Below are positions 1-64,000 of a DNA stretch of 64,000 bases, piece after piece (positions within the stretch are counted from its first letter, which is position 1; each line of letters begins with the position of its first letter). The notes below the pieces were generated by a model. It made no database searches, was not told the DNA's origin, and saw nothing but the letters and a program-made list of their open reading frames with translations. Origin of the DNA: Pedobacter planticolens (GTDB lineage: Bacteria; Bacteroidota; Bacteroidia; Sphingobacteriales; Sphingobacteriaceae); contig NZ_WNXD01000002.1 of the NCBI RefSeq assembly GCF_014172375.1, positions 1,612,001 through 1,676,000 of the forward strand. Reading direction: 5' to 3'. A program made the translations under genes and the position numbers.

Positions 1-109
1 TACGTCGGAGCAATTTTTAGCTTTTGATTTCCCAGAAGATTTCTTACCAATAGCTGAATTGACTAATATTGTAGGGAAAGTGATTAAAAAAGAAAAAATG
101 TTAAAATAA
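1..109 (+). CDS. Acyl carrier protein-like protein, C-terminal fragment
   Basis: An open frame enters from the left edge (codons counted from base 2) and stops at 107-109, one base before the next ACP gene. The visible 35 residues (…FDFPEDFLPIAELTNIVGKV…) look like helices III-IV of an acyl carrier protein, with the typical acidic stretch followed by a T-x-x-x-(I/V)-x-x-(I/V) helix. The phosphopantetheine serine would lie outside the window. Tight packing against a second ACP and a ketosynthase supports the call, but it rests on a short fragment. Confidence 0.55.
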   Translation, partial: TSEQFLAFDFPEDFLPIAELTNIVGKVIKKEKMLK

Positions 110-110
110 A

Positions 111-371
111 ATGGAGAGACAAGAAATATTTGATGGTCTGTTGGAGATTTTCAGAAGCGTAAGGCAAATTGATCCTGAAAAGCTTAAAAATGCTACTGAA
201 GAAACTGATTTGGTTGCGGATCTAAATGTGCCATCAACTGAAAGGATAAATATTGTTATAAAGGCAGAACAAGTTTTTGATGTACAATTTGATGATGATG
301 ATGTTGATGATTTAGGCTCGAAAATGAAAGATTTGATAAACCTTATCATTGAAACAAAAAAGATAGTGTAA
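111..371 (+). CDS. Acyl carrier protein
   Basis: This 86-residue acidic protein has the length and helix pattern of an acyl carrier protein, which carries growing acyl chains on a 4'-phosphopantetheine arm. The usual DSL motif is replaced by P-S-T at residues 41-43, so Ser42 is the likely attachment site. The acidic segment FDDDDVDD (60-67) follows. It lies 1 bp after the previous ACP and 1 bp before a ketosynthase, and a phosphopantetheinyl transferase sits two genes on, so an operon is near certain. Two ACPs side by side with a stand-alone ketosynthase are typical of aryl-polyene/flexirubin-type clusters; that assignment is inference. Confidence 0.8.
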   Translation: MERQEIFDGLLEIFRSVRQIDPEKLKNATEETDLVADLNVPSTERINIVIKAEQVFDVQFDDDDVDDLGSKMKDLINLIIETKKIV

Positions 372-372
372 C

Positions 373-1722
373 ATGGTAAGTCCCAATAGGAAGGTTGCGA
401 TTGTGGGCATAGGAGGTGTTTTCCCAAACTGTAAAGATTTATCGGATTTTAAACAACGCCTTTTTGCGGGTGAAAGTTTCATTAGAGAATGGGATGAAAC
501 ACTTTTGTATGGAAGTAGCTTTCGGTCTAAAGTCTCTGGTTTCATTGATCCCAAAGATATAAGTATCGAAACGGCATATTGTTCGGTTGTAGAGGGTTAT
601 GCTAGAGAGTATATCGACACACTCAATCGCATTCCTGCTGGTAATATGGCAACATCAGATATGAGTGCAATAGGATCGATGCTCGGTGCTTTAGGTGCTA
701 TTGAAATGGCGGGCTGGACTGAAAGTGAAATCCAATCGGAACAAACTGGTGTTGTAATAGGAACCAACAATGGAGGGCATGCCTTGGAGCGTCCCGCATG
801 GAAAGGTATATTTGAAAAGCAACAAAAAACAAGGTTAATGGGGGCACACTCTGCAATAAGAGTAATGGTGTACCGTGAGGCAGCAAATGTATCAGGTTTG
901 ATCAAAAATAAAGGAGTTTGCGAGTCTATCGGTTCTGCCTGTGCCACTGGTTTGGGAAACATCGGCTATGCCTATCGGCTCATCAAATTCGGATTGCAGG
1001 ATAGGGCAATAGCTGGGGGCTCTGAAGGAAACTCTATCGAAACCTTTGCAGGGCTCGATGCCATGGGTGTACTTAGTCGTGGCTTTAACCCAGAAGAAAG
1101 CTCTCGTCCATTTGATAAAGATCGGAAAGGGCTCGTGTGTTCTTTTGGGAGTGGAGTTGTAGCACTCGAAGAGTATGAAATGGCAAAAGCTAGAGGAGCA
1201 AATATTCTGGCCGTAATAGATAGTTATTTCAACAACGTTGATGGAGATGGAGATTTATTTTTTCCATCATTTAGTGGACAAAAGCGTTTATGGAAGGGTA
1301 TGTTAGACCAACATCCTGTAAGGCCAGACGTGGTGAAAGTGCATGGCACCTCTACAAGAGCTGGCGACCCAGTCGAATTATTTAGCGTGGTTGATGTGCT
1401 TGGAGATCAAGGTTATCATATTTCTGCTCCAAAATCCCAATTTGGTCACACGCTAGGTGCTGCAGGAGCCATAGAACTAATTACAGCGGTAATGATGCTA
1501 CAAGAGCAGAAAGTACTTCCTTGCCTGAATGCAAATAATTTCAATACCGAACTTGAACCATTGCAGCGAACAGCTGAATGGGATGGGCCAAACTACCCTA
1601 TAAACCATTATAAGCATCTTATTTCCAACAAAATCGTTGAAAAAGAAATTAACCAGATTGTATGTTTGAATTATGGTTTTGGTGGTGCAAATAGTGCAAT
1701 GTCTATTTCAAAGCCCAGCTAA
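373..1722 (+). CDS. Beta-ketoacyl-ACP synthase (KAS II/PKS-like)
   Basis: A 449-residue condensing enzyme of the thiolase fold, which joins an acyl chain to a malonyl-ACP-derived unit by decarboxylative Claisen condensation. The Cys-His-His triad is visible: Cys190 in GSACATG, His324 in VHGTSTRAGDP and His359 in KSQFGHTLGAAG, with Lys354 before the last. The Gly-rich C-terminal NYGFGGANS motif is present. The N-terminus (VAIVGIGGVFP) resembles modular polyketide synthases more than FabF, so a secondary-metabolite role fits better than housekeeping fatty acid synthesis. It stands 1 bp after the ACP gene and 2 bp before the phosphopantetheinyl transferase gene. The exact product is unknown because the rest of the cluster is outside the window. 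Confidence 0.85.
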   Translation: MVSPNRKVAIVGIGGVFPNCKDLSDFKQRLFAGESFIREWDETLLYGSSFRSKVSGFIDPKDISIETAYCSVVEGYAREYIDTLNRIPAGNMATSDMSAIGSMLGALGAIEMAGWTESEIQSEQTGVVIGTNNGGHALERPAWKGIFEKQQKTRLMGAHSAIRVMVYREAANVSGLIKNKGVCESIGSACATGLGNIGYAYRLIKFGLQDRAIAGGSEGNSIETFAGLDAMGVLSRGFNPEESSRPFDKDRKGLVCSFGSGVVALEEYEMAKARGANILAVIDSYFNNVDGDGDLFFPSFSGQKRLWKGMLDQHPVRPDVVKVHGTSTRAGDPVELFSVVDVLGDQGYHISAPKSQFGHTLGAAGAIELITAVMMLQEQKVLPCLNANNFNTELEPLQRTAEWDGPNYPINHYKHLISNKIVEKEINQIVCLNYGFGGANSAMSISKPS

Positions 1723-1724
1723 AC

Positions 1725-2147
1725 ATGACAGATGAGCAATTAGGAATTGTTGAAATGCCTTCATCTACCCGAAAATTCGCGGTTGGAAATGATTTGGTAT
1801 TGCTTAGTGAATTTGAACTGTCATTCAATAAATTATTTGAAGCAAAAATTTATACCGGAAATGAAATCAAATATTGCACTTCATTTTCAAATTCGATGTT
1901 GAGGTTTGCCGCTACATGGGCAGCGAAAGAAGCGGTTTATAAAGCAGTAAAACAAATAGATGCTCGACCCCTAAGTTTAAAAAAAATAGAAATCAAAAGA
2001 AATGAAATTGGAGGTATCCCAATTGTTGTTCTCCATAGCCACTTTGATAGCTCTTATAGCATTAGCTTGTCGATAACACATGACGGCGCATACGCTTGGG
2101 CAGTAGCCATTGTAGAAATAGACAAAGAACAAGTTAGAATCCATTAA
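1725..2147 (+). CDS. 4'-phosphopantetheinyl transferase, AcpS type
   Basis: This 140-residue protein should move 4'-phosphopantetheine from CoA to the serine of the neighbouring ACPs. It shows the two metal-binding signatures of the AcpS superfamily: GNDLVLLSEF (Asp23) and WAAKEAVYKA (Glu69, with the WxxKEA core), plus the C-terminal S-I-T-H-D-G-A-Y motif. It is translationally close to the ketosynthase (2 bp gap) and the acyltransferase (3 bp). A dedicated transferase inside the cluster suggests these ACPs are served separately from the housekeeping ACP; that is inference. The housekeeping acpS, if separate, is not in this window. Confidence 0.85.
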   Translation: MTDEQLGIVEMPSSTRKFAVGNDLVLLSEFELSFNKLFEAKIYTGNEIKYCTSFSNSMLRFAATWAAKEAVYKAVKQIDARPLSLKKIEIKRNEIGGIPIVVLHSHFDSSYSISLSITHDGAYAWAVAIVEIDKEQVRIH

Positions 2148-2150
2148 TGT

Positions 2151-2807
2151 ATGATTATAAAGGGGAGGCCTCTGAGCAATTTGTTATTTAAACTAGTTAC
2201 TAGCCTAATCGGTATCATTCTCGAGGCAAGATTCAACAAAATAGTCATTAAACCAATAGAGATCAAAGAAGGTCATTCGTATTTGTTGATGTGCAATCAT
2301 TTTAGCTTTCTAGATGGCGCAATGGCACTATATCTCTCCAAAAAAGTATTTGCAACTAATGATAGATTAAAAACATTTCAAGTTATGGTGTTAAAGGGGC
2401 AGATGAAGAAACGTAAATGGCTCAAATATCTCGGTGGATTTTCGGTAGCACCCGGAAGCCGTTCTATTAACGAAAGCTTAGCGCATGCTAGAGAGGTACT
2501 ATCAAAACCTGGAAATTTGTTGCTTTTATATCCTCAGGGCAATTTAGAAAGTATGTATGTGAGGAAAATTGTTTTTCAGGATGGTATCAATCAAATCTTG
2601 CCTAGAGTAGAAGGTGATTGCCAAATCATATGGACAAGCATTTTGATTGAATATTTCGAAAGTTTTAAGCCTTCACTTCATTTCAGTATGCTCGATTGCG
2701 GTACCAACTCAGATTTCGATTTTGATACGATTACCAATAGAGTTAATGCGTATCATGAAACAGCAATGAAACGACAGTTCAGATTTACTAATGAAGATGA
2801 AAAATAG
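2151..2807 (+). CDS. Lysophospholipid/1-acylglycerol-3-phosphate acyltransferase family (PlsC-like)
   Basis: A 218-residue PlsC-superfamily acyltransferase. The catalytic H-x4-D box is NHFSFLDG near residue 47, and the substrate box that is EGTRS in the family is seen here as PQGNLES. The start lies 3 bp after the transferase gene, so it belongs to the ACP/ketosynthase operon, where such enzymes are thought to pass the finished acyl chain to an acceptor lipid or second moiety. It is the last gene of the run; no clear terminator follows in the 100 bp before the next gene. The substrate cannot be read from sequence. Confidence 0.8.
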   Translation: MIIKGRPLSNLLFKLVTSLIGIILEARFNKIVIKPIEIKEGHSYLLMCNHFSFLDGAMALYLSKKVFATNDRLKTFQVMVLKGQMKKRKWLKYLGGFSVAPGSRSINESLAHAREVLSKPGNLLLLYPQGNLESMYVRKIVFQDGINQILPRVEGDCQIIWTSILIEYFESFKPSLHFSMLDCGTNSDFDFDTITNRVNAYHETAMKRQFRFTNEDEK

Positions 2808-2894
2808 CGTTTTAATGCGTTAATGTCCATAAAGCACACCTTTTTGGTAGTTTACTTAATGTAAATTATTCTAGGTTAAGCGAAGTAAGGCGGG

Positions 2895-2902
2895 TATATT
2901 TG
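2895..2902 (+). promoter_or_regulatory. Possible -7 element of the TauE/SafE gene
   Basis: TATATTTG fits the Bacteroidota -7 consensus TAnnTTTG. It lies only 5 bp before the ATG at 2908, which would give an almost leaderless transcript. No convincing TTTG -33 box is seen at the expected 19 nt spacing, so the call is weak. Confidence 0.35.
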
Positions 2903-2907
2903 CCAGC

Positions 2908-3744
2908 ATGTCGGTATTACTTTTTACCATTATTGTATTAGTTGGCGCTTTCCTTGCGGGATTATTAGGTTCCCTAACAGGTCTTGGTGGAGGAGTAATT
3001 ATTATACCCTTATTAACTTTAGGTTTAGGAGTTGATATACATTATGCAATTGGAGCTTCGATTATCTCAGTAATCGCAACATCATCAGGTTCTGCAGCAG
3101 CTTATGTTAAAGAAGGAATTACAAATGTAAGAATTGGGATGTTTTTAGAAATAGCAACTACTGCAAGTGCGATAGTGGGTGTAGTTATTGCTACATATAT
3201 CAAAGCAGATTATATCATTGTTATTTTTGGAGTCATTTTATTGTTCTCTGCATTTATGATGCTCCGTAAAAAAATAGATCATTCTAATAATGAGAAAACA
3301 AGTGTCCTTGCCAATTACTTTAAATTAAATGGTAGTTATCCAACAGAAAATGGGGTAAAACAATATGCAGTTCATCATGTCGTGGGTGGTTTTGCAATGA
3401 TGTTTATTGCGGGCACATTGTCTGGTCTTTTAGGAATTGGCTCAGGCGCTCTAAAAGTAATAGGTATGGATAACATTATGAAAATACCTTTTAAGGTCTC
3501 TACAACAACTAGTAACTTCATGATTGGCGTTACAGCATCGGCAAGTGCATTAGTTTATTTGCATAAGGGGCAAATCGATCCAGCTATCGCAATGCCTGTA
3601 ACTATTGGAGTAATTACTGGGGCAACTATTGGCGCAAAAATTTTGCTTAGGACTAAAACAGATAAATTGAAAGTAATATTTGCAGTTGTAGTTACTTTTT
3701 TAGCGCTTCAAATGATTTACAAGGGACTAACAGGTGGAGCATGA
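2908..3744 (+). CDS. Sulfite exporter TauE/SafE family permease
   Basis: A 278-residue inner-membrane protein of the TauE/SafE family, whose members export or take up organosulfonates, sulfite and similar anions. It shows two inverted halves, each with a Gly-rich signature: GSLTGLGGGVIIIPLLTLG near the N-terminus and GTLSGLLGIGSGALKVIGM in the middle, with about eight hydrophobic segments. The stop overlaps the next ATG by 4 bp, a sign of coupled translation with the DUF1634 gene. The substrate is not evident. The gene separates the ACP cluster from the ribosomal supercluster. Confidence 0.85.
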   Translation: MSVLLFTIIVLVGAFLAGLLGSLTGLGGGVIIIPLLTLGLGVDIHYAIGASIISVIATSSGSAAAYVKEGITNVRIGMFLEIATTASAIVGVVIATYIKADYIIVIFGVILLFSAFMMLRKKIDHSNNEKTSVLANYFKLNGSYPTENGVKQYAVHHVVGGFAMMFIAGTLSGLLGIGSGALKVIGMDNIMKIPFKVSTTTSNFMIGVTASASALVYLHKGQIDPAIAMPVTIGVITGATIGAKILLRTKTDKLKVIFAVVVTFLALQMIYKGLTGGA

Positions 3745-4136
3745 GTAGGCAAATCAAACATTATTTAGGAGATAAAGATGTTCAGATTATACTGGGTACA
3801 TTATTACGTGTAGGAGTAGTGGTTTCTACAGGTGTAGTTTTAATTGGTGGAATAATCTTTTTAATGAAGCATACTCATCAACCAATATCTTATTCAGATT
3901 TTAAACCAGAAGAGGCAAAATTTTCTTCGGTAGCCGAAATATTTAAAGGTTTAAAAACGCTCGATGGCCTTGCTATTATTCAATTTGGAGTTTTACTGCT
4001 CATCTTTACGCCGATAGCCAGAGTAGTTTTTTCTATTTTCAGTTTTTTAATGGAAAAAGATTATATGTATGTCCTTATCGGGACAATTGTATTGTGTGTG
4101 ATTATCACCAGTTTATACCTCGACGTAGCTCATTAA
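3741..4136 (+). CDS. DUF1634 membrane protein
   Basis: A 131-residue protein with three hydrophobic segments (about residues 18-42, 75-100 and 107-128) matching the DUF1634 pattern. DUF1634 genes are often found directly after TauE/SafE genes, as here with a 4-bp ATGA overlap, so it is probably a partner of that permease. Its biochemical role is unknown. The gene ends 75 bp before the -33 box of the ribosomal promoter. Confidence 0.75.
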   Translation: MSRQIKHYLGDKDVQIILGTLLRVGVVVSTGVVLIGGIIFLMKHTHQPISYSDFKPEEAKFSSVAEIFKGLKTLDGLAIIQFGVLLLIFTPIARVVFSIFSFLMEKDYMYVLIGTIVLCVIITSLYLDVAH

Positions 4137-4210
4137 AGCCGTTTTTTAAGCTATTGTGCTGACACTTAGAAAAATAATCACAATTATTTGAAAAAATAAT
4201 GAGCTAACTA

Positions 4211-4241
4211 TTTGAAAATTAAGAATTCTTTCCTATTTTTG
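4211..4241 (+). promoter_or_regulatory. Promoter of the rplC ribosomal operon
   Basis: TTTG at 4211-4214 is followed, after exactly 19 nt, by TATTTTTG at 4234-4241. This is a full match to the Bacteroidota housekeeping promoter TTTG-N19-TAnnTTTG. Transcription would begin near 4247, giving a leader of about 70 nt before rplC. Its presence here means rplC starts a transcription unit of its own. Confidence 0.8.
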
Positions 4242-4266
4242 CCGTCCCTTAGCGGGGAATGTATAT

Positions 4267-4301
4267 CCACCTTGAACGAAGCCCTACTGCTTCGATGGGT
4301 G
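4267..4301 (+). promoter_or_regulatory. Structured leader hairpin upstream of rplC
   Basis: Within the predicted 5' leader, CGAAGC (4277-4282) pairs with GCTTCG (4289-4294) around a 6-nt loop, and an outer CACC (4268-4271) can pair with GGTG (4298-4301). The stem ends 18 nt before the rplC ATG and has no T-run, so it is not a terminator. It is a candidate target for ribosomal-protein feedback; this is inferred from position and structure only. Confidence 0.45.
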
Positions 4302-4319
4302 TTAAATTTAAAATAGAAA

Positions 4320-4937
4320 ATGTCAGGTATTATTGGAAAAAAAGTAGGAATGACCAGCATTTTTGACGCCGAAGGAAGGAATATTCCTTGTACGGTGATC
4401 GAAGCTGGACCTTGTGTTGTAACACAAGTTAAGACCGAAGAGAAAGATGGTTACGTATCAGTTCAACTAGGATACGATGAAGCCAAAGCAAAAAACACTA
4501 CCCAGCCTCTAAAAGGCCACTTTGCGAAAGCAAACACAACTCCGAAACGTAAATTGGTAGAATTTGAGCAGTTTGAAGCATCACTTAATTTAGGTGATAC
4601 AGTTACTGTTGATATTTTTGCTGAAGGCGATTTTGTTGATGTAGTTGGTACTTCAAAAGGTAAAGGTTTTCAAGGTGTTGTAAAACGTCACGGTTTTGGT
4701 GGTGTGGGTGGTCAAACTCACGGTCAACATAACAGATTGCGTGCTCCAGGTTCATTGGGTGCTGCATCTTATCCGGCTCGCGTATTTAAAGGTATGCGTA
4801 TGGCAGGAAGAACTGGTGGAGACAGAGTAAAAATTCAAAACTTACAAGTATTGAAAGTTTATGCTGAGCAAAACCTAGTTGTAGTTAGTGGTTCCATTCC
4901 AGGAGCTAAAGGTTCTTACGTAATCTTAGATAAGTAA
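4320..4937 (+). CDS. rplC: 50S ribosomal protein L3
   Basis: A 205-residue L3 (uL3), an early assembly protein of the large subunit that reaches toward the peptidyl-transferase centre. The N-terminal [13 protein letters not shown] and the central extended loop ([13 protein letters not shown]… [14 protein letters not shown]…, about residues 112-156) are clear. It is the first gene of the ribosomal run here: a canonical promoter lies just upstream and rpsJ is absent, unlike the usual S10-L3 order. rplD follows after 4 bp. Confidence 0.98.
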
Positions 4938-4941
4938 GCAG

Positions 4942-5571
4942 ATGGAAGTTAAAGTAGTAAACATAACAGGAAAAGAGACAGGTGCCAAGGTGCAACTTCC
5001 TGAGTCGGTATTTGGAATTACTCCAAGCGATCACGCGATTTATTTAGATGTAAAACAGTATTTGGCTAACCAACGTCAAGGAACTCATAAATCTAAACAA
5101 CGTAACGAAATTGCAGGTTCTACCCGTAAATTATATAAACAAAAAGGTACAGGCGGTGCACGTGCTGGAAGCATAAAATCACCATTGTTCAATGGTGGTG
5201 GTCGTGTTTTTGGTCCACAGCCAAGAGACTATAGTTTTAAATTGAACAAGAAATTAAAATCATTAGCACGTAAATCAGCTTTATCATACAAAGCAATTGA
5301 TAACAGCGTGGTAGTGTTAGAAGATTTCACGTTTGATAGCATTAAAACTAAAAACTATATCAATTTAGTTAATGCATTAAATTTAGCTGGAGAGAAAACG
5401 TTATTAGTTTTACCTGCACAAAATAACAATATCTATTTATCAAGCAGAAATATTCAGAAAGCAAAAGTAACTACTGCTGATCAGTTAAATACTTATGATG
5501 TATTAAACGCTGGTAAACTTTTGTTAACTGCAGATTCGCTTAAAACATTGGAGGAGGCATTTGCCAAGTAA
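4942..5571 (+). CDS. rplD: 50S ribosomal protein L4
   Basis: A 209-residue L4 (uL4). The long basic loop that lines the peptide exit tunnel is visible around residues 44-92 ([10 protein letters not shown]…[11 protein letters not shown]…[13 protein letters not shown]). In E. coli this protein represses its own S10 operon, but no homologous leader could be assigned here. The stop at 5571 is 1 bp before the rplW ATG. Confidence 0.98.
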
Positions 5572-5572
5572 T

Positions 5573-5863
5573 ATGGAAATTTTACAAAAACCAATATTAA
5601 CCGAAAAAGCTTCTGCATTAACTGAAAAAGCTAACCGTTTTACTTTCAGAGTAGATCACAGAGCTAACAAGTTGCAGATTAAATCGGCCATCGAAAAAAT
5701 GTATGGAGTGAACATTGTTGCCTTAAACACTATGGTGGTTGTAGGTAAAATGAAATCAAGAAATACTAAAGGTGGTATTGTATCGGGACGTAGCCCGAAA
5801 TATAAAAAAGCTATTGTAACATTGAAAGATGGCGAAACAATAGATTATTACGCGAATATTTAA
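5573..5863 (+). CDS. rplW: 50S ribosomal protein L23
   Basis: A 96-residue L23 (uL23), which sits at the exit-tunnel mouth and docks trigger factor and SRP. The ATG at 5573 is chosen over an upstream in-frame TTG (5561) because MEILQKPILTEKA is the normal N-terminus of the family and the TTG lies inside rplD. A purine-rich GAGGAGG is at 5551-5557. The conserved EKANRFTFRVDHRANKLQIK segment follows. Confidence 0.97.
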   Translation: MEILQKPILTEKASALTEKANRFTFRVDHRANKLQIKSAIEKMYGVNIVALNTMVVVGKMKSRNTKGGIVSGRSPKYKKAIVTLKDGETIDYYANI

Positions 5864-5886
5864 TAAGAATTGAATAATTTATAACT

Positions 5887-6711
5887 ATGGGCTTAAGAAA
5901 ATTTAAACCAGTCACTCCGGGAACCCGTTTTAGGGTAGGCGCAAGCTTTTCGGAGATTACAGCAACCAAGCCCGAAAAATCATTGGTTGTATCTTCTAAG
6001 AAATCGGGAGGTCGTAACAATACAGGAAAGATGACTATGCGCTACATGGGCGGTGGTCACAAAAAATCTTACCGTTTAATCGATTTTAAACGTGATAAGT
6101 TTGATATCCCTGCAACAGTAGCTACTGTTGAATACGATCCAAACCGTACCGCTCGTATTGCATTATTGCACTACGTAGATGGCGAGAAGCGTTACATTAT
6201 TGCTCCTGAGGGATTGCAAGTAGGACAGACAGTGCTTTCGGGTGACAAAGCTACTCCAGAAGTAGGAAACACTTTGAAATTGGCAAATATCCCTTTGGGA
6301 TCTATTGTACACAATTTAGAAATTCATCCTGGTAAAGGTGCTCAATTAGCACGTAGCGCAGGTGCTTATGCACAGCTTGCAGCTAGAGATGGTAAATATG
6401 CAACTATTAAAATGCCATCAGGCGAAGTAAGATCTATCTTAGTTACCTGTTTAGCAACAATTGGTGCAGTTTCTAACTCAGATCACGCTAATGAAGTATT
6501 AGGTAAGGCAGGACGTAGCCGTTGGTTAGGTCGTCGCCCTAGAACTCGTCCAGTAGCGATGAACCCAGTAGATCACCCGATGGGTGGTGGTGAAGGTCGC
6601 TCTTCAGGAGGTCAACCTCGTTCAAGAAACGGAGTTTACTCTAAAGGCTTCAAAACCCGTACACTGAAAAAATACTCAAATCGTTTCATCATAGAGAAAA
6701 GGAAGAAATAA
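5887..6711 (+). CDS. rplB: 50S ribosomal protein L2
   Basis: A 274-residue L2 (uL2), required for subunit association and peptidyl-transferase activity. The family hallmark [17 protein letters not shown] is complete, with His230 matching the conserved histidine near 229 of E. coli L2, and the N-terminal GGRNN…[12 protein letters not shown]-binding segment is present. Its stop overlaps the rpsS start by one base (TAATG). Confidence 0.98.
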
Positions 6712-6977
6712 TGGCTCGTTCGATAAAAAAAGGACCTTATATTGACCATAACGTAGAGAAGAAAGTAGTCTCTATGAATGATTCAGGCAAAAAGTCTGTG
6801 ATCAAAACTTGGTCTCGCAGATCAATGATCTCACCAGATTTTGTGGGTCATACATTTGCAGTACACAACGGAAATAAATTTATTCCGGTATACGTAACAG
6901 AAAACATGGTTGGTCACAAACTAGGAGAATTTGCTCCAACCAGAACATTTAGGGGTCACTCTGATAAGAAAAAATAA
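6711..6977 (+). CDS. rpsS: 30S ribosomal protein S19
   Basis: An 88-residue S19 (uS19), which forms a complex with S13 in the small-subunit head. [12 protein letters not shown] at the start and SDKKK at the end are typical. Translation is probably coupled to rplB through the one-base overlap; rplV follows after 7 bp. Confidence 0.98.
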
Positions 6978-6984
6978 TTAAGAG

Positions 6985-7350
6985 ATGGAAGCATTAGCGA
7001 AATTAAACAATTGTCCAACCTCACCACGTAAAATGCGTTTGGTTGTAGATCTAATCAGAGGTGAGCGTGTTGAGAAAGCATTAAGCATTTTGAAATTTAC
7101 CAATAAAGAAGCAGCAATAAGAGTTGAGAAACTTTTGTTATCAGCGATCAAAAATTGGGAATCGAAAAATGAAGGTTCTCGCCCTGAAGAAAACCAATTA
7201 TACGTGAAAACGATAATGGTAGGCGGTGGTCGTCAGTTAAAAAGATTAAGACCAGCTCCTCAAGGTCGTGGTTATAGAATACGTAAGCGTTCAAACCATG
7301 TTACTTTGGTAGTAGATAGTAAAAACGTTGAAACTAAAACTAATTCATAA
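6985..7350 (+). CDS. rplV: 50S ribosomal protein L22
   Basis: A 121-residue L22 (uL22). It carries the [14 protein letters not shown] segment and the tunnel-lining beta-hairpin ([31 protein letters not shown]) where macrolide-resistance changes occur in other species. No insertion or deletion is apparent in that loop. rpsC begins 2 bp after the stop. Confidence 0.97.
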
Positions 7351-7352
7351 AC

Positions 7353-8201
7353 ATGGGACAAAAAGCAAATCCAATAGGTGCTAGATTAGGAATCATCAGA
7401 GGATGGGATTCTAACTGGTTCGGAGGCAACAACTATGCTGATAAATTAGTTGAAGACGAAAAAATAAGAAAATACCTTTCAGCTCGTATTGCAAAAGGTG
7501 GTGTAGCTAAAGTAGTAATCGAACGTACGTTAAAACGTATCACTGTTACTATCCACACAGCTCGCCCAGGTATTGTAATCGGTAAAGCAGGTGCTGAGGT
7601 TGATAAAATCAAAGAAGAGTTAAAGAAATTGACTAAAAAGGAAATTCAAATTAACATCTTTGAAATTAAACGCCCAGAACTTGATGCACAATTAGTTGCA
7701 GAAGGTGTTGCAAAACAACTTGAGGCTAGAATCTCATTCCGTAGAGCAATGAAATCTACTATCGCATCAACAATGCGTATGGGTGCAGAAGGTATCAAAA
7801 TAATGACTTCAGGTCGTTTAGGTGGTGCTGAGATGGCTCGTAGCGAACAGTATAAAGAAGGAAGAATTCCTTTGCATACATTCCGTGCAGATATTGATTA
7901 TGCATTAGCAGAAGCATTAACAACTTATGGTAAAATAGGTGTTAAAGTTTGGATCTGTAAAGGCGAAGTTTACGGTAAACGTGATCTTTCTCCAAACATC
8001 GGCGCTGCGAGCAATGCTCCAGGCAAAGGTGGCGACAGACCTCAAGGTGCTTTCGGTGGCCGTGATGGCGGTAGAGATAACAGAGGCGGCGGAGACAGAA
8101 GAAACGACAAACGCCCAGGTGGTGGTCGTCCAGGTCAAGGCGGTGCTGGTGCTGGAAGAGATAATAAAGGTGGTGGTGCCAACAGAGGTCCACGCAAATA
8201 G
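7353..8201 (+). CDS. rpsC: 30S ribosomal protein S3 with Gly/Arg-rich tail
   Basis: A 282-residue S3 (uS3), part of the mRNA-entry helicase of the 30S subunit. The KH motif [10 protein letters not shown] is at residues 71-80 and the C-terminal domain ends near [12 protein letters not shown] (204-215). Beyond that lies a tail of about 65 residues made of G, R, D, N and K with RGG-like pieces. E. coli S3 is about 233 residues, so this is an extension. The tail's low complexity also creates long overlapping open frames on both strands, which are not genes. Confidence 0.97.
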
Positions 8202-8236
8202 TTAACAAGATCGTTTAACGATAATATTAAAATAAA

Positions 8237-8659
8237 ATGTTACAGCCAAAAAGAACGAAGTTCAGAAAGATGCAAAAAGGCAGAATGAAAGGTTTAGCAA
8301 CTCGTGGTGCTGAATTATCATTTGGTTCTTTCGGGATTAAATCTTTAGAGGCAACTTGGATTACAAGTCGCCAGATAGAAGCAGCCCGTATTGCGGTAAC
8401 TCGTTTCATGAAACGTGAAGGTCAAGTTTGGATTAGAATATTCCCGGACAAACCGGTGACTAAGAAACCAGCTGAGGTACGTATGGGTAAAGGTAAAGGT
8501 GCTCCAGAATATTGGGTAGCTGTTGTTAGACCCGGACGTATAATTTTTGAGGCAGAAGGTGTTCCAATGGAAATTGCCAAAGAAGCATTAAGACTTGCAG
8601 CTCAAAAATTACCAATTCAAACAAAATTTGTAGTACGTAGAGATTACGTAGAAGCATAA
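8237..8659 (+). CDS. rplP: 50S ribosomal protein L16
   Basis: A 140-residue L16 (uL16), which helps position tRNA at the A site. [19 protein letters not shown] and the [17 protein letters not shown] segment are standard. A 35-bp gap separates it from rpsC. It is followed by a 72-bp gap before rpmC with no clear terminator. Confidence 0.98.
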
Positions 8660-8731
8660 AAAAGTTGTGGGATCAATGTTGTAAATAACTTGTTGTTATA
8701 ACCGCTAGACCCAGACATAAAAATTAATAAA

Positions 8732-8941
8732 ATGAAGAACTCAGAAATCATAGGGCTTTCAAAAGAAGAACTAGTAGCTAAGATTGCAGAAGAAAAAGAA
8801 AACTTGGTAAAGTTAAAATTTGCACACACAATTTCGGCTATAGAAAATCCTACCCGTATCACTAAGGTAAGAAAAGACATCGCCCGATTAACTACTGAAT
8901 TGACTAAGCTTAATGCTCAGTCTGCAACTGAAACTAAATAA
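8732..8941 (+). CDS. rpmC: 50S ribosomal protein L29
   Basis: A 69-residue two-helix protein (uL29) that sits near L23 at the tunnel exit. [14 protein letters not shown] and the [26 protein letters not shown] stretch are recognisable L29 sequence, and its place between rplP and rpsQ is the conserved order. The next gene starts 13 bp after the stop. Confidence 0.96.
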
Positions 8942-8954
8942 CTTTAGAGTCGAA

Positions 8955-9209
8955 ATGGAAAGACAATTAAGAAAAACAAGAACCGGGTTGGTGGTAAGCA
9001 ACAAAATGGATAAATCTGTTGTTGTAGCGGTTGAGCGTAAAGTGAAACACCCGATCTATGGTAAGTTTGTTAAGAAAACTACCAAATTTATGGCTCACGA
9101 CGAAAAGAACGAATGTGGTATCGGTGATACTGTATTAATTCAAGAAACTCGTCCGCTGAGTAAAAACAAGAACTGGAGATTAGTACAAATTTTAGAAAGA
9201 GCTAAATAA
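8955..9209 (+). CDS. rpsQ: 30S ribosomal protein S17
   Basis: An 84-residue S17 (uS17), an OB-fold primary 16S-binding protein. The ATG at 8955 ([11 protein letters not shown]) is preferred over one at 8913, which would begin inside rpmC and add 14 residues unlike the family. [21 protein letters not shown] and the central [20 protein letters not shown] are typical. Confidence 0.97.
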
Positions 9210-9210
9210 G

Positions 9211-9579
9211 ATGGTACAACAGGAATCACGATTAAACGTAGCCGATAATAGCGGCGCAAAACAAGTACTGGTTATCCGTGTACTTGGTGGAACTGGCAAA
9301 AGATATGCTTCTATAGGTGACAAAATTGTTGTTACTGTAAAAAGCGCTTTGCCATCTGGTAACATTAAAAAAGGAACAGTTTCTAAAGCAGTAGTAGTAA
9401 GAACCAAAAAAGAAATCAGACGTAAGGATGGTTCTTATATTCGTTTTGATGACAATGCAGCAGTATTGTTAAATGCACAAGATGAGCCACGTGGTACACG
9501 TATTTTTGGCCCGGTTGCAAGAGAACTGCGTGAGAAACAATTCATGAAAATTGTATCATTAGCACCGGAGGTATTATAA
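9211..9579 (+). CDS. rplN: 50S ribosomal protein L14
   Basis: A 122-residue L14 (uL14), which forms an intersubunit bridge. It starts [17 protein letters not shown] and ends [12 protein letters not shown], both highly conserved. One base separates it from rpsQ and one from rplX, so these genes are tightly packed. Confidence 0.98.
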
Positions 9580-9580
9580 T

Positions 9581-9919
9581 ATGAAAAAAGAAGTAACACA
9601 AGCCAAAGTAAAAATCCGTAAAGGAGATTTAGTTAAGGTGATAGCTGGCGATTCAAAAGGCCAACAAGGTAAAGTACAAGAAGTATTGGTTGCCAAAAGT
9701 AGAGTTGTTGTAGAAGGTATTAACCTTGTATCAAAACATACTAAACCAAATGCTGCTACACCAAATGGTGGTATAATTAAAAAAGAAGCTGCTCTTCATA
9801 TTTCTAACGTACAGTTAGTTGATCCAAAATCTGGTAAAACTACTCGTGTTGGTCGTAAATTAAACGCTGACGGAAAATTAGTTAGAGTTGCTAAAATATC
9901 AGGGGAGGAAATCAAATAA
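9581..9919 (+). CDS. rplX: 50S ribosomal protein L24
   Basis: A 112-residue L24 (uL24), an assembly initiator with a KOW motif ([19 protein letters not shown], about residues 14-32). GGAGG inside the end of rplN precedes its ATG. The stop shares one base with the rplE start. Confidence 0.97.
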
Positions 9920-10485
9920 TGGCATACGTACCAAGATTAAAAAGCAAATATAAAGAGGAAATTGTAACTGCTCTTAAAGATAAGTTCAATTACAAAAGCA
10001 TTATGCAAGTTCCTAAATTAGAGAAAATTGCCATCAACCAAGGTGTTGGCCGTTATTCTGTAACTGACAAAAAAGTTATGGATAGCTCTATCTTAGAAAT
10101 GAGTACAATTGCTGGTCAACAAGCTGTAGGTGCAAAATCTAAAAAAGATATCTCAAACTTTAAATTACGTAAAGGTATGCCAGTAGGTGTACGTGTAACT
10201 TTACGCGATAATAACATGTATGAGTTCTTAGATAGATTAATTTCTGTAGCTTTGCCTCGTATCCGTGATTTCAAAGGTATCAATGATAAAGGATTTGATG
10301 GAAAAGGTAACTACACTTTAGGTGTTACTGAGCAAATCATTTTCCCAGAGATTAACATCGACAAAATCAGCAAGATTTTAGGTATGGACATTACATTTGT
10401 AACGTCTGCTGCTACTGATGTTGAGGCATTGGAACTTTTAAAACAATTTGGATTACCATTTAAAAATCAAAAAACAGAGCAATAA
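9919..10485 (+). CDS. rplE: 50S ribosomal protein L5
   Basis: A 188-residue L5 (uL5), which binds 5S rRNA. The KIAINQGVG motif and the segment [16 protein letters not shown]…[20 protein letters not shown] are diagnostic. It overlaps both neighbours by one base, suggesting coupled translation from rplX through rpsN. Confidence 0.98.
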
Positions 10486-10754
10486 TGGCAAAAGAAGGTG
10501 TAAAAGCTCGCGAAGTTAAGCGTCAAAAATTGGTTGCTAAATATGCAGATAAACGTGCTGAATTAAAAGCAGCAGGTGATTTCGCAGGATTAGATAAATT
10601 ACCTAAAAATTCATCGGCAGTGCGTTTGCATAACCGTTGTAAATTAACAGGTCGTCCTCGTGGATATATGCGTACTTTTGGTATCTCAAGAGTAACTTTC
10701 CGCGAAATGGCTTTAGACGGTAAAATACCAGGAGTTAGAAAAGCTAGCTGGTAA
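10485..10754 (+). CDS. rpsN: 30S ribosomal protein S14 (zinc-free form)
   Basis: An 89-residue S14 (uS14). It is the long form, with a single cysteine ([15 protein letters not shown]) rather than the four of zinc-binding S14. The C-terminus [11 protein letters not shown] is conserved. A 160-bp gap follows, holding a promoter and a palindrome. Confidence 0.97.
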
Positions 10755-10770
10755 TTACGGAGTTATAAAT

Positions 10771-10801
10771 TTTGAGTTATAAGTTGTAAGTTGTATTTTT
10801 G
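10771..10801 (+). promoter_or_regulatory. Internal promoter upstream of rpsH
   Basis: TTTG (10771-10774), 19 nt, then TATTTTTG (10794-10801) repeats exactly the geometry and -7 sequence of the rplC promoter. It should start transcription near 10807, leaving about 108 nt of leader before rpsH. Confidence 0.75.
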
Positions 10802-10823
10802 CAGCCCTTACAACTTATAGCTC
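10774..10823 (+). repeat. 17-bp inverted repeat enclosing the rpsH promoter
   Basis: The left arm GAGTTATAAGTTGTAAG (10774-10790) pairs with CTTACAACTTATAGCTC (10807-10823), 16 of 17 positions being complementary. The -7 box lies in the 16-nt spacer and the arms flank it. There is no T-run, so it is not a simple terminator. It could be a regulator site or a small dispersed repeat that supplied a promoter. Confidence 0.7.
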
Positions 10824-10914
10824 ATTGTATATATAGCTACAAATAGAATTTTAACCGATAGCAGGTCCCAAAGCCGAGTGGCAAAAAGGATACCACTATC
10901 ACAAATAAATAATA

Positions 10915-11313
10915 ATGAATACAGATCCAATCGCAGATTATCTGACACGAGTGAGAAATGCTATCAAAGCTAATCACAGAATTGTAGAAATCCCTGCATC
11001 AAACCTTAAAAAAGAAATTACAAAAGTTCTTTTTGACAAAGGTTACATCGCAAACTACAAGTTTGAAGACACTAATGCTCAAGGCGTAATTAAAATCGCT
11101 TTAAAGTACAATGCAATTACTAAAATCTCGGCTATCCGTACGTTAACTCGTATTAGTAAACCAGGTTTACGTCAATATGCTGGTGTAGAAAACATGCCAA
11201 GAGTATTAAATGGTTTAGGTATAGCAATCTTATCTACTTCTAAAGGTGTAATGACCGATAAAGAAGCAGCCAAATTAAACATTGGCGGTGAGGTATTGTG
11301 TCACGTTTATTAA
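10915..11313 (+). CDS. rpsH: 30S ribosomal protein S8
   Basis: A 132-residue S8 (uS8), a primary 16S rRNA binder and, in E. coli, the repressor of the spc operon. The N-terminus TDPIADYLTRVRNA and the C-terminal IAILSTSKGVMTDKEA…GGEVLCHVY are conserved. It is first behind the internal promoter, so the leader at 10807-10914 is a plausible place for autoregulation, though no S8-type site could be assigned. Confidence 0.98.
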   Translation: MNTDPIADYLTRVRNAIKANHRIVEIPASNLKKEITKVLFDKGYIANYKFEDTNAQGVIKIALKYNAITKISAIRTLTRISKPGLRQYAGVENMPRVLNGLGIAILSTSKGVMTDKEAAKLNIGGEVLCHVY

Positions 11314-11315
11314 TT

Positions 11316-11323
11316 AAAGGAGG
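11316..11323 (+). promoter_or_regulatory. Strong Shine-Dalgarno site of rplF
   Basis: AAAGGAGG lies 8 nt before the rplF ATG. Such strong sites are unusual in Bacteroidota, where most genes lack them; most neighbouring ribosomal genes here show none. Confidence 0.7.
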
Positions 11324-11331
11324 ATAGCACA

Positions 11332-11889
11332 ATGTCAAGAATAGGAAAAAATCCAATTAATATCCCGGCAGGCGTAACTATAACTGTTTCTAATGATAAT
11401 TTAGTAACTGTTAAAGGTCCAAAAGGAGAGTTATCTCAACAAGTAGATACAGATATTATAGTTAAACAAGAAGATAATGTTTTAACTGTTAGTCGTCCAA
11501 CTGAACAAAAAAGACATAAAGCCCTTCACGGGTTATATCGTTCTTTAATTAACAACATGGTTGTTGGTGTTACAGAAGGTTATAAAATAGAACAAGAATT
11601 AGTAGGTGTGGGTTACCGTGCTACTAACCAAGGTAATACTTTGGATCTAGTTTTAGGTTATTCTCACCACTATGTATTCCAGTTACCAACAGAGATTAAA
11701 GTAACCACCACATCTGAAAAAGGTCAAACTCCTAAAATTATTTTAGAGAGTATTGATAAACAATTGATAGGTCAAGTAGCAGCAAAAATCCGTTCGTTAC
11801 GTGCTCCAGAGCCATATAAAGGTAAAGGTATCAAGTTTGTTGGTGAAGTGTTAAGAAGAAAAGCAGGTAAATCAGCTTCTAAAAAATAA
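11332..11889 (+). CDS. rplF: 50S ribosomal protein L6
   Basis: A 185-residue L6 (uL6) built of two similar alpha/beta domains. [15 protein letters not shown] and the C-terminal [25 protein letters not shown] are characteristic. It is preceded by a full-length Shine-Dalgarno sequence; rplR follows after 5 bp. Confidence 0.98.
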
Positions 11890-11894
11890 TTAAA

Positions 11895-12248
11895 ATGGCA
11901 GGAAAAAAATTATCTCGTAGAGATCGTATCAAAAAAGGTATCAGAAAAAGACTTACTGGTTCTGAGAGCCGTCCACGTTTATCAGTTTATAGAAGCAATA
12001 AAGGTATTTATGCTCAAATCATTAACGATGTAACTGGTAATACAATAGTTTCAGCATCTTCTTTATCTAAAGATTTTACTGGTAAAGGAAACAAATCTGA
12101 TCAGTCGGTAGCAGTAGGCAAGTTAGTTGCTGAAAAAGCAATCGCAGCTGGTGTTAAAGAAGTTGTTTTCGACAGAAATGGTTACTTATACCATGGTCGT
12201 GTTAAATCGCTAGCAGAGGGTGCTCGCGAAGCTGGTTTAGTATTTTAA
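11895..12248 (+). CDS. rplR: 50S ribosomal protein L18
   Basis: A 117-residue L18 (uL18), a 5S rRNA binder. The basic N-terminus ([17 protein letters not shown]), [18 protein letters not shown], and the end [19 protein letters not shown] are standard. It sits between rplF and rpsE in the conserved order. Confidence 0.98.
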
Positions 12249-12266
12249 TCTAAGAAATAGGATAAG

Positions 12267-12785
12267 ATGTCAACTATCAATATAAAAAGAGTTAAGACTA
12301 GCGAAATCGAATTGAAAGATCGTTTAGTTAGCATACAACGTGTTGCCAAAGTAACCAAAGGTGGTCGTACTTTCAGTTTCTCAGCCATTGTGGTTGTTGG
12401 AGATGAAAACGGTGTTGTTGGTTATGGTTTAGGTAAAGCGAAAGAGGTTACAGAAGCTATTGCTAAAGGAATTGATGATGCAAAAAAGAACTTAGTAAAA
12501 GTTCCAATCTTGCATGGTACTGTTCCTCATGAGCAAATCGGTAAATTCTCTGGAGGTTTTGTTTTAATTAAACCTGCAGCTGTAGGTACCGGTGTAATTG
12601 CTGGTGGTGCAATGCGTGCTGTATTAGAGAGTGCTGGTATTCATAACGTATTAGCAAAGTCAAAAGGTTCATCAAACCCACACAACGTGGTAAAAGCAAC
12701 AGTAGATGCTTTAACTAAAATGCGTGATGCTTATACAGTAGCTCAGCACCGTGGTGTAGATTTAAATAAAGTTTTTAACGGATAA
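12267..12785 (+). CDS. rpsE: 30S ribosomal protein S5
   Basis: A 172-residue S5 (uS5), important for decoding accuracy and mRNA unwinding. The double-stranded RNA-binding domain ([23 protein letters not shown]) and the [24 protein letters not shown] segment are clear. rpmD starts 4 bp after the stop. Confidence 0.98.
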
Positions 12786-12789
12786 TATC

Positions 12790-12969
12790 ATGGCTAAAAT
12801 TAAAATTACCCAAGTAAAAAGCATTATCGATAGAAGCGAACGCCAAAAAAGAACAATGAAAGCATTAGGTTTAACTAAAATGAACCAAAGTGTAGAAGTT
12901 GAGGCTAACGCTGCCATTATTGGGATGGTAAGAAAAGTTAATCACTTAGTAGCGATCGAAGCTATTTAA
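12790..12969 (+). CDS. rpmD: 50S ribosomal protein L30
   Basis: A 59-residue open frame from ATG 12790 to TAA 12967-12969. It reads MAKIKITQVKSIIDRS…, then TMKALGLTKMNQSVEVE and ends VNHLVAIEAI, which is bacterial L30 (uL30). The position between rpsE and rplO is the conserved one. A strong hairpin-plus-T-run begins 6 bp after the stop. Confidence 0.95.
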   Translation: MAKIKITQVKSIIDRSERQKRTMKALGLTKMNQSVEVEANAAIIGMVRKVNHLVAIEAI

Positions 12970-12974
12970 TTATT

Positions 12975-13016
12975 AAAATCTGTTTGGAAGAGTTAGCTCT
13001 TTTAAACAGATTTTTA
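12975..13016 (+). terminator. Terminator-like hairpin between rpmD and rplO
   Basis: An 18-bp nearly perfect stem: AAAATCTGTTTGGAAGAG (12975-12992), loop TTAG, then CTCTTTTAAACAGATTTT (12997-13014) with two G-T pairs, running into further T/A. It looks like a strong intrinsic terminator, yet rplO-secY follow on the same strand with no canonical promoter visible. Confidence 0.8.
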
Positions 13017-13026
13017 TTTATTTATC

Positions 13027-13058
13027 GTTGTCCCTGATTAGTGAAAGCGAAGGGCAAC
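13027..13058 (+). promoter_or_regulatory. Leader hairpin upstream of rplO
   Basis: GTTG-t-CCCT (13027-13035) pairs with AGGG-CAAC (13051-13058), an 8-bp stem with one bulged T and a 15-nt loop, ending 15 nt before the rplO ATG. It could govern rplO-secY translation; the role is inferred. Confidence 0.4.
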
Positions 13059-13073
13059 ACAACAAGTTTAACA

Positions 13074-13520
13074 ATGAACTTAAGTAATTTAAAACCTGCA
13101 AAAGGGTCTATTAAAAAAATTAAAAGAATTGGTCGTGGTCAAGGTTCTGGTCGTGGTGGTACATCTACTCGTGGTCATAAAGGAGCTGGTTCACGTTCAG
13201 GTCACAAAACTAAAATCGGTTTTGAAGGTGGTCAAATGCCATTACAACGTCGTGTGCCTAAGGTTGGTTTCAAACCAATTAACCGTACAGAATATGTTGG
13301 TGTAAACTTAGACGTACTTCAAGGCTTAGCAGAAAGATTTAATTTAACTAAAATAGATTTTGCTGCTATTCAAGAGCATGGTTTAGCTTCTAAAAATGAC
13401 TTAGTAAAAATCTTAGGTCGTGGTGAAGTTAAAGCTAAATTAGAAGTTACAGCTCATGCTTTTTCTGCAACTGCACAAAAAGCTATCGAAGCTGCTGGAG
13501 GCTCAATCGTAAAATTGTAA
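13074..13520 (+). CDS. rplO: 50S ribosomal protein L15
   Basis: A 148-residue L15 (uL15), a late assembly protein. The ATG at 13074 ([12 protein letters not shown]) is preferred over one at 13041 because family members begin here and the upstream codons fall in a hairpin. The Gly/Arg-rich [26 protein letters not shown] region (about 18-43) is typical. secY starts 3 bp after the stop. Confidence 0.97.
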
Positions 13521-13523
13521 TTA

Positions 13524-14858
13524 ATGAAGAAGCTATTTACTACTTTCAGTAATATTTGGAAAATACAAGAATTAAAAGAACGTATTCTTTTTACGTTAAT
13601 GATTCTTGTTATCTACAGGTTCGTTTGTCAAGTGGTTCTACCAGGTGTAGACCCAGCTCAGTTAGTGAATACCCAAAAAACTGGCATTTTAGGTTTATTA
13701 GATATGTTTGCAGGTGGTGCTTTTTCTAAAGTATCTATTCTTGCATTAGGTGTAATGCCTTATATCTCTGCCTCTATTGTGGTTCAGTTATTAGGTATTG
13801 CAGTGCCTTCTTTCCAAAAAATGCAAAAAGAAGGTGAGAGTGGCCGAAAAAAACTAACTCAAATTACACGTTATCTAACTGTAGCTATTACAGCTGTACA
13901 AGCTGTTGGATATGTTAAAACACAAGTTCCTCCTGAAGCAATTTTGATAGATCATACTATGTTCTATGTGCTTTCTGGATTTGTGTTAACTGCAGGAACG
14001 TTATTTGTAATGTGGTTAGGTGAAAAAATAACGGATAAAGGTATAGGTAATGGTACATCATTAATTATTATGGTGGGTATTATTGCTCGTTTACCATTAG
14101 CATTGAAACAAGAGATTGAATCAAGGTTTACCGGTAATGAAGGCGGTATGATTATGCTTGTATTAGAAATCGTTGCTTTATTTGCTGTTGTAATGTTCAC
14201 TATTCTTATTGTACAAGGTGTACGTAAAGTACCTGTACAATACGCTAAGAGAATTGTTGGCAACAGACAAGTTGGCGGTGTTAGACAATATATTCCATTA
14301 AAAGTGAATGCGGCTGGTGTTATGCCAATCATTTTTGCACAAGCATTAATGTTTATTCCAAATGCTTTAATTGGTTTGTTTCCTAAATTGACGGATAGTT
14401 GGTTGCATCAGTATACTGATATTACGTCAGCAACATACAGCTTAACTTTTGCATTTTTAATCATTGCATTTACCTTCTTCTATACAGCAATTACAGTTAA
14501 TCCAACACAAATGTCTGATGACATGAAGAAGAATGGAGGATTTATTCCAGGTATTAAACCAGGTTTAGCTACTTCTTCTTTTATAGATGATGTAATTTCT
14601 AAGATTACTTTCCCAGGATCGTTATTCTTAGCTATTATTGCTATTCTTCCTTCGTTTGCTGTTAAAGTTGGAATACAACAAGAATTTGCTCATTTCTTTG
14701 GGGGTACTTCTTTATTGATTTTAGTAGGTGTAGTATTAGATACCTTACAACAAATTGAAAGTTATCTATTAATGCGTCACTATGATGGATTAATGAAAAC
14801 AGGTAGAGTTACTGGTCGTACAGGTATTCCTGCAGGCGGTAGCAACGCTGTACTTTAG
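13524..14858 (+). CDS. secY: Preprotein translocase subunit SecY
   Basis: A 444-residue, ten-helix core channel of the Sec translocase in the inner membrane. The signatures GGAFSKVSILALGVMPYISASIVVQLL (helix 2 region) and the cytoplasmic-loop motif VPVQYAKR…GGVRQYIPLKVN are present, as is ITVNPTQMSDDMKKNGGFIPGI. It is cotranscribed with rplO as in most bacteria. adk, which often follows secY, is absent here; map follows after 77 bp. Confidence 0.98.
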   Translation: MKKLFTTFSNIWKIQELKERILFTLMILVIYRFVCQVVLPGVDPAQLVNTQKTGILGLLDMFAGGAFSKVSILALGVMPYISASIVVQLLGIAVPSFQKMQKEGESGRKKLTQITRYLTVAITAVQAVGYVKTQVPPEAILIDHTMFYVLSGFVLTAGTLFVMWLGEKITDKGIGNGTSLIIMVGIIARLPLALKQEIESRFTGNEGGMIMLVLEIVALFAVVMFTILIVQGVRKVPVQYAKRIVGNRQVGGVRQYIPLKVNAAGVMPIIFAQALMFIPNALIGLFPKLTDSWLHQYTDITSATYSLTFAFLIIAFTFFYTAITVNPTQMSDDMKKNGGFIPGIKPGLATSSFIDDVISKITFPGSLFLAIIAILPSFAVKVGIQQEFAHFFGGTSLLILVGVVLDTLQQIESYLLMRHYDGLMKTGRVTGRTGIPAGGSNAVL

Positions 14859-14871
14859 AAATAGCAGAAGT

Positions 14872-14917
14872 AGTAAATTATAGAATAAGCATTATGCATA
14901 ACATTCTATAATTTACT
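14872..14917. repeat. 15-bp perfect inverted repeat between secY and map
   Basis: AGTAAATTATAGAAT (14872-14886) and ATTCTATAATTTACT (14903-14917) are exact reverse complements around a 16-nt spacer that itself contains GCAT/ATGC. No T-run follows, so terminator activity is doubtful. It may be an mRNA stability element, a processing site or a dispersed repeat. Confidence 0.65.
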
Positions 14918-14935
14918 CATTCAAAATTAGAAGAC

Positions 14936-15721
14936 ATGTCAAAAATTTATTATAAATCTCCGGAGGAGATAGAATTAATAAGAGAAAGTTCTTTACTTGT
15001 TTCAAAAACACTAGCTGAAGTTGCTAAGGTAATTGCACCTGGAGTTACAACACTTGCACTAGATAAATTAGCTTTCGAGTTTATTAAAGATCATGGAGCA
15101 ATACCAGCTTTTTTAAACTATGGCGGTTTTCCTAATTCATTATGTATATCACCTAATGAGCAAGTTGTACATGGTTTTCCAAATGAATACGTTATCAAAG
15201 AAGGAGATTTAATCTCTGTTGATTGCGGTGTAATCAAAAATAATTTCTTCGGAGATTCTGCTTATACATTTTCGATTGGAGAAGTTGATGCTGAAAAGCA
15301 AAAGCTAACCAAAGTAACTCAAGAGTGTTTAGCTCTAGCAATAGAAAAAGCGGTTGTTGGTATGCGAATTGGTGATATCGCATTTGCGGTACAAAACCAC
15401 GCAGAGAATAATAGCTTTGGTGTAGTAAGAGAACTTGTTGGACATGGTGTTGGAGTAAAACTACACGAAAAACCCGAAGTACCTAATTATGGTAAAAGAG
15501 GTAGTGGAATTAAATTAGAAGAGGGTATGGTAATTGCCATCGAGCCAATGATTAATGCGGGAACTGCTGCAGTAAAATTTTGGTCTGATGGATGGACAGT
15601 AACCACCAAGGATAATAAACCTTCAGCACATTTTGAACATACGGTTGCTATCAAAAAGGGGAAAGCAGATGTTTTATCGACCTTTTCACTGATTGAAGAA
15701 GTTTTAAAAGAAAAAAAGTAA
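14936..15721 (+). CDS. map: Methionine aminopeptidase type I
   Basis: A 261-residue M24A peptidase that removes N-terminal methionine from new proteins. All five metal ligands are in place: Asp96 (SVDCG), Asp107 (FFGDSAY), His170 (GHGVG), Glu203 (AIEPM) and Glu234 (HFEHT). It sits between secY and infA, as in many bacteria. Confidence 0.96.
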   Translation: MSKIYYKSPEEIELIRESSLLVSKTLAEVAKVIAPGVTTLALDKLAFEFIKDHGAIPAFLNYGGFPNSLCISPNEQVVHGFPNEYVIKEGDLISVDCGVIKNNFFGDSAYTFSIGEVDAEKQKLTKVTQECLALAIEKAVVGMRIGDIAFAVQNHAENNSFGVVRELVGHGVGVKLHEKPEVPNYGKRGSGIKLEEGMVIAIEPMINAGTAAVKFWSDGWTVTTKDNKPSAHFEHTVAIKKGKADVLSTFSLIEEVLKEKK

Positions 15722-15740
15722 AAAGTTAAAAATTTTTATT

Positions 15741-15748
15741 TAATTTTG
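15741..15748 (+). promoter_or_regulatory. Possible -7 element upstream of infA
   Basis: TAATTTTG matches TAnnTTTG and lies 44 bp before the infA ATG, but no matching -33 box is seen at the usual distance. Confidence 0.35.
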
Positions 15749-15792
15749 CAACCCTGTTTAGTAGCAGCTAATTAAGTAAAAATCAATATAAT

Positions 15793-16011
15793 ATGGCTAA
15801 ACAAGCCTCAATTGAACAAGACGGAGTAATAAGAGAAGCATTGTCGAATGCTATGTTTCGGGTTGAACTCGAAAATGGTCATGAGATTATTGCTCACATT
15901 TCAGGAAAAATGAGGATGCACTACATCAAAATTTTACCTGGAGATAAAGTTAAATTAGAGATGTCACCTTACGATTTATCAAAGGGTAGGATCACTTATA
16001 GATATAAATAA
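15793..16011 (+). CDS. infA: Translation initiation factor IF-1
   Basis: A 72-residue OB-fold protein that binds the 30S A site during initiation. [13 protein letters not shown]…[14 protein letters not shown]…[19 protein letters not shown]…GRITYRYK matches IF-1 end to end. It lies 8 bp before rpmJ. Confidence 0.97.
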
Positions 16012-16019
16012 ATATTATA

Positions 16020-16136
16020 ATGAAAGTTAGGTCATCAATTAAAAAACGTAGCGCTGATTGTAAGATTATTCGCCGTAAAGGAAAACTTTACGTAATTAAC
16101 AAGAAAAATCCTAAATACAAACAACGTCAAGGGTAA
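16020..16136 (+). CDS. rpmJ: 50S ribosomal protein L36 (zinc-free form)
   Basis: A 38-residue frame, [15 protein letters not shown]… to …KYKQRQG. It is L36 (bL36), but only Cys14 of the four zinc ligands remains: positions 11, 27 and 33 are Ser, Asn and Tyr instead of Cys, Cys and His. It should therefore fold without zinc, and would not be expected to respond to zinc supply. Location between infA and rpsM is conserved. Confidence 0.95.
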
Positions 16137-16148
16137 TTAAAGAATATT

Positions 16149-16188
16149 GTAATGTACCGTACAACGGTGGCCCGCCGTTCGGAATTAC
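16149..16188 (+). promoter_or_regulatory. Structured leader upstream of rpsM (alpha operon)
   Basis: AACGG (16163-16167) pairs with CCGTT (16175-16179), CCG (16157-16159) with CGG (16180-16182), and GTAAT (16149-16153) with ATTAC (16184-16188), giving 13 pairs around a 7-nt loop with small bulges. No T-run follows and rpsM starts 20 bp on. In E. coli the alpha operon is controlled by S4 at the rpsM leader; a similar role here is a hypothesis. Confidence 0.5.
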
Positions 16189-16207
16189 TTAAAACATAAA
16201 AATAAAT

Positions 16208-16585
16208 ATGGCAAGGATTTCAGGTATTGATTTACCAAGAAACAAAAGAGGTGAGATCGGATTAACTTATATCTACGGAGTAGGTAGATCAACTGCACAG
16301 CAAATTTTAACTGAAGCAGGTATTGATTTCAACAAAAAAGTACAAGACTGGTCTGATGATGAATTATCAGCTATTCGTACAATCATTAATGATGGTATTA
16401 AAGTAGAAGGTGCATTGCGTTCTGAAGTTCAATTGAACATCAAACGTTTAATGGATATCGGTTGCTATCGTGGTTTACGTCACAGAAAAGGTTTACCTGT
16501 TCGTGGTCAACGTACTAAAAACAACTCTCGTACTCGTAAAGGAAAGAGAAAAACAGTTGCTAACAAGAAAAAAGCTACTAAGTAA
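16208..16585 (+). CDS. rpsM: 30S ribosomal protein S13
   Basis: A 125-residue S13 (uS13) of the 30S head, contacting P-site tRNA and the large subunit. [26 protein letters not shown] and the C-terminal [25 protein letters not shown] are diagnostic. It opens the alpha-type group rpsM-rpsK-rpsD-rpoA-rplQ. A 110-bp gap follows with no gene. Confidence 0.98.
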
Positions 16586-16695
16586 TAACTGATAAGTGAT
16601 CTTAATGGTTACTTGGAATAAAATAAATTAAAATAGTTAATGGGTCCGGGTTATTCGTTAATCCAGTAATTCACTAACTGATAATTAAAGCAAAA

Positions 16696-17085
16696 ATGGC
16701 TAAGAGTAAAAAAGTTACCAAAAAGCGTATTGTTGTTATTGAGTCTGTAGGTCAGGCGCATGTTAACGCTACGTTTAACAACATCATTATTACGTTAACA
16801 AACAATAATGGTCAAACTATTTCATGGTCTTCAGCAGGTAAAATGGGTTTTAAGGGTTCAAAAAAGAACACTCCATACGCTGCTGGACAAGCTGCATCTG
16901 ATTGCGGTAAAGTAGCATTTGACTTAGGTTTACGTAAAGTGGAAGTATTTGTTAAAGGTCCAGGTTCAGGCCGCGAGTCTGCAATCAGAACTTTACAAAT
17001 TGCAGGTATTGAAGTAACATCGATTAAAGATATTACTCCACTTCCTCACAATGGATGTCGTCCTCCTAAGAAAAGAAGAGTTTAA
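16696..17085 (+). CDS. rpsK: 30S ribosomal protein S11
   Basis: A 129-residue S11 (uS11) of the 30S platform. The sequence [44 protein letters not shown] and the end [18 protein letters not shown] are almost invariant in bacteria. The 110 bp before it hold no recognisable promoter. Confidence 0.98.
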
Positions 17086-17150
17086 TTAATCATTTTTAAA
17101 GCTAAGAGTCGGCGGCTTTAGGTTGCACGATACTTTAAAATCACAAACAA

Positions 17151-17759
17151 ATGGCAAGATATACCGGACCAAAGTCCAAAATAGCCCGTAAGTTCAGAGA
17201 GCCAATTTTCGGCCCTGACAAAGTATTAGACAGAAAAAACTATCCTCCTGGTCAACATGGCGCTTCAAAAAGAAGAGGAAAGCAATCTGAGTACGCAGTG
17301 CAGTTAATGGAAAAACAAAAAGTAAAATACACTTATGGTGTGTTAGAAAAGCAATTCCGTAACTTATTTACTAAAGCTTCATCTCGCGAAGGTATCACTG
17401 GTGATAACTTATTGCAATTATTAGAAGCACGTTTAGATAATACCGTTTATAGATTAGGTATTGCTCCAACCCGTTCAGGCGCACGTCAATTGGTTAGCCA
17501 CAAACATGTAACTGTTAATGGTGAGGTTGTAAATATTCCATCATATCAATTAAGAGCTGGAGATGTAATTGCAGTACGTGATAAATCTAAATCATTAGAA
17601 GCAATCACAAATTCTGTAGCAGGAAGAGTAATCAATAAATTTAATTGGTTAGATTGGAATGCAAGCGAGTTAACTGGTAAGTTTTTAACTTATCCTAACC
17701 GTGATGAGATCCCAGAAAACATTAAAGAGAATTTAATCGTCGAGTTGTACTCGAAGTAA
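17151..17759 (+). CDS. rpsD: 30S ribosomal protein S4
   Basis: A 202-residue S4 (uS4), a primary assembly protein and, in E. coli, repressor of the alpha operon. The S4 RNA-binding domain is visible as [49 protein letters not shown] terminator-like hairpin starts 8 bp past the stop. Confidence 0.98.
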
Positions 17760-17766
17760 TAAATTT

Positions 17767-17796
17767 AGTTAAAGCCTTAATGGCTTTAACTTTTTT
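17767..17796 (+). terminator. Terminator-like hairpin between rpsD and rpoA
   Basis: AGTTAAAGCC (17767-17776) pairs perfectly with GGCTTTAACT (17782-17791) around a 5-nt loop and runs into TTTTTT. It is a textbook intrinsic terminator inside the alpha operon; partial termination would lower rpoA relative to the ribosomal genes. Confidence 0.75.
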
Positions 17797-17837
17797 ACGT
17801 TACACAAAAATTAATAAACGATCTAAAAACATTATAA

Positions 17838-18830
17838 ATGGCAATTTTAGCATTTCAGAAACCCGATAAGGTAATCATGCAGAAATCAACTGATTTCGAT
17901 GGTCAATTTGAATTTCGTCCTTTAGAGCCCGGTTTCGGTGTAACAATTGGTAACGCCTTGAGAAGAATTTTACTTTCTTCTTTGGAAGGTTTTGCTATTA
18001 CAAGTATTCGTTTTTCAGGCGTTTCTCACGAATTTTCTACTATGAAAGGTGTTGTAGAAGATTTAACGGAAATCATCTTAAACTTAAAACAAGTACGTTT
18101 TAAAAAAGTAGGTGATTCTGGAGATTCGGAAAAAGTATTCATCATTGTAAACGGTCAAGATCAATTCTTAGCTGGTGATATTACAAAATTCTCTAACAAT
18201 TTCGAGGTGTTGAACCCTGATTTTGTAATCTGTAACATGGAGAAATCAGTTACTTTAGAGGTAGAATTAACTATCAATAAAGGACGTGGTTATGTTCCAG
18301 CAGAAGAGAACAAAATTACTGATACAGTAGTTGGTGTAATTGCAATCGATTCGATTTTTACTCCAATGAAAAATGTAAAATATACGATTGAAAATTATCG
18401 TGTTGAACAAAAAACAGATTACGAGAAATTAATTTTAGATATTTCTACTGATGGATCTATCCACCCAGAAGAAGCTTTAAAAGAAGCAGCTAAAATTTTG
18501 ATCCAACACTTTATGTTATTCTCTGATGAGAATTTAGTTTTAGAATCTCAAGCTAAGGAAGAAACTAAAGAAGTTGATGAAGAAATTTTACACATGCGTA
18601 AAATCCTTAAAACAGAATTGGTTGATTTAGATCTTTCAGTTCGTGCTTTAAACTGCTTAAAAGCAGCGGATATTCGCACTTTAGCTGATTTAGTTTCTTA
18701 CGATGTTGCTGATATGTTAAAATTCAGAAACTTCGGTAAAAAATCTTTAACTGAAATTCAAGAATTGGTAAAATCTAAACAATTATCGTTTGGAATGAAC
18801 CTTTCTAAATTCAAGTTAGACGAAGAATAA
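17838..18830 (+). CDS. rpoA: DNA-directed RNA polymerase subunit alpha
   Basis: A 330-residue alpha subunit. The N-terminal assembly domain carries [17 protein letters not shown] (about residues 39-55), and the C-terminal domain, which contacts activators and promoter DNA, is intact at about 255-315 ([24 protein letters not shown]…FGKKSLTEI). It is separated from rpsD by a terminator-like hairpin and from rplQ by 136 bp, so its expression may be tuned apart from its neighbours. Confidence 0.98.
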
Positions 18831-18966
18831 AAAGCAGTTTTCAGTTTTGAGTTTCAGTTGTGAAATTGTGCTCAAGGCTCGGAATATAGTATTAATTAAA
18901 TATTCACTGTGTATAATTCCCTCAGATTAATTTCAAAGAGACGGTATACACTTTACAAAACAAAAA

Positions 18967-19554
18967 ATGAGACACGGTAAAAAACACAACCATTTAGGCA
19001 GAACTACATCGCACAGAAAAGCGATGTTGGCTAACATGGCTTCATCATTAATTAAGCACAAGAGAATTTCAACTACTTTAGCGAAAGCAAAAGCTTTACG
19101 TGTGTATGTTGAACCAATTATTACAAAATCTAAAAACGATACTACTCACTCTCGTCGTATTGTATTCTCTTACTTGCAAGATAAAGAAACAGTAACTGAA
19201 TTGTTTCGTGATGTAGCTGCGAAAGTTGCTAACCGTCCAGGTGGTTATACTCGTATTATCAAGTTAAACAATCGTTTAGGTGATAATGCTGAAATGGCAT
19301 TAATTGAGTTAGTTGATTATAACGAAGTTTACGGTCAAGATGCTGCAGCTGCAGAGAAGAAAACTACACGTAGAGGTAGAAGCAAATCAACTAAAACTGC
19401 TGCTCCTCCTGCAGAAGCAAAAGCTCCAAAAGCTGAAACTGTAGTTGAAGAGGCTGAAGTTGTTGAAGAGGCAGCACCAGCTGTTGAAGAAACTCCTGCA
19501 ACTGAAGAAGCTACTCCTGAAGCAAATGCTGATGAAGAAGCTCCTAAAGCATAG
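18967..19554 (+). CDS. rplQ: 50S ribosomal protein L17 with acidic Ala-rich tail
   Basis: A 195-residue L17 (bL17). The core ([31 protein letters not shown]…[25 protein letters not shown]) ends near residue 121. A basic linker ([13 protein letters not shown]) and about 55 residues rich in Ala, Glu, Pro and Val follow. E. coli L17 has 127 residues, so the tail is an extension. The leader at 18831-18966 has several short inverted repeats but no clear promoter. A terminator lies 23 bp downstream. Confidence 0.96.
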
Positions 19555-19576
19555 TTAAAATTTTAACTAAAAATAT

Positions 19577-19609
19577 AAAACCCTTTAGGAATTTCCTGAA
19601 GGGTTTTTT
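19577..19609 (+). terminator. Terminator of the ribosomal supercluster
   Basis: AAAACCCTTTAGG pairs with CCTGAAGGGTTTT across a short loop, followed by TTTTTT. It lies after rplQ and closes the run of ribosomal genes. Confidence 0.85.
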
Positions 19610-19638
19610 GTTTAATTTGAAAACTGGTTTAAGTGTTT

Positions 19639-20268
19639 CTATACTTTTACATTTTCCATTCCATATTGTTTTAAAACATCATCTGGAACGCCAGGCCATT
19701 GATTTGGAACATTACCTACGTATCCAATATCTTTAACGCCCATTTCAGTTGTATAAAAACCAGAGGCAGTAAGACTTCTCATTCTATTAAAGAAAGATAC
19801 ACCAGCTTGCATTTCTGGTTTTGCTTTTTTAGGATAAGCAATTTCATCAACAATGCTAATTTGCTCTTTAGTTGATGCTTCTACAAAAGGCTTTTCATAT
19901 CTATTGAAACATTGAATATCCAACCATTTTAAACCGCCACGCATCGGTATTTGATGTTCTGGCATGTCTTTCACAATAAATTCTATAAATTCTGGAACTT
20001 TTGCATCGGAAGCACTTCCTGAAACACCATCTTTCGGAATAATTATATTGGCTAGAACTGTAATGGTAGCCATTTCATGTTTGGTGAAAAAGGTTTCCGA
20101 TTTCAATTTTTCATCTCTTTCGGTTTCCCATTGTTCACGACCTGCTTCTTTTTCAGTTTTAGTAGTAGCAGCTGCAGTATCAGTCGCTGGCTGTTTGCAA
20201 GCTTCGAGTAATACAGTTGTGGTTAATGCTGTAAGGCCTATTGCCTTTAGTGAATCACGTCTATTCAT
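19639..20268 (-). CDS. Gluconate 2-dehydrogenase subunit 3 family protein
   Basis: A 209-residue small subunit that partners GMC oxidoreductases. The ATG at 20268 is chosen because it opens a signal with a twin-arginine start (MNRRDSLKAIG) and a lipobox (LLEAC, Cys near 24); an upstream ATG at 20343 lies inside the partner gene. It starts 2 bp after the GMC stop, so the two are one operon. The subunit probably helps export the flavoprotein through Tat and anchors it at the membrane; that is inference from related dehydrogenases. Confidence 0.85.
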   Translation of the reverse strand: MNRRDSLKAIGLTALTTTVLLEACKQPATDTAAATTKTEKEAGREQWETERDEKLKSETFFTKHEMATITVLANIIIPKDGVSGSASDAKVPEFIEFIVKDMPEHQIPMRGGLKWLDIQCFNRYEKPFVEASTKEQISIVDEIAYPKKAKPEMQAGVSFFNRMRSLTASGFYTTEMGVKDIGYVGNVPNQWPGVPDDVLKQYGMENVKV

Positions 20269-20270
20269 GA

Positions 20271-22007
20271 TTAAATATTTTGTTTTTTCTTTTCTGCTAA
20301 AATATATTCTGCTGTTCTCATTGCCAATGCAAGAATTGTCCATGTTGCATTTTTATCACCTTGCTGCACAAATGGTCCAGCATCAACTACAAATAAATTT
20401 TTACAATCATGTGCTTGACAATATTTGTTCAGTGCTGATTTTTTAGGATCATCACCCATTCGAATTGTTCCAACTTCATGGATGATTTTACCAGGAGCCT
20501 CTAGTCCATAATTAGTTTCAGGGCCTTCGATTTTCGATGTAACAACTGCATCCATTTCTTTCATTATCGATAAGAAAGTTTCTTGCATATGTTTAGCTTG
20601 TAAAATTTCTTCTTTTGCCCATTTATAGTGAAATCTCAAAACTGGAATTCCGAATCTGTCGACCACATTTGGATCGATTTCACAGTAATTATCTTCTCGG
20701 GCAATTGCAGTTCCACGACCAGCCATGCCAACGCCAGTGCCATAAAAGCGACGATAATCATCTTTTAAGGATGCTCCATATCCACCAGCTTCTTTCATTT
20801 TGCCATTTCTATCTGGAACCATACCATTCATAGTTGATACTCCTCCGCCAAAACCATAAGAAGGCATGCGCATTCCACCTCCATATTCGATATGGTAACC
20901 ACGAGGGAAATCTAATTTTTTATTGTCTAACCACCATGGAGAGTAGATATGAACGCTACCTACACCATCTTCATTATATCTTTTTCTATCTAATAATTGA
21001 GGAAGAAATCCTGAAACGCTTGCACCTGTAGAATCGTGAAGATATTTCCCAACAACCCCACTATTATTTGCTAAGCCATTTGGATGTTGTGAAGATTTTG
21101 AATTCAACAAAATTCTGGCCGATTCGCAGGCACTTGCTCCTAAAATAACCAATTTGGCATTTACCTGATATTCTTGCAAATCTTTTCTATTTACATAAGA
21201 AACACCTTTTGCAGTACCGTCTTTGTCGGTAATTACTTCTCTAACCATAGCGTCAGTAATTACAGTTAAATTACCAGTATTTACAGCAGGAATTACCAAG
21301 CAAGATGAAGAAGAAAAATCGCCATAGACTTTGCAACTTCTTCCGCACTGACCGCAATAAAAGCAAGGTGCACGGTCTTTATTCCCTTTAATTTCTTCGG
21401 TCATTACGGCACCTCTACCAGTTATTACTCTAACGCCAGCTTTTTCTGCACCTTTTTTAATGAAAAGCTCATTCAATCTTGGTTTAGGTGGTTTCATGAA
21501 AATCCCATCAGGTTCATTTTCTATCCCTTCAGCAGTACCGTAAATCCCTATCATCCGATCAACTTTATCGTAAAATGGTTTTACATCAGCATAAGTAATT
21601 GGCCAAGGATCTGTTAACCCGTCTGTTGGTTTAAAATCTATTGGACCCATTCTTAAAGAAATTCTTCCCCAATGATTTGTGCGACCGCCTAACATACGTG
21701 ATCTGAACCATTCAAATTCGGTTTTATCTTTAGTTGTGTAGGGCTCGCCATCTAATTGCCAACCACCATAAGAGGCATCAAAATCTCCAAATGGACGCGT
21801 TGTTCCTGCACCACGACGAGGTGATTCCCAAGGCCATTTCATTTGTTGGGCATCAATTCTTGGATCGAAATATTGACCAGCTTCGAGCATTAAAACTTTT
21901 TGCCCTGCATTTGCTAATACATAGGCTGCCATTCCTCCACCTGCTCCTGAGCCAACAATGATGGCATCATAAACTGTGGAAGATTTTTTTATTTGAAAAT
22001 CACTCAT
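20271..22007 (-). CDS. GMC family FAD-dependent oxidoreductase (sugar/glycoside dehydrogenase-like)
   Basis: A 578-residue flavoprotein. The FAD-binding GSGAGG is at residues 19-24, followed by VLMLEAG. The GMC active-site pair is visible as His510 (HEVGTIRMG) and Asn553 (GDKNATW). A Cys cluster (CFYCGQCGRSC) sits mid-protein, as in gluconate, fructose and glucoside-3-dehydrogenase large subunits. It has no signal peptide and likely rides out with the Tat-tagged small subunit 2 bp downstream. Oxidation of a sugar or glycoside is likely; the exact substrate cannot be told. Confidence 0.88.
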   Translation of the reverse strand: MSDFQIKKSSTVYDAIIVGSGAGGGMAAYVLANAGQKVLMLEAGQYFDPRIDAQQMKWPWESPRRGAGTTRPFGDFDASYGGWQLDGEPYTTKDKTEFEWFRSRMLGGRTNHWGRISLRMGPIDFKPTDGLTDPWPITYADVKPFYDKVDRMIGIYGTAEGIENEPDGIFMKPPKPRLNELFIKKGAEKAGVRVITGRGAVMTEEIKGNKDRAPCFYCGQCGRSCKVYGDFSSSSCLVIPAVNTGNLTVITDAMVREVITDKDGTAKGVSYVNRKDLQEYQVNAKLVILGASACESARILLNSKSSQHPNGLANNSGVVGKYLHDSTGASVSGFLPQLLDRKRYNEDGVGSVHIYSPWWLDNKKLDFPRGYHIEYGGGMRMPSYGFGGGVSTMNGMVPDRNGKMKEAGGYGASLKDDYRRFYGTGVGMAGRGTAIAREDNYCEIDPNVVDRFGIPVLRFHYKWAKEEILQAKHMQETFLSIMKEMDAVVTSKIEGPETNYGLEAPGKIIHEVGTIRMGDDPKKSALNKYCQAHDCKNLFVVDAGPFVQQGDKNATWTILALAMRTAEYILAEKKKQNI

Positions 22008-22048
22008 TATAAATGGTTAGAAATTTAACGATATCCTAATTTAAAGCT

Positions 22049-22056
22049 TAATTTTG
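22049..22056 (+). promoter_or_regulatory. Possible -7 element of the methyltransferase gene
   Basis: TAATTTTG fits TAnnTTTG in the 118-bp divergent region, 69 bp before the ATG at 22126. A paired -33 box is not convincing. Confidence 0.3.
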
Positions 22057-22125
22057 TCAAATGGAAACGTTAGACAAGCTATTTTAATAATGTAGCCATA
22101 ATGTTAAGTAAATCGATTTATATAT

Positions 22126-23328
22126 ATGAGTAATAGCGATATTCTGCTGAAGTTTACCAGTATTTTAAAATCAAGTATTTCAAACTCTAGTTTTATAAAA
22201 CTCTCTCTAGGAAATTATCAGGGGAATGATAAAGAACTAAAAAATCTTTACATCAGAAAAGTAAAGATTAAAAGAGTAGATATGCTTTCGTTTAATTACC
22301 GATACAAAACGAGGGATATTTTTAAAAATTTCCCTGTTGAAGATGGTATTGGTAAAGTAATGCAATACATCAGTAATGATTTTAAAGTTTGTACGCTATT
22401 TACTACTGATGAAGAAACGATAATTGAACATACTAAAAAAGGAGAAATCGTAATCCGCTCTAAGAAGAATGTACAAGCATTACAAGTTTCCACTTCGCAT
22501 AATAAAGAGAAAAAACGCATAATAAAACCAGAGGGAAATGCTTATTTGCATGCATTGAAGATTACTGATGCGGAAGGAAATGTGTTTAAAAATGCCCAGG
22601 ATAAATACAAACAGATTAACCAATATATTGAGATTTTAAGTTCGTTAATTAAGGAGTTGCCCGAAGGAACCATCAAAAATGTGGTAGATATGGGTTCTGG
22701 AAAGGGTTATTTAACCTTTGCTTTGTATGATTATCTACATCAACAGCTTAACTTAAAAGCTAAAGTTACCGGCGTAGAATTTCGAGAGGATTTAGTGAAT
22801 TTATGTAATGAGATTGCTAAGCAGTCTAATTTTGAACAACTGCATTTTGTTGAAGGAACTATTGAAGATTATAATGTAAAAGACATTAATTTATTAATTG
22901 CTTTACACGCCTGCGATACGGCTACGGATGATGCGATTTTTAAAGGAATAAATGCGGGAGCTGAATTAATTGTTGTTGCACCTTGCTGCCATAAACAGAT
23001 TAGAAGAGAAATAGAAAAACACAAAGTGAAAAACGATATTTCTTTTTTAACTAAATATGGGATTTTCTTAGAACGCCAAGCTGAAATGGTTACTGATGGA
23101 ATTAGAGCTTTGATTTTAGAATATTATGGTTATAAAACTAAAGTATTCGAGTTTATTTCTGATGCACATACGCCGAAGAATGTTTTGGTAGTAGGAGTGA
23201 AGCCCCTAAATCCCCTAAAGGGGACTTCTAAAGAGAAACGTAAAGAAGAAATTTTACAAAAAATTAAAGAAACTAAGGCTTACTTCGGGATAGATTATCA
23301 TCATTTGGAGAGGTTGATGAAAATTTAA
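22126..23328 (+). CDS. Class I SAM-dependent methyltransferase (Methyltransf_32-like)
   Basis: A 400-residue protein. The SAM-binding loop is VVDMGSGKGYLTFAL (GSGKG at 190-194). HACD (261-264) and PCCHK (286-290) match the Methyltransf_32 family, whose substrate is mostly unknown. The N-terminal 180 residues have no recognised domain. Residues 359-369 (KPLNPLKGTSK) are encoded by a dispersed palindromic repeat at 23201-23227, in frame. The stop abuts the stop of the convergent lipoprotein gene with no gap. Confidence 0.8.
   Translation: MSNSDILLKFTSILKSSISNSSFIKLSLGNYQGNDKELKNLYIRKVKIKRVDMLSFNYRYKTRDIFKNFPVEDGIGKVMQYISNDFKVCTLFTTDEETIIEHTKKGEIVIRSKKNVQALQVSTSHNKEKKRIIKPEGNAYLHALKITDAEGNVFKNAQDKYKQINQYIEILSSLIKELPEGTIKNVVDMGSGKGYLTFALYDYLHQQLNLKAKVTGVEFREDLVNLCNEIAKQSNFEQLHFVEGTIEDYNVKDINLLIALHACDTATDDAIFKGINAGAELIVVAPCCHKQIRREIEKHKVKNDISFLTKYGIFLERQAEMVTDGIRALILEYYGYKTKVFEFISDAHTPKNVLVVGVKPLNPLKGTSKEKRKEEILQKIKETKAYFGIDYHHLERLMKI
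23201..23227. repeat. Dispersed GC-rich palindrome inside the methyltransferase gene
   Basis: The sequence holds GCCCCTAAAT followed by the palindrome CCCCTAAAGGGG, in a gene that is otherwise AT-rich. It resembles short repeats scattered between genes in many Bacteroidota genomes; here it is read as codons 359-367. Confidence 0.6.
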
Positions 23329-23685
23329 TTAGAATTTAACGATTGCTGTATCCTTTTTCACTTCAATATACATTGAATATGCTAACGACCGACCGTTAGT
23401 ATAATATCCTGTTTTTATTAAATGATATTTCCCATCTTGCTTATAACTTAGACGATATTCACCATCAATTTTATTTTTTGCCATATTTAAATTTCCAAAT
23501 TTTCCTTCATAAATATCAATACTTGGAAAAAATAGAGAATCTAAGTTTTCAGATGTTGTAATTTTAACATTTGAAATAGGGGTGTTTGAAGCATTTAAAA
23601 TTTGAACTTTTATCGATTTATTACCTAATGGACTAACGCAGCTTATTAATAAAATTGCGATGAAGAAAAATAATAGGTATTTCAT
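23329..23685 (-). CDS. Small hypothetical lipoprotein
   Basis: A 118-residue protein with a lipoprotein signal: a hydrophobic N-terminus and LLISC (Cys16). The rest looks like a beta-sandwich of the carboxypeptidase-regulatory kind (…IKVQILNASNTPISNVKITTSENL…) with a C-terminal strand-rich half. I do not recognise a function. It is convergent with the methyltransferase and has no space for a terminator. Confidence 0.7.
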   Translation of the reverse strand: MKYLLFFFIAILLISCVSPLGNKSIKVQILNASNTPISNVKITTSENLDSLFFPSIDIYEGKFGNLNMAKNKIDGEYRLSYKQDGKYHLIKTGYYTNGRSLAYSMYIEVKKDTAIVKF

Positions 23686-23744
23686 ATTCTGGATTTCCTT
23701 TTCGACTAAAATTTAAAGAGTTTGTTACGGCTTTGCTTTTGTGT

Positions 23745-23824
23745 CCGTTGGCTGAAGCCAACGGCAATGAAATATGGAATGCTTGATATAAATGAAACAT
23801 CATTGCCGTCGGTTTTAACCGACG
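23745..23824. repeat. Paired palindromes (BIME-like unit)
   Basis: CCGTTGGCT/AGCCAACGG (23745-23764) and CGTCGGTT/AACCGACG (23807-23824) form two tight hairpins with 2-nt loops. Their inner flanks GGCAATGA and TCATTGCC are inverted relative to each other, so the two hairpins face each other like a bacterial interspersed mosaic element. The unit lies in the 474-bp gap between the lipoprotein gene and dnaK. Confidence 0.65.
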
Positions 23825-23884
23825 TTTTTATGTTGTTGGTTTTAGGCTTTAGCCACATTGGTTCATAATTGTACAAGTTTTTGT

Positions 23885-23945
23885 TAGTTAAACCTGATGG
23901 TAGCGAACACGGAGCGAAGTGGAGTAAAGCGGACAGCAGGACAGA
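23885..23945. repeat. Dispersed repeat related to 33377-33452
   Basis: The stretch beginning TTAGTTAAACCTGATGGTAG and ending AAAGCGGACAGCAGGAC resembles the stretch near 33377-33452 (TTATTTAAACCTGATTGTAG … GGAAAGCAGGACTG). The ends are alike and the middles diverge, so both are probably copies of one repeat family. Confidence 0.5.
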
Positions 23946-24016
23946 AAAGTCAAAAGAACTACTGACAAACGTTTTCCGAAAATTTTAAATCGTTAAACCT
24001 ACTGCCTTTTAGCTTG

Positions 24017-24114
24017 TTTCTGCCAAGCTGTCAGCATAATTTTTATTTATTTTTTACATTTTAACAGTCTTTTTACTGTTATTTCTGCCAAAACCTAATT
24101 GGCACATTGCTTGT
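24017..24114 (+). promoter_or_regulatory. dnaK upstream control region with repeated TTTCTGCCAA
   Basis: TTTCTGCCAA occurs at 24017-24026 and again at 24082-24091. TGGCAC (24100-24105) followed by 5 nt and TTGT (24111-24114) resembles a sigma-54 type -24/-12 promoter with one mismatch at the -12 C. No good TAnnTTTG box is seen. Stress control of dnaK from here is plausible but unproven. Confidence 0.35.
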
Positions 24115-24159
24115 TATTAGCTTGTAAACAATAAAAATTTAAAAGAAATACAAAATAAA

Positions 24160-26061
24160 ATGGGAAAAATAATTGGTATAGACTTAGGAACAACGAACTC
24201 TTGCGTTTCTGTAATGGAAGGTAACGAACCTGTAGTTATAGCCAACAGTGAGGGTAAACGTACTACGCCATCTATTGTTGCTTTTGCAGAAAATGGCGAG
24301 CGTAAAGTAGGTGAACCTGCTAAACGTCAGGCGATAACGAACCCTACAAAAACAATTTATTCTATTAAACGCTTTATGGGCAGCAGCTATGCTGAGGTTG
24401 CTAAAGAAATTGCTAGAGTACCTTATAAAGTAGTTAAAGGTGATAATAACACGCCACGTGTTGAAATTGACGACCGTAAATATACTCCTCAAGAGATTTC
24501 GGCTATCATTTTACAAAAAATGAAGAAAACTGCTGAAGATTTCTTAGGACATGAAGTTACTGAAGCGGTTATTACAGTGCCTGCTTACTTTAACGATGCA
24601 CAACGTCAAGCAACTAAAGAAGCTGGTGAAATTGCTGGTTTAACAGTAAAACGTATCATTAACGAACCAACTGCAGCTGCTTTAGCTTATGGTTTAGATA
24701 AAGCACACAAAGACATGAAAATTGTTGTGTTTGACTGTGGTGGTGGTACGCATGACGTTTCAGTTTTAGAATTAGGTGATGGTGTTTTCGAAGTAAAATC
24801 TACTGATGGTGATACTCACTTAGGTGGTGATGATTTTGACCACGTAATTATCGATTGGTTAACTGATGAGTTCAAAACTGAAAACAGTATGGATTTAGCT
24901 AAAGATCCAATGGCTTTACAACGTTTAAAAGAAGCGGCTGAAAAAGCTAAAATTGAGTTATCAAGCACTACTTCTACAGAAATTAACTTACCATATATTA
25001 CTGCTGATGCTAGCGGACCAAAACACTTAGTACGTACTTTAAGTCGTGCTAAATTTGAGCAATTGGCTAGTGATTTAATTAAACGTACAATTGATCCTTG
25101 TAAATCTGCTTTGAAAAATGCTGGTTTAAAAGTTGGTGATATCGACGAAATTATTTTAGTAGGTGGTTCAACTCGTATTCCTGCAATTCAGGATGCTGTT
25201 AAAGCTTTCTTTGGTAAAGAGCCAAGTAAAGGTGTAAACCCTGATGAAGTTGTGGCAATTGGTGCTGCTATTCAAGGTGGTGTTTTAACTGGTGAAGTTA
25301 AAGATGTATTGTTATTAGATGTTACTCCACTTTCTTTAGGTATTGAAACTATGGGTGGTGTAATGACTAAATTAATTGAAGCAAATACAACTATTCCTTC
25401 TAAAAAAGCAGAAACTTTCTCTACAGCTGCTGATAATCAGCCTTCGGTAGAAATCCATATTTTACAAGGTGAGCGTCCAATGGCTGCTCAGAACCGTACA
25501 ATTGGTCGTTTCATTTTAGACGGTATTCCGCCAGCTCCAAGAGGTGTACCTCAAGTAGAAGTTGCTTTTGATATTGATGCTAACGGTATTTTACATGTAA
25601 GTGCAAAAGATAAAGCTACTGGTAAAGAGCAAAAAATTCGTATTGAAGCTTCATCTGGTTTAACTGATGAAGAAATCAAAAGAATGAAAGAAGAAGCAGA
25701 AGCAAATGCAGAATCTGATGCTAAAGCAAAAGAAGAAGCTGATAAAATTAACGGTGCTGATGCTTTAATTTTCTCTACTGAAAAACAATTGAAAGAGTTT
25801 GGTGATAAATTATCTGATGATAAAAAAGCGCCAATCGAAGCTGGTTTAGAGAAATTAAAAGCAGCTCATTTGTCTCGTAACTTTGCAGATATTGATGCAG
25901 CTCAAGAAGAATTGCAAAATGCATGGAACGTAGCTTCAGAAGAAATGTACAAAGCTGGTGAGCAACCTCAAGATGGAGCTCCTCAAGCTGATGCTCAACA
26001 AGGTGGCGATACAGTTACTGATGTTGATTTTGAAGAAGTAAAAGACGAAGAGAAAAAGTAG
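24160..26061 (+). CDS. dnaK: Molecular chaperone DnaK (Hsp70)
   Basis: A 633-residue Hsp70. The nucleotide-binding domain has the phosphate loop [16 protein letters not shown] at the start, [17 protein letters not shown] and [11 protein letters not shown]; the substrate-binding domain begins near [17 protein letters not shown] (about 387). The C-terminal tail is rich in Gln, Asp and Glu and ends [13 protein letters not shown], like the usual EEVK ending. The family has D-x-G-G-G-T-x-D; here CGGGTHD keeps the Gly-Gly-Gly but has Cys before it. It stands alone, without grpE or dnaJ, which must lie elsewhere. Confidence 0.97.
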
Positions 26062-26100
26062 TCAGAAAGTCTGGAGACCGAAAGTCCAAAGATAATAAAT

Positions 26101-26141
26101 AAAAAAAGCGTTGCTGATTAATTTCAGTGACGCTTTTTTTG
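26101..26141 (+). terminator. dnaK terminator
   Basis: AAAAAAGCGT pairs with ACGCTTTTTT around a partly paired 18-nt loop and ends in a T-run. It begins about 40 bp after the dnaK stop. Confidence 0.8.
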
Positions 26142-26150
26142 TGCTATTTG

Positions 26151-26178
26151 TCATTCCGAACGTAGTGAGGAATCTCAT
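26151..26178. repeat. Dispersed GTCATTCCGAACG-type repeat
   Basis: GTCATTCCGAACGTAGTGAG followed by GAATCTC resembles a class of short repeats found between genes in many bacterial genomes; a similar but different one (GTCATCCAGAGCGCAGCGAA) lies at 32517 in this window. Confidence 0.45.
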
Positions 26179-26252
26179 TTATGATTTTCACTATAAGAAA
26201 TGTAAGTTAATATAACCTTATATGTTTCTTAAATGCCTTATACGGTTCAATA

Positions 26253-26948
26253 TTACTTTTTACGTCTCGTATTAACTTTATGTGTAAACTCTAACTCATT
26301 CCTCTTTCCAAAGTATCTATTTAAAATCATAATAGCAGGCCAAATCAACATCGGACTAAACCTACTCAGCAGGTTTAAATGATTTTCCTTAGGTAAGAAA
26401 AAATTAATAAGCGCACCAATAATAAAAATAGAAGGAACAACTAAAGTTCTCCAACGAGCTAATTGTCGAGTTTTAAGATCATCAAATCCTTCAGAAATTC
26501 GACCTCGGTGTTTGATGATATAAGATAGTAAAGCATAATTTAAAAGGCCAGTTGCTGCAACATTTGCGCAATAGAAATAAAAAGGCAAAGAATACTCTGT
26601 TTGTTCACTATAATACGCCGAACTAAAAGGCATCAAAATAATGGTGAACAAAAAGAAAAAGTTTAGCCAAATGAGTTTATCATCATAATCTTTTATAAAA
26701 GAAAATAAACGATGATGTGAACGCCAGTAAATAGCAATTACAAAAAAGCTAATGATAAAGCCAATAAATCGAGGAAGGAGTTCTGCTAGTTGACTTAGCA
26801 TTTCACTACCGTTCATTCCATCATGAATATGAGGAGGTTTAATCTCTATAACCAAAAGTGTAATCGCGATAGCAAATACAGCATCAGTAAAGAGAATCAT
26901 CCTTTCAATTTGAAACTCTTTCTTTAATTCGTTATTAATCTGCGACAT
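26253..26948 (-). CDS. TMEM175-family (DUF1211) potassium channel-like protein
   Basis: A 231-residue membrane protein. The family signature RMILFTDAVFAIAITLLVIEI is at residues 16-36, where F-(S/T)-D forms the selectivity/gating motif in TMEM175. About six hydrophobic segments are present, matching one TMEM175 repeat. The bacterial relatives are leak potassium channels of the inner membrane. It is followed on the same strand, 13 bp apart, by a kinase gene read first, so cotranscription is possible. Confidence 0.8.
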   Translation of the reverse strand: MSQINNELKKEFQIERMILFTDAVFAIAITLLVIEIKPPHIHDGMNGSEMLSQLAELLPRFIGFIISFFVIAIYWRSHHRLFSFIKDYDDKLIWLNFFFLFTIILMPFSSAYYSEQTEYSLPFYFYCANVAATGLLNYALLSYIIKHRGRISEGFDDLKTRQLARWRTLVVPSIFIIGALINFFLPKENHLNLLSRFSPMLIWPAIMILNRYFGKRNELEFTHKVNTRRKK

Positions 26949-26961
26949 GTTACTTTGGAAA

Positions 26962-28038
26962 TTAGGATAAACATTCTTCGATTATATCTTGCAAAATCTT
27001 TTCGTTTTCAGACAACTCACTTAAAAGCTTAAACTGATTTTTTGCCCTATCTAAATTTTGCGTCGGATAAGTAATCGGATAATAAATACTTCCGCTTAAG
27101 TAATCGGTTAAAAAACGTAAAGCTTGCATATAGACCATGTATCTGCCAGAAAACAAAATCAATTCCTTTTCCGTTGGAGTTAAAATATCCTTCATTTCAG
27201 ATAAATAACCTTTAACAGTAGCTTCAAAATAAGGCAATCTGATTTTTATTTTATTAAGATCAGTTTCGTTTTCAGAAAAAGCACAAAGATAAGTGCGCAT
27301 CATATCTCCTAAATCAGAGATGAATTTACCAGGCATTAGCGTATCTAAATCAATAACGCAAACTCCAATATTAGTAGTCGCATTTAGTAATACGTTGCTA
27401 ATTTTAGTGTCGTGGTGCATTACACGATTAGGGAAATCTTTGCTATGCTCGTAAGAATGGTAATAATCTACAATAAAATGATGGTGCAAAGCAGTTTCAA
27501 TTTCATGATTTGCACTAGCTTTTAAACTAGCCGAAGTTTTACTTAACGCAAAAGTAAATTGCTCATAACGCCAAGCCAAATCATGAAAACCAGGAATAGT
27601 ATCATTTAAAACTGAAGTATCAAACTGATTTAGTAGCCTACTAAATTTACCAAATTGTTTTGCTGCTTCGTAAGCTTGTTTAGGCTCACTAAGCGTGTCA
27701 AATGCAATCGTATCAGCTACAAAAGGAAGTAATCGCCAGTATTCATCGTTATGATGAGCCATCGCATCACCGTTTAAAGTAGTAACTGGCGCTGGAAAAA
27801 GATAATCAGGGTTATGCTCTTTTAAATAATCAGCAACTGCTTTAATATTATTTGCAATAGCAAATGGATCTTTAAAAACCTCTGTATTGATGTTTTGGAG
27901 AATATACTTTTTGTCGTCTTTTAAGGAAGAAAGCAAATAGGTTAGGTTAATATGCCCCGAACCTATTTGCTGTAAAGATATATTGTCGGCTGTAAATCCG
28001 TAAGCCTCTATTATTTCTTTGTCAATACTTAACTCCAT
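26962..28038 (-). CDS. APH-fold sugar kinase, N-acetylhexosamine 1-kinase-like
   Basis: A 358-residue kinase of the aminoglycoside phosphotransferase fold. Catalytic loop VMHHDTKISNVLL (HxDxxxxN type) and the metal-binding VIDLDTLMPG are clear, and the overall sequence resembles N-acetylhexosamine 1-kinase (NahK). The ATG at 28038 overlaps the nucleotidyltransferase stop by 10 bp; an upstream ATG at 28083 would overlap by 55 bp and adds residues unlike the family. With the adjacent nucleotidyltransferase it could convert a free hexosamine to a sugar-1-phosphate and then to an NDP-sugar; that pathway is inferred. Confidence 0.8.
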   Translation of the reverse strand: MELSIDKEIIEAYGFTADNISLQQIGSGHINLTYLLSSLKDDKKYILQNINTEVFKDPFAIANNIKAVADYLKEHNPDYLFPAPVTTLNGDAMAHHNDEYWRLLPFVADTIAFDTLSEPKQAYEAAKQFGKFSRLLNQFDTSVLNDTIPGFHDLAWRYEQFTFALSKTSASLKASANHEIETALHHHFIVDYYHSYEHSKDFPNRVMHHDTKISNVLLNATTNIGVCVIDLDTLMPGKFISDLGDMMRTYLCAFSENETDLNKIKIRLPYFEATVKGYLSEMKDILTPTEKELILFSGRYMVYMQALRFLTDYLSGSIYYPITYPTQNLDRAKNQFKLLSELSENEKILQDIIEECLS

Positions 28039-28928
28039 AAATTTTCTGGGTACATCCCATCTTTTATCAACTGATCTATGCAATTTTGCACAAAAGGTTT
28101 ATCCTCTTTATACGTTACACCAAACCACTGGTTAGAAGTTGGTACCACTTTAAAAGCTGCAGTATTCGTTTTAACCAAGTTCTCGCCAATTAACGGAATA
28201 AAAAACTCAGCTTTTGGTTTGTCTTTATTTGCTGCTGCAAATTCTCTAAATAAATCTTCAGTAACTTTGAAAACCGCAGGTGTAAAGCCCCAAAAGTTCA
28301 TAGAAACAGGCGTTTCAAAAGCTAAAGGATATTCTTTCTCATCTTCTTCGTATACAATGGCGCCATCTTTCTGATAAATTTTTGTACGCTCTACAATTTC
28401 TGCCAAATTACCATCAGCATCAACTTTACAAACCCCACGAGAAACTGCTCCAAAGTCTGATAAAGTTTTTCCTATCTGGTAACCTATAATAGAAAAATTA
28501 CTATCTGTAGCTTCAGTATTTAAAAAATGAACCATTTTCTCGTATGCATCTAAACCATAAAAATCATCAGCATTAATTACACAAAAAGGTTCGTTAATTA
28601 CTTTTCTTCCAGATAGAATTGCATGCGCTGTACCCCAAGGTTTTTCTCTGTAAATTTCCTCTTCAATGCCAAATTGTTTTAAATCGAAGTTCTGAAAAAC
28701 GTAATCAGTTTCTATTTTTCCTTTAAGTTTAGCATCGAAGATAGCTCTAAAATTATCTACAAATTCTTCTTTAATGATAAATACAACTTTACCAAAACCT
28801 GCTTTAATTGCATCATAAATAGAGTAATCGATGATGGTTTCGCCATTAGGACCAAAGCCATCAATTTGCTTCATGCTTCCGTAACGACTAGCCATACCAG
28901 CCGCTAATATTAATAAAGTAGGTTTCAT
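28029..28928 (-). CDS. Sugar-1-phosphate nucleotidyltransferase
   Basis: A 299-residue nucleotidyltransferase of the GT-A-like fold. The N-terminal signature is LAAGMASRYGSMKQIDGFGPNG (a variant of GxGxRxxPxxxxxPK), with the metal-binding VINADDFYG near residue 122. Its 3' end overlaps the kinase gene, indicating coupled expression and a shared pathway of sugar activation. The nucleotide and sugar are not predictable from sequence. Confidence 0.82.
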   Translation of the reverse strand: MKPTLLILAAGMASRYGSMKQIDGFGPNGETIIDYSIYDAIKAGFGKVVFIIKEEFVDNFRAIFDAKLKGKIETDYVFQNFDLKQFGIEEEIYREKPWGTAHAILSGRKVINEPFCVINADDFYGLDAYEKMVHFLNTEATDSNFSIIGYQIGKTLSDFGAVSRGVCKVDADGNLAEIVERTKIYQKDGAIVYEEDEKEYPLAFETPVSMNFWGFTPAVFKVTEDLFREFAAANKDKPKAEFFIPLIGENLVKTNTAAFKVVPTSNQWFGVTYKEDKPFVQNCIDQLIKDGMYPENLWS

Positions 28929-28984
28929 TTATTTGAAATATTTTTTAGTTAACGATGTTAGTTTAGAATGGGCTAAAGATAATA

Positions 28985-30553
28985 CTAAAAGCCAAATAAT
29001 CCACCGCCAGAGCGAGGTTTTTTGCCAGTTAGCATTCCAAATAAACCGCGGACAATTTCTTTACCTATTTGGCGAGTAATCGTTGCACCCATTACTTTTT
29101 CTACTATACTTTTTTCGCCAGGTTTAGGTTTGCTTTCAGCTTCTATGCGTTCTTGCTCTTCGGCTGCAGCTTTAACTTCATTGTCTTCCGCAAGTTTTTT
29201 ATTAACTCTATCGGTCAGCATTTCAAAAGCGCTTACTGGGTCAATAGTTGCTTGGTATTTAGTAAATAACGGACTAGCCTGCATCAATTTATCACAATCT
29301 GCTGCTGCCATTGGTCCCATTATCGCCCTTGGCGGAGTAAGCATAGTTGCGGCAACCTCTGTTGGGATACCCTTTTCATTTAATACAGTAACTAACGCCT
29401 GCCCAGTACCTAATCCAGTAAGTATTTTATCAATTTCATAAAAGTCTGATTTCGGATAGGTATTTACCGTTTTTCTCAACGCATCAACATCATTTGGTGT
29501 AAATGCTCTTAATGCATGTTGCACCCGATTACCCAATTGCGCCAATACGCTTTCGGGCACATCCATTGGCGATTGCGTACAGAAGAAAACGCCAATCCCT
29601 TTAGAACGAATTAATCTAATAATGGTATTTACTTGTTCTAAAAATGCTTTAGGCGCATCGTTAAACAATAAATGTGCTTCATCAAAGAAGAAAACCAATT
29701 TAGGTTTATCCAAATCTCCAGCCTCTGGCATTGCCTGATAAATCTCTGCCAATAAACTTAATAGAAACGTAGAATATAAAATGGGCTGATTTTGTACGTC
29801 GGAAATGTTTAGCAAACTAATTACTCCTTTGCCATCTACTCTGCTAAAAAGATCCTCAATATCGTAAGATGTTTCGCCAAACATACTCGCCAAACCTTGC
29901 TGCTCTATCGCCACAACTTTTCTTAAAATAGTGCTCGATGTTGCCGTAGAAATAGATCCATAACTGCCTTTAATTTCTGCAGCACCGTCTCCTTCTGATA
30001 AATAACCTAACAGTTTCTTTAAATCATTTAAATCTACAATAGGCATTTTGTTATCATCGGCATATTTAAAAATTACCGCCAATACACCGGTCTGGGTTTC
30101 GTTTAACTCTAATATCTTAGCCAATAAAACTGGTCCAAATTCGGTAACTGTGGCTCGCATTTGCGCACCAAGTTTACCGCTTAATGAATATAATTCTACC
30201 GGGAAACCGCTAGGAGCAAAGGGTTTGTTTAATTGCTTTGCTCTATCTTCAATCTTCGGGTTTGTAGTGCCGGGCTGATTTAAACCAGAAAGATCTCCCT
30301 TTACATCTAACATAAAAACGGGTACGCCAGCGTCCGATAGCTGTTCTGCTAATAACTGTAAGGTTCTAGTTTTGCCCGTTCCAGTTGCTCCTGCAATTAA
30401 ACCGTGTCGGTTCATCATACGTAAAGGCAAGTTTACTTCTGCTTCGCTAAGTACTTCGCCATCTAAAATACCTGCGCCTAAATAAATAGATGCGCCTGTT
30501 GGGGTGTATGATGCTTTTATTTTTTCTATAAATAGCGGTTTTTTATCGCTCAT
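28985..30553 (-). CDS. HerA-like/DUF853 ATPase
   Basis: A 522-residue AAA-type ATPase of the DUF853 (YjgR) family. Walker A is GATGTGKT (55-62), followed by FMLDVKGDLSGL; Walker B is LVFFFDEAHLLF; a sensor-like FFCTQSPMDVPESVLAQLGNRVQHALRAF follows. Family members resemble HerA and FtsK motors but their role is poorly known. It is a stand-alone gene, without NurA nearby, which argues against the archaeal-type end-resection system. Confidence 0.85.
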   Translation of the reverse strand: MSDKKPLFIEKIKASYTPTGASIYLGAGILDGEVLSEAEVNLPLRMMNRHGLIAGATGTGKTRTLQLLAEQLSDAGVPVFMLDVKGDLSGLNQPGTTNPKIEDRAKQLNKPFAPSGFPVELYSLSGKLGAQMRATVTEFGPVLLAKILELNETQTGVLAVIFKYADDNKMPIVDLNDLKKLLGYLSEGDGAAEIKGSYGSISTATSSTILRKVVAIEQQGLASMFGETSYDIEDLFSRVDGKGVISLLNISDVQNQPILYSTFLLSLLAEIYQAMPEAGDLDKPKLVFFFDEAHLLFNDAPKAFLEQVNTIIRLIRSKGIGVFFCTQSPMDVPESVLAQLGNRVQHALRAFTPNDVDALRKTVNTYPKSDFYEIDKILTGLGTGQALVTVLNEKGIPTEVAATMLTPPRAIMGPMAAADCDKLMQASPLFTKYQATIDPVSAFEMLTDRVNKKLAEDNEVKAAAEEQERIEAESKPKPGEKSIVEKVMGATITRQIGKEIVRGLFGMLTGKKPRSGGGLFGF

Positions 30554-30606
30554 GATGTAGGTGTTTGTGGCGTTTAAATTAATAAAGATATAGGAGAAAC
30601 TATAAA

Positions 30607-31053
30607 TTAATTATATTTCTCTTTTAATTTCTCCACTACTTTTTGTCCAATTTTCATGCCTAATTGCTGTCCAACTTGCATAGACTCTTGTGTAATAATG
30701 GGTGTTTTCTCAGCAAACTTTTTACCTATCGGCGATTCATAAAAAGCAATTAATTGATTAATGTCGGCCAAGGTTAAATGTTTTTCATACACAGGAACCA
30801 GCATATCTGCCATATCACCTATTGTTGTTTTTAAAAGTTCAGCACTCATTTCAGTCCAAAATTCTTCAGGCACATCAGATTTCTTCGTTTTAAAGGCAGT
30901 TATCATTTGGTTAATTACCACTTTACAAGTGTTTTCGGCACCAGATGCGACCATCATTTTTTTTAATGCGGTTTTGTATTCGGTATTTGTTTGGCCAAAG
31001 CACACGCTTGTAGATATCACGAAAAACGTAAGGAGTGTTAATAATTTTTTCAT
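30607..31053 (-). CDS. DUF2059 secreted protein
   Basis: A 148-residue protein with a signal peptide (MKKLLTLLTFFVISTSVCFG). The C-terminal half holds the DUF2059 pattern: YEKHLTLADINQLIAFYESPIGKKFAEKTP. Such helical proteins are common in the periplasm and have no settled function. It lies 53 bp from the ATPase gene on the same strand and may be cotranscribed with it. Confidence 0.82.
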   Translation of the reverse strand: MKKLLTLLTFFVISTSVCFGQTNTEYKTALKKMMVASGAENTCKVVINQMITAFKTKKSDVPEEFWTEMSAELLKTTIGDMADMLVPVYEKHLTLADINQLIAFYESPIGKKFAEKTPIITQESMQVGQQLGMKIGQKVVEKLKEKYN

Positions 31054-31189
31054 AGGGTTTTTGTTTTCAAGGTTAATTAGATAATCTGATTTGTAGTATA
31101 TAAAGCTATTTATTTTTTAGTAGTTGTATTCTATTTGGTTAAATATTTTCAGCAGAGGTTTGGGGGAAGTTTTTTGGTAGGCTGAAGGA

Positions 31190-31231
31190 ACCACCCCGCC
31201 TTTCAGGCACCCCTGCAAGGGAGGGGAATTG
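31190..31231. repeat. Dispersed intergenic repeat (CCACCCCGCC…GGGAGGGG)
   Basis: ACCACCCCGCCTTTCAGGCA followed by CCCCTGCAAGGGAGGGG includes the hairpin CCCCTGCAAGGGAGGGG (CCCT/AGGG core). It is GC-rich against the AT-rich surround. It sits 20 bp before the minisatellite. Confidence 0.5.
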
Positions 31232-31251
31232 CAAAGTTGTGCATGCTAGGT

Positions 31252-31587
31252 TTCTTTTTGCAGGTGGTGTAATTCTTTTGGCGGGTGGTCTAGTTCTTTT
31301 TGCGGGTTGTCTAGTTCTTTTTGCGGGTGTTCTAGTTCTTTTTACGGGTGTTCTAGTTCTTTTTACGGGTTGTCTAGTTCTTTTTGCGGGTTGTCTAGTT
31401 CTTTTTGCGGGTGGTCTAGCTCTTTTTGCGGGTGGTCTAGTTCTTTTTACGGGTGTTCTAGCTCTTTTGGCGGGTGGTCTAGTTCTTTTGGCGGATGGCT
31501 TAGTTCTTTTGGCGGGTGGTCTAGCTCTTTTTGCGGGTGGCTTAGTTCTTTTTGCGGGTGGTGTAGTCCTTTTGGTAGGCAGTTTAT
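31252..31587. repeat. 21-bp tandem repeat (minisatellite), about 16 units
   Basis: Fifteen full copies and one decayed copy of a 21-bp unit, consensus TTCTTTTTGCGGGTGGTCTA plus G. Copies differ at a few recurrent positions (TTC/CTC, TTT/TTG, GCG/ACG, GGT/TGT/GTT, GGTCTAG/GGCTTAG). CTAG recurs at fixed phase. Because 21 is divisible by 3, long frames stay open: on the + strand LVLFAGG and SSSFCGW heptads, and on the - strand a basic RPPAKRT heptad without an ATG. The rest of the 647-bp gap (31054-31700) holds only short repeats. Confidence 0.95.
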
Positions 31588-31700
31588 TCGTTTAGTTGGA
31601 GTATATTCCCTTAAAAGACTAGTAATTAGCTAATTTGTGGCTGTTTAAATTCTATACCTTGAGGTTAATTAATAAGTGTATTTATTTAATGATTTAAACA

Positions 31701-32444
31701 ATGTCTAAAATTAATGAAACAGGAGAAGCTAAAAATCTAGCGAACTTTGAAATTTTAATTACTTATGTAATTGGTTTTGGTGCAATTTATAAGCCGTCTA
31801 GGGCATCGATTAGTGTTGGCAATATGCAGGGGCAATTGGTAAAGGCAAAGGATGTAGTTAATGAATTACATGTGGTGTTGGCTAGTTGGAGTAATGCTGT
31901 TGCTGCTAGGGAGATAGAATTTAAACCTTTAAGGGGGTTAAGCACTCGTTTATTAAATGCTTTAAAAGCTACTGATACTCCACTACAGATAATTGAGAAT
32001 GTAGCAACTATAAATAGAAAGTTGCAGGGTAAAAGGGCATCGGCTAAATTAACGGAGGAGGAGAAAAGTGCATTGGCAGCTGAGGGGAAGGCGGTTAATC
32101 AGATTTCTGTATCGCAACGGGGTTATAATAATATGTTGGATCATTTTGATAAGTTGGTTAAGTTGCTGGCTTCTATCCCTCAGTATAAGCCGAATGAAAC
32201 GGAGTTGAAGGTTGCAACATTGACTTTGTTATATACTAAGTTGCAACAATTGAGTATGGCGGTTGTTGCAACTGAAATTGAACTTAGTAATGTGCGTTTG
32301 TTGCGGAACGAGTTGATGTATAACTTGGAAACGGGTGTTGTTGCTACTGCTCAGGATGCAAAAACATATGTGAAATCTGTGTTTGGTGCTGGTAGTGCTC
32401 AATACAAACAGGTTTCTGGTTTGATTTTTAAAATGGCGAAGTGA
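31701..32444 (+). CDS. Hypothetical protein, helical, unknown function
   Basis: A 247-residue protein that is mainly alpha-helical by eye, with no signal peptide or membrane segment. I do not recognise a domain. The N-terminus (ITYVIGFGAIYKPSRASISVGNMQGQLVKAKDVV) suggests a repeat of two similar helical bundles, the second starting near KLLASIPQYKPNETELKVATLTLLYTKLQQL. The phrase Y-K-P-(S/N)-x2 followed by a helix with L-x2-L occurs in both halves, so an internal duplication is likely. It stands between the minisatellite and the 1-kb repeat region and ends in a strong terminator. Confidence 0.75.
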   Translation: MSKINETGEAKNLANFEILITYVIGFGAIYKPSRASISVGNMQGQLVKAKDVVNELHVVLASWSNAVAAREIEFKPLRGLSTRLLNALKATDTPLQIIENVATINRKLQGKRASAKLTEEEKSALAAEGKAVNQISVSQRGYNNMLDHFDKLVKLLASIPQYKPNETELKVATLTLLYTKLQQLSMAVVATEIELSNVRLLRNELMYNLETGVVATAQDAKTYVKSVFGAGSAQYKQVSGLIFKMAK

Positions 32445-32464
32445 TTGTAAGGATGTTGATTGTA

Positions 32465-32495
32465 AATCCTCTAAGGTTTCTTAGAGGATTTTTTG
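32465..32495 (+). terminator. Terminator of the hypothetical gene
   Basis: AATCCTCTAAG (32465-32475) pairs perfectly with CTTAGAGGATT (32480-32490) around a 4-nt loop and continues into TTTT. It begins 20 bp after the stop codon. Confidence 0.88.
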
Positions 32496-32545
32496 TTTTT
32501 CTATATATGTCATGCTTGTCATCCAGAGCGCAGCGAAGGATATCT

Positions 32546-32828
32546 TTTTTAGCTCGCCGCCGCTGTGGCTCTTACCTTTTTCTTGATAAAAAGGTAACCA
32601 AAAATCAAGGCTGTGTATCATCTCTCGGATTAAGCTATTAAAACTTTTAAGGCAACAAGCAGCAGGTTCGATGAAAGATCGAACTGGCTCATTGTTTTGA
32701 GCTGTGGTTTTTGAAAGGTAATGGAGAAGTTTTAATGCTTTCTCCTTCGGGATGCTACAAGGCCGGTCCTCGTTCTTGGGAATGGGTTGTGGTTTTGGAA
32801 AGGTTGTAGGGCGGTTGCGTCATTGCGA
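32546..32828. repeat. 283-bp direct repeat, copy 1
   Basis: From TTTTTAGCTCGCCGCCGCT to GCGGTTGCGTCATTGCGA. It aligns without gaps to copy 2 at a constant offset of 408 bp, with few differences. It contains a 10-bp hairpin (TTACCTTTTT/AAAAAGGTAA, loop CTTGAT, 32572-32597), a GTTCGAT/ATCGAAC hairpin, and a GGAGAA…TTCTCC pair. No convincing coding frame. Confidence 0.92.
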
Positions 32829-32953
32829 CCGTAGTGGAGAAATCTTTCTCGCTTATTAATCTATCAGTTGTTGTGGATTATTAATCTGTTTATATATTTT
32901 CAGCTGTATTAATGAGCTCAGAAGTTCGGTTTCAAATCCACTTTTATTTATAA

Positions 32954-33236
32954 TTTTTAGCTCGCCGCCGCTATGGCTCTTTCTTTTCTCTTGATAGAAA
33001 AGAAACAAAAGATCAAGGCTTAGTATCATCTCTCGGATTAAGCTATTAAAACTTTTAAGGCAACAAGCAGCAGGTTCGATGAAAGATCGAACTGGCTCAT
33101 TGTTTTGGACTGTGGTTTTTGAAAGGTAATGGAGAAGTTTTAATGCTTTCTCCTTCGGGATGCTACAAGGCCGGTCCTCGTGCTTGGGAAAGGGTTGTGG
33201 TTTTGGAAGGGTTGTAGGGCGGTTGCGTCATTGCGA
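32954..33236. repeat. 283-bp direct repeat, copy 2
   Basis: The second copy of the element. Its first hairpin is TTTCTTTTCT/AGAAAAGAAA with the same CTTGAT loop (32980-33005). Compared with copy 1, three stem pairs differ and all three are compensated, while most of the remaining sequence is identical. Confidence 0.92.
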
Positions 33237-33241
33237 GGCAC

Positions 33242-33274
33242 GAAGCAATCTTTCTTGACTAGATAGATTGCTTC
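33242..33274. repeat. REP-like inverted pair
   Basis: GAAGCAATCT (33242-33251) and AGATTGCTTC (33265-33274) are perfect reverse complements, inside a longer pattern of GTCATTGCGAGGCACGAAGC and GGCAATGACG that is typical of short interspersed repeats. Confidence 0.55.
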
Positions 33275-33576
33275 ACTCCATCACTTTCCCCTAGCTTCGG
33301 TTGGCAATGACGACCGCATTTCCCACTCGTTATTGCGAAGGAGTTTCTTCACTGACCGCTATTGCACAGGTTTTTGTTATTTAAACCTGATTGTAGTGTA
33401 AAGCCCGCAAGTTGAGGTACGAAACGAGGACTTGAAACGGAAAGCAGGACTGACTTTAATAGTTGTGGTGTTTTTGCTTTTCGAAAAAGGAAAAATGTTT
33501 TAATAAGGATTTAGGAGATCCTTCGCTGCGCTCTGGATGACAAAATACCACATAGGTGGCATAGTTTTAAGTTTAA

Positions 33577-33610
33577 ACAAAAAAGGTCTAAGAAATTAAT
33601 CTTAGACCTT
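33577..33610 (-). terminator. Terminator of the M42 peptidase gene
   Basis: AAGGTCTAAGA (33583-33593) pairs perfectly with TCTTAGACCTT (33600-33610); on the minus strand the stem is followed by a run of T (A8 on the plus strand at 33577-33584). It lies about 54 bp past the stop of the minus-strand peptidase gene. Confidence 0.8.
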
Positions 33611-33663
33611 ATGTTTCACTGCATTACGGTTCCCGTTTTCACGGGAATGACGGGGTTAGTTGC

Positions 33664-34776
33664 TTACTTAAACTCTCTAAAATCCTGATTGGCTTTAATG
33701 TTTAACAAGCTTTGGTAAATTAAGCTAATTACATTATCTACATCTTCTTTGTGGACCATTTCTACGGTGGTGTGCATGTAGCGCAATGGCAGGGAAATTA
33801 ATGCCGATGGTACGCCGCCGTTTGAGTAGGCAAAGGCATCGGTATCTGTGCCGGTAGAGCGAGAAGAGGCTTGGCGTTGAAAAGGAATGTTGTTTTTCTC
33901 GGCCACTTTAATTAGTAATTTATTTAGGTTGGTTTGCACGGCTGGGGCGTAAGAAACTACTGGTCCTTTGCCGCAAGCTAAATCGCCCTGTGTTATTTTA
34001 TTAATCATTGGGGTGGTGGTATCATGCGTTACATCGGTTACGATAGCCACATTTGGTTTGATGCGTTGAGCGATCATTTCGGCACCACGTAAACCAATTT
34101 CTTCTTGTACGGAGTTTACAATGTATAAACCGAATGGAAGTTTTTGTTTGTTTTCTTTTAATAAACGGGCTACTTCGGCAATCATAAAACCGCCTGCACG
34201 GTTATCTAAAGCTCTACCTACGTAGTAACGATCGTTTAAAATCATAAACTCATCTTCGTAAGTAATTACGCAACCTACATGGATGCCTAGTTTTTCTACT
34301 TCTTCTTTGGTGGTGCAACCGCAATCTAAAAAGATGTTTTTTAAGGCTGGTGCTTCTTCTTTTTCGCCATTACGAGTATGGATAGCTGGCCAACCGAATA
34401 CTGCTTTCACTAATCCTTTTTCGGTATGGATGTTTACGCGTTTTGATGGTGCGATTTGATGATCTGAACCGCCGTTGCGGATAACGTAGATTAAACCGTC
34501 GGCTGTGATGTAATTTACATACCATGAAATTTCATCGGCATGGGCTTCGATAACTACTTTATACTCGGCCTTTGGATTAATTACACCTACTGCTGTACCG
34601 TAATTATCTATAAAATGCTCGTCGATGTATGGTTTTAAATATTCTAACCATAGTTTCTGACCTTCCCACTCGTAGCCAGTTGGGGCTGCGTTGTTGATAT
34701 ATTTCTCGAAAAATTGTACTGATTTTTTGGTTACTACGGGTACGTGTTTCTTTTTATTTTCTTCTTTCTTTGCCAT
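33664..34776 (-). CDS. M42 family metallopeptidase (glutamyl aminopeptidase-like)
   Basis: A 370-residue cytoplasmic di-metal aminopeptidase. The metal ligands of the family can be read: His in EAHADEISW (about 74), Asp in GRALDNRAGG (about 190), the Glu-Glu pair in NSVQEEIGLRG, Asp in VTDVTHDTTTP and the late His in RYMHTTVEM. It has a basic, low-complexity N-terminus (MAKKEENKKKHVP). It is likely a tetrahedral (TET-like) peptidase acting on short peptides. It has its own terminator. Confidence 0.9.
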   Translation of the reverse strand: MAKKEENKKKHVPVVTKKSVQFFEKYINNAAPTGYEWEGQKLWLEYLKPYIDEHFIDNYGTAVGVINPKAEYKVVIEAHADEISWYVNYITADGLIYVIRNGGSDHQIAPSKRVNIHTEKGLVKAVFGWPAIHTRNGEKEEAPALKNIFLDCGCTTKEEVEKLGIHVGCVITYEDEFMILNDRYYVGRALDNRAGGFMIAEVARLLKENKQKLPFGLYIVNSVQEEIGLRGAEMIAQRIKPNVAIVTDVTHDTTTPMINKITQGDLACGKGPVVSYAPAVQTNLNKLLIKVAEKNNIPFQRQASSRSTGTDTDAFAYSNGGVPSALISLPLRYMHTTVEMVHKEDVDNVISLIYQSLLNIKANQDFREFK

Positions 34777-34894
34777 AATCTTATTTTAGATTTTAGATTT
34801 ACAATTTTAGAATGGCAAGTGCCAAACCAATTCATCAATCTAATTTGTTATTCTTTATTCTTCTGTTTTAAATCGTAAGTCGTAAATCTACAAT

Positions 34895-35302
34895 CTAAAA
34901 TTCCCTTTCCATTATTACAAAATCAAACCCGTCTGCTGTGTAGGTTTTATCTGTTTCGTGGAAGCCAAATTTAGTATAAAATTCTTTTGCATTTACTCGG
35001 GCATTGCACCAGAGTTTTGTCAGTTTTTGAGTTTTGCAGAAATCGATTAGGTATTCCATTAGTTGTTTGCCTAAACCTTGATGCTGTGCTGTTGGTAAAA
35101 CTGCTAGTTTACGAAACTGACCAACATCGCCCTGCGTAAATAAAGAGACTACGCCAGTTAATTCGTGTTCTACATAAATACCGAAGTGTGTGCCTTCGAA
35201 ATCGTTTTCTAGTTTTACGAAATCGTAGGGATGATTGGGGTACATAGCGATATGTCTAATGCGCCAAGTTAGGGATGGAAATATTTGTTCGACTACTGCC
35301 AT
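34895..35302 (-). CDS. GNAT family N-acetyltransferase
   Basis: A 135-residue GCN5-related acetyltransferase. The acetyl-CoA site is RKLAVLPTAQHQGLGKQLMEYLIDF (motif Q/RxxGxG/A as QHQGLG), followed by LWCNARVNAKEFYTKFGF. The acceptor substrate is not apparent. It lies between the M42 peptidase and the carboxylase gene on the same strand, with gaps of 118 and 69 bp. Confidence 0.82.
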   Translation of the reverse strand: MAVVEQIFPSLTWRIRHIAMYPNHPYDFVKLENDFEGTHFGIYVEHELTGVVSLFTQGDVGQFRKLAVLPTAQHQGLGKQLMEYLIDFCKTQKLTKLWCNARVNAKEFYTKFGFHETDKTYTADGFDFVIMEREF

Positions 35303-35371
35303 TACAGTTTGTGTTGCGTTTTGTGGGTTGCCTGTTACGGGGTTGGATGTTTAAAAACCATTCTTTGCTCT

Positions 35372-36913
35372 TTACAAAGGAATATTTCCGTGTTTTTTAC
35401 GAGGATTGTTGACCACTTTGTTTTCTAGCATTTTAAAGGCTTTAATTAATTTAACTCGTGTTTGAGATGGTTCTATTACTTCATCTACAAAGCCACGTTC
35501 GGCTGCACGGTAAGGGTTGGCAAAAATTTCTGAATACATTTTTTCTTTCTCCAACCATTTGTCTTGAGGGTTTTCTGCTGCAGTAATTTCTCTTTTAAAA
35601 ATGATTTCTGCTGCTCCTTTAGCACCCATTACTGCAATTTCGGCGGTAGGCCATGCGTAGTTCATGTCGGCACCGATGTGTTTACTATTCATTACATCGT
35701 ATGCGCCACCATAGGCTTTACGGGTAATTACGGTAATGCGTGGCACGGTTGCTTCGCTAAATGCATATAATAATTTTGCACCATTGGTGATGATGCCGTT
35801 CCATTCTTGGTCTGTTCCGGGTAAGAAACCGGGTACATCTTCAAAAACTAACAACGGAATATTGAAGCTATCGCAGAAGCGAACAAATCGGGCTGCTTTT
35901 ACAGAGGCATGATTATCTAAAACTCCTGCTAAATAGGCAGGCTGATTTGCTACGATGCCTAAACTTCGGCCTGCTAAGCGGGCAAAACCTACGACCATGT
36001 TTTCGGCGTAGTCTTTATGTACTTCTAAAAAGCTATCGGTATCGGCAACTGCCGAAATAATGTCGCGAACATCATACGGTTGTGAAACATTTTGTGGTAA
36101 TACTTCATTTAGCGCAGGGCGATTTTCGTCTGCAATTTCATAGGGTAAACTTGGTGGAAGTTCTTCGCAGTTTTGAGGAACGTAACTCAGTAGTTTTTTA
36201 ACATGACTGATGGCATCGAGCTCATTGGCGCATGCAAAATGTGTAACGCCAGATTTTGTAGCGTGTGTTGTTGCACCGCCTAATTCTTCGGAACTTACTT
36301 CTTCATGTGTAACGGTTTTTACTACGTTGGGGCCAGTTACAAACATATACGAAGTGTTTTCGACCATTAAAATGAAATCGGTTATGGCTGGTGAATATAC
36401 TGCACCACCTGCGCAAGGGCCCATAATTGCAGACAATTGAGGGATAACACCAGAGGCTTGTACGTTGCGGTAAAAGATATCTGCGTAACCACCTAAAGAA
36501 ACTACACCTTCTTGAATTCGTGCACCACCGCTATCGTTTAAACCGATAATTGGAGCGCCGTTTTTCATGGCCATTTCCATTACTTTACATATTTTCTCGG
36601 CGTGAGTTTCTGAGAGTGAACCGCCAAAAACTGTAAAATCTTGAGAGAAAACATAGGTTAGTCTGCCGTTAATGGTTCCGTAGCCTGTAATTACGCCATC
36701 GCCAAGGTATTGTTCTTTTTCCATGCCGAAATCGGTATTGCGGTGTGTAACTAACATGCCAATTTCTTCGAAGGAACCTTCGTCCATTAAGAAATGAATA
36801 CGTTCGCGAGCAGTTAATTTGCCTTTTTTATGTTGGCTATCTATGCGGGCTTGTCCGCCGCCTAAGTGGGCACTTTTTATTTTATCTTGAAGGGTTTCGA
36901 TTTTGTTTTTCAT
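35372..36913 (-). CDS. Acyl-CoA carboxylase carboxyltransferase (beta) subunit
   Basis: A 513-residue biotin-dependent carboxyltransferase of the propionyl-CoA carboxylase beta/methylmalonyl-CoA decarboxylase alpha type. The two oxyanion-hole regions are visible: [13 protein letters not shown] and [12 protein letters not shown] in the N-domain, and [20 protein letters not shown] in the C-domain. It ends HGNIPL, a common ending of the family. No biotin carboxylase or carrier gene is adjacent, so the partner subunits must be encoded elsewhere. Whether it carboxylates propionyl-CoA or decarboxylates methylmalonyl-CoA cannot be decided. Confidence 0.92.
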
Positions 36914-36921
36914 AACTGTTA

Positions 36922-37749
36922 TTATTTCAGTTCTTTGTTTTCTTTCGAGGGTGGTAAAAAATTTTCTCCAGTTACCACATTTTTACCAGTTTTTGCTTCT
37001 AACGCAAATCTAGCATCTTTAGCAATAGTACCACCTTTTTTGCTTGCTTTTGCATTTTCTTGTAATCCTTTAGCTTCATCGGATTCTGCTATTTGCCTTG
37101 TAGATAATTCTGCAAGTGCAGTAAAAATGAGTTCTGCCTCAGACATGTGATCTCTAAGGTTTTGTGATTTTAAACCCTTTAAATCTTTATGATTTTTTAC
37201 AGTTAGCCCAGTCCATTCTTGATGAATTATATTTGTTAATAATGCGAAATCATTGTTTTTAGTAACGCCACTTTCTTTCCAATAATCAGTAAGTTTGTTT
37301 CGGGTTTCTTGCCCAGTCATGCGTTGTTGTATCCATTTTTGGCTTCGTCCAAGTTTTTGCCAATTCTCTCTTGCTCTAGCTAAACTTTGTTCCGGATCTG
37401 CCAATTCTTGCATGCGTTCGTAACCTACTTTTGCTAACCATTGTTTAAAAGGTTCAGCTTTTGGGCTAGGGATGGATTGAATTATACGTAGTAATGACTG
37501 GGTGTTGGCAATATCTGTTTCTCTCATTTTGCCATCCGCTGCTTTTAATTTGAACTGTCGACAGATTGTCGACAGTTCAAATCCATCATTATTATTTACC
37601 CTTAATTTCATTTTAAACCAATAATCTCTTGGGTTTGCGCTGTTGGTCAGAATTTCTATTACATCGATAACTGAAAAATACCATTGTTCTTCAGTTTCAT
37701 CCCAATGAGTTCTAACTTGTTTTTCCTCAAATAATTTTATGTTGTTCAT
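36922..37749 (-). CDS. BRO-N/DinD-like prophage antirepressor family protein
   Basis: A 275-residue protein. The N-terminal BRO-like DNA-binding domain ([37 protein letters not shown]) is followed by the hallmark [49 protein letters not shown], then an [29 protein letters not shown]…W segment seen in DinD-like proteins. In E. coli DinD is SOS-induced; here the role is unknown. It is isolated from any phage genes and lies 8 bp upstream of the carboxylase start on the same strand. A 35-bp palindrome lies inside it. Confidence 0.8.
37548..37582. repeat. 35-bp near-perfect palindrome inside the BRO/DinD-like gene
   Basis: ATTTGAACTGTCGACA (37548-37563) and TGTCGACAGTTCAAAT (37567-37582) are exact reverse complements with a 3-bp spacer. 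It encodes F57[10 protein letters not shown]67 of the conserved region. Coordinates are set by codon position. Confidence 0.9.
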
Positions 37750-37800
37750 AGATTATAAAAGTAATCAAAATACTAACTGTTTTAGTTTTTTGAAATTGTT

Positions 37801-39036
37801 TTACCAACGATATTGCAAACGCGTAGTAAATACGTTGTCTTTTAAATCGCTTTGGTAAGCAGTTAAAGTAGTGCCATCATTAGAAACATGTTCATTATAT
37901 ACTGTGAATTTTAATCTGGCATTTACAGCACAGGTAATTCCGTAGCCCAAAGTAGCGTATTTAATATCGCCGCCAGTTGTGTTGTTTCCGGCAAGGCCGA
38001 TGGTATTTTCTTTGACGTCGGTATTAGGATCGTAAACATCGTAAGCTAGTAAAGCTGTAAATCTGCTTTTAGCGATTTGCTGGGTTAACCAAAAGTAATA
38101 CCCATTAAAATGACGCAGATATAAATTGGTTAAAGGTTGTGTAGCAAAACTCTGACTTGCATAAGGGCCTGCAAGGCTAGTTGAATTTGCAACACCAGGT
38201 TGTGTGCCTTCTACATATTCTGTTTTAAAGGTTGTAGTACCAAAAGTATTATCGTATTGCACTTGTAAATTGGCGCCGTAATAATCGCGGTTTAAATTTT
38301 TATTTACGTTATCTGGTTTTGTATTGGCTACGAAACCGTTGCCATTGGCAGTATAATAAGTATCGGTATTGCTGCGAACGGTTCCTTTGTAAATTGATGC
38401 GCCAAAACCAATGTGTAAATGCTTATTGGCTAAACTATCGAACTTGAAGTTTAAACTAGCCACAATGTCTTTTCTAGAATCGTAATCTCTAGCCGAAAGT
38501 CCGCTGCCGTTTACTAAAGCAACATCTGCTGTTAGAAATTTGGCTATTTTTTTAGAATTAAAGCTAAGCATTGCACCTAAATCTCTTTCTCGAGGCATTA
38601 AGGTTTGAAACACTCTTGCACGTTCTGGGAAATCTCTGTAGCCAGATGAGTACACAATAGAGTAACCAAAGGGGCGATTGAATAAGCCGGCGGTTAACAT
38701 TAATTCGGGTATTTCGGGTGTATGTAATTGAATAAATGCATCCATTAAATTTACACCGTTTTGTGTAGCATCTATTTGAAATACAATATTGGAGAATTTA
38801 TCAACTCTGTCAATTTTTAATCTTCCTCGGCGAATCATGAAACGGCTATCGCTGTTGGCAGAAAAGTCTCCGCCAGAAAAAGAAGTAATTCCGCCAGATT
38901 GTGCTTTTTGAAACTGCGTTTGTAGATAACCCGTTATTTTTATGTCGTGCAAATCATAAGATGATGGCGCATTATTACTTTGTGCCAATGTTAAAAACGG
39001 ACAAAAGAGGAGTAAAAAGAGTAGAGTTTTTCTCAT
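37801..39036 (-). CDS. Phosphate-selective porin O/P-type outer membrane protein
   Basis: A 411-residue protein with a signal peptide (MRKTLLFLLLFCPFLTLAQS) and strand-rich sequence typical of an OprO/OprP-like beta-barrel. GYLQTQFQKAQSGG…RFMIRRGRLKIDRVDKFSNIVFQIDATQNGVNLMDAFIQL is the recognisable family start, and it ends in an aromatic residue (QYRW), as expected for outer-membrane insertion. Anion uptake is likely. The 199 bp upstream form a divergent region with the next gene. Confidence 0.82.
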   Translation of the reverse strand: MRKTLLFLLLFCPFLTLAQSNNAPSSYDLHDIKITGYLQTQFQKAQSGGITSFSGGDFSANSDSRFMIRRGRLKIDRVDKFSNIVFQIDATQNGVNLMDAFIQLHTPEIPELMLTAGLFNRPFGYSIVYSSGYRDFPERARVFQTLMPRERDLGAMLSFNSKKIAKFLTADVALVNGSGLSARDYDSRKDIVASLNFKFDSLANKHLHIGFGASIYKGTVRSNTDTYYTANGNGFVANTKPDNVNKNLNRDYYGANLQVQYDNTFGTTTFKTEYVEGTQPGVANSTSLAGPYASQSFATQPLTNLYLRHFNGYYFWLTQQIAKSRFTALLAYDVYDPNTDVKENTIGLAGNNTTGGDIKYATLGYGITCAVNARLKFTVYNEHVSNDGTTLTAYQSDLKDNVFTTRLQYRW

Positions 39037-39175
39037 GAAAATAGAGGTTGTTTTGAGGGCGTTAAATTACGGTTAATCCACTGTTTTTCTGCACAGATTT
39101 GAAATTTTTAAGCACGCTTACTATTTCTTCAATTGTAAAAATCTCGTTTTAAATTACATTTTAATTACTATTTTA

Positions 39176-39208
39176 TTTGATGGTTTGCCAGTTTTGGAAC
39201 TATTTTTG
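39176..39208 (+). promoter_or_regulatory. Promoter of the small membrane gene and SulP/carbonic anhydrase genes
   Basis: TTTG (39176-39179), 21 nt, TATTTTTG (39201-39208). The -7 box is perfect; the spacing is slightly longer than 19 nt. It lies 27 bp before the ATG at 39236. Confidence 0.5.
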
Positions 39209-39235
39209 GAGAAATCTAGAAAATTTAACTGATTT

Positions 39236-39574
39236 ATGTTTTTAAGAAAATACCGTGTACTTATTGTGCTAGCCTTTATGGGCATCTTTACTGCAAAGAT
39301 GGTAATTTCTGGAGCGCCTGTATTTTTCGCTCACATGGATAAATACTTTATGAATGCTGTAATTATGCAGCTAGAAGTAGAAAACCATGGTGATGATGCT
39401 GGTAAAGCGAATGTTAAATTTTCTGATCATAAGTTAATGTTTCAACGTTACGATTTAACTTATGTGCCGGTATTAATAGATTATGGTGTTACCAATAGTT
39501 TTATTGAACATTCTCGGCGATACGTAGATCCGCATCATCCTTCCGTTCCAACACCGCCTCCTAACTTTTCATAA
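39236..39574 (+). CDS. Small membrane-anchored hypothetical protein
   Basis: A 112-residue protein with one N-terminal hydrophobic segment (about residues 6-26), then a soluble region and a striking Pro-rich end (DPHHPSVPTPPPNFS). I do not recognise the family. It lies 85 bp before a SulP transporter on the same strand and behind a good promoter, so it may be a partner or regulator of the transporter and carbonic anhydrase. This is inferred from position alone. Confidence 0.65.
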   Translation: MFLRKYRVLIVLAFMGIFTAKMVISGAPVFFAHMDKYFMNAVIMQLEVENHGDDAGKANVKFSDHKLMFQRYDLTYVPVLIDYGVTNSFIEHSRRYVDPHHPSVPTPPPNFS

Positions 39575-39659
39575 TTTTTATTTTCGTCGTTTTAGCATGC
39601 AAAATATTTTTTCGCATGGCGATGATATGTCTTAAATTATTAAAATTTAATAGGTTTTT

Positions 39660-41264
39660 ATGGAAAATAGAAATTCGACCTTCTCTAGGTTCGAAGTAAA
39701 AAAATATATCTTAAAAAAGAATTTAAAGAAAGACTTGCCTTCAAGTGTGGTTGTCTTTTTAGTGGCTTTGCCCTTATGTTTGGGTATTGCTTTAGCCTCT
39801 GGCGCCCCCTTGTTTGCGGGTTTAATTGCAGGTATAGTAGGTGGTATTGTAGTTGGTTTTGTAAGCGGTTCGCAGTTAAGTGTAAGTGGCCCTGCTGCAG
39901 GTTTAACGGTTATTGTTTTAGGAGCTATCGCCCAGTTGGGCAGTTATCAGATATTCCTGCTTGCGTTGGTTTTGGCAGGAGTTTTTCAATTGGTGCTCGG
40001 TCTAATTAAGGCCGGCACTATTGGAAATTATTTCCCATCTAGTGTAATAGAAGGGATGCTAGCAGCTATTGGTTTAATTCTTATTCTAAAACAATTGCCC
40101 CATGCATTAGGTGTGGATAGCGATTTTTTAGGTGATGAAGGATTTTTTCAGGGTGATAACCAAAACACGTTTTCTGCGATAAGTAATGCTGCAAGTCATT
40201 TTAGTTTAGCGGCAATTGTTATTAGTGTGTTGTCGGTTTTAATTCTGGTGTTTTGGCCAAAGTTCAAGAAACTTAGTGTTGTGCCAGCCCCGTTATTGGT
40301 GGTAGTTTTAGGTATTACTTTAAGCTTAGTTTTTCAGGAGACTAATTTTGCCCTAAAAGCACAGCAGATGGTAAACATTCCGGTAGTAAATGGATGGGGT
40401 GAATTTGCAGGCTTATTTAGCATGCCAGATTTTTCTCAAATTGGCAATAAACAAGTTTGGATTGTTGCTGGTACCATTGCAATTGTAGCAAGTTTAGAAA
40501 CGCTTTTAGGTGTTGAGGCTGTTGATAAAATTGATCCGATAAAACGGATTACACCAACTAACCGAGAGTTAATGGCGCAAGGTGCAGGTAATATGATAAG
40601 CGGTATGTTAGGCGGTTTACCAATGACATCAGTAATTGTGCGTAGCTCGGCAAATGTAAATGCAGGAGCAAGAACAAAAATGTCGGCGATATTTCACGGC
40701 GGCTGGTTGTTGTTATCATTGTTGTTCATTCCATCCTTAATAAATATGATACCGTTAGCGTGTTTAGCTGCTATCCTTTTAGTTACAGGTTATAAACTAA
40801 CAAGGATTGCTTTATTCAAACACATGTTTCATAAAGGTTGGGATCAGTTTATTCCTTTTGTAGTTACTGTACTAGCAGTAGTACTTACCGATTTATTAAA
40901 AGGTGTAGCGGTTGGAATGGCTTTCTCTATATTTTATTTATTACGTACCAATATGCGTAATCCTTTCTTTTATAAAATGCAGGAAGAAGGTAATAAAAAG
41001 AACATTAGAATTAAGCTTGCCGAAGAAGTTTCCTTTTTAAATAAAGCTGCAATACAGGTATTATTAACTGGTATACCAAAAGAAACTAATGTAATTATAG
41101 ATGGATCTAATGCGAGATACATAGATCCAGATGTTTTAGAAACCATATTTAATTACAAGCACAATGCATATACTAAAGGCATTATTGTAACTTTAGAGCA
41201 GATAAAAAGCCATTATGCTGTGCCAAAATTAAATACAAAGATTGTAGAAAAAATTAATCATTAA
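39660..41264 (+). CDS. SulP family inorganic anion transporter (bicarbonate/sulfate type)
   Basis: A 534-residue inner-membrane transporter. It starts with the SulP entry (DLPSSVVVFLVALPLCLGIALASGAPLFAGLIAGIVGG) and has about a dozen membrane segments, GLPMTSVIVRSSANVNAGARTKMSAIFHG, and a C-terminal STAS-like region (about 440-530, …VLLTGIPKETNVIIDGSNARYIDPDVLETIFNY). The next gene, 4 bp on, is a carbonic anhydrase, which points to bicarbonate rather than sulfate as substrate. Confidence 0.88.
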   Translation: MENRNSTFSRFEVKKYILKKNLKKDLPSSVVVFLVALPLCLGIALASGAPLFAGLIAGIVGGIVVGFVSGSQLSVSGPAAGLTVIVLGAIAQLGSYQIFLLALVLAGVFQLVLGLIKAGTIGNYFPSSVIEGMLAAIGLILILKQLPHALGVDSDFLGDEGFFQGDNQNTFSAISNAASHFSLAAIVISVLSVLILVFWPKFKKLSVVPAPLLVVVLGITLSLVFQETNFALKAQQMVNIPVVNGWGEFAGLFSMPDFSQIGNKQVWIVAGTIAIVASLETLLGVEAVDKIDPIKRITPTNRELMAQGAGNMISGMLGGLPMTSVIVRSSANVNAGARTKMSAIFHGGWLLLSLLFIPSLINMIPLACLAAILLVTGYKLTRIALFKHMFHKGWDQFIPFVVTVLAVVLTDLLKGVAVGMAFSIFYLLRTNMRNPFFYKMQEEGNKKNIRIKLAEEVSFLNKAAIQVLLTGIPKETNVIIDGSNARYIDPDVLETIFNYKHNAYTKGIIVTLEQIKSHYAVPKLNTKIVEKINH

Positions 41265-41268
41265 AATT

Positions 41269-41928
41269 ATGTGCGCAAAAACAATAGAAACAAAAGATAT
41301 AACATACGATACCTTATTAAAAGGAAATAAAGATTGGGTTGAGGATATGAAAAAAACTGATCCAACCTACTTTGATAAATTGTCTGAAGGGCAAAACCCG
41401 CCTGTACTATGGATAGGCTGTTCTGATAGCCGAGTACCAGCAAATCAGATTACAAACACGCTACCAGGCGATATTTTTGTACACAGAAACATTGCAAACG
41501 TGGTTGTACACACAGATATGAACATGTTAAGTGTGCTCGATTATTCGGTGAATGTGTTAAAAGTAAAACATGTAATTGTTTGCGGTCATTATGGCTGTGG
41601 TGGTGTAAATGCTGCTTTAGGAAACAAACAAGTTGGTATTATCGATAATTGGTTGAGAAATATTAGAGATGTTTATCGCATGCACGAGAGAGAAATGGCT
41701 ACCATGAAAGATCACGAACAAAGATCTAACAGATTGGTAGAATTAAATGCTATTGAAGGTGCAGCCAACGTAATGAATACTTCAATTGTTCAGAATGCTT
41801 GGGCAAACGGTCAAGAACTTTCGGTTCATGCTTGGGTTTATAGCTTAAAAACTGGTCTCATTAAAGATTTAAAAGTGAGCAGTCATAGTCTTGATGATGT
41901 TTCGCCAGCTTTCAAAGTAGGTCTTTAA
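41269..41928 (+). CDS. Beta-class carbonic anhydrase
   Basis: A 219-residue enzyme interconverting CO2 and bicarbonate. The zinc ligands are Cys51 (IGCSDSRVP), His107 and Cys110 (CGHYGCGGV), with the Asp53-Arg55 dyad. The 4-bp spacing to the SulP gene shows an operon, so the pair probably imports bicarbonate and feeds carboxylases. A terminator lies 22 bp after the stop. Confidence 0.93.
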   Translation: MCAKTIETKDITYDTLLKGNKDWVEDMKKTDPTYFDKLSEGQNPPVLWIGCSDSRVPANQITNTLPGDIFVHRNIANVVVHTDMNMLSVLDYSVNVLKVKHVIVCGHYGCGGVNAALGNKQVGIIDNWLRNIRDVYRMHEREMATMKDHEQRSNRLVELNAIEGAANVMNTSIVQNAWANGQELSVHAWVYSLKTGLIKDLKVSSHSLDDVSPAFKVGL

Positions 41929-41949
41929 GCATCAGTAATTTAAAATAGA

Positions 41950-41980
41950 AAATCCCGAACTTAGGTTTGGGATTTTTTTT
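41950..41980 (+). terminator. Terminator of the carbonic anhydrase operon
   Basis: AAATCCC pairs with GGGATTT around a 12-nt loop, followed by TTTTT, on the plus strand. Confidence 0.75.
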
Positions 41981-41998
41981 GAAAACTATAACGCATAA

Positions 41999-42033
41999 AA
42001 AACCCGCAGCATTTAAATGTCGCGGGTTTTTCT
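41999..42033 (-). terminator. Terminator of the pruA gene
   Basis: AAAAACCCGC and GCGGGTTTTT form a 10-bp stem around a 14-nt loop. It could act in both directions and lies just downstream of the minus-strand dehydrogenase gene. Confidence 0.75.
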
Positions 42034-42047
42034 ATTATAAAGCTTAA

Positions 42048-43679
42048 TTACTCGGCTAAAAATGGATATCTATAATCTTTAGGTGGATCAAATGTTTCTT
42101 TAATGGTACGTGGAGAAACCCAACGTAATAAATTAATCATCGAACCAGCTTTATCATTAGTACCGCTACCTCTTGCGCCACCAAACGGCTGCTGACCAAC
42201 TACTGCACCAGTACATTTATCGTTGATATAGAAATTACCAGCCGCATTACGTAACCGTTGCGTAGCTTTTTCTAATGCATATCTATCTTGACCAATTACA
42301 GCACCAGTTAAAGCATAAATAGAAGTGCTATCGATAATGTCTAACGTTTTTTCGAAGTCTTTATCATCATATACAAATACTGTTAAAACTGGACCGAATA
42401 ACTCTTCACACATGGTGGTATATTTCGGATCATCAACCACTAAAACAGTTGGTTCAATAAAATAGCCTTTACTGTTGTCGTAATTTCCGCCAGCAATAAT
42501 TTCTACACCTTTATCTTTTTTAGCAGCATCTATATATTTTGCTAAACTGTTAAATGATTTTTCATCAATAACGGCATTAATGAAATTGCTGAAATCTTCA
42601 GTTGGCCCCATTTTAAAAGTAGCTAAATCGCGAAGCATAAACTTCTTAACTTCTGGCCATACGCTTTTAGCAATGTAAACTCTACTTGCAGCAGAACATT
42701 TTTGACCTTGATATTCGAACGCCCCACGAATAATAGCAGTACTTGAAACTTCTGGATCAGCAGAACCGTGAATTAAGATAAAATCTTTTCCGCCTGTTTC
42801 TCCAACTATTCTTGGATAGGTTTTAAATTTATGAATGTTGTTACCAATCGTTTTCCAAATATCCTGAAAAACTCCAGTAGAACCTGTAAAGTGAATTCCT
42901 GCAAAATCAGGATGAGAGAAAATAACATCTCCAGCATCTGGGCCAGAAACATAAACTAAGTTAATAACACCATCTGGTAATCCCGCTTCGCGGAAGATTT
43001 GCATTAAAACATTAGCTGCAAAAATCTGAGTGTTTGCTGGTTTCCAAACTACAACGTTACCCATCATCGCTACAGAAGTTGGTAAATTACCTGCAATTGC
43101 TGTAAAATTAAATGGAGTTAAAGCGAACACAAATCCTTCTAACGGACGTTGTTCTAATCTATTCCAGCTTCCGCGAGGAGAAACTGGTGGTTGTTGTTTG
43201 TAAATTTCAGTCATGTAACTCACGTTAAAACGTAAGAAATCGATCAATTCACAAGCTGCATCAATCTCTGCCTGATATGCATTTTTACTTTGCCCCAACA
43301 TCGTTGCAGCATTTAATTTATAACGGTACGGACCAGCAATTAAATCGGCAGCTTTTAAGAAAATAGCAGCACGATGTTCCCAGGCTAAGTTTTCCCAATC
43401 TGCTTTTGCAGCCAAAGCCGCATCAATAGCTTGTGTTACATGGCTTTTATTTCCTTTGCTAAAATTAGCCAGCACATGCTGATGATCGTGTGGAGGAGTA
43501 ACTTTTCCCTTTTGTTCGGTATGAACTTCTTCTCCACCAATATACATTGGAATATCAATCACTTTTGAGCGAGCATCGGCCAATGCCGCTTTTAATAATT
43601 CGCGTTCTTTACTGCCTGGTGCATAACCCAAAATGGGCTCATTAACAGGTGTAGGTACGTTAAAAAATCCTTTAAGCAT
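42048..43679 (-). CDS. pruA: L-glutamate gamma-semialdehyde (1-pyrroline-5-carboxylate) dehydrogenase
   Basis: A 543-residue NAD-dependent aldehyde dehydrogenase that makes glutamate in proline breakdown. The catalytic Cys lies in YQGQKCSAASRV and the general base Glu in VGETGGKDF. The N-terminus (MLKGFFNVPTPVNEPILGYAPGS) is the characteristic start of the stand-alone P5CDH of the eukaryote-like type. No proline dehydrogenase is adjacent. CAAAGATA at 43700-43707 (a -7 box on the minus strand) may be its promoter. Confidence 0.93.
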   Translation of the reverse strand: MLKGFFNVPTPVNEPILGYAPGSKERELLKAALADARSKVIDIPMYIGGEEVHTEQKGKVTPPHDHQHVLANFSKGNKSHVTQAIDAALAAKADWENLAWEHRAAIFLKAADLIAGPYRYKLNAATMLGQSKNAYQAEIDAACELIDFLRFNVSYMTEIYKQQPPVSPRGSWNRLEQRPLEGFVFALTPFNFTAIAGNLPTSVAMMGNVVVWKPANTQIFAANVLMQIFREAGLPDGVINLVYVSGPDAGDVIFSHPDFAGIHFTGSTGVFQDIWKTIGNNIHKFKTYPRIVGETGGKDFILIHGSADPEVSSTAIIRGAFEYQGQKCSAASRVYIAKSVWPEVKKFMLRDLATFKMGPTEDFSNFINAVIDEKSFNSLAKYIDAAKKDKGVEIIAGGNYDNSKGYFIEPTVLVVDDPKYTTMCEELFGPVLTVFVYDDKDFEKTLDIIDSTSIYALTGAVIGQDRYALEKATQRLRNAAGNFYINDKCTGAVVGQQPFGGARGSGTNDKAGSMINLLRWVSPRTIKETFDPPKDYRYPFLAE

Positions 43680-43793
43680 AAATTAAATTCTTGTTTAGGC
43701 AAAGATAAGGCTTTTATTTAAAGCCGATGTGTGTTATAGGTCAAAAATATTAACAGAAAATAGACCGATTTTGTATAGTTCTAAAGTCTTGCT

Positions 43794-43821
43794 TTTGTTT
43801 TTTAAATTATCTGTATTTTTG
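43794..43821 (+). promoter_or_regulatory. Probable promoter of lpxK
   Basis: TATTTTTG (43814-43821) matches the -7 consensus, with TTTG at 43794-43797 (16-nt spacing). It lies 9 bp before the ATG at 43831, which supports that start. Confidence 0.5.
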
Positions 43822-43830
43822 AAATCGAAC

Positions 43831-44883
43831 ATGATGAACTATTTACGCCTTTTTCTGTTTCCATTTGCTATAATTTATGGTTTTGTCATCCTATTAAGGA
43901 ATAAACTATACGATTGGGGTATTTTCAAATCTACAAAGTTCGATTTGCCTGTAATTTGTATTGGAAATTTAGTGGTTGGTGGTGCTGGCAAAACTCCTAC
44001 AACAGAATATATAGTTAGGCTTTTGGCCGACTATAAAATCGCGATTTTAAGTCGTGGTTATGGTCGCGAAACAAAGGGTTTTTTACTTGCGGATAAAAAT
44101 TCAACTGCGAAAACCATAGGTGATGAACCCATGCAATACTTCCAAAAATTCCCAAGTATTACAGTTGCAGTTTGTGAGGATAGAGTGAATGGAATTAATT
44201 TATTAAAAGATAATCACGATGTGATTTTATTGGATGATGCTTACCAACATAGAGCTGTAAAAGCTGGTTTTAATATTTTGCTATTTGAGTTTGATAAATT
44301 AATGAAGATGCAATTTCTTCTCCCAATGGGGAATTTAAGAGAACCATTAAATAATTACAATAGGGCAAATGCAGTGTTAATTACAAAAAGCCCCAAGCCT
44401 GTAAATATGGTAGATCAAGTAGAAGTTCGGAGAAAAATTGATACAGAATTAGATCAACGACTTTCTTTTTCATCTATTAAGTATGGAGAGTTAACACATT
44501 TATTTACCAAGGAAATTAAATCAGATATCGCTTCATTTGAAATTTTCTTAATTACAGGAATTGCAAATCCAAAGCCGCTATTAACTTATCTAAATCAGTT
44601 TTCGCAACATATTCATTCTTTTGAATACCCAGATCATCATGATTTTACACAACAAAATATTAATGAGCTCATAAAGGCGTTTAAAGAACATCCTGCCAAA
44701 GAAAAAATTATAATTACAACAGAAAAAGATAGTCAACGTTTATTAGGTGATAATTTAAAAGATTTACTGTTAAATTTGCCAATATACTACCTGCCAATTG
44801 AAATAGAATTGGCCACAAAAGATAAATTCACCTTTGATAAAAATATACTAGATTATGTTGCAAGTACTAAAAGAATCCGTTGA
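43831..44883 (+). CDS. lpxK: Tetraacyldisaccharide 4'-kinase (LpxK)
   Basis: A 350-residue inner-membrane kinase that phosphorylates the 4' position of the lipid A precursor. The P-loop is GNLVVGGAGKTPTTEY; SRGYGRETKGF and DEPMQYFQ are family motifs, as is LLDDAYQHRAVKAGFNILLF. The start at 43831 (or 43834) is preferred to 43729, which would lie before the likely promoter and add 34 residues not seen in the family. Its 3' end overlaps the next gene by 29 bp. Confidence 0.92.
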   Translation: MMNYLRLFLFPFAIIYGFVILLRNKLYDWGIFKSTKFDLPVICIGNLVVGGAGKTPTTEYIVRLLADYKIAILSRGYGRETKGFLLADKNSTAKTIGDEPMQYFQKFPSITVAVCEDRVNGINLLKDNHDVILLDDAYQHRAVKAGFNILLFEFDKLMKMQFLLPMGNLREPLNNYNRANAVLITKSPKPVNMVDQVEVRRKIDTELDQRLSFSSIKYGELTHLFTKEIKSDIASFEIFLITGIANPKPLLTYLNQFSQHIHSFEYPDHHDFTQQNINELIKAFKEHPAKEKIIITTEKDSQRLLGDNLKDLLLNLPIYYLPIEIELATKDKFTFDKNILDYVASTKRIR

Positions 44884-45670
44884 ATACCTAAAAGGAAAAA
44901 TAGCAGGGTTTGAGCCAGAAGTAGGAATTGTATTAGGTACAGGCCTTGGCGGCTTGGTTAAGGATATTGAGGTAGTTCATAGCATTATGTATTCTAGTAT
45001 TCCTAATTTCCCAATTTCTACCTTAGAATTTCACTCAGGGAAATTAATTTTCGGAACCTTAAAAGGTAAAAAAGTAGTAGCCATGCAAGGCAGATTGCAT
45101 TATTACGAAGGTTATTCGATGCAACAAATCACTTTTCCAATTCGGGTTTTAAAAGCATTAGGCATTAAACATTTATTTGTTTCAAATGCTGCGGGCTCGT
45201 TAAACAAAGATTTCAAAAAAGGCGATTTAATGATTATCAATGATCACATTAACCTGCAACATGAAAGTCCGCTTCGCGGGATTAATGATTCTGATTTAGG
45301 ACCACGTTTTCCAGATATGAGCCAACCATATAATCGTAATTTAATTGCACAAGGATTAAAAATTGCGGAAGCAGAAAAAATTACCTGCCATCAAGGTGTG
45401 TATGTTGCAGTAACTGGACCAAATTTAGAAACAAAAGCTGAATACAACTATTTACGAATAATTGGTGGCGACGCAGTAGGAATGAGTACCGTTCCGGAAG
45501 TAATTGTTGCAAACCACATGAGCTTACCAGTTTTTGCAATTTCTGTTTTAACAGACGAAGGTTTCCCAGAAGATTTACAACCCTTTAATTTAGAAGAGAT
45601 TTTAGAAACTGCTGCACAAGCAGAACCAAAAATGACCCGTATTCTTAGCCAGCTTATCTCTAATTTATAA
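44855..45670 (+). CDS. Purine nucleoside phosphorylase
   Basis: A 271-residue phosphorylase that cleaves purine nucleosides for salvage. It has VGIVLGTGLGGL (phosphate site), MQGRLHYYEGYSMQQITFPIRVLKALG (the RxHxYEG motif) and the purine site GMSTVPEVIVANHMSLPVFAISVLTDEG. It is the trimeric, high-molecular-mass-unlike class (PunA type). It overlaps lpxK by 29 bp and the next gene by 1 bp, so all three are likely one transcript. Confidence 0.93.
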   Translation: MLQVLKESVEYLKGKIAGFEPEVGIVLGTGLGGLVKDIEVVHSIMYSSIPNFPISTLEFHSGKLIFGTLKGKKVVAMQGRLHYYEGYSMQQITFPIRVLKALGIKHLFVSNAAGSLNKDFKKGDLMIINDHINLQHESPLRGINDSDLGPRFPDMSQPYNRNLIAQGLKIAEAEKITCHQGVYVAVTGPNLETKAEYNYLRIIGGDAVGMSTVPEVIVANHMSLPVFAISVLTDEGFPEDLQPFNLEEILETAAQAEPKMTRILSQLISNL

Positions 45671-47676
45671 TGCGAAAAATAGTTGCATCCATTCTTTTTT
45701 GTTACTTAATCTTATGCTTTGCAAATGCATTTGCGCAAGATTTAAAAATAAATGTGAACAATAACAAGGAATTGGATTCTTTACGGAAAAAAGAAGAAGG
45801 TGGCACCGATTCGGTAGTTTTTAGTGCTAAATATATTCGATACACCACACATAAACTAACTAAAGATAGTATTCAAACACTGCCAATAGATACAGGATTA
45901 ACGGGTATACAAAATTTTAGTGTGTTGGCTCAACCTCGTCGCCCAACAGTTGGCACAGGAGTTATGGGTTTAGCAGCAAGGTCTTTGTTATTCGAACCCT
46001 TAAAAACAATTGGATTTGATGCTGGTTTTCACGCTTTAGATTTTTATATCTTAAATCACGAAGACGTTAAGTTTTACCAAGCTCGTACACCTTTTACCAG
46101 TCTATATTATGTAAATGGATCAGATAAAGAACAAGTTTTAAAACTTACGCATTCGCAAAACATTAAAAAGAATTGGAATTTTGGCGCTAATTTTAATAGG
46201 ATAGGAGCAAACGGATTTTATACTCACCAACGTGGTGACGATTTAAATGCGGCAATTTTCACTTGGTATCAATCGCCAAATAAACGCTATAATTTATGGG
46301 TCGATGGAGTATTTAATACCTTAAAAGCACAAGAAAACGGTTCAATTGTAAAGGAAAATATCTTTACAGAGACTACTGGTACAACATTAGTTGATAAACA
46401 AGCAGAATCTGTTCGCTTAAGCTCGGCCAAACAGCTTTGGAGAAAAAATTCTTTTATGTTAAGGCAAAGCTATTTTGTTGGCCGAATAGATAGTACAGGT
46501 AAAAGCACTTCGCAAAGTATTTTACCTACCAATAAAATAACACATACATTAACCTATACCAACAGCTCTTATTCTTTTAAAAAGGATGAAATTGATGCCT
46601 ATAAAGTTTTACCTCGCGGAGTTGCTGATTCAGTATTTACCAATGATTCAACCAATGTTAAACACATTCAAAATGAATTTATTTATAGTTTCTTTTTAAG
46701 AGCAAAAGGTAATTCACTCATTAAAAACGAATTAAAAATAGACGTAGGTATTCGTCACGATTTTTACGACTATGCACAGTATGGTATATTGGAAGATAAA
46801 ACCAATTTCTACAAACACACAAATGCATTCCAAAATATTAGTTTATTGGGTAATTTGGGGTATCGCTTTAGTAACAGAGTTGATTTCAATTTAGATGTAC
46901 AACAAATTTTTCAGGGAGAAAACACCGGAGATTTCTTGTACGAAGCTAAAAGTAACTTGCTATTAAGTAAAAAAGCAGGACGAATTGTTTTAGGAGCGTA
47001 TTTACAAAATAAATCTCCAGAAGAAATTTATAACCGTTATTACGGAAACCATTACCAATGGAAAAATACAAATTTCGATCGTACTAAAACGGCAAACTTA
47101 TCTTTCAATTATATAAATGAGCAGCTTAAACTAGATGCCTCTGCTTCTTATTATTTAATTACAAACTATCTGTATTTTGAAAATGTACCAGATACACTTA
47201 ACAAAATTAGACCAGCTCAAGCAAGTGGTGACATTAATTTATTACAGGTTAGTTTGGGAAAAAAATTCAGCTATAAATCTTGGCATTTAGATGCTTACGT
47301 GGTTTATCAAAAAACAGACAGCAAAAACACATTAAGAACCCCAGAAGTTTACACCTTTAATAGTATTTATAAAGAACAAACCTTTTTTAAAGCACTTAAA
47401 ACACAAATTGGCTTCGATATTAGATACAATACTCCTTATCTCGCCAGTTCATATTCTCCAGCGGCAAGTCAGTTTTATAACGGAGATAATATCACCTTTG
47501 GTTCTAAACCAGTGGTTGATGTTTGGATAAAAGCAGGTCTACGTAGAGCAAATTTATTCCTTAAATACGACTACGCAAACCAAAGCTTATTTAGTAACGG
47601 TTTTTACACGGTAAACCGTTATCCAATGCCAGATCGGTTATTGAAATTTGGTGTAAGCTGGAATTTTTACGATTAG
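45670..47676 (+). CDS. Putative outer membrane porin (Porin_10 type)
   Basis: A 668-residue protein with a signal peptide (MRKIVASILFCYLILCFANAFAQ) and a strand-rich barrel ending in an aromatic residue (WNFYD). The first part after the signal is a Ser/Asp/Glu-rich plug (DSLRKKEEGGTDSVVF). It matches the Bacteroidota 'putative porin' family. The 1-bp overlap with the phosphorylase gene (TAATG) suggests joint expression; the reason is unclear. No substrate can be assigned. Confidence 0.8.
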   Translation: MRKIVASILFCYLILCFANAFAQDLKINVNNNKELDSLRKKEEGGTDSVVFSAKYIRYTTHKLTKDSIQTLPIDTGLTGIQNFSVLAQPRRPTVGTGVMGLAARSLLFEPLKTIGFDAGFHALDFYILNHEDVKFYQARTPFTSLYYVNGSDKEQVLKLTHSQNIKKNWNFGANFNRIGANGFYTHQRGDDLNAAIFTWYQSPNKRYNLWVDGVFNTLKAQENGSIVKENIFTETTGTTLVDKQAESVRLSSAKQLWRKNSFMLRQSYFVGRIDSTGKSTSQSILPTNKITHTLTYTNSSYSFKKDEIDAYKVLPRGVADSVFTNDSTNVKHIQNEFIYSFFLRAKGNSLIKNELKIDVGIRHDFYDYAQYGILEDKTNFYKHTNAFQNISLLGNLGYRFSNRVDFNLDVQQIFQGENTGDFLYEAKSNLLLSKKAGRIVLGAYLQNKSPEEIYNRYYGNHYQWKNTNFDRTKTANLSFNYINEQLKLDASASYYLITNYLYFENVPDTLNKIRPAQASGDINLLQVSLGKKFSYKSWHLDAYVVYQKTDSKNTLRTPEVYTFNSIYKEQTFFKALKTQIGFDIRYNTPYLASSYSPAASQFYNGDNITFGSKPVVDVWIKAGLRRANLFLKYDYANQSLFSNGFYTVNRYPMPDRLLKFGVSWNFYD

Positions 47677-47689
47677 ATTAAGGGAGTCA

Positions 47690-47754
47690 TTAGTCTAAAG
47701 TCAATAGTCTTGAGTATACCTGAGACTCAAGACTGAGGACTCAAGACTAAGTTT
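47690..47754. repeat. Dispersed repeat built from AGTCTTGAG/CTCAAGACT
   Basis: The 78-bp convergent gap holds AGTCTTGAG, CTCAAGACT (twice) and AGTCTAAAG, making overlapping hairpins. Similar AGTCTAAAG units occur inside the deacetylase gene near 58500, so this is a repeat family. Confidence 0.55.
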
Positions 47755-49017
47755 CTAAGTCTTCTGAGGTTTCTTCTTAGCCGCCGGAAACAAAACATTA
47801 TTCAGAATTAACCGATAACCCGGAGAGTTTGGATGCAAACTTAAATCCGTAGGAGGGTCGTTAACTTGATGCTGGTAATCTTCCGGATCATGGCCACCAT
47901 AAAAAGTAAACTGCCCTTTGCCAATTTCACCATGCAAATAGCGCACCTCATTACCACCCTTATTCTCTCCCAAAACAGTAATACTAGGCTTTACTAAACT
48001 CTTTCTAAAAGCAGTAGTCTGTCCCATAAAACCCTTAATCACTTTATCATGATCTTGCGTAAGCATCGTAGGCACTAAATCCCACTTTGCAGAAAAATCA
48101 AACAAAGTGAAGTAATCATTACTCTCAGTAAAATTGCGAGTTTGTGTAACATCAATATCCGAGAACTCGTAACGCTCAGGGTTCATATCTATCTTAAAAT
48201 CCTTAAACGCTACGCTATTATTATAATTAAGTTTAGATTGAGCATTGGCATCCGTACCATCGCCATCAAACATGCTTTCTGCAATATCAACCCCTTCAGC
48301 AGCAAGTGCAATGTCAAAACTATCAGTGCCAGAACACATGGCAAACAAAAATCCGCCGCCAGCGCAAAACTCTTTAATACGTTTGGCAACTGCTAATTTC
48401 ATTTCAGAAACCTTTTTAAAACCATTTCTTTTAGCAGCTGCTTCTTGATTTTTTACATCTTCCCTGTACCAAGTTGCATTTCTAAATGACGCCCAAAAAC
48501 GTCCATACTGACCAGTGAAATCTTCATGATGTAAATGCAACCAATCATAGCCTGTTAATTTATCTTTTAAAACCTCATCATCGTAAATAATATCGTACGG
48601 AATTTCGGCATATGTTAATACCAACGTTACCGCATCATCCCAAGGTAGTTTGCTTTTTGGCGAATAAACGGCAATTTTCGGAGTTTTCTCCAACTTTACC
48701 ATTTCCATATTCACATCCGGATTATTGATTTCATTTAAAATCGCATTCACTTTTCCATCGGCTAAAATCTCATAAGAAACACCTCGAATTTTACATTCAT
48801 CCTCAACAGCTTTTACGTATTTCACTAAAAAACTACCACCTCTATAATTTAAAAGCCAATCTACTTCTGCTTGTTGTTTTATGCTCCAATAAGCAATTCC
48901 ATAAGCCTTTAAATGGTTTTTCTGATTTTCATCCATATAAATTAATATAGATGATGCCTTTGCAACAACAGAAAAAAGGAGAATGATAAATAAGAAAATA
49001 TATTTTTTCAGAATCAT
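47755..49017 (-). CDS. Secreted protein commonly labelled 'asparagine synthetase B' in Bacteroidota
   Basis: A 420-residue protein with a signal peptide (cleavage near VVAKA-S). I recognise it as a conserved Bacteroidota protein often named asparagine synthetase B, but I see neither the N-terminal Cys2 glutaminase nor the SGGLDS ATP-pyrophosphatase loop. It contains IAVYSPKSKLPWDDAVTLVLTYAEIPYDIIYDDEVL and a class-I-amidotransferase-like piece CAGGGFLFAMCSGTDSFDIALAAEGVDI. The true function is unknown; the name is probably wrong. Confidence 0.7.
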   Translation of the reverse strand: MILKKYIFLFIILLFSVVAKASSILIYMDENQKNHLKAYGIAYWSIKQQAEVDWLLNYRGGSFLVKYVKAVEDECKIRGVSYEILADGKVNAILNEINNPDVNMEMVKLEKTPKIAVYSPKSKLPWDDAVTLVLTYAEIPYDIIYDDEVLKDKLTGYDWLHLHHEDFTGQYGRFWASFRNATWYREDVKNQEAAAKRNGFKKVSEMKLAVAKRIKEFCAGGGFLFAMCSGTDSFDIALAAEGVDIAESMFDGDGTDANAQSKLNYNNSVAFKDFKIDMNPERYEFSDIDVTQTRNFTESNDYFTLFDFSAKWDLVPTMLTQDHDKVIKGFMGQTTAFRKSLVKPSITVLGENKGGNEVRYLHGEIGKGQFTFYGGHDPEDYQHQVNDPPTDLSLHPNSPGYRLILNNVLFPAAKKKPQKT

Positions 49018-49196
49018 AACTTGACGTTCATACGAATGTATATTTTTTGAAGACTATTCTAAAATTATTATGCTGAATAAACGTTAAAATACAGTATTTT
49101 CATATAGATTTCTAATTTCTTGACAGGATTTATACCGTATTAGTTATCGCTTTCGTTTCAATTTACTAAATTTGCCCTCCAACAAAAAAATATACA

Positions 49197-49655
49197 ATGA
49201 GTAAAGCAATAATAAAAACTGAAAAAGGCGACATGACTGTTGAGTTCTATGAAAAAGATGCTCCTAAAGCAGTTGCCAATTTTAAAAAATTAGCCAACGA
49301 AGGCTTTTATGACGGAATCGCATTTCACCGTGTGATCCCTAATTTTGTGGTTCAAGGCGGTTGCCCTAACTCAAAAGATGGTGCAACAGGTATGGCTGGT
49401 ACTGGTGGTCCTGGTTATAAAATTGACTGTGAATTAGATGGCGAAAACCAATTTCACGATCGCGGTGTATTATCTATGGCTCACGCTGGAAGAAATACAG
49501 GGGGATCTCAATTTTTCATCTGCCATAGCAGAGCAAACACTGCTCATTTAGACCGCGTACATACCGTTTTTGGTAAGGTGGTAGAAAATGTAGATATTGT
49601 TGACGATATTAGACAAGGCGATAAGATTTTATCGATAGAAGTATTAGCAGATTAA
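49197..49655 (+). CDS. Peptidyl-prolyl cis-trans isomerase, cyclophilin type
   Basis: A 152-residue cyclophilin (PpiB-like), cytoplasmic by its lack of a signal peptide. FHRVIPNFVVQGGCP, the catalytic Arg (FHRV), GGSQFFICH and LDRVHTVFGKV are all present. TAAATTTG at 49167-49174 may be its -7 box. It folds proteins by proline isomerisation. DUF5606 follows after 81 bp. Confidence 0.95.
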   Translation: MSKAIIKTEKGDMTVEFYEKDAPKAVANFKKLANEGFYDGIAFHRVIPNFVVQGGCPNSKDGATGMAGTGGPGYKIDCELDGENQFHDRGVLSMAHAGRNTGGSQFFICHSRANTAHLDRVHTVFGKVVENVDIVDDIRQGDKILSIEVLAD

Positions 49656-49736
49656 AATAGACACTAGATTTGAGACATTAGATTTGAGATAGTATTTCTC
49701 ACTTCTCATATCTCCTATCTCATATCTCAAAAAAAT

Positions 49737-50279
49737 ATGAATTTAAGAGGAATTGTAGCCGTATCTGGCAGACCAGGTTTATTTAAACTTGTTGGACAAA
49801 ATAAAGCGGGTTATGTTTTAGAAAGTTTAGATGCACAAAAATTAAAAATTGTGGCTAATATTTCTACAACCAAATTAGCTTCTTTAGAAGATATAACCAT
49901 TTATGGTGAAGATGAAGAATTGAAATTAATAGATGTTTTAGCCAACATTACTGCAGCAAAAGGCTCGGTGCCAGATGCTAAGGCTGATGGTACAGCATTA
50001 AAGAATTTCTTTTTAGAAGTTGCGCCAGGTCATGATCAAGAGAAAGTTTACACTTCTGATATGAAGAAAATTTTAACTTGGTATCACTTATTAAAAGATA
50101 TGCCTTTGTTTACTGAAGCAGCTCCAAGCACAGAAGTAGAAGGCGCAAAATCAGATGATAAATTGGATGTGAAACCTAAAGTTGCACTAAAAGCTAAACC
50201 ATCTAATGCAAAAGCACCAACTGCAAAATCATCAGCGCCAGCTAAAAAGGCAAGCATGACTAGCAAAAAAGGAGTTTAA
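49737..50279 (+). CDS. DUF5606 protein with basic tail
   Basis: A 180-residue cytoplasmic protein. The N-terminal half (LRGIVAVSGRPGLFKLVGQNKAGYVLESLDAQKLKIVANISTTKLASLEDITIY) is the DUF5606 family, conserved in Bacteroidota but not understood. The C-terminal 50 residues are a low-complexity Lys/Ala/Pro/Ser tail (KPKVALKAKPSNAKAP…) that could bind nucleic acid. The 81 bp before it contain ATTTGAGAT/ATCTCATAT repeats. A terminator follows. Confidence 0.78.
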   Translation: MNLRGIVAVSGRPGLFKLVGQNKAGYVLESLDAQKLKIVANISTTKLASLEDITIYGEDEELKLIDVLANITAAKGSVPDAKADGTALKNFFLEVAPGHDQEKVYTSDMKKILTWYHLLKDMPLFTEAAPSTEVEGAKSDDKLDVKPKVALKAKPSNAKAPTAKSSAPAKKASMTSKKGV

Positions 50280-50318
50280 TTAGCTTATGGTTTATAGACC
50301 ATAGTCTTGATACATAAG

Positions 50319-50356
50319 AAAAAACACCAATCCTTAAAAAGGTTGGTGTTTTTTTA
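50319..50356 (+). terminator. Terminator of the DUF5606 gene
   Basis: AAAACACCAATCC pairs with GGTTGGTGTTTT around a 7-nt loop and runs into further T, just after the DUF5606 stop. Confidence 0.85.
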
Positions 50357-50403
50357 TGAGTAAATGGTTAATAATCTTTGACTATCAGCCATCAACAAAT
50401 ACC

Positions 50404-50532
50404 TTAATTAATCAAATACCACAATACCATTATTATAATCACCGAAACAATAATAGCAATATTCATGTATTTTTTCTCTTTAGAAGTATCAGTTCTAAAC
50501 CTATATTTCCGTTTATAATCACTTGGTAACAT
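50404..50532 (-). CDS. 42-residue single-pass membrane peptide
   Basis: A short frame on the minus strand, ATG at 50532 and TAA at 50404-50406, missed by length cut-offs. It begins MLPSDYKRKYRFRTD, has a basic start, and ends in a hydrophobic helix (NIAIIVSVIIIMVLWYLIN). AGGAG (plus-strand CTCCT at 50541-50545) lies 8 nt before the ATG, a strong and here rare Shine-Dalgarno site. It sits alone in the 308-bp gap between DUF5606 and the TPR gene. A real small protein is likely; function unknown. Confidence 0.65.
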   Translation of the reverse strand: MLPSDYKRKYRFRTDTSKEKKYMNIAIIVSVIIIMVLWYLIN

Positions 50533-50587
50533 AATAATTTCTCCTTTTTATAATGATGAAAAACGTAGATGTTTTCCATAAATAATA

Positions 50588-51310
50588 TTACCTGCAATAA
50601 GTAGCAAGCATCTGTTTAGCATTTTTGTTGCCTAAAGCTACTGCTTTCTTAAAATCTGCACAAGCACTCTCTTTTTGATTAACACTTATCCTTGCCAAAC
50701 CTCTATTCGCATAAGAGTTTTCATTAGAAGGGTTAATCTCTATCGCCTTAGAGAAATCAGCAATGGCTCCAACAAAATCTTTTTGATAACCACGTAAAAT
50801 CCCTCGCTGAAAGTAAGGTTCTTCAAAAGTGGGATCTATTTTTATAGCCTTATTATAATCTAAAATAGCCTCTTTAAATTTATTTAAATCTTTATAAGCA
50901 TTACCCCTAACCAAATAAGCCGAATGATAACTATCTTTTATACGGATAGATTTAGTCATATCTGCAATAGCTCCATTAAAGTCTTTTAAAACATATTTGC
51001 TCATCCCTCTAACAAAATAGAGCAGCTCATTTGCCGTATCTATCTTTATTGCAGCAGTAAAATCAGCTATTGCTCCTTTATGGTTGTTTAAATCTTTTTT
51101 TGTTAAACCTCTATTAAAATAACTACGCCAATTAGTAGAGTCTATTTCAATAGATTTAGTATAAGCATCTATTGCGCCAGCATAATCTTTTTGTGTGTGC
51201 TTGTCAATTCCCAAGTTAAAATAATCAATACTATTAACAGGGTCCAAGTTTTGAGCTTTAACACTAACACAAATAAATAAAGCTACAACTGCAAGTATTA
51301 ATTTACGCAT
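50588..51310 (-). CDS. Tetratricopeptide repeat protein (secreted)
   Basis: A 240-residue protein with a signal peptide (MRKLILAVVALFICVSVKA) and about six TPR units (for example SYFNRGLTKKDLNNHKGAIADFTAAIKID), consisting of repeated 34-residue helix pairs. The ATG at 51310 is chosen because it starts the signal peptide; the upstream in-frame ATG (51325) lies within rlmH. It overlaps the rlmH 3' end by 8 bp. It is probably a periplasmic protein-interaction scaffold. Confidence 0.82.
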   Translation of the reverse strand: MRKLILAVVALFICVSVKAQNLDPVNSIDYFNLGIDKHTQKDYAGAIDAYTKSIEIDSTNWRSYFNRGLTKKDLNNHKGAIADFTAAIKIDTANELLYFVRGMSKYVLKDFNGAIADMTKSIRIKDSYHSAYLVRGNAYKDLNKFKEAILDYNKAIKIDPTFEEPYFQRGILRGYQKDFVGAIADFSKAIEINPSNENSYANRGLARISVNQKESACADFKKAVALGNKNAKQMLATYCR

Positions 51311-51776
51311 GATGATAAGGTTCATTCTTTAAAATAGTAAAAGCTCTGTATAACTGTTCTACAAAAAACAACCGCACCATTTGGTGAGAAAACGTCATGT
51401 CCGAAAGCGAAACACTACTATTAGCACGTTTATAAATGCTTTCATCAAAACCATAAGGACCGCCAATTATAAAAACTAAGTTTTGTACACTTCCAATCAT
51501 TTGCTTGTTTAAATAAGTAGCAAAAGAAACCGAGCTGTGTTTTTTGCCTTTTTCATCTAATAATACAACCACATCTGTGGGATTTAGTTGTTTGGAGATA
51601 AACTCAGCCTCCTTATTTTTTTGCTGTGCTTCTGTTAAGTTTTTAGTTTTCTTAATATCCGGGATAATTAAAATAGTAAAGTTGATATAATGCTTCAATC
51701 TATTTAAATATTTCTCAATCCCCTCAATTAGGTACTTGTCTTCAGTTTTACCAACAGCTATTAATGTTATTTTCAA
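51303..51776 (-). CDS. rlmH: 23S rRNA (pseudouridine1915-N3)-methyltransferase RlmH
   Basis: A 157-residue SPOUT-fold methyltransferase that modifies helix 69 of 23S rRNA. The SAM-binding knot shows as VVLLDEKGKKHSSVSFA and FIIGGPYGF, with SLSDMTFSHQMVRLFFVEQLYRAFTI and the C-terminal YHH. Length and both motifs match RlmH (YbeA). It is translated ahead of the TPR gene with an 8-bp overlap. Confidence 0.95.
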   Translation of the reverse strand: MKITLIAVGKTEDKYLIEGIEKYLNRLKHYINFTILIIPDIKKTKNLTEAQQKNKEAEFISKQLNPTDVVVLLDEKGKKHSSVSFATYLNKQMIGSVQNLVFIIGGPYGFDESIYKRANSSVSLSDMTFSHQMVRLFFVEQLYRAFTILKNEPYHHA

Positions 51777-51933
51777 TGGATAATATTTTGTTTAAAGCTA
51801 CAAAATCAAATTTACCTAATTGTTTTGAAGCAATATATTTATGTTTTTGACTTATTAATAATTTTTGGTTGTTATTCGCAATTGTTAATATTAACTTAAC
51901 AACAATGTTAGACCTTAGCGAGGTTTTAAGCAA

Positions 51934-53277
51934 ATGAATATGTTAGTAGCTAAAGATTTTGGTGATGATTTTTTATGGGGAGTTGCAACTGCCGCCACTC
52001 AAATTGAAGGCGCAGCAAACACTTATGGAAGAGGAGCATCTATTTGGGATACATTTAGCAAACGAAATGGAAAGACTAAAGGCGGTCGTACACCAGAAAT
52101 AGCCTGCGATTTCTATCATCGCTATGCAGCAGATATTGCATTAGTTAAAACATTAGGTTTTAAAGTTTTCCGCTTCTCTATCTCATGGTCGCGTATTTTA
52201 CCACTAGGTAAAGGCGTAATTAACCCAGAAGGAATACAATTTTATCACCATGTGATAGACGAATGTTTACGACAAGACATTGTTCCTTACGTTACTTTAT
52301 ACCATTGGGATTTGCCCGAAGCCTTGGCTAAAAATGGTGGCTGGATGGCTTTTAGCATTAATGCCGATTTTAATGCATTTGTATCACTATGTGCTAAAAC
52401 CTATGGCGATAAGGTTAAAAACTGGATTGTAATTAATGAACCTTTTGGGTTTACATCCTTAGGGTATATGCTAGGCATACATGCCCCCGGCGAAAGTGGT
52501 GTAACTAATTTTTTTGCTGCGGCAAAACACACTGCTATTGCGCAAGCGGATGGAGGTAGAATTTTAAGAGCCGAAATACCAAATGCAAGTATTGGCACTA
52601 CATTTTCTTGCTCAGAGATTATTCCTTACACACAAAGTGCATCAGATTTGTTGGCTTCTAAACGTGTAGATTGTTTAATGAACCGTTTATTTATTGAGCC
52701 AACTCTAGGTATGGGCTTTCCGACCGCAGGGTGGGATGTGTTGGAGAAATTTGCTGTTAGTCACTCTTTATGGCGATATACCGAAAGAATGACTTTTGAT
52801 TTTGACTATATCGGCTTGCAAAACTATTTCCCTTTGGTGATAAAATACAATGCGTTTATACCAGTAATACAGGCTTGGGAAGTAAAGGCGAAAAATCGTA
52901 AGAAACCTCATACGTCTATGGGCTGGGAAATTAATGCGGATAGTTTTTATCACATCATTAAACAGTTTGCTGCGTATCCGAAGGTTAAAAACATAATGAT
53001 TACAGAGAATGGGGCTGCTTTTAAAGATAAATTGGTAGCTGGGCATGTACATGATGAAGAACGAATTGCTTATTTTAAATTGTATTTAGCTGCCGTACTT
53101 AAAGCGAAAAATGAAGGGGTAAATATTACAGGTTACATGGCTTGGACATTGATGGATAATTTTGAGTGGGCAGAAGGGTATGACGCTCGTTTTGGTCTAG
53201 TATACACTGATTTTAAAACGCAAGAGCGAACTATTAAGGACTCTGGTTTGTGGTGGCAACAGTTTTTAACTAAATAA
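51934..53277 (+). CDS. GH1 family beta-glucosidase/glycosidase
   Basis: A 447-residue glycoside hydrolase family 1 enzyme. The start FLWGVATAATQIEGA is typical; the acid/base is Glu169 (VINEP) and the nucleophile Glu358 (ITENG), and WTLMDNFEWAEGYDARFGLVY forms the aglycone-site end. It has no signal peptide, so it acts in the cytoplasm on imported beta-glycosides. An alternative ATG at 51940 would shorten it by two residues. No phosphotransferase genes are nearby, arguing for an unphosphorylated substrate. Confidence 0.93.
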   Translation: MNMLVAKDFGDDFLWGVATAATQIEGAANTYGRGASIWDTFSKRNGKTKGGRTPEIACDFYHRYAADIALVKTLGFKVFRFSISWSRILPLGKGVINPEGIQFYHHVIDECLRQDIVPYVTLYHWDLPEALAKNGGWMAFSINADFNAFVSLCAKTYGDKVKNWIVINEPFGFTSLGYMLGIHAPGESGVTNFFAAAKHTAIAQADGGRILRAEIPNASIGTTFSCSEIIPYTQSASDLLASKRVDCLMNRLFIEPTLGMGFPTAGWDVLEKFAVSHSLWRYTERMTFDFDYIGLQNYFPLVIKYNAFIPVIQAWEVKAKNRKKPHTSMGWEINADSFYHIIKQFAAYPKVKNIMITENGAAFKDKLVAGHVHDEERIAYFKLYLAAVLKAKNEGVNITGYMAWTLMDNFEWAEGYDARFGLVYTDFKTQERTIKDSGLWWQQFLTK

Positions 53278-53332
53278 GTTTAAAATATTCTATTTTTAGT
53301 ATTATTTAAAGTATCAAGCTAGACTATGTTTT

Positions 53333-53728
53333 ATGGGTAATAATTTACTAAAGATCTTTTTGGTTGTGTATATATTTTTATTGATAAGTGGTTGTGAGGA
53401 AAAAGACTTATACAATGCTAGATCTGAAGATGAACAAGAAATGAGAGTTCTAAAAAATGAGATTGATAAAATGTCTAATCAATTGATTTGCGATCAAGCC
53501 GTAGATTGGAAATTCGTAGCTATTGGTTCTAAGGCCTGTGGCGGAGCTAGTGGATATGTGGTCTATTCAGTAAAAATTGATGAAAAATCATTCCTAGAAA
53601 AAGTTGCATTATATACACAAAAGCAAAAAGCATTTAATGTTAAATGGGGTGTAATATCGGATTGTTCACTAGTTATGCAACCAATAGGAGTAGAATGCAT
53701 TAATGGTAAACCAAAATTTGTTTACTAG
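53333..53728 (+). CDS. Hypothetical lipoprotein
   Basis: A 131-residue lipoprotein with lipobox LLISGC (Cys21). The conserved core C-DQAVDWKFVAIGSKACGGASGYVVYSVKID (GSKACGG) occurs in other Bacteroidota proteins I recognise but cannot name. Cysteine residues in the mature part may form disulphides. It lies 9 bp before the first DUF2007 gene and may be part of the same transcript. Confidence 0.68.
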   Translation: MGNNLLKIFLVVYIFLLISGCEEKDLYNARSEDEQEMRVLKNEIDKMSNQLICDQAVDWKFVAIGSKACGGASGYVVYSVKIDEKSFLEKVALYTQKQKAFNVKWGVISDCSLVMQPIGVECINGKPKFVY

Positions 53729-53737
53729 CTTTGTTCC

Positions 53738-53971
53738 ATGGAAGATAAAATTGTAGTGTATAAGACTTTTGAAAACCCAATGGAGGCTAATATTGTGTTA
53801 ACCCGAATAAAAGATGCTGGGTTTAATTGTTTCCTAACGGGAGAAAATACGGCATTAGTTTATCCTGTTTTTGATATTTCTGTAAGTGGTGTGCAACTAC
53901 ATGTTTTTGAAAATGAAGTAGCAGCTATTGATAAATTATTGGCTGAGGATGCAGCTTTGGATGGATTATAA
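53738..53971 (+). CDS. DUF2007 protein
   Basis: A 77-residue protein matching DUF2007, a small ACT-like fold called a putative signal-transducing protein. It begins MEDKIVVYKTFENPMEANIVLTRIKDAGFNCFLTGEN. The next gene, 9 bp on, starts almost identically, so the two are tandem paralogues. Confidence 0.78.
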   Translation: MEDKIVVYKTFENPMEANIVLTRIKDAGFNCFLTGENTALVYPVFDISVSGVQLHVFENEVAAIDKLLAEDAALDGL

Positions 53972-53980
53972 AACAATAAA

Positions 53981-54400
53981 ATGGAAGACAAAATAATCGT
54001 TTATCGTACTTATTATAATCCTATTGAAGCAAATATTGTGAAAGGGAGATTAGAAGATAGTGATATCCCTTGTTTCTTAACGGATGAAAATGTTGCTACT
54101 ATCCAACCTTTATATAATCAGGCAATTGGCGGTGTAAAGTTGAATGTTTTTGAAAGAGATGTAACTCGTATTAATGAATTACTGGCCGAAGAGGAAAATA
54201 ATATCGAAGTTGATAATGAAATACCAACCGAAGACAAAGTAATTTGCGATAGTTGTGGCTCTGATAATGTGAGTTATGGTCAAGCCACTAAAAATAGATT
54301 TAGTTGGTGGGTTACTATATTGTCTATTATATTATTTGTGTATCCTTTTAAGGCGAATAATTGCTACCACTGCTATAATTGTGGGCATGAGTTTAAATAA
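53981..54400 (+). CDS. DUF2007 protein fused to membrane segment and zinc ribbon
   Basis: A 139-residue paralogue of the preceding protein (MEDKIIVYRTYYNPIEANIV…). After the DUF2007 domain (1-65) comes CDSCGSDNVSYG, a hydrophobic helix (WWVTILSIILFVYPF) and CYHCYNCGHEFK. The two CxxC pairs suggest a zinc ribbon interrupted by a membrane segment. The arrangement suggests a membrane-attached sensor, which is inference. Confidence 0.72.
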   Translation: MEDKIIVYRTYYNPIEANIVKGRLEDSDIPCFLTDENVATIQPLYNQAIGGVKLNVFERDVTRINELLAEEENNIEVDNEIPTEDKVICDSCGSDNVSYGQATKNRFSWWVTILSIILFVYPFKANNCYHCYNCGHEFK

Positions 54401-54403
54401 AAA

Positions 54404-54438
54404 ATCCCGTTAGGTTTTTACACCAAACGGGACTTTCA
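54404..54438 (-). terminator. Terminator of the aconitase gene
   Basis: On the minus strand AAAGTCCCGTTT pairs with AACGGGATTTTT around a loop, followed by T. It lies 23 bp past the aconitase stop and could also serve the convergent plus-strand genes. Confidence 0.65.
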
Positions 54439-54461
54439 TTTTATGAATAGCTTATCAACTA

Positions 54462-56735
54462 CTACAATCTAGCAGCAGCTTCTTTTCTGATGATATTTAA
54501 TGCGCCACCGGCTTTAAACCATTCGATTTGTTGCGCATTGTAACTATGATTAACAATAATTGTTTCGTTAGTTCCATCTGCATGATGTAAAACGATTTGT
54601 AAAGGAACATTAGGTGCAAATGTTGTTAAACCAACAATATCTAAGGTATCATCTTCACGAATTTTATCGTAATCATTTTTATCTGCGAAAGTTAAACCTA
54701 ACATCCCTTGTTTCTTCAAGTTAGTTTCGTGAATACGAGCAAATGATTTTACCAATACAGCACGAACGCCTAAATGACGAGGTTCCATAGCGGCATGCTC
54801 ACGAGATGAACCTTCGCCATAATTCTCATCACCTACAACCACAGAACCTAAGCCTGCAGCTTTGTAAGCACGTTGAGTTGCTGGTACTGGACCGTATTCG
54901 CCAGTTAATTCATTTTTAACGGTATCAGTTTTATCATTAAAGAAGTTAACTGCACCAATTAACATGTTGTTAGAGATATTATCCAAGTGACCACGGAATT
55001 TTAACCAAGGCCCAGCCATAGAAATATGATCGGTAGTACATTTCCCTTTAGCTTTAATTAATAATTTTAAGCCTTTAAGGTCAGTGCCTTCCCAAGGTGT
55101 AAATGGATCTAATAATTGTAAACGGTGTGAAGTTGGAGAAACCAAAACCTGTACGCCAGTACCATCTGCAGCTGGAGCTTGGAAACCTGCATCTTCAACA
55201 GCATATCCATTTACTGGTAATTCATCACCAACTGGTGGATCTAACTTTACTTGCTCACCTTTATCGTTTGTTAAGGTATCCGTTAGCGGATTGAAACCTA
55301 AATTACCAGCTATCGCAATAGCAGCAACAATTTCTGGAGAAGTTACGAAAGCATAAGTATTTGGATTACCATCGGCACGTTTCGCAAAGTTTCTGTTAAA
55401 CGAGTGAACGATTGTATTTTTCTCTGCTTTTTCTGCACCAACCCTATCCCACATTCCAATACACGGACCGCAAGCATTAGTGAAAATTGTAGCATTCAAA
55501 TCTTCAAAAGTTCCTAATAAACCATCGCGATTTGCAGTATAACGTACTTGCTCAGAACCAGGATTAATACCAAACTCGGCCTTAATACCCAAACCTTTAT
55601 CAACAGCTTGTTTAGCTATAGATGCAGCACGAGATAAATCTTCGTAACTTGAATTTGTACAAGAACCAATTAAGCCCCATTCAACTTTTAATGGCCAACC
55701 GTTTGCTGCGGCTACTTCTTTCATTTGAGAAATAGGTGTAGCCAAATCTGGTGTAAAAGGACCATTGATATATGGTTCTAATTCATCTAAATTAATTTCT
55801 ATTAATTGATCAAAATATTTTTCAGGTTCTGCATATACTTCAGCATCACCAGTTAAATGTTCAGCAATTTTATTCGCTGCATCAGCAACATCAGCACGGT
55901 TGGTAGCACGTAAATAGCGCTCCATGCTCTTATCGTAACCAAAAGTAGACGTAGTAGCGCCAATTTCTGCGCCCATGTTACAAATAGTTCCTTTACCAGT
56001 ACAGCTTAAGTTTTCAGCGCCATCGCCAAAATATTCTACAATAGCACCAGTGCCACCTTTAACAGTTAAAATACCAGCCACTTTTAAAATTACATCCTTA
56101 GCAGAAGTCCAGCCGTTTAACTTACCAGTTAATTTAACACCAATTAACTTAGGGAATTTAAGCTCCCAAGGTAAACCTGCCATTACATCGCACGCATCAG
56201 CACCACCAACACCAATAGCAACCATTCCTAAACCACCTGCATTTACAGTATGGCTATCGGTTCCAATCATCATCCCACCTGGGAAAGCATAGTTTTCTAA
56301 TACCACTTGGTGAATAATACCAGCGCCTGGTTTCCAAAAACCAATACCATATTTGTTAGAAACAGAAGCTAAGAAATCGAAAACCTCTTTACTTTCTGTA
56401 TTGGCATGAGGTAAATCTATAGCAGCACCATTTTTAGCAGTAATTAAGTGATCGCAATGTACTGTAGAAGGAACAGCAACTTGCGGGCGACCAGCTTGCA
56501 TAAACTGTAACAACGCCATTTGCGCCGTCGCATCTTGCATAGCAACTCTATCTGGTGCGAAATCTACATAATCGGTGCCACGGGTAAATGCTGTATTTGC
56601 ATTACCATCCCAAAGGTGTGTGTATAATATTTTTTCTGAAAGCGTTAAAGGTCTACCAACTACTTTGCGAGCCGCATCTACACGACTGCTAAAGTTTGCA
56701 TACACCTTTTTGATCATTTCTATATCAAAAGCCAT
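54462..56735 (-). CDS. Aconitate hydratase (mitochondrial-type)
   Basis: A 757-residue aconitase, which isomerises citrate to isocitrate in the citric acid cycle. The 4Fe-4S ligands are seen in [13 protein letters not shown] and [10 protein letters not shown], with [13 protein letters not shown] and the C-terminal swivel domain [22 protein letters not shown]. The length and N-terminus match the mitochondrial type rather than the AcnA/IRP1 form of about 890 residues. It stands alone. Confidence 0.95.
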
Positions 56736-56929
56736 TGATAACTTGGTTTAAAGGTAATCTATTCGTATTAATTGGTAGCGAATTTACAAAAAAAATAGGC
56801 TTAATGGTATCATCTCTATCTCCTAATATTATTTAGGATTATTCTAAATAATTGAAGTTAAGAATGAATGAGCAAACGCAAAAGAATTGATGTACTTAAA
56901 CAGGTTTTTGAAAAGCAATTTCAGTACTA

Positions 56930-57025
56930 AAATTAAGGTTAATCGGGCTTTCTGCTACAATCTTTTTTGTACTTCAACTACGCTCAGTATAACAAAAAAG
57001 GATTTCCGCTTCAATCCAGTTTATT
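56930..57025. repeat. Dispersed repeat (CGGGCTTTCTGCTACAATC … GGATTTCCGCTTCAATCC)
   Basis: Within the 370-bp gap, CGGGCTTTCTGCTACAATC and TTTTTTGT at 56944-56970 face ACAAAAAAGGATTTCCGCTT at 56992-57011. The two halves are near reverse complements, and a second motif (ACTACGCTCAGTAT) sits in the middle, suggesting one repeat inserted in another. Nothing else in the gap looks like a gene. Confidence 0.5.
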
Positions 57026-57105
57026 GAACAAACGACTGTGCTACTATTGAGAGTTGCAAAGTGTTAAAAACTATGAGATTATATAAATTTTCATACTACA
57101 AATCT

Positions 57106-58032
57106 CTATTTCTTCTCCAAATTCTTAATTTCTCTTTTGGTCATCTCTTTTTGAATAATTTCAGGTGTAACTACAGCAGTATAGTATTGTTGTGTGTTTA
57201 AAAGGCCATTTAAATTCTCAACAGTACAAAAATAAGGGGTAATAAAACCGTACAGACTTCTAGCTTCCTTTACATTTTTAGTACTTTCAAAATCGGCAGA
57301 TTTTAGGTAGGTAAGCATTAAAGAAATGCCATATCTCTCGTTAGTAATACTATTTATGCCCAAAGCTGTACTAGGAAATATAGTTTGTCCTTCTTTCACA
57401 AAAATACCTTTTTTAAATCCTCTGTAGGTTGCTAAAGATCCATCCGCGTGTTCTACAATTACAACGTTTACTTTGCTGGTATATTTAACTTCCTTATTGT
57501 CTTCATCATATAAATCGGAAACACTAACTACAGTTCCTTTTCTTATGGCTGTAACAGTATCGGCTTTTTCTGTATAAAAACGATATGCTTTCCAGTCTTC
57601 GGGAGTTGTAGCGCCAAAGTAAGTGGCATTAACAAAACTAGATTCTGCTACCCTTACTTTTTTACCGTTGGCATAAGGTATGGTGTATAGGAATAACGCA
57701 TTAAACTTTGGCTTTAGTTCACCTCTTATATAACTGTAGCTGTATGAATAGCCAATACTTTGGTCTTTATTAATAGGGGTTAGCGTTAAGAAATTGTTGT
57801 TGGTTTTTATTTTATAAATGGGTTCGCCCATAGTTGTTGCGTTGCTTAAATCTCTGAAATTTAATACCACTGTATAGGTCCCTGGCGAACGTTTTTCAAC
57901 AGTAAAGTTTACACTTCTGTCAGTATTGATTTTGGTTTTAATCTCTAATTCTTTTTCTTGTGCAATTGCATTGGTACTTAAACAATGGATACCAATAAAT
58001 AAAGAAGTTAATATGAAAGCTGTTTTAGTCAT
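57106..58032 (-). CDS. Secreted protein with degenerate M23/LysM-like C-terminal domain
   Basis: A 308-residue protein with a signal peptide. The first 150 residues look like beta-sandwich. Then ADTVTAIRKGTVVSVSDLYDEDNKEVKYTSKVNVVIVEHADGSLATYRGFKKGIFVKEGQTIFPSTALGI resembles the M23 peptidase fold, but the H-x-H zinc motif is replaced (YRGF instead of YxHL). It is probably a non-catalytic relative that binds cell wall or a partner. Function unknown. Confidence 0.65.
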   Translation of the reverse strand: MTKTAFILTSLFIGIHCLSTNAIAQEKELEIKTKINTDRSVNFTVEKRSPGTYTVVLNFRDLSNATTMGEPIYKIKTNNNFLTLTPINKDQSIGYSYSYSYIRGELKPKFNALFLYTIPYANGKKVRVAESSFVNATYFGATTPEDWKAYRFYTEKADTVTAIRKGTVVSVSDLYDEDNKEVKYTSKVNVVIVEHADGSLATYRGFKKGIFVKEGQTIFPSTALGINSITNERYGISLMLTYLKSADFESTKNVKEARSLYGFITPYFCTVENLNGLLNTQQYYTAVVTPEIIQKEMTKREIKNLEKK

Positions 58033-58247
58033 AAAGTGATTTGGTTTTTATAACTAAGGTATAATAATATTGCTGATTTAAGAATACGAAAAGCTAAACT
58101 CTTCAGCTTACAAGAATAATGTTCGCTATTGAACAGTTTTGTGCATTTACGAACAGTAGATTAGTTTGTTATAAAGTTAAACTACTGAAATTGAGGATGA
58201 TAATAAGTGATTATGCTTTTGGCATAAACTTCGTAGATAGGCATTCG

Positions 58248-58919
58248 TTAAAGTATGCCAAACTGGTAACCTTTTTCGCTTAAATATTTTAATACTTTTG
58301 GAAGGGTATAGTGTAAACGATCGAAGGCTTTTAAACTATCGTGAAAAACGATAATAGAGCCATTTTGAGTATGTTTGATAACGTTCTGGTAACATTTTTC
58401 TGGAGAGAGATTGAGGTCAAAATCGCCGCTAAGTACATCCCACATGACGATTTCAAGTCCTGATTCAGTAGTCGCTAGCCTTGAGTCGTGTGCGTTTGAC
58501 TTTAGACTTTGGACTTTGGACTTTAGACTTTTTATCTGGCTTTTCTTAATTCTTCCGTAAGGTGGACGAAATAAGTTGGTTTGTGTAAGTTGTTGGCATT
58601 TTAGAACGTTGTTGATGTAGGTTTCGTCGTCTGTTTTCCATCCTTTTAGGTGATTAAAGGTATGGTTGCCGATAGCATGGCCTTCATTTTTTAATCGCTC
58701 AAAAACAGTTGGATGTTTAGTGATATTATCTCCAATACAAAAGAAAGTGGCTTTTATATTAAAGTCTTTTAAAGTATTTAATACAAAGTCTGTAACATTG
58801 GGTATGGGTCCATCGTCAAAGGTTAAATAAACAATTTTTTCCGAGCGGGATTTGTTCCATGTTAAAGATGGATAGAACCATTTGAGTAAAAGTGGAGATT
58901 TAACTAGGTACATACCCAA
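58248..58919 (-). CDS. Polysaccharide deacetylase (NodB-type), with repeat-derived insertion
   Basis: A 223-residue deacetylase that removes N-acetyl groups from sugars of peptidoglycan or other glycans. The metal triad is TFDDGP (Asp35/Asp36) and GNHTFNH (His86, His90); FRPPYGR follows and VMWDVLSGDFD ends the active-site segment. Between them, residues about 131-153 (SLKSKVQSLKSNAHDS…) are not family sequence: their codons are a dispersed AGTCTAAAG-type repeat (58461-58529), read in frame. Activity may survive, since the motifs are intact. Confidence 0.85.
   Translation of the reverse strand: MGMYLVKSPLLLKWFYPSLTWNKSRSEKIVYLTFDDGPIPNVTDFVLNTLKDFNIKATFFCIGDNITKHPTVFERLKNEGHAIGNHTFNHLKGWKTDDETYINNVLKCQQLTQTNLFRPPYGRIKKSQIKSLKSKVQSLKSNAHDSRLATTESGLEIVMWDVLSGDFDLNLSPEKCYQNVIKHTQNGSIIVFHDSLKAFDRLHYTLPKVLKYLSEKGYQFGIL
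58461..58529. repeat. AGTCTAAAG-type dispersed repeat inside the deacetylase gene
   Basis: The plus-strand text GACTTTAGACTTTGGACTTT and its continuation is a repetitive run of GACTTTAGA/GACTTTGGA units, with CTTGAGTCGTG nearby. It is read through in the coding frame without a stop or frameshift. Confidence 0.6.
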
Positions 58920-58995
58920 AAGTAATATTTAGGTTGCACTTAAGAAATTTAAAAAATCAATTAATTGTTTATTTATTATTGTGAAACTAATTTTT

Positions 58996-60444
58996 ATGAA
59001 ACAAGTTGCCAATTTTAGCTTTTTAACCAAGCTTACATTTATTTTATCTTTAGTTATAACTGGATTTAGCCAGAAAAGCTTTGCGCAAGAAGTAATTACT
59101 ATACAACAGGCGGTGGAAAATACGCTAAAAAATAATTTACAAGTTAAGCAAGCGGAATTTAGCACAGCTTTAAGTGATGAAAACTTGCGCCAATCTAAAA
59201 ATGCATTATATCCAACGTTAAATGGAAGTGCAAACTATAATAAAAACTTTGGTCGAAGTATAGATCCATCAACAAATCAATATATCAGTCAACAGTTTTC
59301 TTCTGCAAGTGGTAGTCTTTCTGCTGGTGCTGATTTATTTCAAGGTTTTGCAAAGCTTAATCAAATAAGACAAAATAAGATCCTACTTGATGCAGATAAA
59401 ACTAACGTTGATAAAATTAAAAACGATCTAATTTTATCGGTTGTTACCTCTTATATGCAAATTCTGTATAATAAAGATTTATTAGCAGCATCTGATCAGC
59501 AATTAACAGTTGCTAAACAAACATTAAATAGAGAACAAGCATTGCTTGATGCTGGAAATAAAACTTTAGCAGATGTTTCTCAAGCCAAATCTCAGGTAGC
59601 TACGGCCGAATTAAATGTAACTAATGCACAAAATAATTTGTCAATATCTTACTTAAACTTAAATCAACTAATGGAAATGCCTTCGAATTCTAAATTTGAA
59701 GTTCAGGCTCCTTTGGTTAACGATAATGTTGCGGCAAAGAACAATTATGATATCAATGAAATTTATAGTAGTGCAGTGAATACGTTTCCAGATATTAAAT
59801 TGGCAGCTTTAAGAACTGCAGCCGCTGCAAAAGGAATTGATCTAGCAAAAGCAAATTACTCACCAAGATTGTCTTTGGGTGCAGGACTTGGCTCAAACTA
59901 TTCGAGTGGTAGACAAGAGTTAATTTCATCTACGCCAAACGGAACAAGAGAAATTGGAAGAACGGCTATAACTAACGAAGCTGTAGTTATACCAAATTTT
60001 ACCACCCTTTATGCTAATCAAAAATTTAAAAGTCAAATTCAAGATAACTTTAATCAATCTATTGGTTTAAGTTTGCAAATTCCAATTTTCAATGGTTTTT
60101 CTGCTCGTTCGGCTGTTAGAAAAGCAAAAATTAACTATCAAAATACGCAAGTTCAAGAGCAGTTAACTAAAAACAATTTAAGTAAAGTTATTTCTCAAGC
60201 AGTTGCCGATTTAAAAGCAGCAGAAGGCCGTTATTCTTCTACAACAAATGCATTTACAGCGCAAAAAGATGCTTATTATGTAATTGAACAACGTTATAAC
60301 GTGGGTTTAGTAAATTCGTTAGATTATAGCACTGCTTTAACGAACAAAAACAAGGCAGAAATAGATATGATACAAGCTAAATATGATTTAATATTTAGAG
60401 CTAAAGTGATTGACTACTATTTGGGTAAACAAATTGTATTTTAA
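58996..60444 (+). CDS. TolC family outer membrane efflux protein
   Basis: A 482-residue TolC-like channel. The ATG at 58996 is preferred because it begins the signal peptide (MKQVANFSFLTKLTFILSLVITG…FA-QE); a GTG at 58981 would add five residues. The paired coiled-coil repeats are seen twice, in the halves DENLRQSKNALYPTLNGSANYN and KGIDLAKANYSPRLSLGAGLG, the family hallmark. Together with the next gene it forms the outer and periplasmic parts of an efflux pump. No inner-membrane pump gene is next to it. Confidence 0.9.
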   Translation: MKQVANFSFLTKLTFILSLVITGFSQKSFAQEVITIQQAVENTLKNNLQVKQAEFSTALSDENLRQSKNALYPTLNGSANYNKNFGRSIDPSTNQYISQQFSSASGSLSAGADLFQGFAKLNQIRQNKILLDADKTNVDKIKNDLILSVVTSYMQILYNKDLLAASDQQLTVAKQTLNREQALLDAGNKTLADVSQAKSQVATAELNVTNAQNNLSISYLNLNQLMEMPSNSKFEVQAPLVNDNVAAKNNYDINEIYSSAVNTFPDIKLAALRTAAAAKGIDLAKANYSPRLSLGAGLGSNYSSGRQELISSTPNGTREIGRTAITNEAVVIPNFTTLYANQKFKSQIQDNFNQSIGLSLQIPIFNGFSARSAVRKAKINYQNTQVQEQLTKNNLSKVISQAVADLKAAEGRYSSTTNAFTAQKDAYYVIEQRYNVGLVNSLDYSTALTNKNKAEIDMIQAKYDLIFRAKVIDYYLGKQIVF

Positions 60445-60476
60445 TAAAGAATAATAAATAATACTTATACATAATT

Positions 60477-61838
60477 ATGAAACTTAAACACATTTTAATT
60501 GGCGTTGGTGTACTACTGGTACTGTTATTAGTTGCAAAATTTACTGGCCTTATTGGTGGCGAACAAATTGAAAAGGTAACTGTAGAAAAAGCAGGCGAGA
60601 AAAAAGTAGTAGAAACAGTAACCGCTAGTGGAAAAATACAACCAGAAACAGAAGTTAAATTAAGTTCTGAAGTTTCTGGAGAGGTTACCGAACTTTTGGT
60701 TAAAGAAGGTGATGTAGTTAAGAAAGGTCAATTACTTTGTAAAGTTAGACCAGACGTTTTACAATCTGGTTATGAAAGAGCGGTTGCTTCTTATAATTCT
60801 CAAAAAGCAAGCGTGGCATCTTCTCAACAACAGTTAATACAAACACAAGCAAATTTTGTAAATGCAGAAGCTACTTACAAACGTAATGTAGAGTTGTACA
60901 ATAAAAAAGTAATTTCAGTTTCAGAATTTGATGCAGCAAAAGCAGCTTATTTAACTGCAAAAGCAAATTTAGCTAGCGCAAAAGAAAATGTTACTGGTGC
61001 AAAATTCGGATTAGAGCAAAATGGTGCAAATGTGAAAGAAGCAGGTGCAAACTTAGCTAAAACAACTATTTATGCCCCAGTTGATGGTGTGGTTTCTAAA
61101 TTGTCTATCGAATTAGGAGATCGTATTTTAGGAACTTCGCAAATGGCAGGTACCGAAATTATGCGTATTTCTAATTTAACAACCATGGAAGTAAACGTGG
61201 ATGTAAATGAGAATGATATTAACCGTGTAAATGTAGGCGATAGTGCTTCAGTTGAAATTGATGCCTTTGCAGATAAGAAATTTAAAGGTATTGTTACCGA
61301 AATTGCAAGTTCATCAACAAGCGTGGGTACGGCTACAAGTTCAGTAGATCAAGTAACTAACTTCTCTGTAAAAGTTCGTTTAATTGCAGATTCATATAGC
61401 ACAGTTAAAGGTGGCGCAAAAGATTTGCCATCTCCATTTAGACCAGGTTTATCGGCAACGGTTGATATTGAAAGCGAATCGGTAACAGCATTAGCGGTTC
61501 CAATTCAGTCTGTATTTACTAGTGATAAAGATAAATCAACTGATCCAATGGCAAATGCTGGAAACGATCAAAATCAGGATAAACAAAAAACTAAATTGAC
61601 TGATAAAAAAGTAAAACAGTTTGTGTATTTATTTGATAGCAAAACTTCAACAGTTAAACAAGCGGAAGTAACAACCGGTATTCAGAATGATCAATTTATA
61701 ATTGTTAAAACAGGACTAAAAGATGGTCAAGAAATTATTTCTGGTCCATACTCTGCTATTCAAAACAAGTTAAAAGACGGCATGAAAGTAGAGAAAACAA
61801 CTAAGGATAAGCTGTTTAGTACTGAGAAGAAAAAGTAA
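60477..61838 (+). CDS. Efflux periplasmic adaptor (HlyD/MacA-like membrane fusion protein)
   Basis: A 453-residue membrane-fusion protein with one N-terminal membrane helix (about residues 5-27). The biotinyl-lipoyl-like barrel (VKLSSEVSGEVTELLVKEGDVVKKGQLLCKV … TTIYAPVDGVVSKLSIELGDRI) encloses a coiled-coil hairpin, and a beta-barrel domain follows. It links TolC to an inner-membrane transporter, possibly of the MacB type. A low-complexity insertion (DPMANAGNDQNQDKQKTK) precedes the C-terminal domain. It lies 32 bp after the TolC gene and ends with a terminator. Confidence 0.88.
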   Translation: MKLKHILIGVGVLLVLLLVAKFTGLIGGEQIEKVTVEKAGEKKVVETVTASGKIQPETEVKLSSEVSGEVTELLVKEGDVVKKGQLLCKVRPDVLQSGYERAVASYNSQKASVASSQQQLIQTQANFVNAEATYKRNVELYNKKVISVSEFDAAKAAYLTAKANLASAKENVTGAKFGLEQNGANVKEAGANLAKTTIYAPVDGVVSKLSIELGDRILGTSQMAGTEIMRISNLTTMEVNVDVNENDINRVNVGDSASVEIDAFADKKFKGIVTEIASSSTSVGTATSSVDQVTNFSVKVRLIADSYSTVKGGAKDLPSPFRPGLSATVDIESESVTALAVPIQSVFTSDKDKSTDPMANAGNDQNQDKQKTKLTDKKVKQFVYLFDSKTSTVKQAEVTTGIQNDQFIIVKTGLKDGQEIISGPYSAIQNKLKDGMKVEKTTKDKLFSTEKKK

Positions 61839-61881
61839 TATCCAAAATCATATTAATTAAGTATTTTTGACGCTTAGGTAA

Positions 61882-61924
61882 GGTTTAAAATAAATGCTCA
61901 GATGGCGTTTATTTTAAACCTTTT
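61882..61924 (+). terminator. Terminator of the efflux operon
   Basis: GGTTTAAAATAAA (61882-61894) and TTTATTTTAAACC (61908-61920) are perfect 13-bp reverse complements around a 13-nt loop, followed by TTTT. Confidence 0.82.
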
Positions 61925-61982
61925 GCCTTTGCAGCTAGTTTTGAGCATAAGTATTTACCCTTATTCTTAACCTTAATAAATT

Positions 61983-62981
61983 ATGATACCTAAAATTGCA
62001 ATGATTGGTGGCGGAAGTTGGGCTACCGCGATTATTAAAATGTTGTCGGATAATTTAACTGAGAAAGAGATTTTTTGGTGGATGCGTAATGAAGAAGCAA
62101 TAGCGCATATTAAGGCGTTTAAACACAACCCTAATTATTTAAGCTCCGTAGAAATTAAAGTGCCCGAAGGAAATATTTCGGCAGATATTCGTTCTATTAT
62201 TGCAGCTGCAGATTACCTAATTCTAAATGTTCCAGCAGCTTTTTTAAAGGAAACCCTGAAAGATGTAAGCCCTGCAGATTTAAAAGGGAAGAAGATTATT
62301 TCAGCAATTAAAGGTATCGTGCCTGATGAAAATCAAATCATTGGAGAGTTTATCAATCAAAAATACAATGTTCCCCTAACAGATATTTTGGTAATTAGCG
62401 GCCCATGCCATGCCGAAGAAGTTGCGTTAGAGAAATTATCTTATTTAACCATTGCAAGTGTAGATGTGGATTTGGCAGATCGCTTTGCCAAGCTTTTAAA
62501 TACTAGATATATCAAAACCAATGTATCTGATGATATTTTTGGAACAGAATACGCTGCGGTGCTTAAAAATATTTATGCGGTAGCAAGTGGTATTTGTCAT
62601 GGGTTGGGATATGGCGATAATTTTCAAGCCGTATTAATTTCTAACGCGATAAAAGAAATAAAAGATTTTGTAGATGCTGTGCATCCAATAGATAGAGATA
62701 TTAAAGAGTCTGCTTATTTGGGCGATTTACTCGTAACTGCCTATTCACAATTTAGCCGCAATCGTACTTTTGGTAATATGATAGGGAAGGGGTACACGGT
62801 TAAATCTGCTCAATTAGAAATGAATATGGTTGCTGAAGGTTATTATGCAGCAAATTGCATGCACTATATCAATCAAAAATACAAAGTACATATGCCAATC
62901 AGTCGTGCTGTATATGCGATTTTATACGAAAAACATTCTCCACATATTGAAATGGTATTGCTGACTGAGCAATTGAGTTAG
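61983..62981 (+). CDS. gpsA: Glycerol-3-phosphate dehydrogenase [NAD(P)+]
   Basis: A 332-residue dehydrogenase making sn-glycerol-3-phosphate for phospholipids. The nucleotide-binding motif GGGSWATA is at residues 9-16, with KIISAIKGIVPD and SGPCHAEEV and the catalytic Lys in EYAAVLKNIYAVASGI. The C-terminal YGDNFQAVLISNAIKEI matches the family. The stop overlaps the convergent GMC gene by 4 bp. Confidence 0.92.
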   Translation: MIPKIAMIGGGSWATAIIKMLSDNLTEKEIFWWMRNEEAIAHIKAFKHNPNYLSSVEIKVPEGNISADIRSIIAAADYLILNVPAAFLKETLKDVSPADLKGKKIISAIKGIVPDENQIIGEFINQKYNVPLTDILVISGPCHAEEVALEKLSYLTIASVDVDLADRFAKLLNTRYIKTNVSDDIFGTEYAAVLKNIYAVASGICHGLGYGDNFQAVLISNAIKEIKDFVDAVHPIDRDIKESAYLGDLLVTAYSQFSRNRTFGNMIGKGYTVKSAQLEMNMVAEGYYAANCMHYINQKYKVHMPISRAVYAILYEKHSPHIEMVLLTEQLS

Positions 62982-64000
62982 GTTGTTAATATCATATCCG
63001 CAGCTTTTTCTGCAATCATATATACAGGTGCATTAGTATTACCCGATACAATAGTTGGCATTATTGAAGCATCAACCACGCGTAAATTTGAAATACCTTT
63101 AACGCGTAACTGCTCATCTACAACTGCCATTTCATCATTTCCCATTTTGCAGGTGCCCACAGGGTGATAAACGGTTTCCATAATTTTTTGAATGTGCAGT
63201 AAAATAGCTTCGTCACTACTAAAATCTGGCGGACAAATGATCTGCTTTCGATATGGAGAAAATGCTTGTGCTTGCAAAACTTCTATCGCTTTTTTAGCAG
63301 CTTCTACCATTACTTTTTTATCGTGTTCATCACTTAAAAAATTAGGCTGTATAACTGGAAAATCAAGTGGGTTATTACTTCGTAAAGTTAAATAACCTCT
63401 GCTTTTTGGTCGTAATAAAGTAGGTAAAATAGTGAAACCATCTTCATTTACGGGAAATGATTTTAAATTATATACATCAGTCAAATATTCACCGCCAACA
63501 TGAGCTGCTGTAAACTGAAATTGATAATCTACTCGATCTGGATTTATCGAAGTGCTGCCAAAAGCTACTGCTTCTAACGGTCCGATAGTTAATGCGCCTT
63601 TTTTAAAAAGTAGGTAATTTGCAATATCTAGTACTTGATTTAAAGGTTTAATGTGATGATTTTGCCCTTCTTTAACCGTTGCTAAAGCACTTACTGCGAA
63701 AAACAAATGATCTTGTAAATTCTTACCAACACCAGGTAAATGCTGCATGCATTCTATTCCGAAACGGTTCAATTCTTCTTTATCGCCAATGCCCGAAAGC
63801 ATTAATAATTGTGGAGATGCGAATGCACCAGCAGAAAGGATAACCTCTTTATTGGCAAAGATTTCTTGTGTAGCATTTTTGCCAGTTAGTATTTCAATGC
63901 CTATCGCTTTACCATTTTTTACAATTACTTTTTTAGTATGTGTATGGGTAAGCACCGTTAAATTACTTCGGCTAAGGGCAGGTTTTAAAAAAACTACAGC
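62978..64000 (-). CDS. GMC family oxidoreductase (choline dehydrogenase-like), 5'-truncated
   Basis: The coding frame runs out of the window at 64000. At least 341 residues are visible, and the true N-terminus with the FAD loop lies beyond. The apparent GTG at 63955 is internal: the 15 codons before it (AVVFLKPALSRSNLT) are normal GMC sequence. The active-site region VYHPVGTCKMGND…AVVDEQLRVKGISNLRVVDASIMPTIVSGNTNAPVYMIAEKAADMIL is intact. It belongs to the choline-dehydrogenase/alcohol-dehydrogenase branch, unlike the sugar-oxidising GMC at 20271. Its substrate is unknown. Confidence 0.88.
   Translation of the reverse strand, partial: AVVFLKPALSRSNLTVLTHTHTKKVIVKNGKAIGIEILTGKNATQEIFANKEVILSAGAFASPQLLMLSGIGDKEELNRFGIECMQHLPGVGKNLQDHLFFAVSALATVKEGQNHHIKPLNQVLDIANYLLFKKGALTIGPLEAVAFGSTSINPDRVDYQFQFTAAHVGGEYLTDVYNLKSFPVNEDGFTILPTLLRPKSRGYLTLRSNNPLDFPVIQPNFLSDEHDKKVMVEAAKKAIEVLQAQAFSPYRKQIICPPDFSSDEAILLHIQKIMETVYHPVGTCKMGNDEMAVVDEQLRVKGISNLRVVDASIMPTIVSGNTNAPVYMIAEKAADMILTT

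Follow-up and report, generated by a model that had tools for sequence, protein, structure and literature searches.

Among described systems, the REP/REPIN sequences with their TnpA-REP (RAYT) come close to the element reported here, which is likewise dispersed, intergenic, non-coding, hairpin-based and present in high copy number, although it is much longer and combines a pseudoknot with a rod. Bacteroidetes REPs of subclass 2.6 have atypical flanking structures and are said to lack the GT[AG]G foot, according to the main text of PMC6006769, the description used for comparison. No such foot was found in the aligned copies, where the bases before the short palindrome, P2, are CTC, CTT, TCT and similar, and in the genome studied here no hairpin-model match lies in the stretches around the Y1_Tnp genes, so that no copies were seen to flank a cognate TnpA-REP gene. 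HEARO, the omega RNA of IscB, is a mobile structured RNA of ~200-300 nt with a pseudoknot; the element resembles it in size and pseudoknot but has neither an Rfam match nor a reading frame, and neither IscB nor TnpB recurs among the 25 of 205 families listed for 127 flanking ORFs, single matches being possible. The RNA of type III toxin-antitoxin systems (ToxI) is a small pseudoknot with a triplex-like loop, arranged as ~36-nt tandem repeats before the ToxN gene, whereas the element has no ~36-nt tandem repeat, and its unit, in arrays too, is hundreds of nucleotides long and dispersed. Telomerase has an H-type pseudoknot with a triple helix. For the H-type pseudoknot of SAM-V, the available text of PMC6061858 describes base triples formed by a loop strand that runs along a stem, an arrangement like that proposed for the element. 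Unlike SAM-V and telomerase, it has no ligand or gene context, and its triple is deduced solely from covariation. Pseudoknots repeated in tandem also make up the STAXI motif, found near DNA-handling genes in the available text of PMC2864571, but the element lacks both a recurrent neighbour and a match in Rfam.

The element was returned neither by a search of Rfam 15 at gathering scores nor by the available text of the open-licence literature, supplements aside (PMC12306157, PMC2864571, PMC6006769 and PMC8040213 included). The sole sub-threshold Rfam match over it with E below 0.01, BTnc005 (22.6 bits vs a threshold of 174.8), was dismissed as a chance likeness of two terminator-like stems. Apparently, this is an undescribed, dispersed and gene-free Bacteroidota family in which letters change freely while a large fold is kept.

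Copies and fold of the element

The window, the whole 64,000-nucleotide stretch of Pedobacter planticolens DNA analysed here, contains two copies on the forward strand, at 32541..32828 and 32949..33236. These bounds rest on the copies of this genome, in which conservation starts at the T-tract that precedes TAGCTCGCC and ends near GGCGGTTG. The two copies (288 bp each) align without gaps at an offset of 408 with 18 differences (94% identity), which bears out the 283-bp direct repeats at this fixed offset described in an earlier note (267/283 positions identical over its coordinates).

Each copy has a first hairpin, P1 (TAGC..GCT, 32550..32565; 32958..32973 in copy 2), recognised by eye and unscored, whose arms vary among copies (TAGC/GCTA, CGGT/ACCG, CTCGGC/GCCGAG). 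It is followed by a 10-bp hairpin, P2 (32572..32597), with arms at 32572-32581 and 32588-32597 around the loop CTTGAT (32582-32587); its counterpart in copy 2 is TTTCTTTTCT/AGAAAAGAAA (32980..33005). A connecting strand, L3 (32598..32603, CCAAAA; CAAAAG in copy 2), leads to the pseudoknot partner ATCAAG at 32604..32609 and 33012..33017, both correctly located in the earlier note. Across copies, P2 measures 10-11 bp and the connecting strand 6-7 nt. Then come the body, a rod (P7/P4/P5/P6; 32609..32764 and 33017..33172) closed by GGCT...AGGCC and tipped by the hairpin P6 (GGTTCGAT/ATCGAACT, 32665..32684), and a 3' tail (32765..32828) kept in the copies of this genome and variable elsewhere. There are no MITE-like terminal inverted repeats: the inverted repeat of the rod is non-terminal, with P1, P2 and the tail outside it.

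Six of the 18 differences make up three compensated P2 pairs, as had been claimed: from copy 1 to copy 2, 32574/32595 changes from A-T to T-A, 32576/32593 from C-G to T-A, and 32580/32589 from T-A to C-G. The six bases of the connecting strand contain two more, previously overlooked (32599, C to A; 32603, A to G), at positions that match two of the altered P2 pairs in register. Since both P2 variants are present as whole modules in other copies of this genome, the difference within the window may be one block exchange rather than three successive compensated mutations. The genome yielded 52 BLAST pieces, 28 extracted loci and 30 matches to the rod model at E up to 0.01. In the 28 loci, P2 falls into a few discrete variants, all pairable, with a constant loop. 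In nine of them, an insert of ~44 nt separates the 5' arm from CTTGAT, where an H-type pseudoknot has its loop 1; one of these nine (L021) has lost the loop. The extract of another locus, L026, did not fit the simple loop pattern either, but the other strand of that locus has an intact hairpin.

In 20 diverse gap-free copies, 8/10 P2 pairs are double-changed and 99.0% of stem cells pair; the 41 double-change cells were equalled in 0/500 shuffles, and the covariation score was 0.592, compared with at most 0.164 for slid partners. A set of 88 distinct copies, drawn from both the genus and the phylum sample, likewise gave 8/10 double-changed pairs and 99.0%. The helix contains 5 G-U against 1570 Watson-Crick pairs and 34 mismatches, a scarcity of G-U that is unusual for an RNA helix. 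The pseudoknot proposed earlier between CTTGAT and ATCAAG gains support from compensated variants in relatives. All six pairs form in 148 of 162 distinct parsed copies (CTTGAT/ATCAAG 134, CTTGAC/GTCAAG 8, CTTGAA/TTCAAG 5, CTTGGC/GCCAAG 1), 30 of the 263 hairpin matches having been dropped as unparsable, and CTTGCT/AGCAAG is a further compensated variant. Among the 88 distinct copies, the two variable pairs show seven double changes each, and the last position is unpaired in 12 rows. As loop bases 1-4 are almost invariant, this covariation is informative for loop positions 5 and 6 only, and the invariance of CTTGAT/ATCAAG partly reflects ascertainment, because the hairpin model and search patterns contain this pair. 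A 6-of-6 pseudoknot is present in all of 27 further, previously unused hairpins, whose listing itself required at least 5 of 6.

For the rod (~155 nt), 24 bodies from the genus gave 22/39 double-changed pairs, with 92.7% of cells pairing and a covariation score of 0.349 (at most 0.117 for slid partners; the partner-slide control gives 5 to 7 pairs). In P6, 6/7 pairs are double-changed. Rod pairs include G-U, the closing triplet varies (GGC/GCC, GAC/GTC, GCC/GGC), and the weak columns are 36/137 (14/24 unpaired), 58/92 and 59/91 (12 unpaired each). Homologous bodies occur in other families: the genus-built model, which misses most distant bodies, matched 25 times in 100 loci from other taxa and viruses, and 19 of these matches begin at the pseudoknot partner of a hairpin match (18 full-model; L113 only 34 nt). 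The 93% of rods that close is partly built in, because ends were picked by a complementary triplet and the 74/190 candidates lacking one were dropped. Energy folding, a weak test, formed the rod in 119/155 bodies vs 55/155 shuffled, and 36% of the bodies in the closing-triplet set have a fold z above -3. The plus strand is the more stable in 56/104, not a significant asymmetry. In L059-L063, a second body family (CTACGGAAATCT...AGATTTCCG) stands behind the same pseudoknot domain.

The earlier note had read selection on pairing from the two window copies, a claim exposed to the finding of many copies free of covariation. Covariation is present instead in P2 (20 and 88 copies), in 24 rod bodies and in the 27 further hairpins, and supports the claim. 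On these comparative grounds, we regard a conserved fold as very nearly certain.

We numbered P2 pairs from the loop (p1 onwards) and the connecting strand backwards from ATCAAG (l1 onwards). Mutual information is maximal for l1-p2, l2-p3, l5-p6 and l6-p7, each strand position l_i being associated with pair i+1, and is low elsewhere except for weaker signals of l6 and l7 with the outer pairs, a region in which the lengths of strand and arm overlap. When each of 122 loci contributed a single copy, p2 T was accompanied by l1 A in 52/53, p2 C by l1 G in 10/10, p6 C by l5 C or G in 5/5 and p7 T by l6 A in 15/16 (Fisher p 3e-6 to 3e-16, phylogeny ignored), while p2 G takes l1 A or G alike; four off-register controls on these loci were not significant. 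Counts in the 27 new hairpins were 11/11 for p2 T with A, 5/5 for p2 C with G and 1/1 for p3 C with G. This register-specific link probably reflects base triples, the connecting strand being a putative third strand along P2. In an alternative hairpin, l5 and l6 might instead form Watson-Crick pairs with G of the 3' arm, which is impossible for l1 and l2. Under the classical pyrimidine triplex rule, T-A takes U and C-G takes C, which fits the opposite strand of the element; since that strand leaves no linker over the 6-bp stem, chemistry and geometry favour different strands. If the triples are real, the pseudoknot would be a rare case in which they are visible by covariation.

Distribution, genomic context and probable movement

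DNA matches to the window element were found in 19/41 genomes, and the hairpin model detected relatives in 94/296 Bacteroidota genomes and 51/139 genera; copy numbers are minimum values, since no more than 21 candidates were scored in each genome. At least 119 stretches contain a strict pattern, and the 80 listed comprise, by title, 71 from Bacteroidota in the narrow sense, 7 of Balneolaceae type and 2 from Fusobacteria, the last with possible rods. Several genomes have tandem arrays with a spacing of 330-460 nt. Among plasmids, the window element gave one short match and a Chryseobacterium-like unit none, and a short hairpin query matched at 27 places in five Persicobacter records. The phage search gave one partial match.

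Copies sit intergenically between ordinary-looking genes. By crude ORF calling, neighbours are found in every relative orientation, and no Pfam family occurs in more than 5 of 127 flanking ORFs, a tally that includes every family with at least two members. With the window locus as query, the interval between the herA-like and M42 peptidase genes had no hairpin match in six congeners; regex matches in one stretch (L252) do not form stems, and the hairpin model did not recover them. In two congeners, the two genes are nearly adjacent, their BLAST ends lying ~127 and 420 bp apart; in the gap stretch of one genome (G008, L253), synteny is not clean.

Other repeats surround the two window copies. 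A 29-nt inverted pair (97%; 32516-32544 and 33515-33543) of a common dispersed repeat (CATCC..GAGCGCAGCGAAGGAT) brackets both, and similar repeats precede many copies in this genome. The REP-like repeat GTCATTGCGAGGCACGAAGCAATCT (33226-33274) adjoins the 3' end of the element, again with similar sequences after many copies. Upstream, a 247-aa protein without a Pfam match (31701-32444) has a 73% DNA relative at G000:C2:628405-629296 and, by eye, look-alikes near elements in L061 and L062; just before this ORF lies a tandem array of ~21-bp units (TCTAGTTCTTTTTGCGGGTGG-like, 31239-31595). Elsewhere in the window, a Flavo-1 RNA scores above its gathering score (56937-57026, minus strand).

Phages offer presence/absence comparisons. 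Between two genes, L254 has 323 nt including the element, and the same interval measures 18 nt in L255 and L256. At a second site, with flanks 90-96% identical, L260 (200 nt) and L262 (237 nt) carry the element and L261 (47 nt) does not, but L261 has another small hairpin there, hence no clean empty site at high identity. L260 and L262 have the rod in common, but each has its own, fully paired version of P2 and the pseudoknot, a block exchange of P2. At another site, the element is present in L268 and L276, and other sequences, partly other inverted repeats, in L269, L270 and L271; the intergenic site before the MSDKKITELP gene in L268-L271 (gene labels by eye) holds different repeats in different phages. 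Inspection by eye of copies in the P. planticolens genome and of L254 showed element boundaries that are not sharp; a possible target duplication at L254, AAATAA, is A/T-rich and may be chance.

Possible nature of the element

High copy number, gene-free sites, copies both dispersed and in tandem, lineage-specific presence, presence/absence in phages and block exchange of P2 all support mobility, and we consider a mobile or selfish repeat quite probable. The specific reading that we favour, with rather better than even confidence, is a non-autonomous mobile repeat with no reading frame and a length of ~200 to 290 nt, in which a folded nucleic acid would be what is transmitted. Its fold would consist of P1, P2 with the loop-ATCAAG pseudoknot, the connecting strand along P2 in fixed register, and the ~155-nt rod with its closing GGC/GCC or equivalent. 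A trans-acting protein would read this fold, on which both copying and the spread of copies would depend. Recurrent neighbours, Y1_Tnp and RVT_1 yielded no partner.

A rather unlikely alternative is that the element acts purely as DNA, with P2 and the rod as a single-stranded or cruciform substrate of an HUH or other single-strand transposase, REPIN-like and with no RNA function. The near absence of G-U from P2 and the lack of strand preference in the rod fit this, as does a somewhat higher frequency of Y1_Tnp in element-bearing genomes (75/94 vs 135/202 others; Fisher p 0.027, relatedness ignored). However, rod pairs include G-U, Y1_Tnp matches are absent from 19/94 element-bearing genomes, and the three Y1_Tnp stretches of the P. 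planticolens genome (~3.2-3.4 kb each) contain no hairpin-model match. One Y1_Tnp gene of this genome (L068, 1393-1920, minus strand) has the subclass 2.6 motifs NHIH, WQ and YIHQNP and is flanked by hairpins of its own, different from the element. Y1_Tnp was rejected as mobiliser, the association being weak and the genes of this genome not being flanked by the element, and RVT_1 reverse transcriptase showed no association (42/94 vs 93/202). With 15/94 element-bearing genomes having neither, Y1 transposases and RVT_1 reverse transcriptases are not obligatory companions, and the earlier idea of a transposase acting on the hairpin found no backing.

Intact structure in nearly all copies and phylum-wide spread would also suit a small-RNA gene family kept copy by copy for a cellular function, but this is improbable given the inconstant context, the absence from 202/296 phylum genomes at the model's cut-off, and the swings in copy number and tandem arrays. 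That the copies are cis-regulatory leaders or terminators agrees with their intergenic position and is very improbable in view of the diverse families and orientations of their neighbours. A short coding sequence is barely credible: an ORF (32441-32641) does run through the hairpin of copy 1, and one variant reads FLDKKVTKNQG, but in the variant of copy 2 this frame is interrupted by a TGA in the loop, and the varying length of the connecting strand breaks the frame.

Within the favoured reading of a mobile folded repeat, the folded molecule seems somewhat more likely to be RNA than single-stranded DNA, because the rod keeps G-U pairs and loop 1 has 0-1 nt over a 6-bp second stem, the classical geometry of RNA pseudoknots; that both rod strands fold equally well (56/104) speaks against a firm choice of RNA. 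An unlikely but attractive extension is a bacterial counterpart of SINEs, a gene-less parasite whose folded RNA, with a triple-helix pseudoknot, would be copied in trans by an enzyme, P2 serving as an exchangeable recognition module. If the mobile reading is true, a class of intergenic DNA that is large and common in Bacteroidota and missing from Rfam 15 would be a structured mobile family, and this family would offer a testable handle on the copying agent and on why a single helix is exchanged as a unit and the remainder retained.
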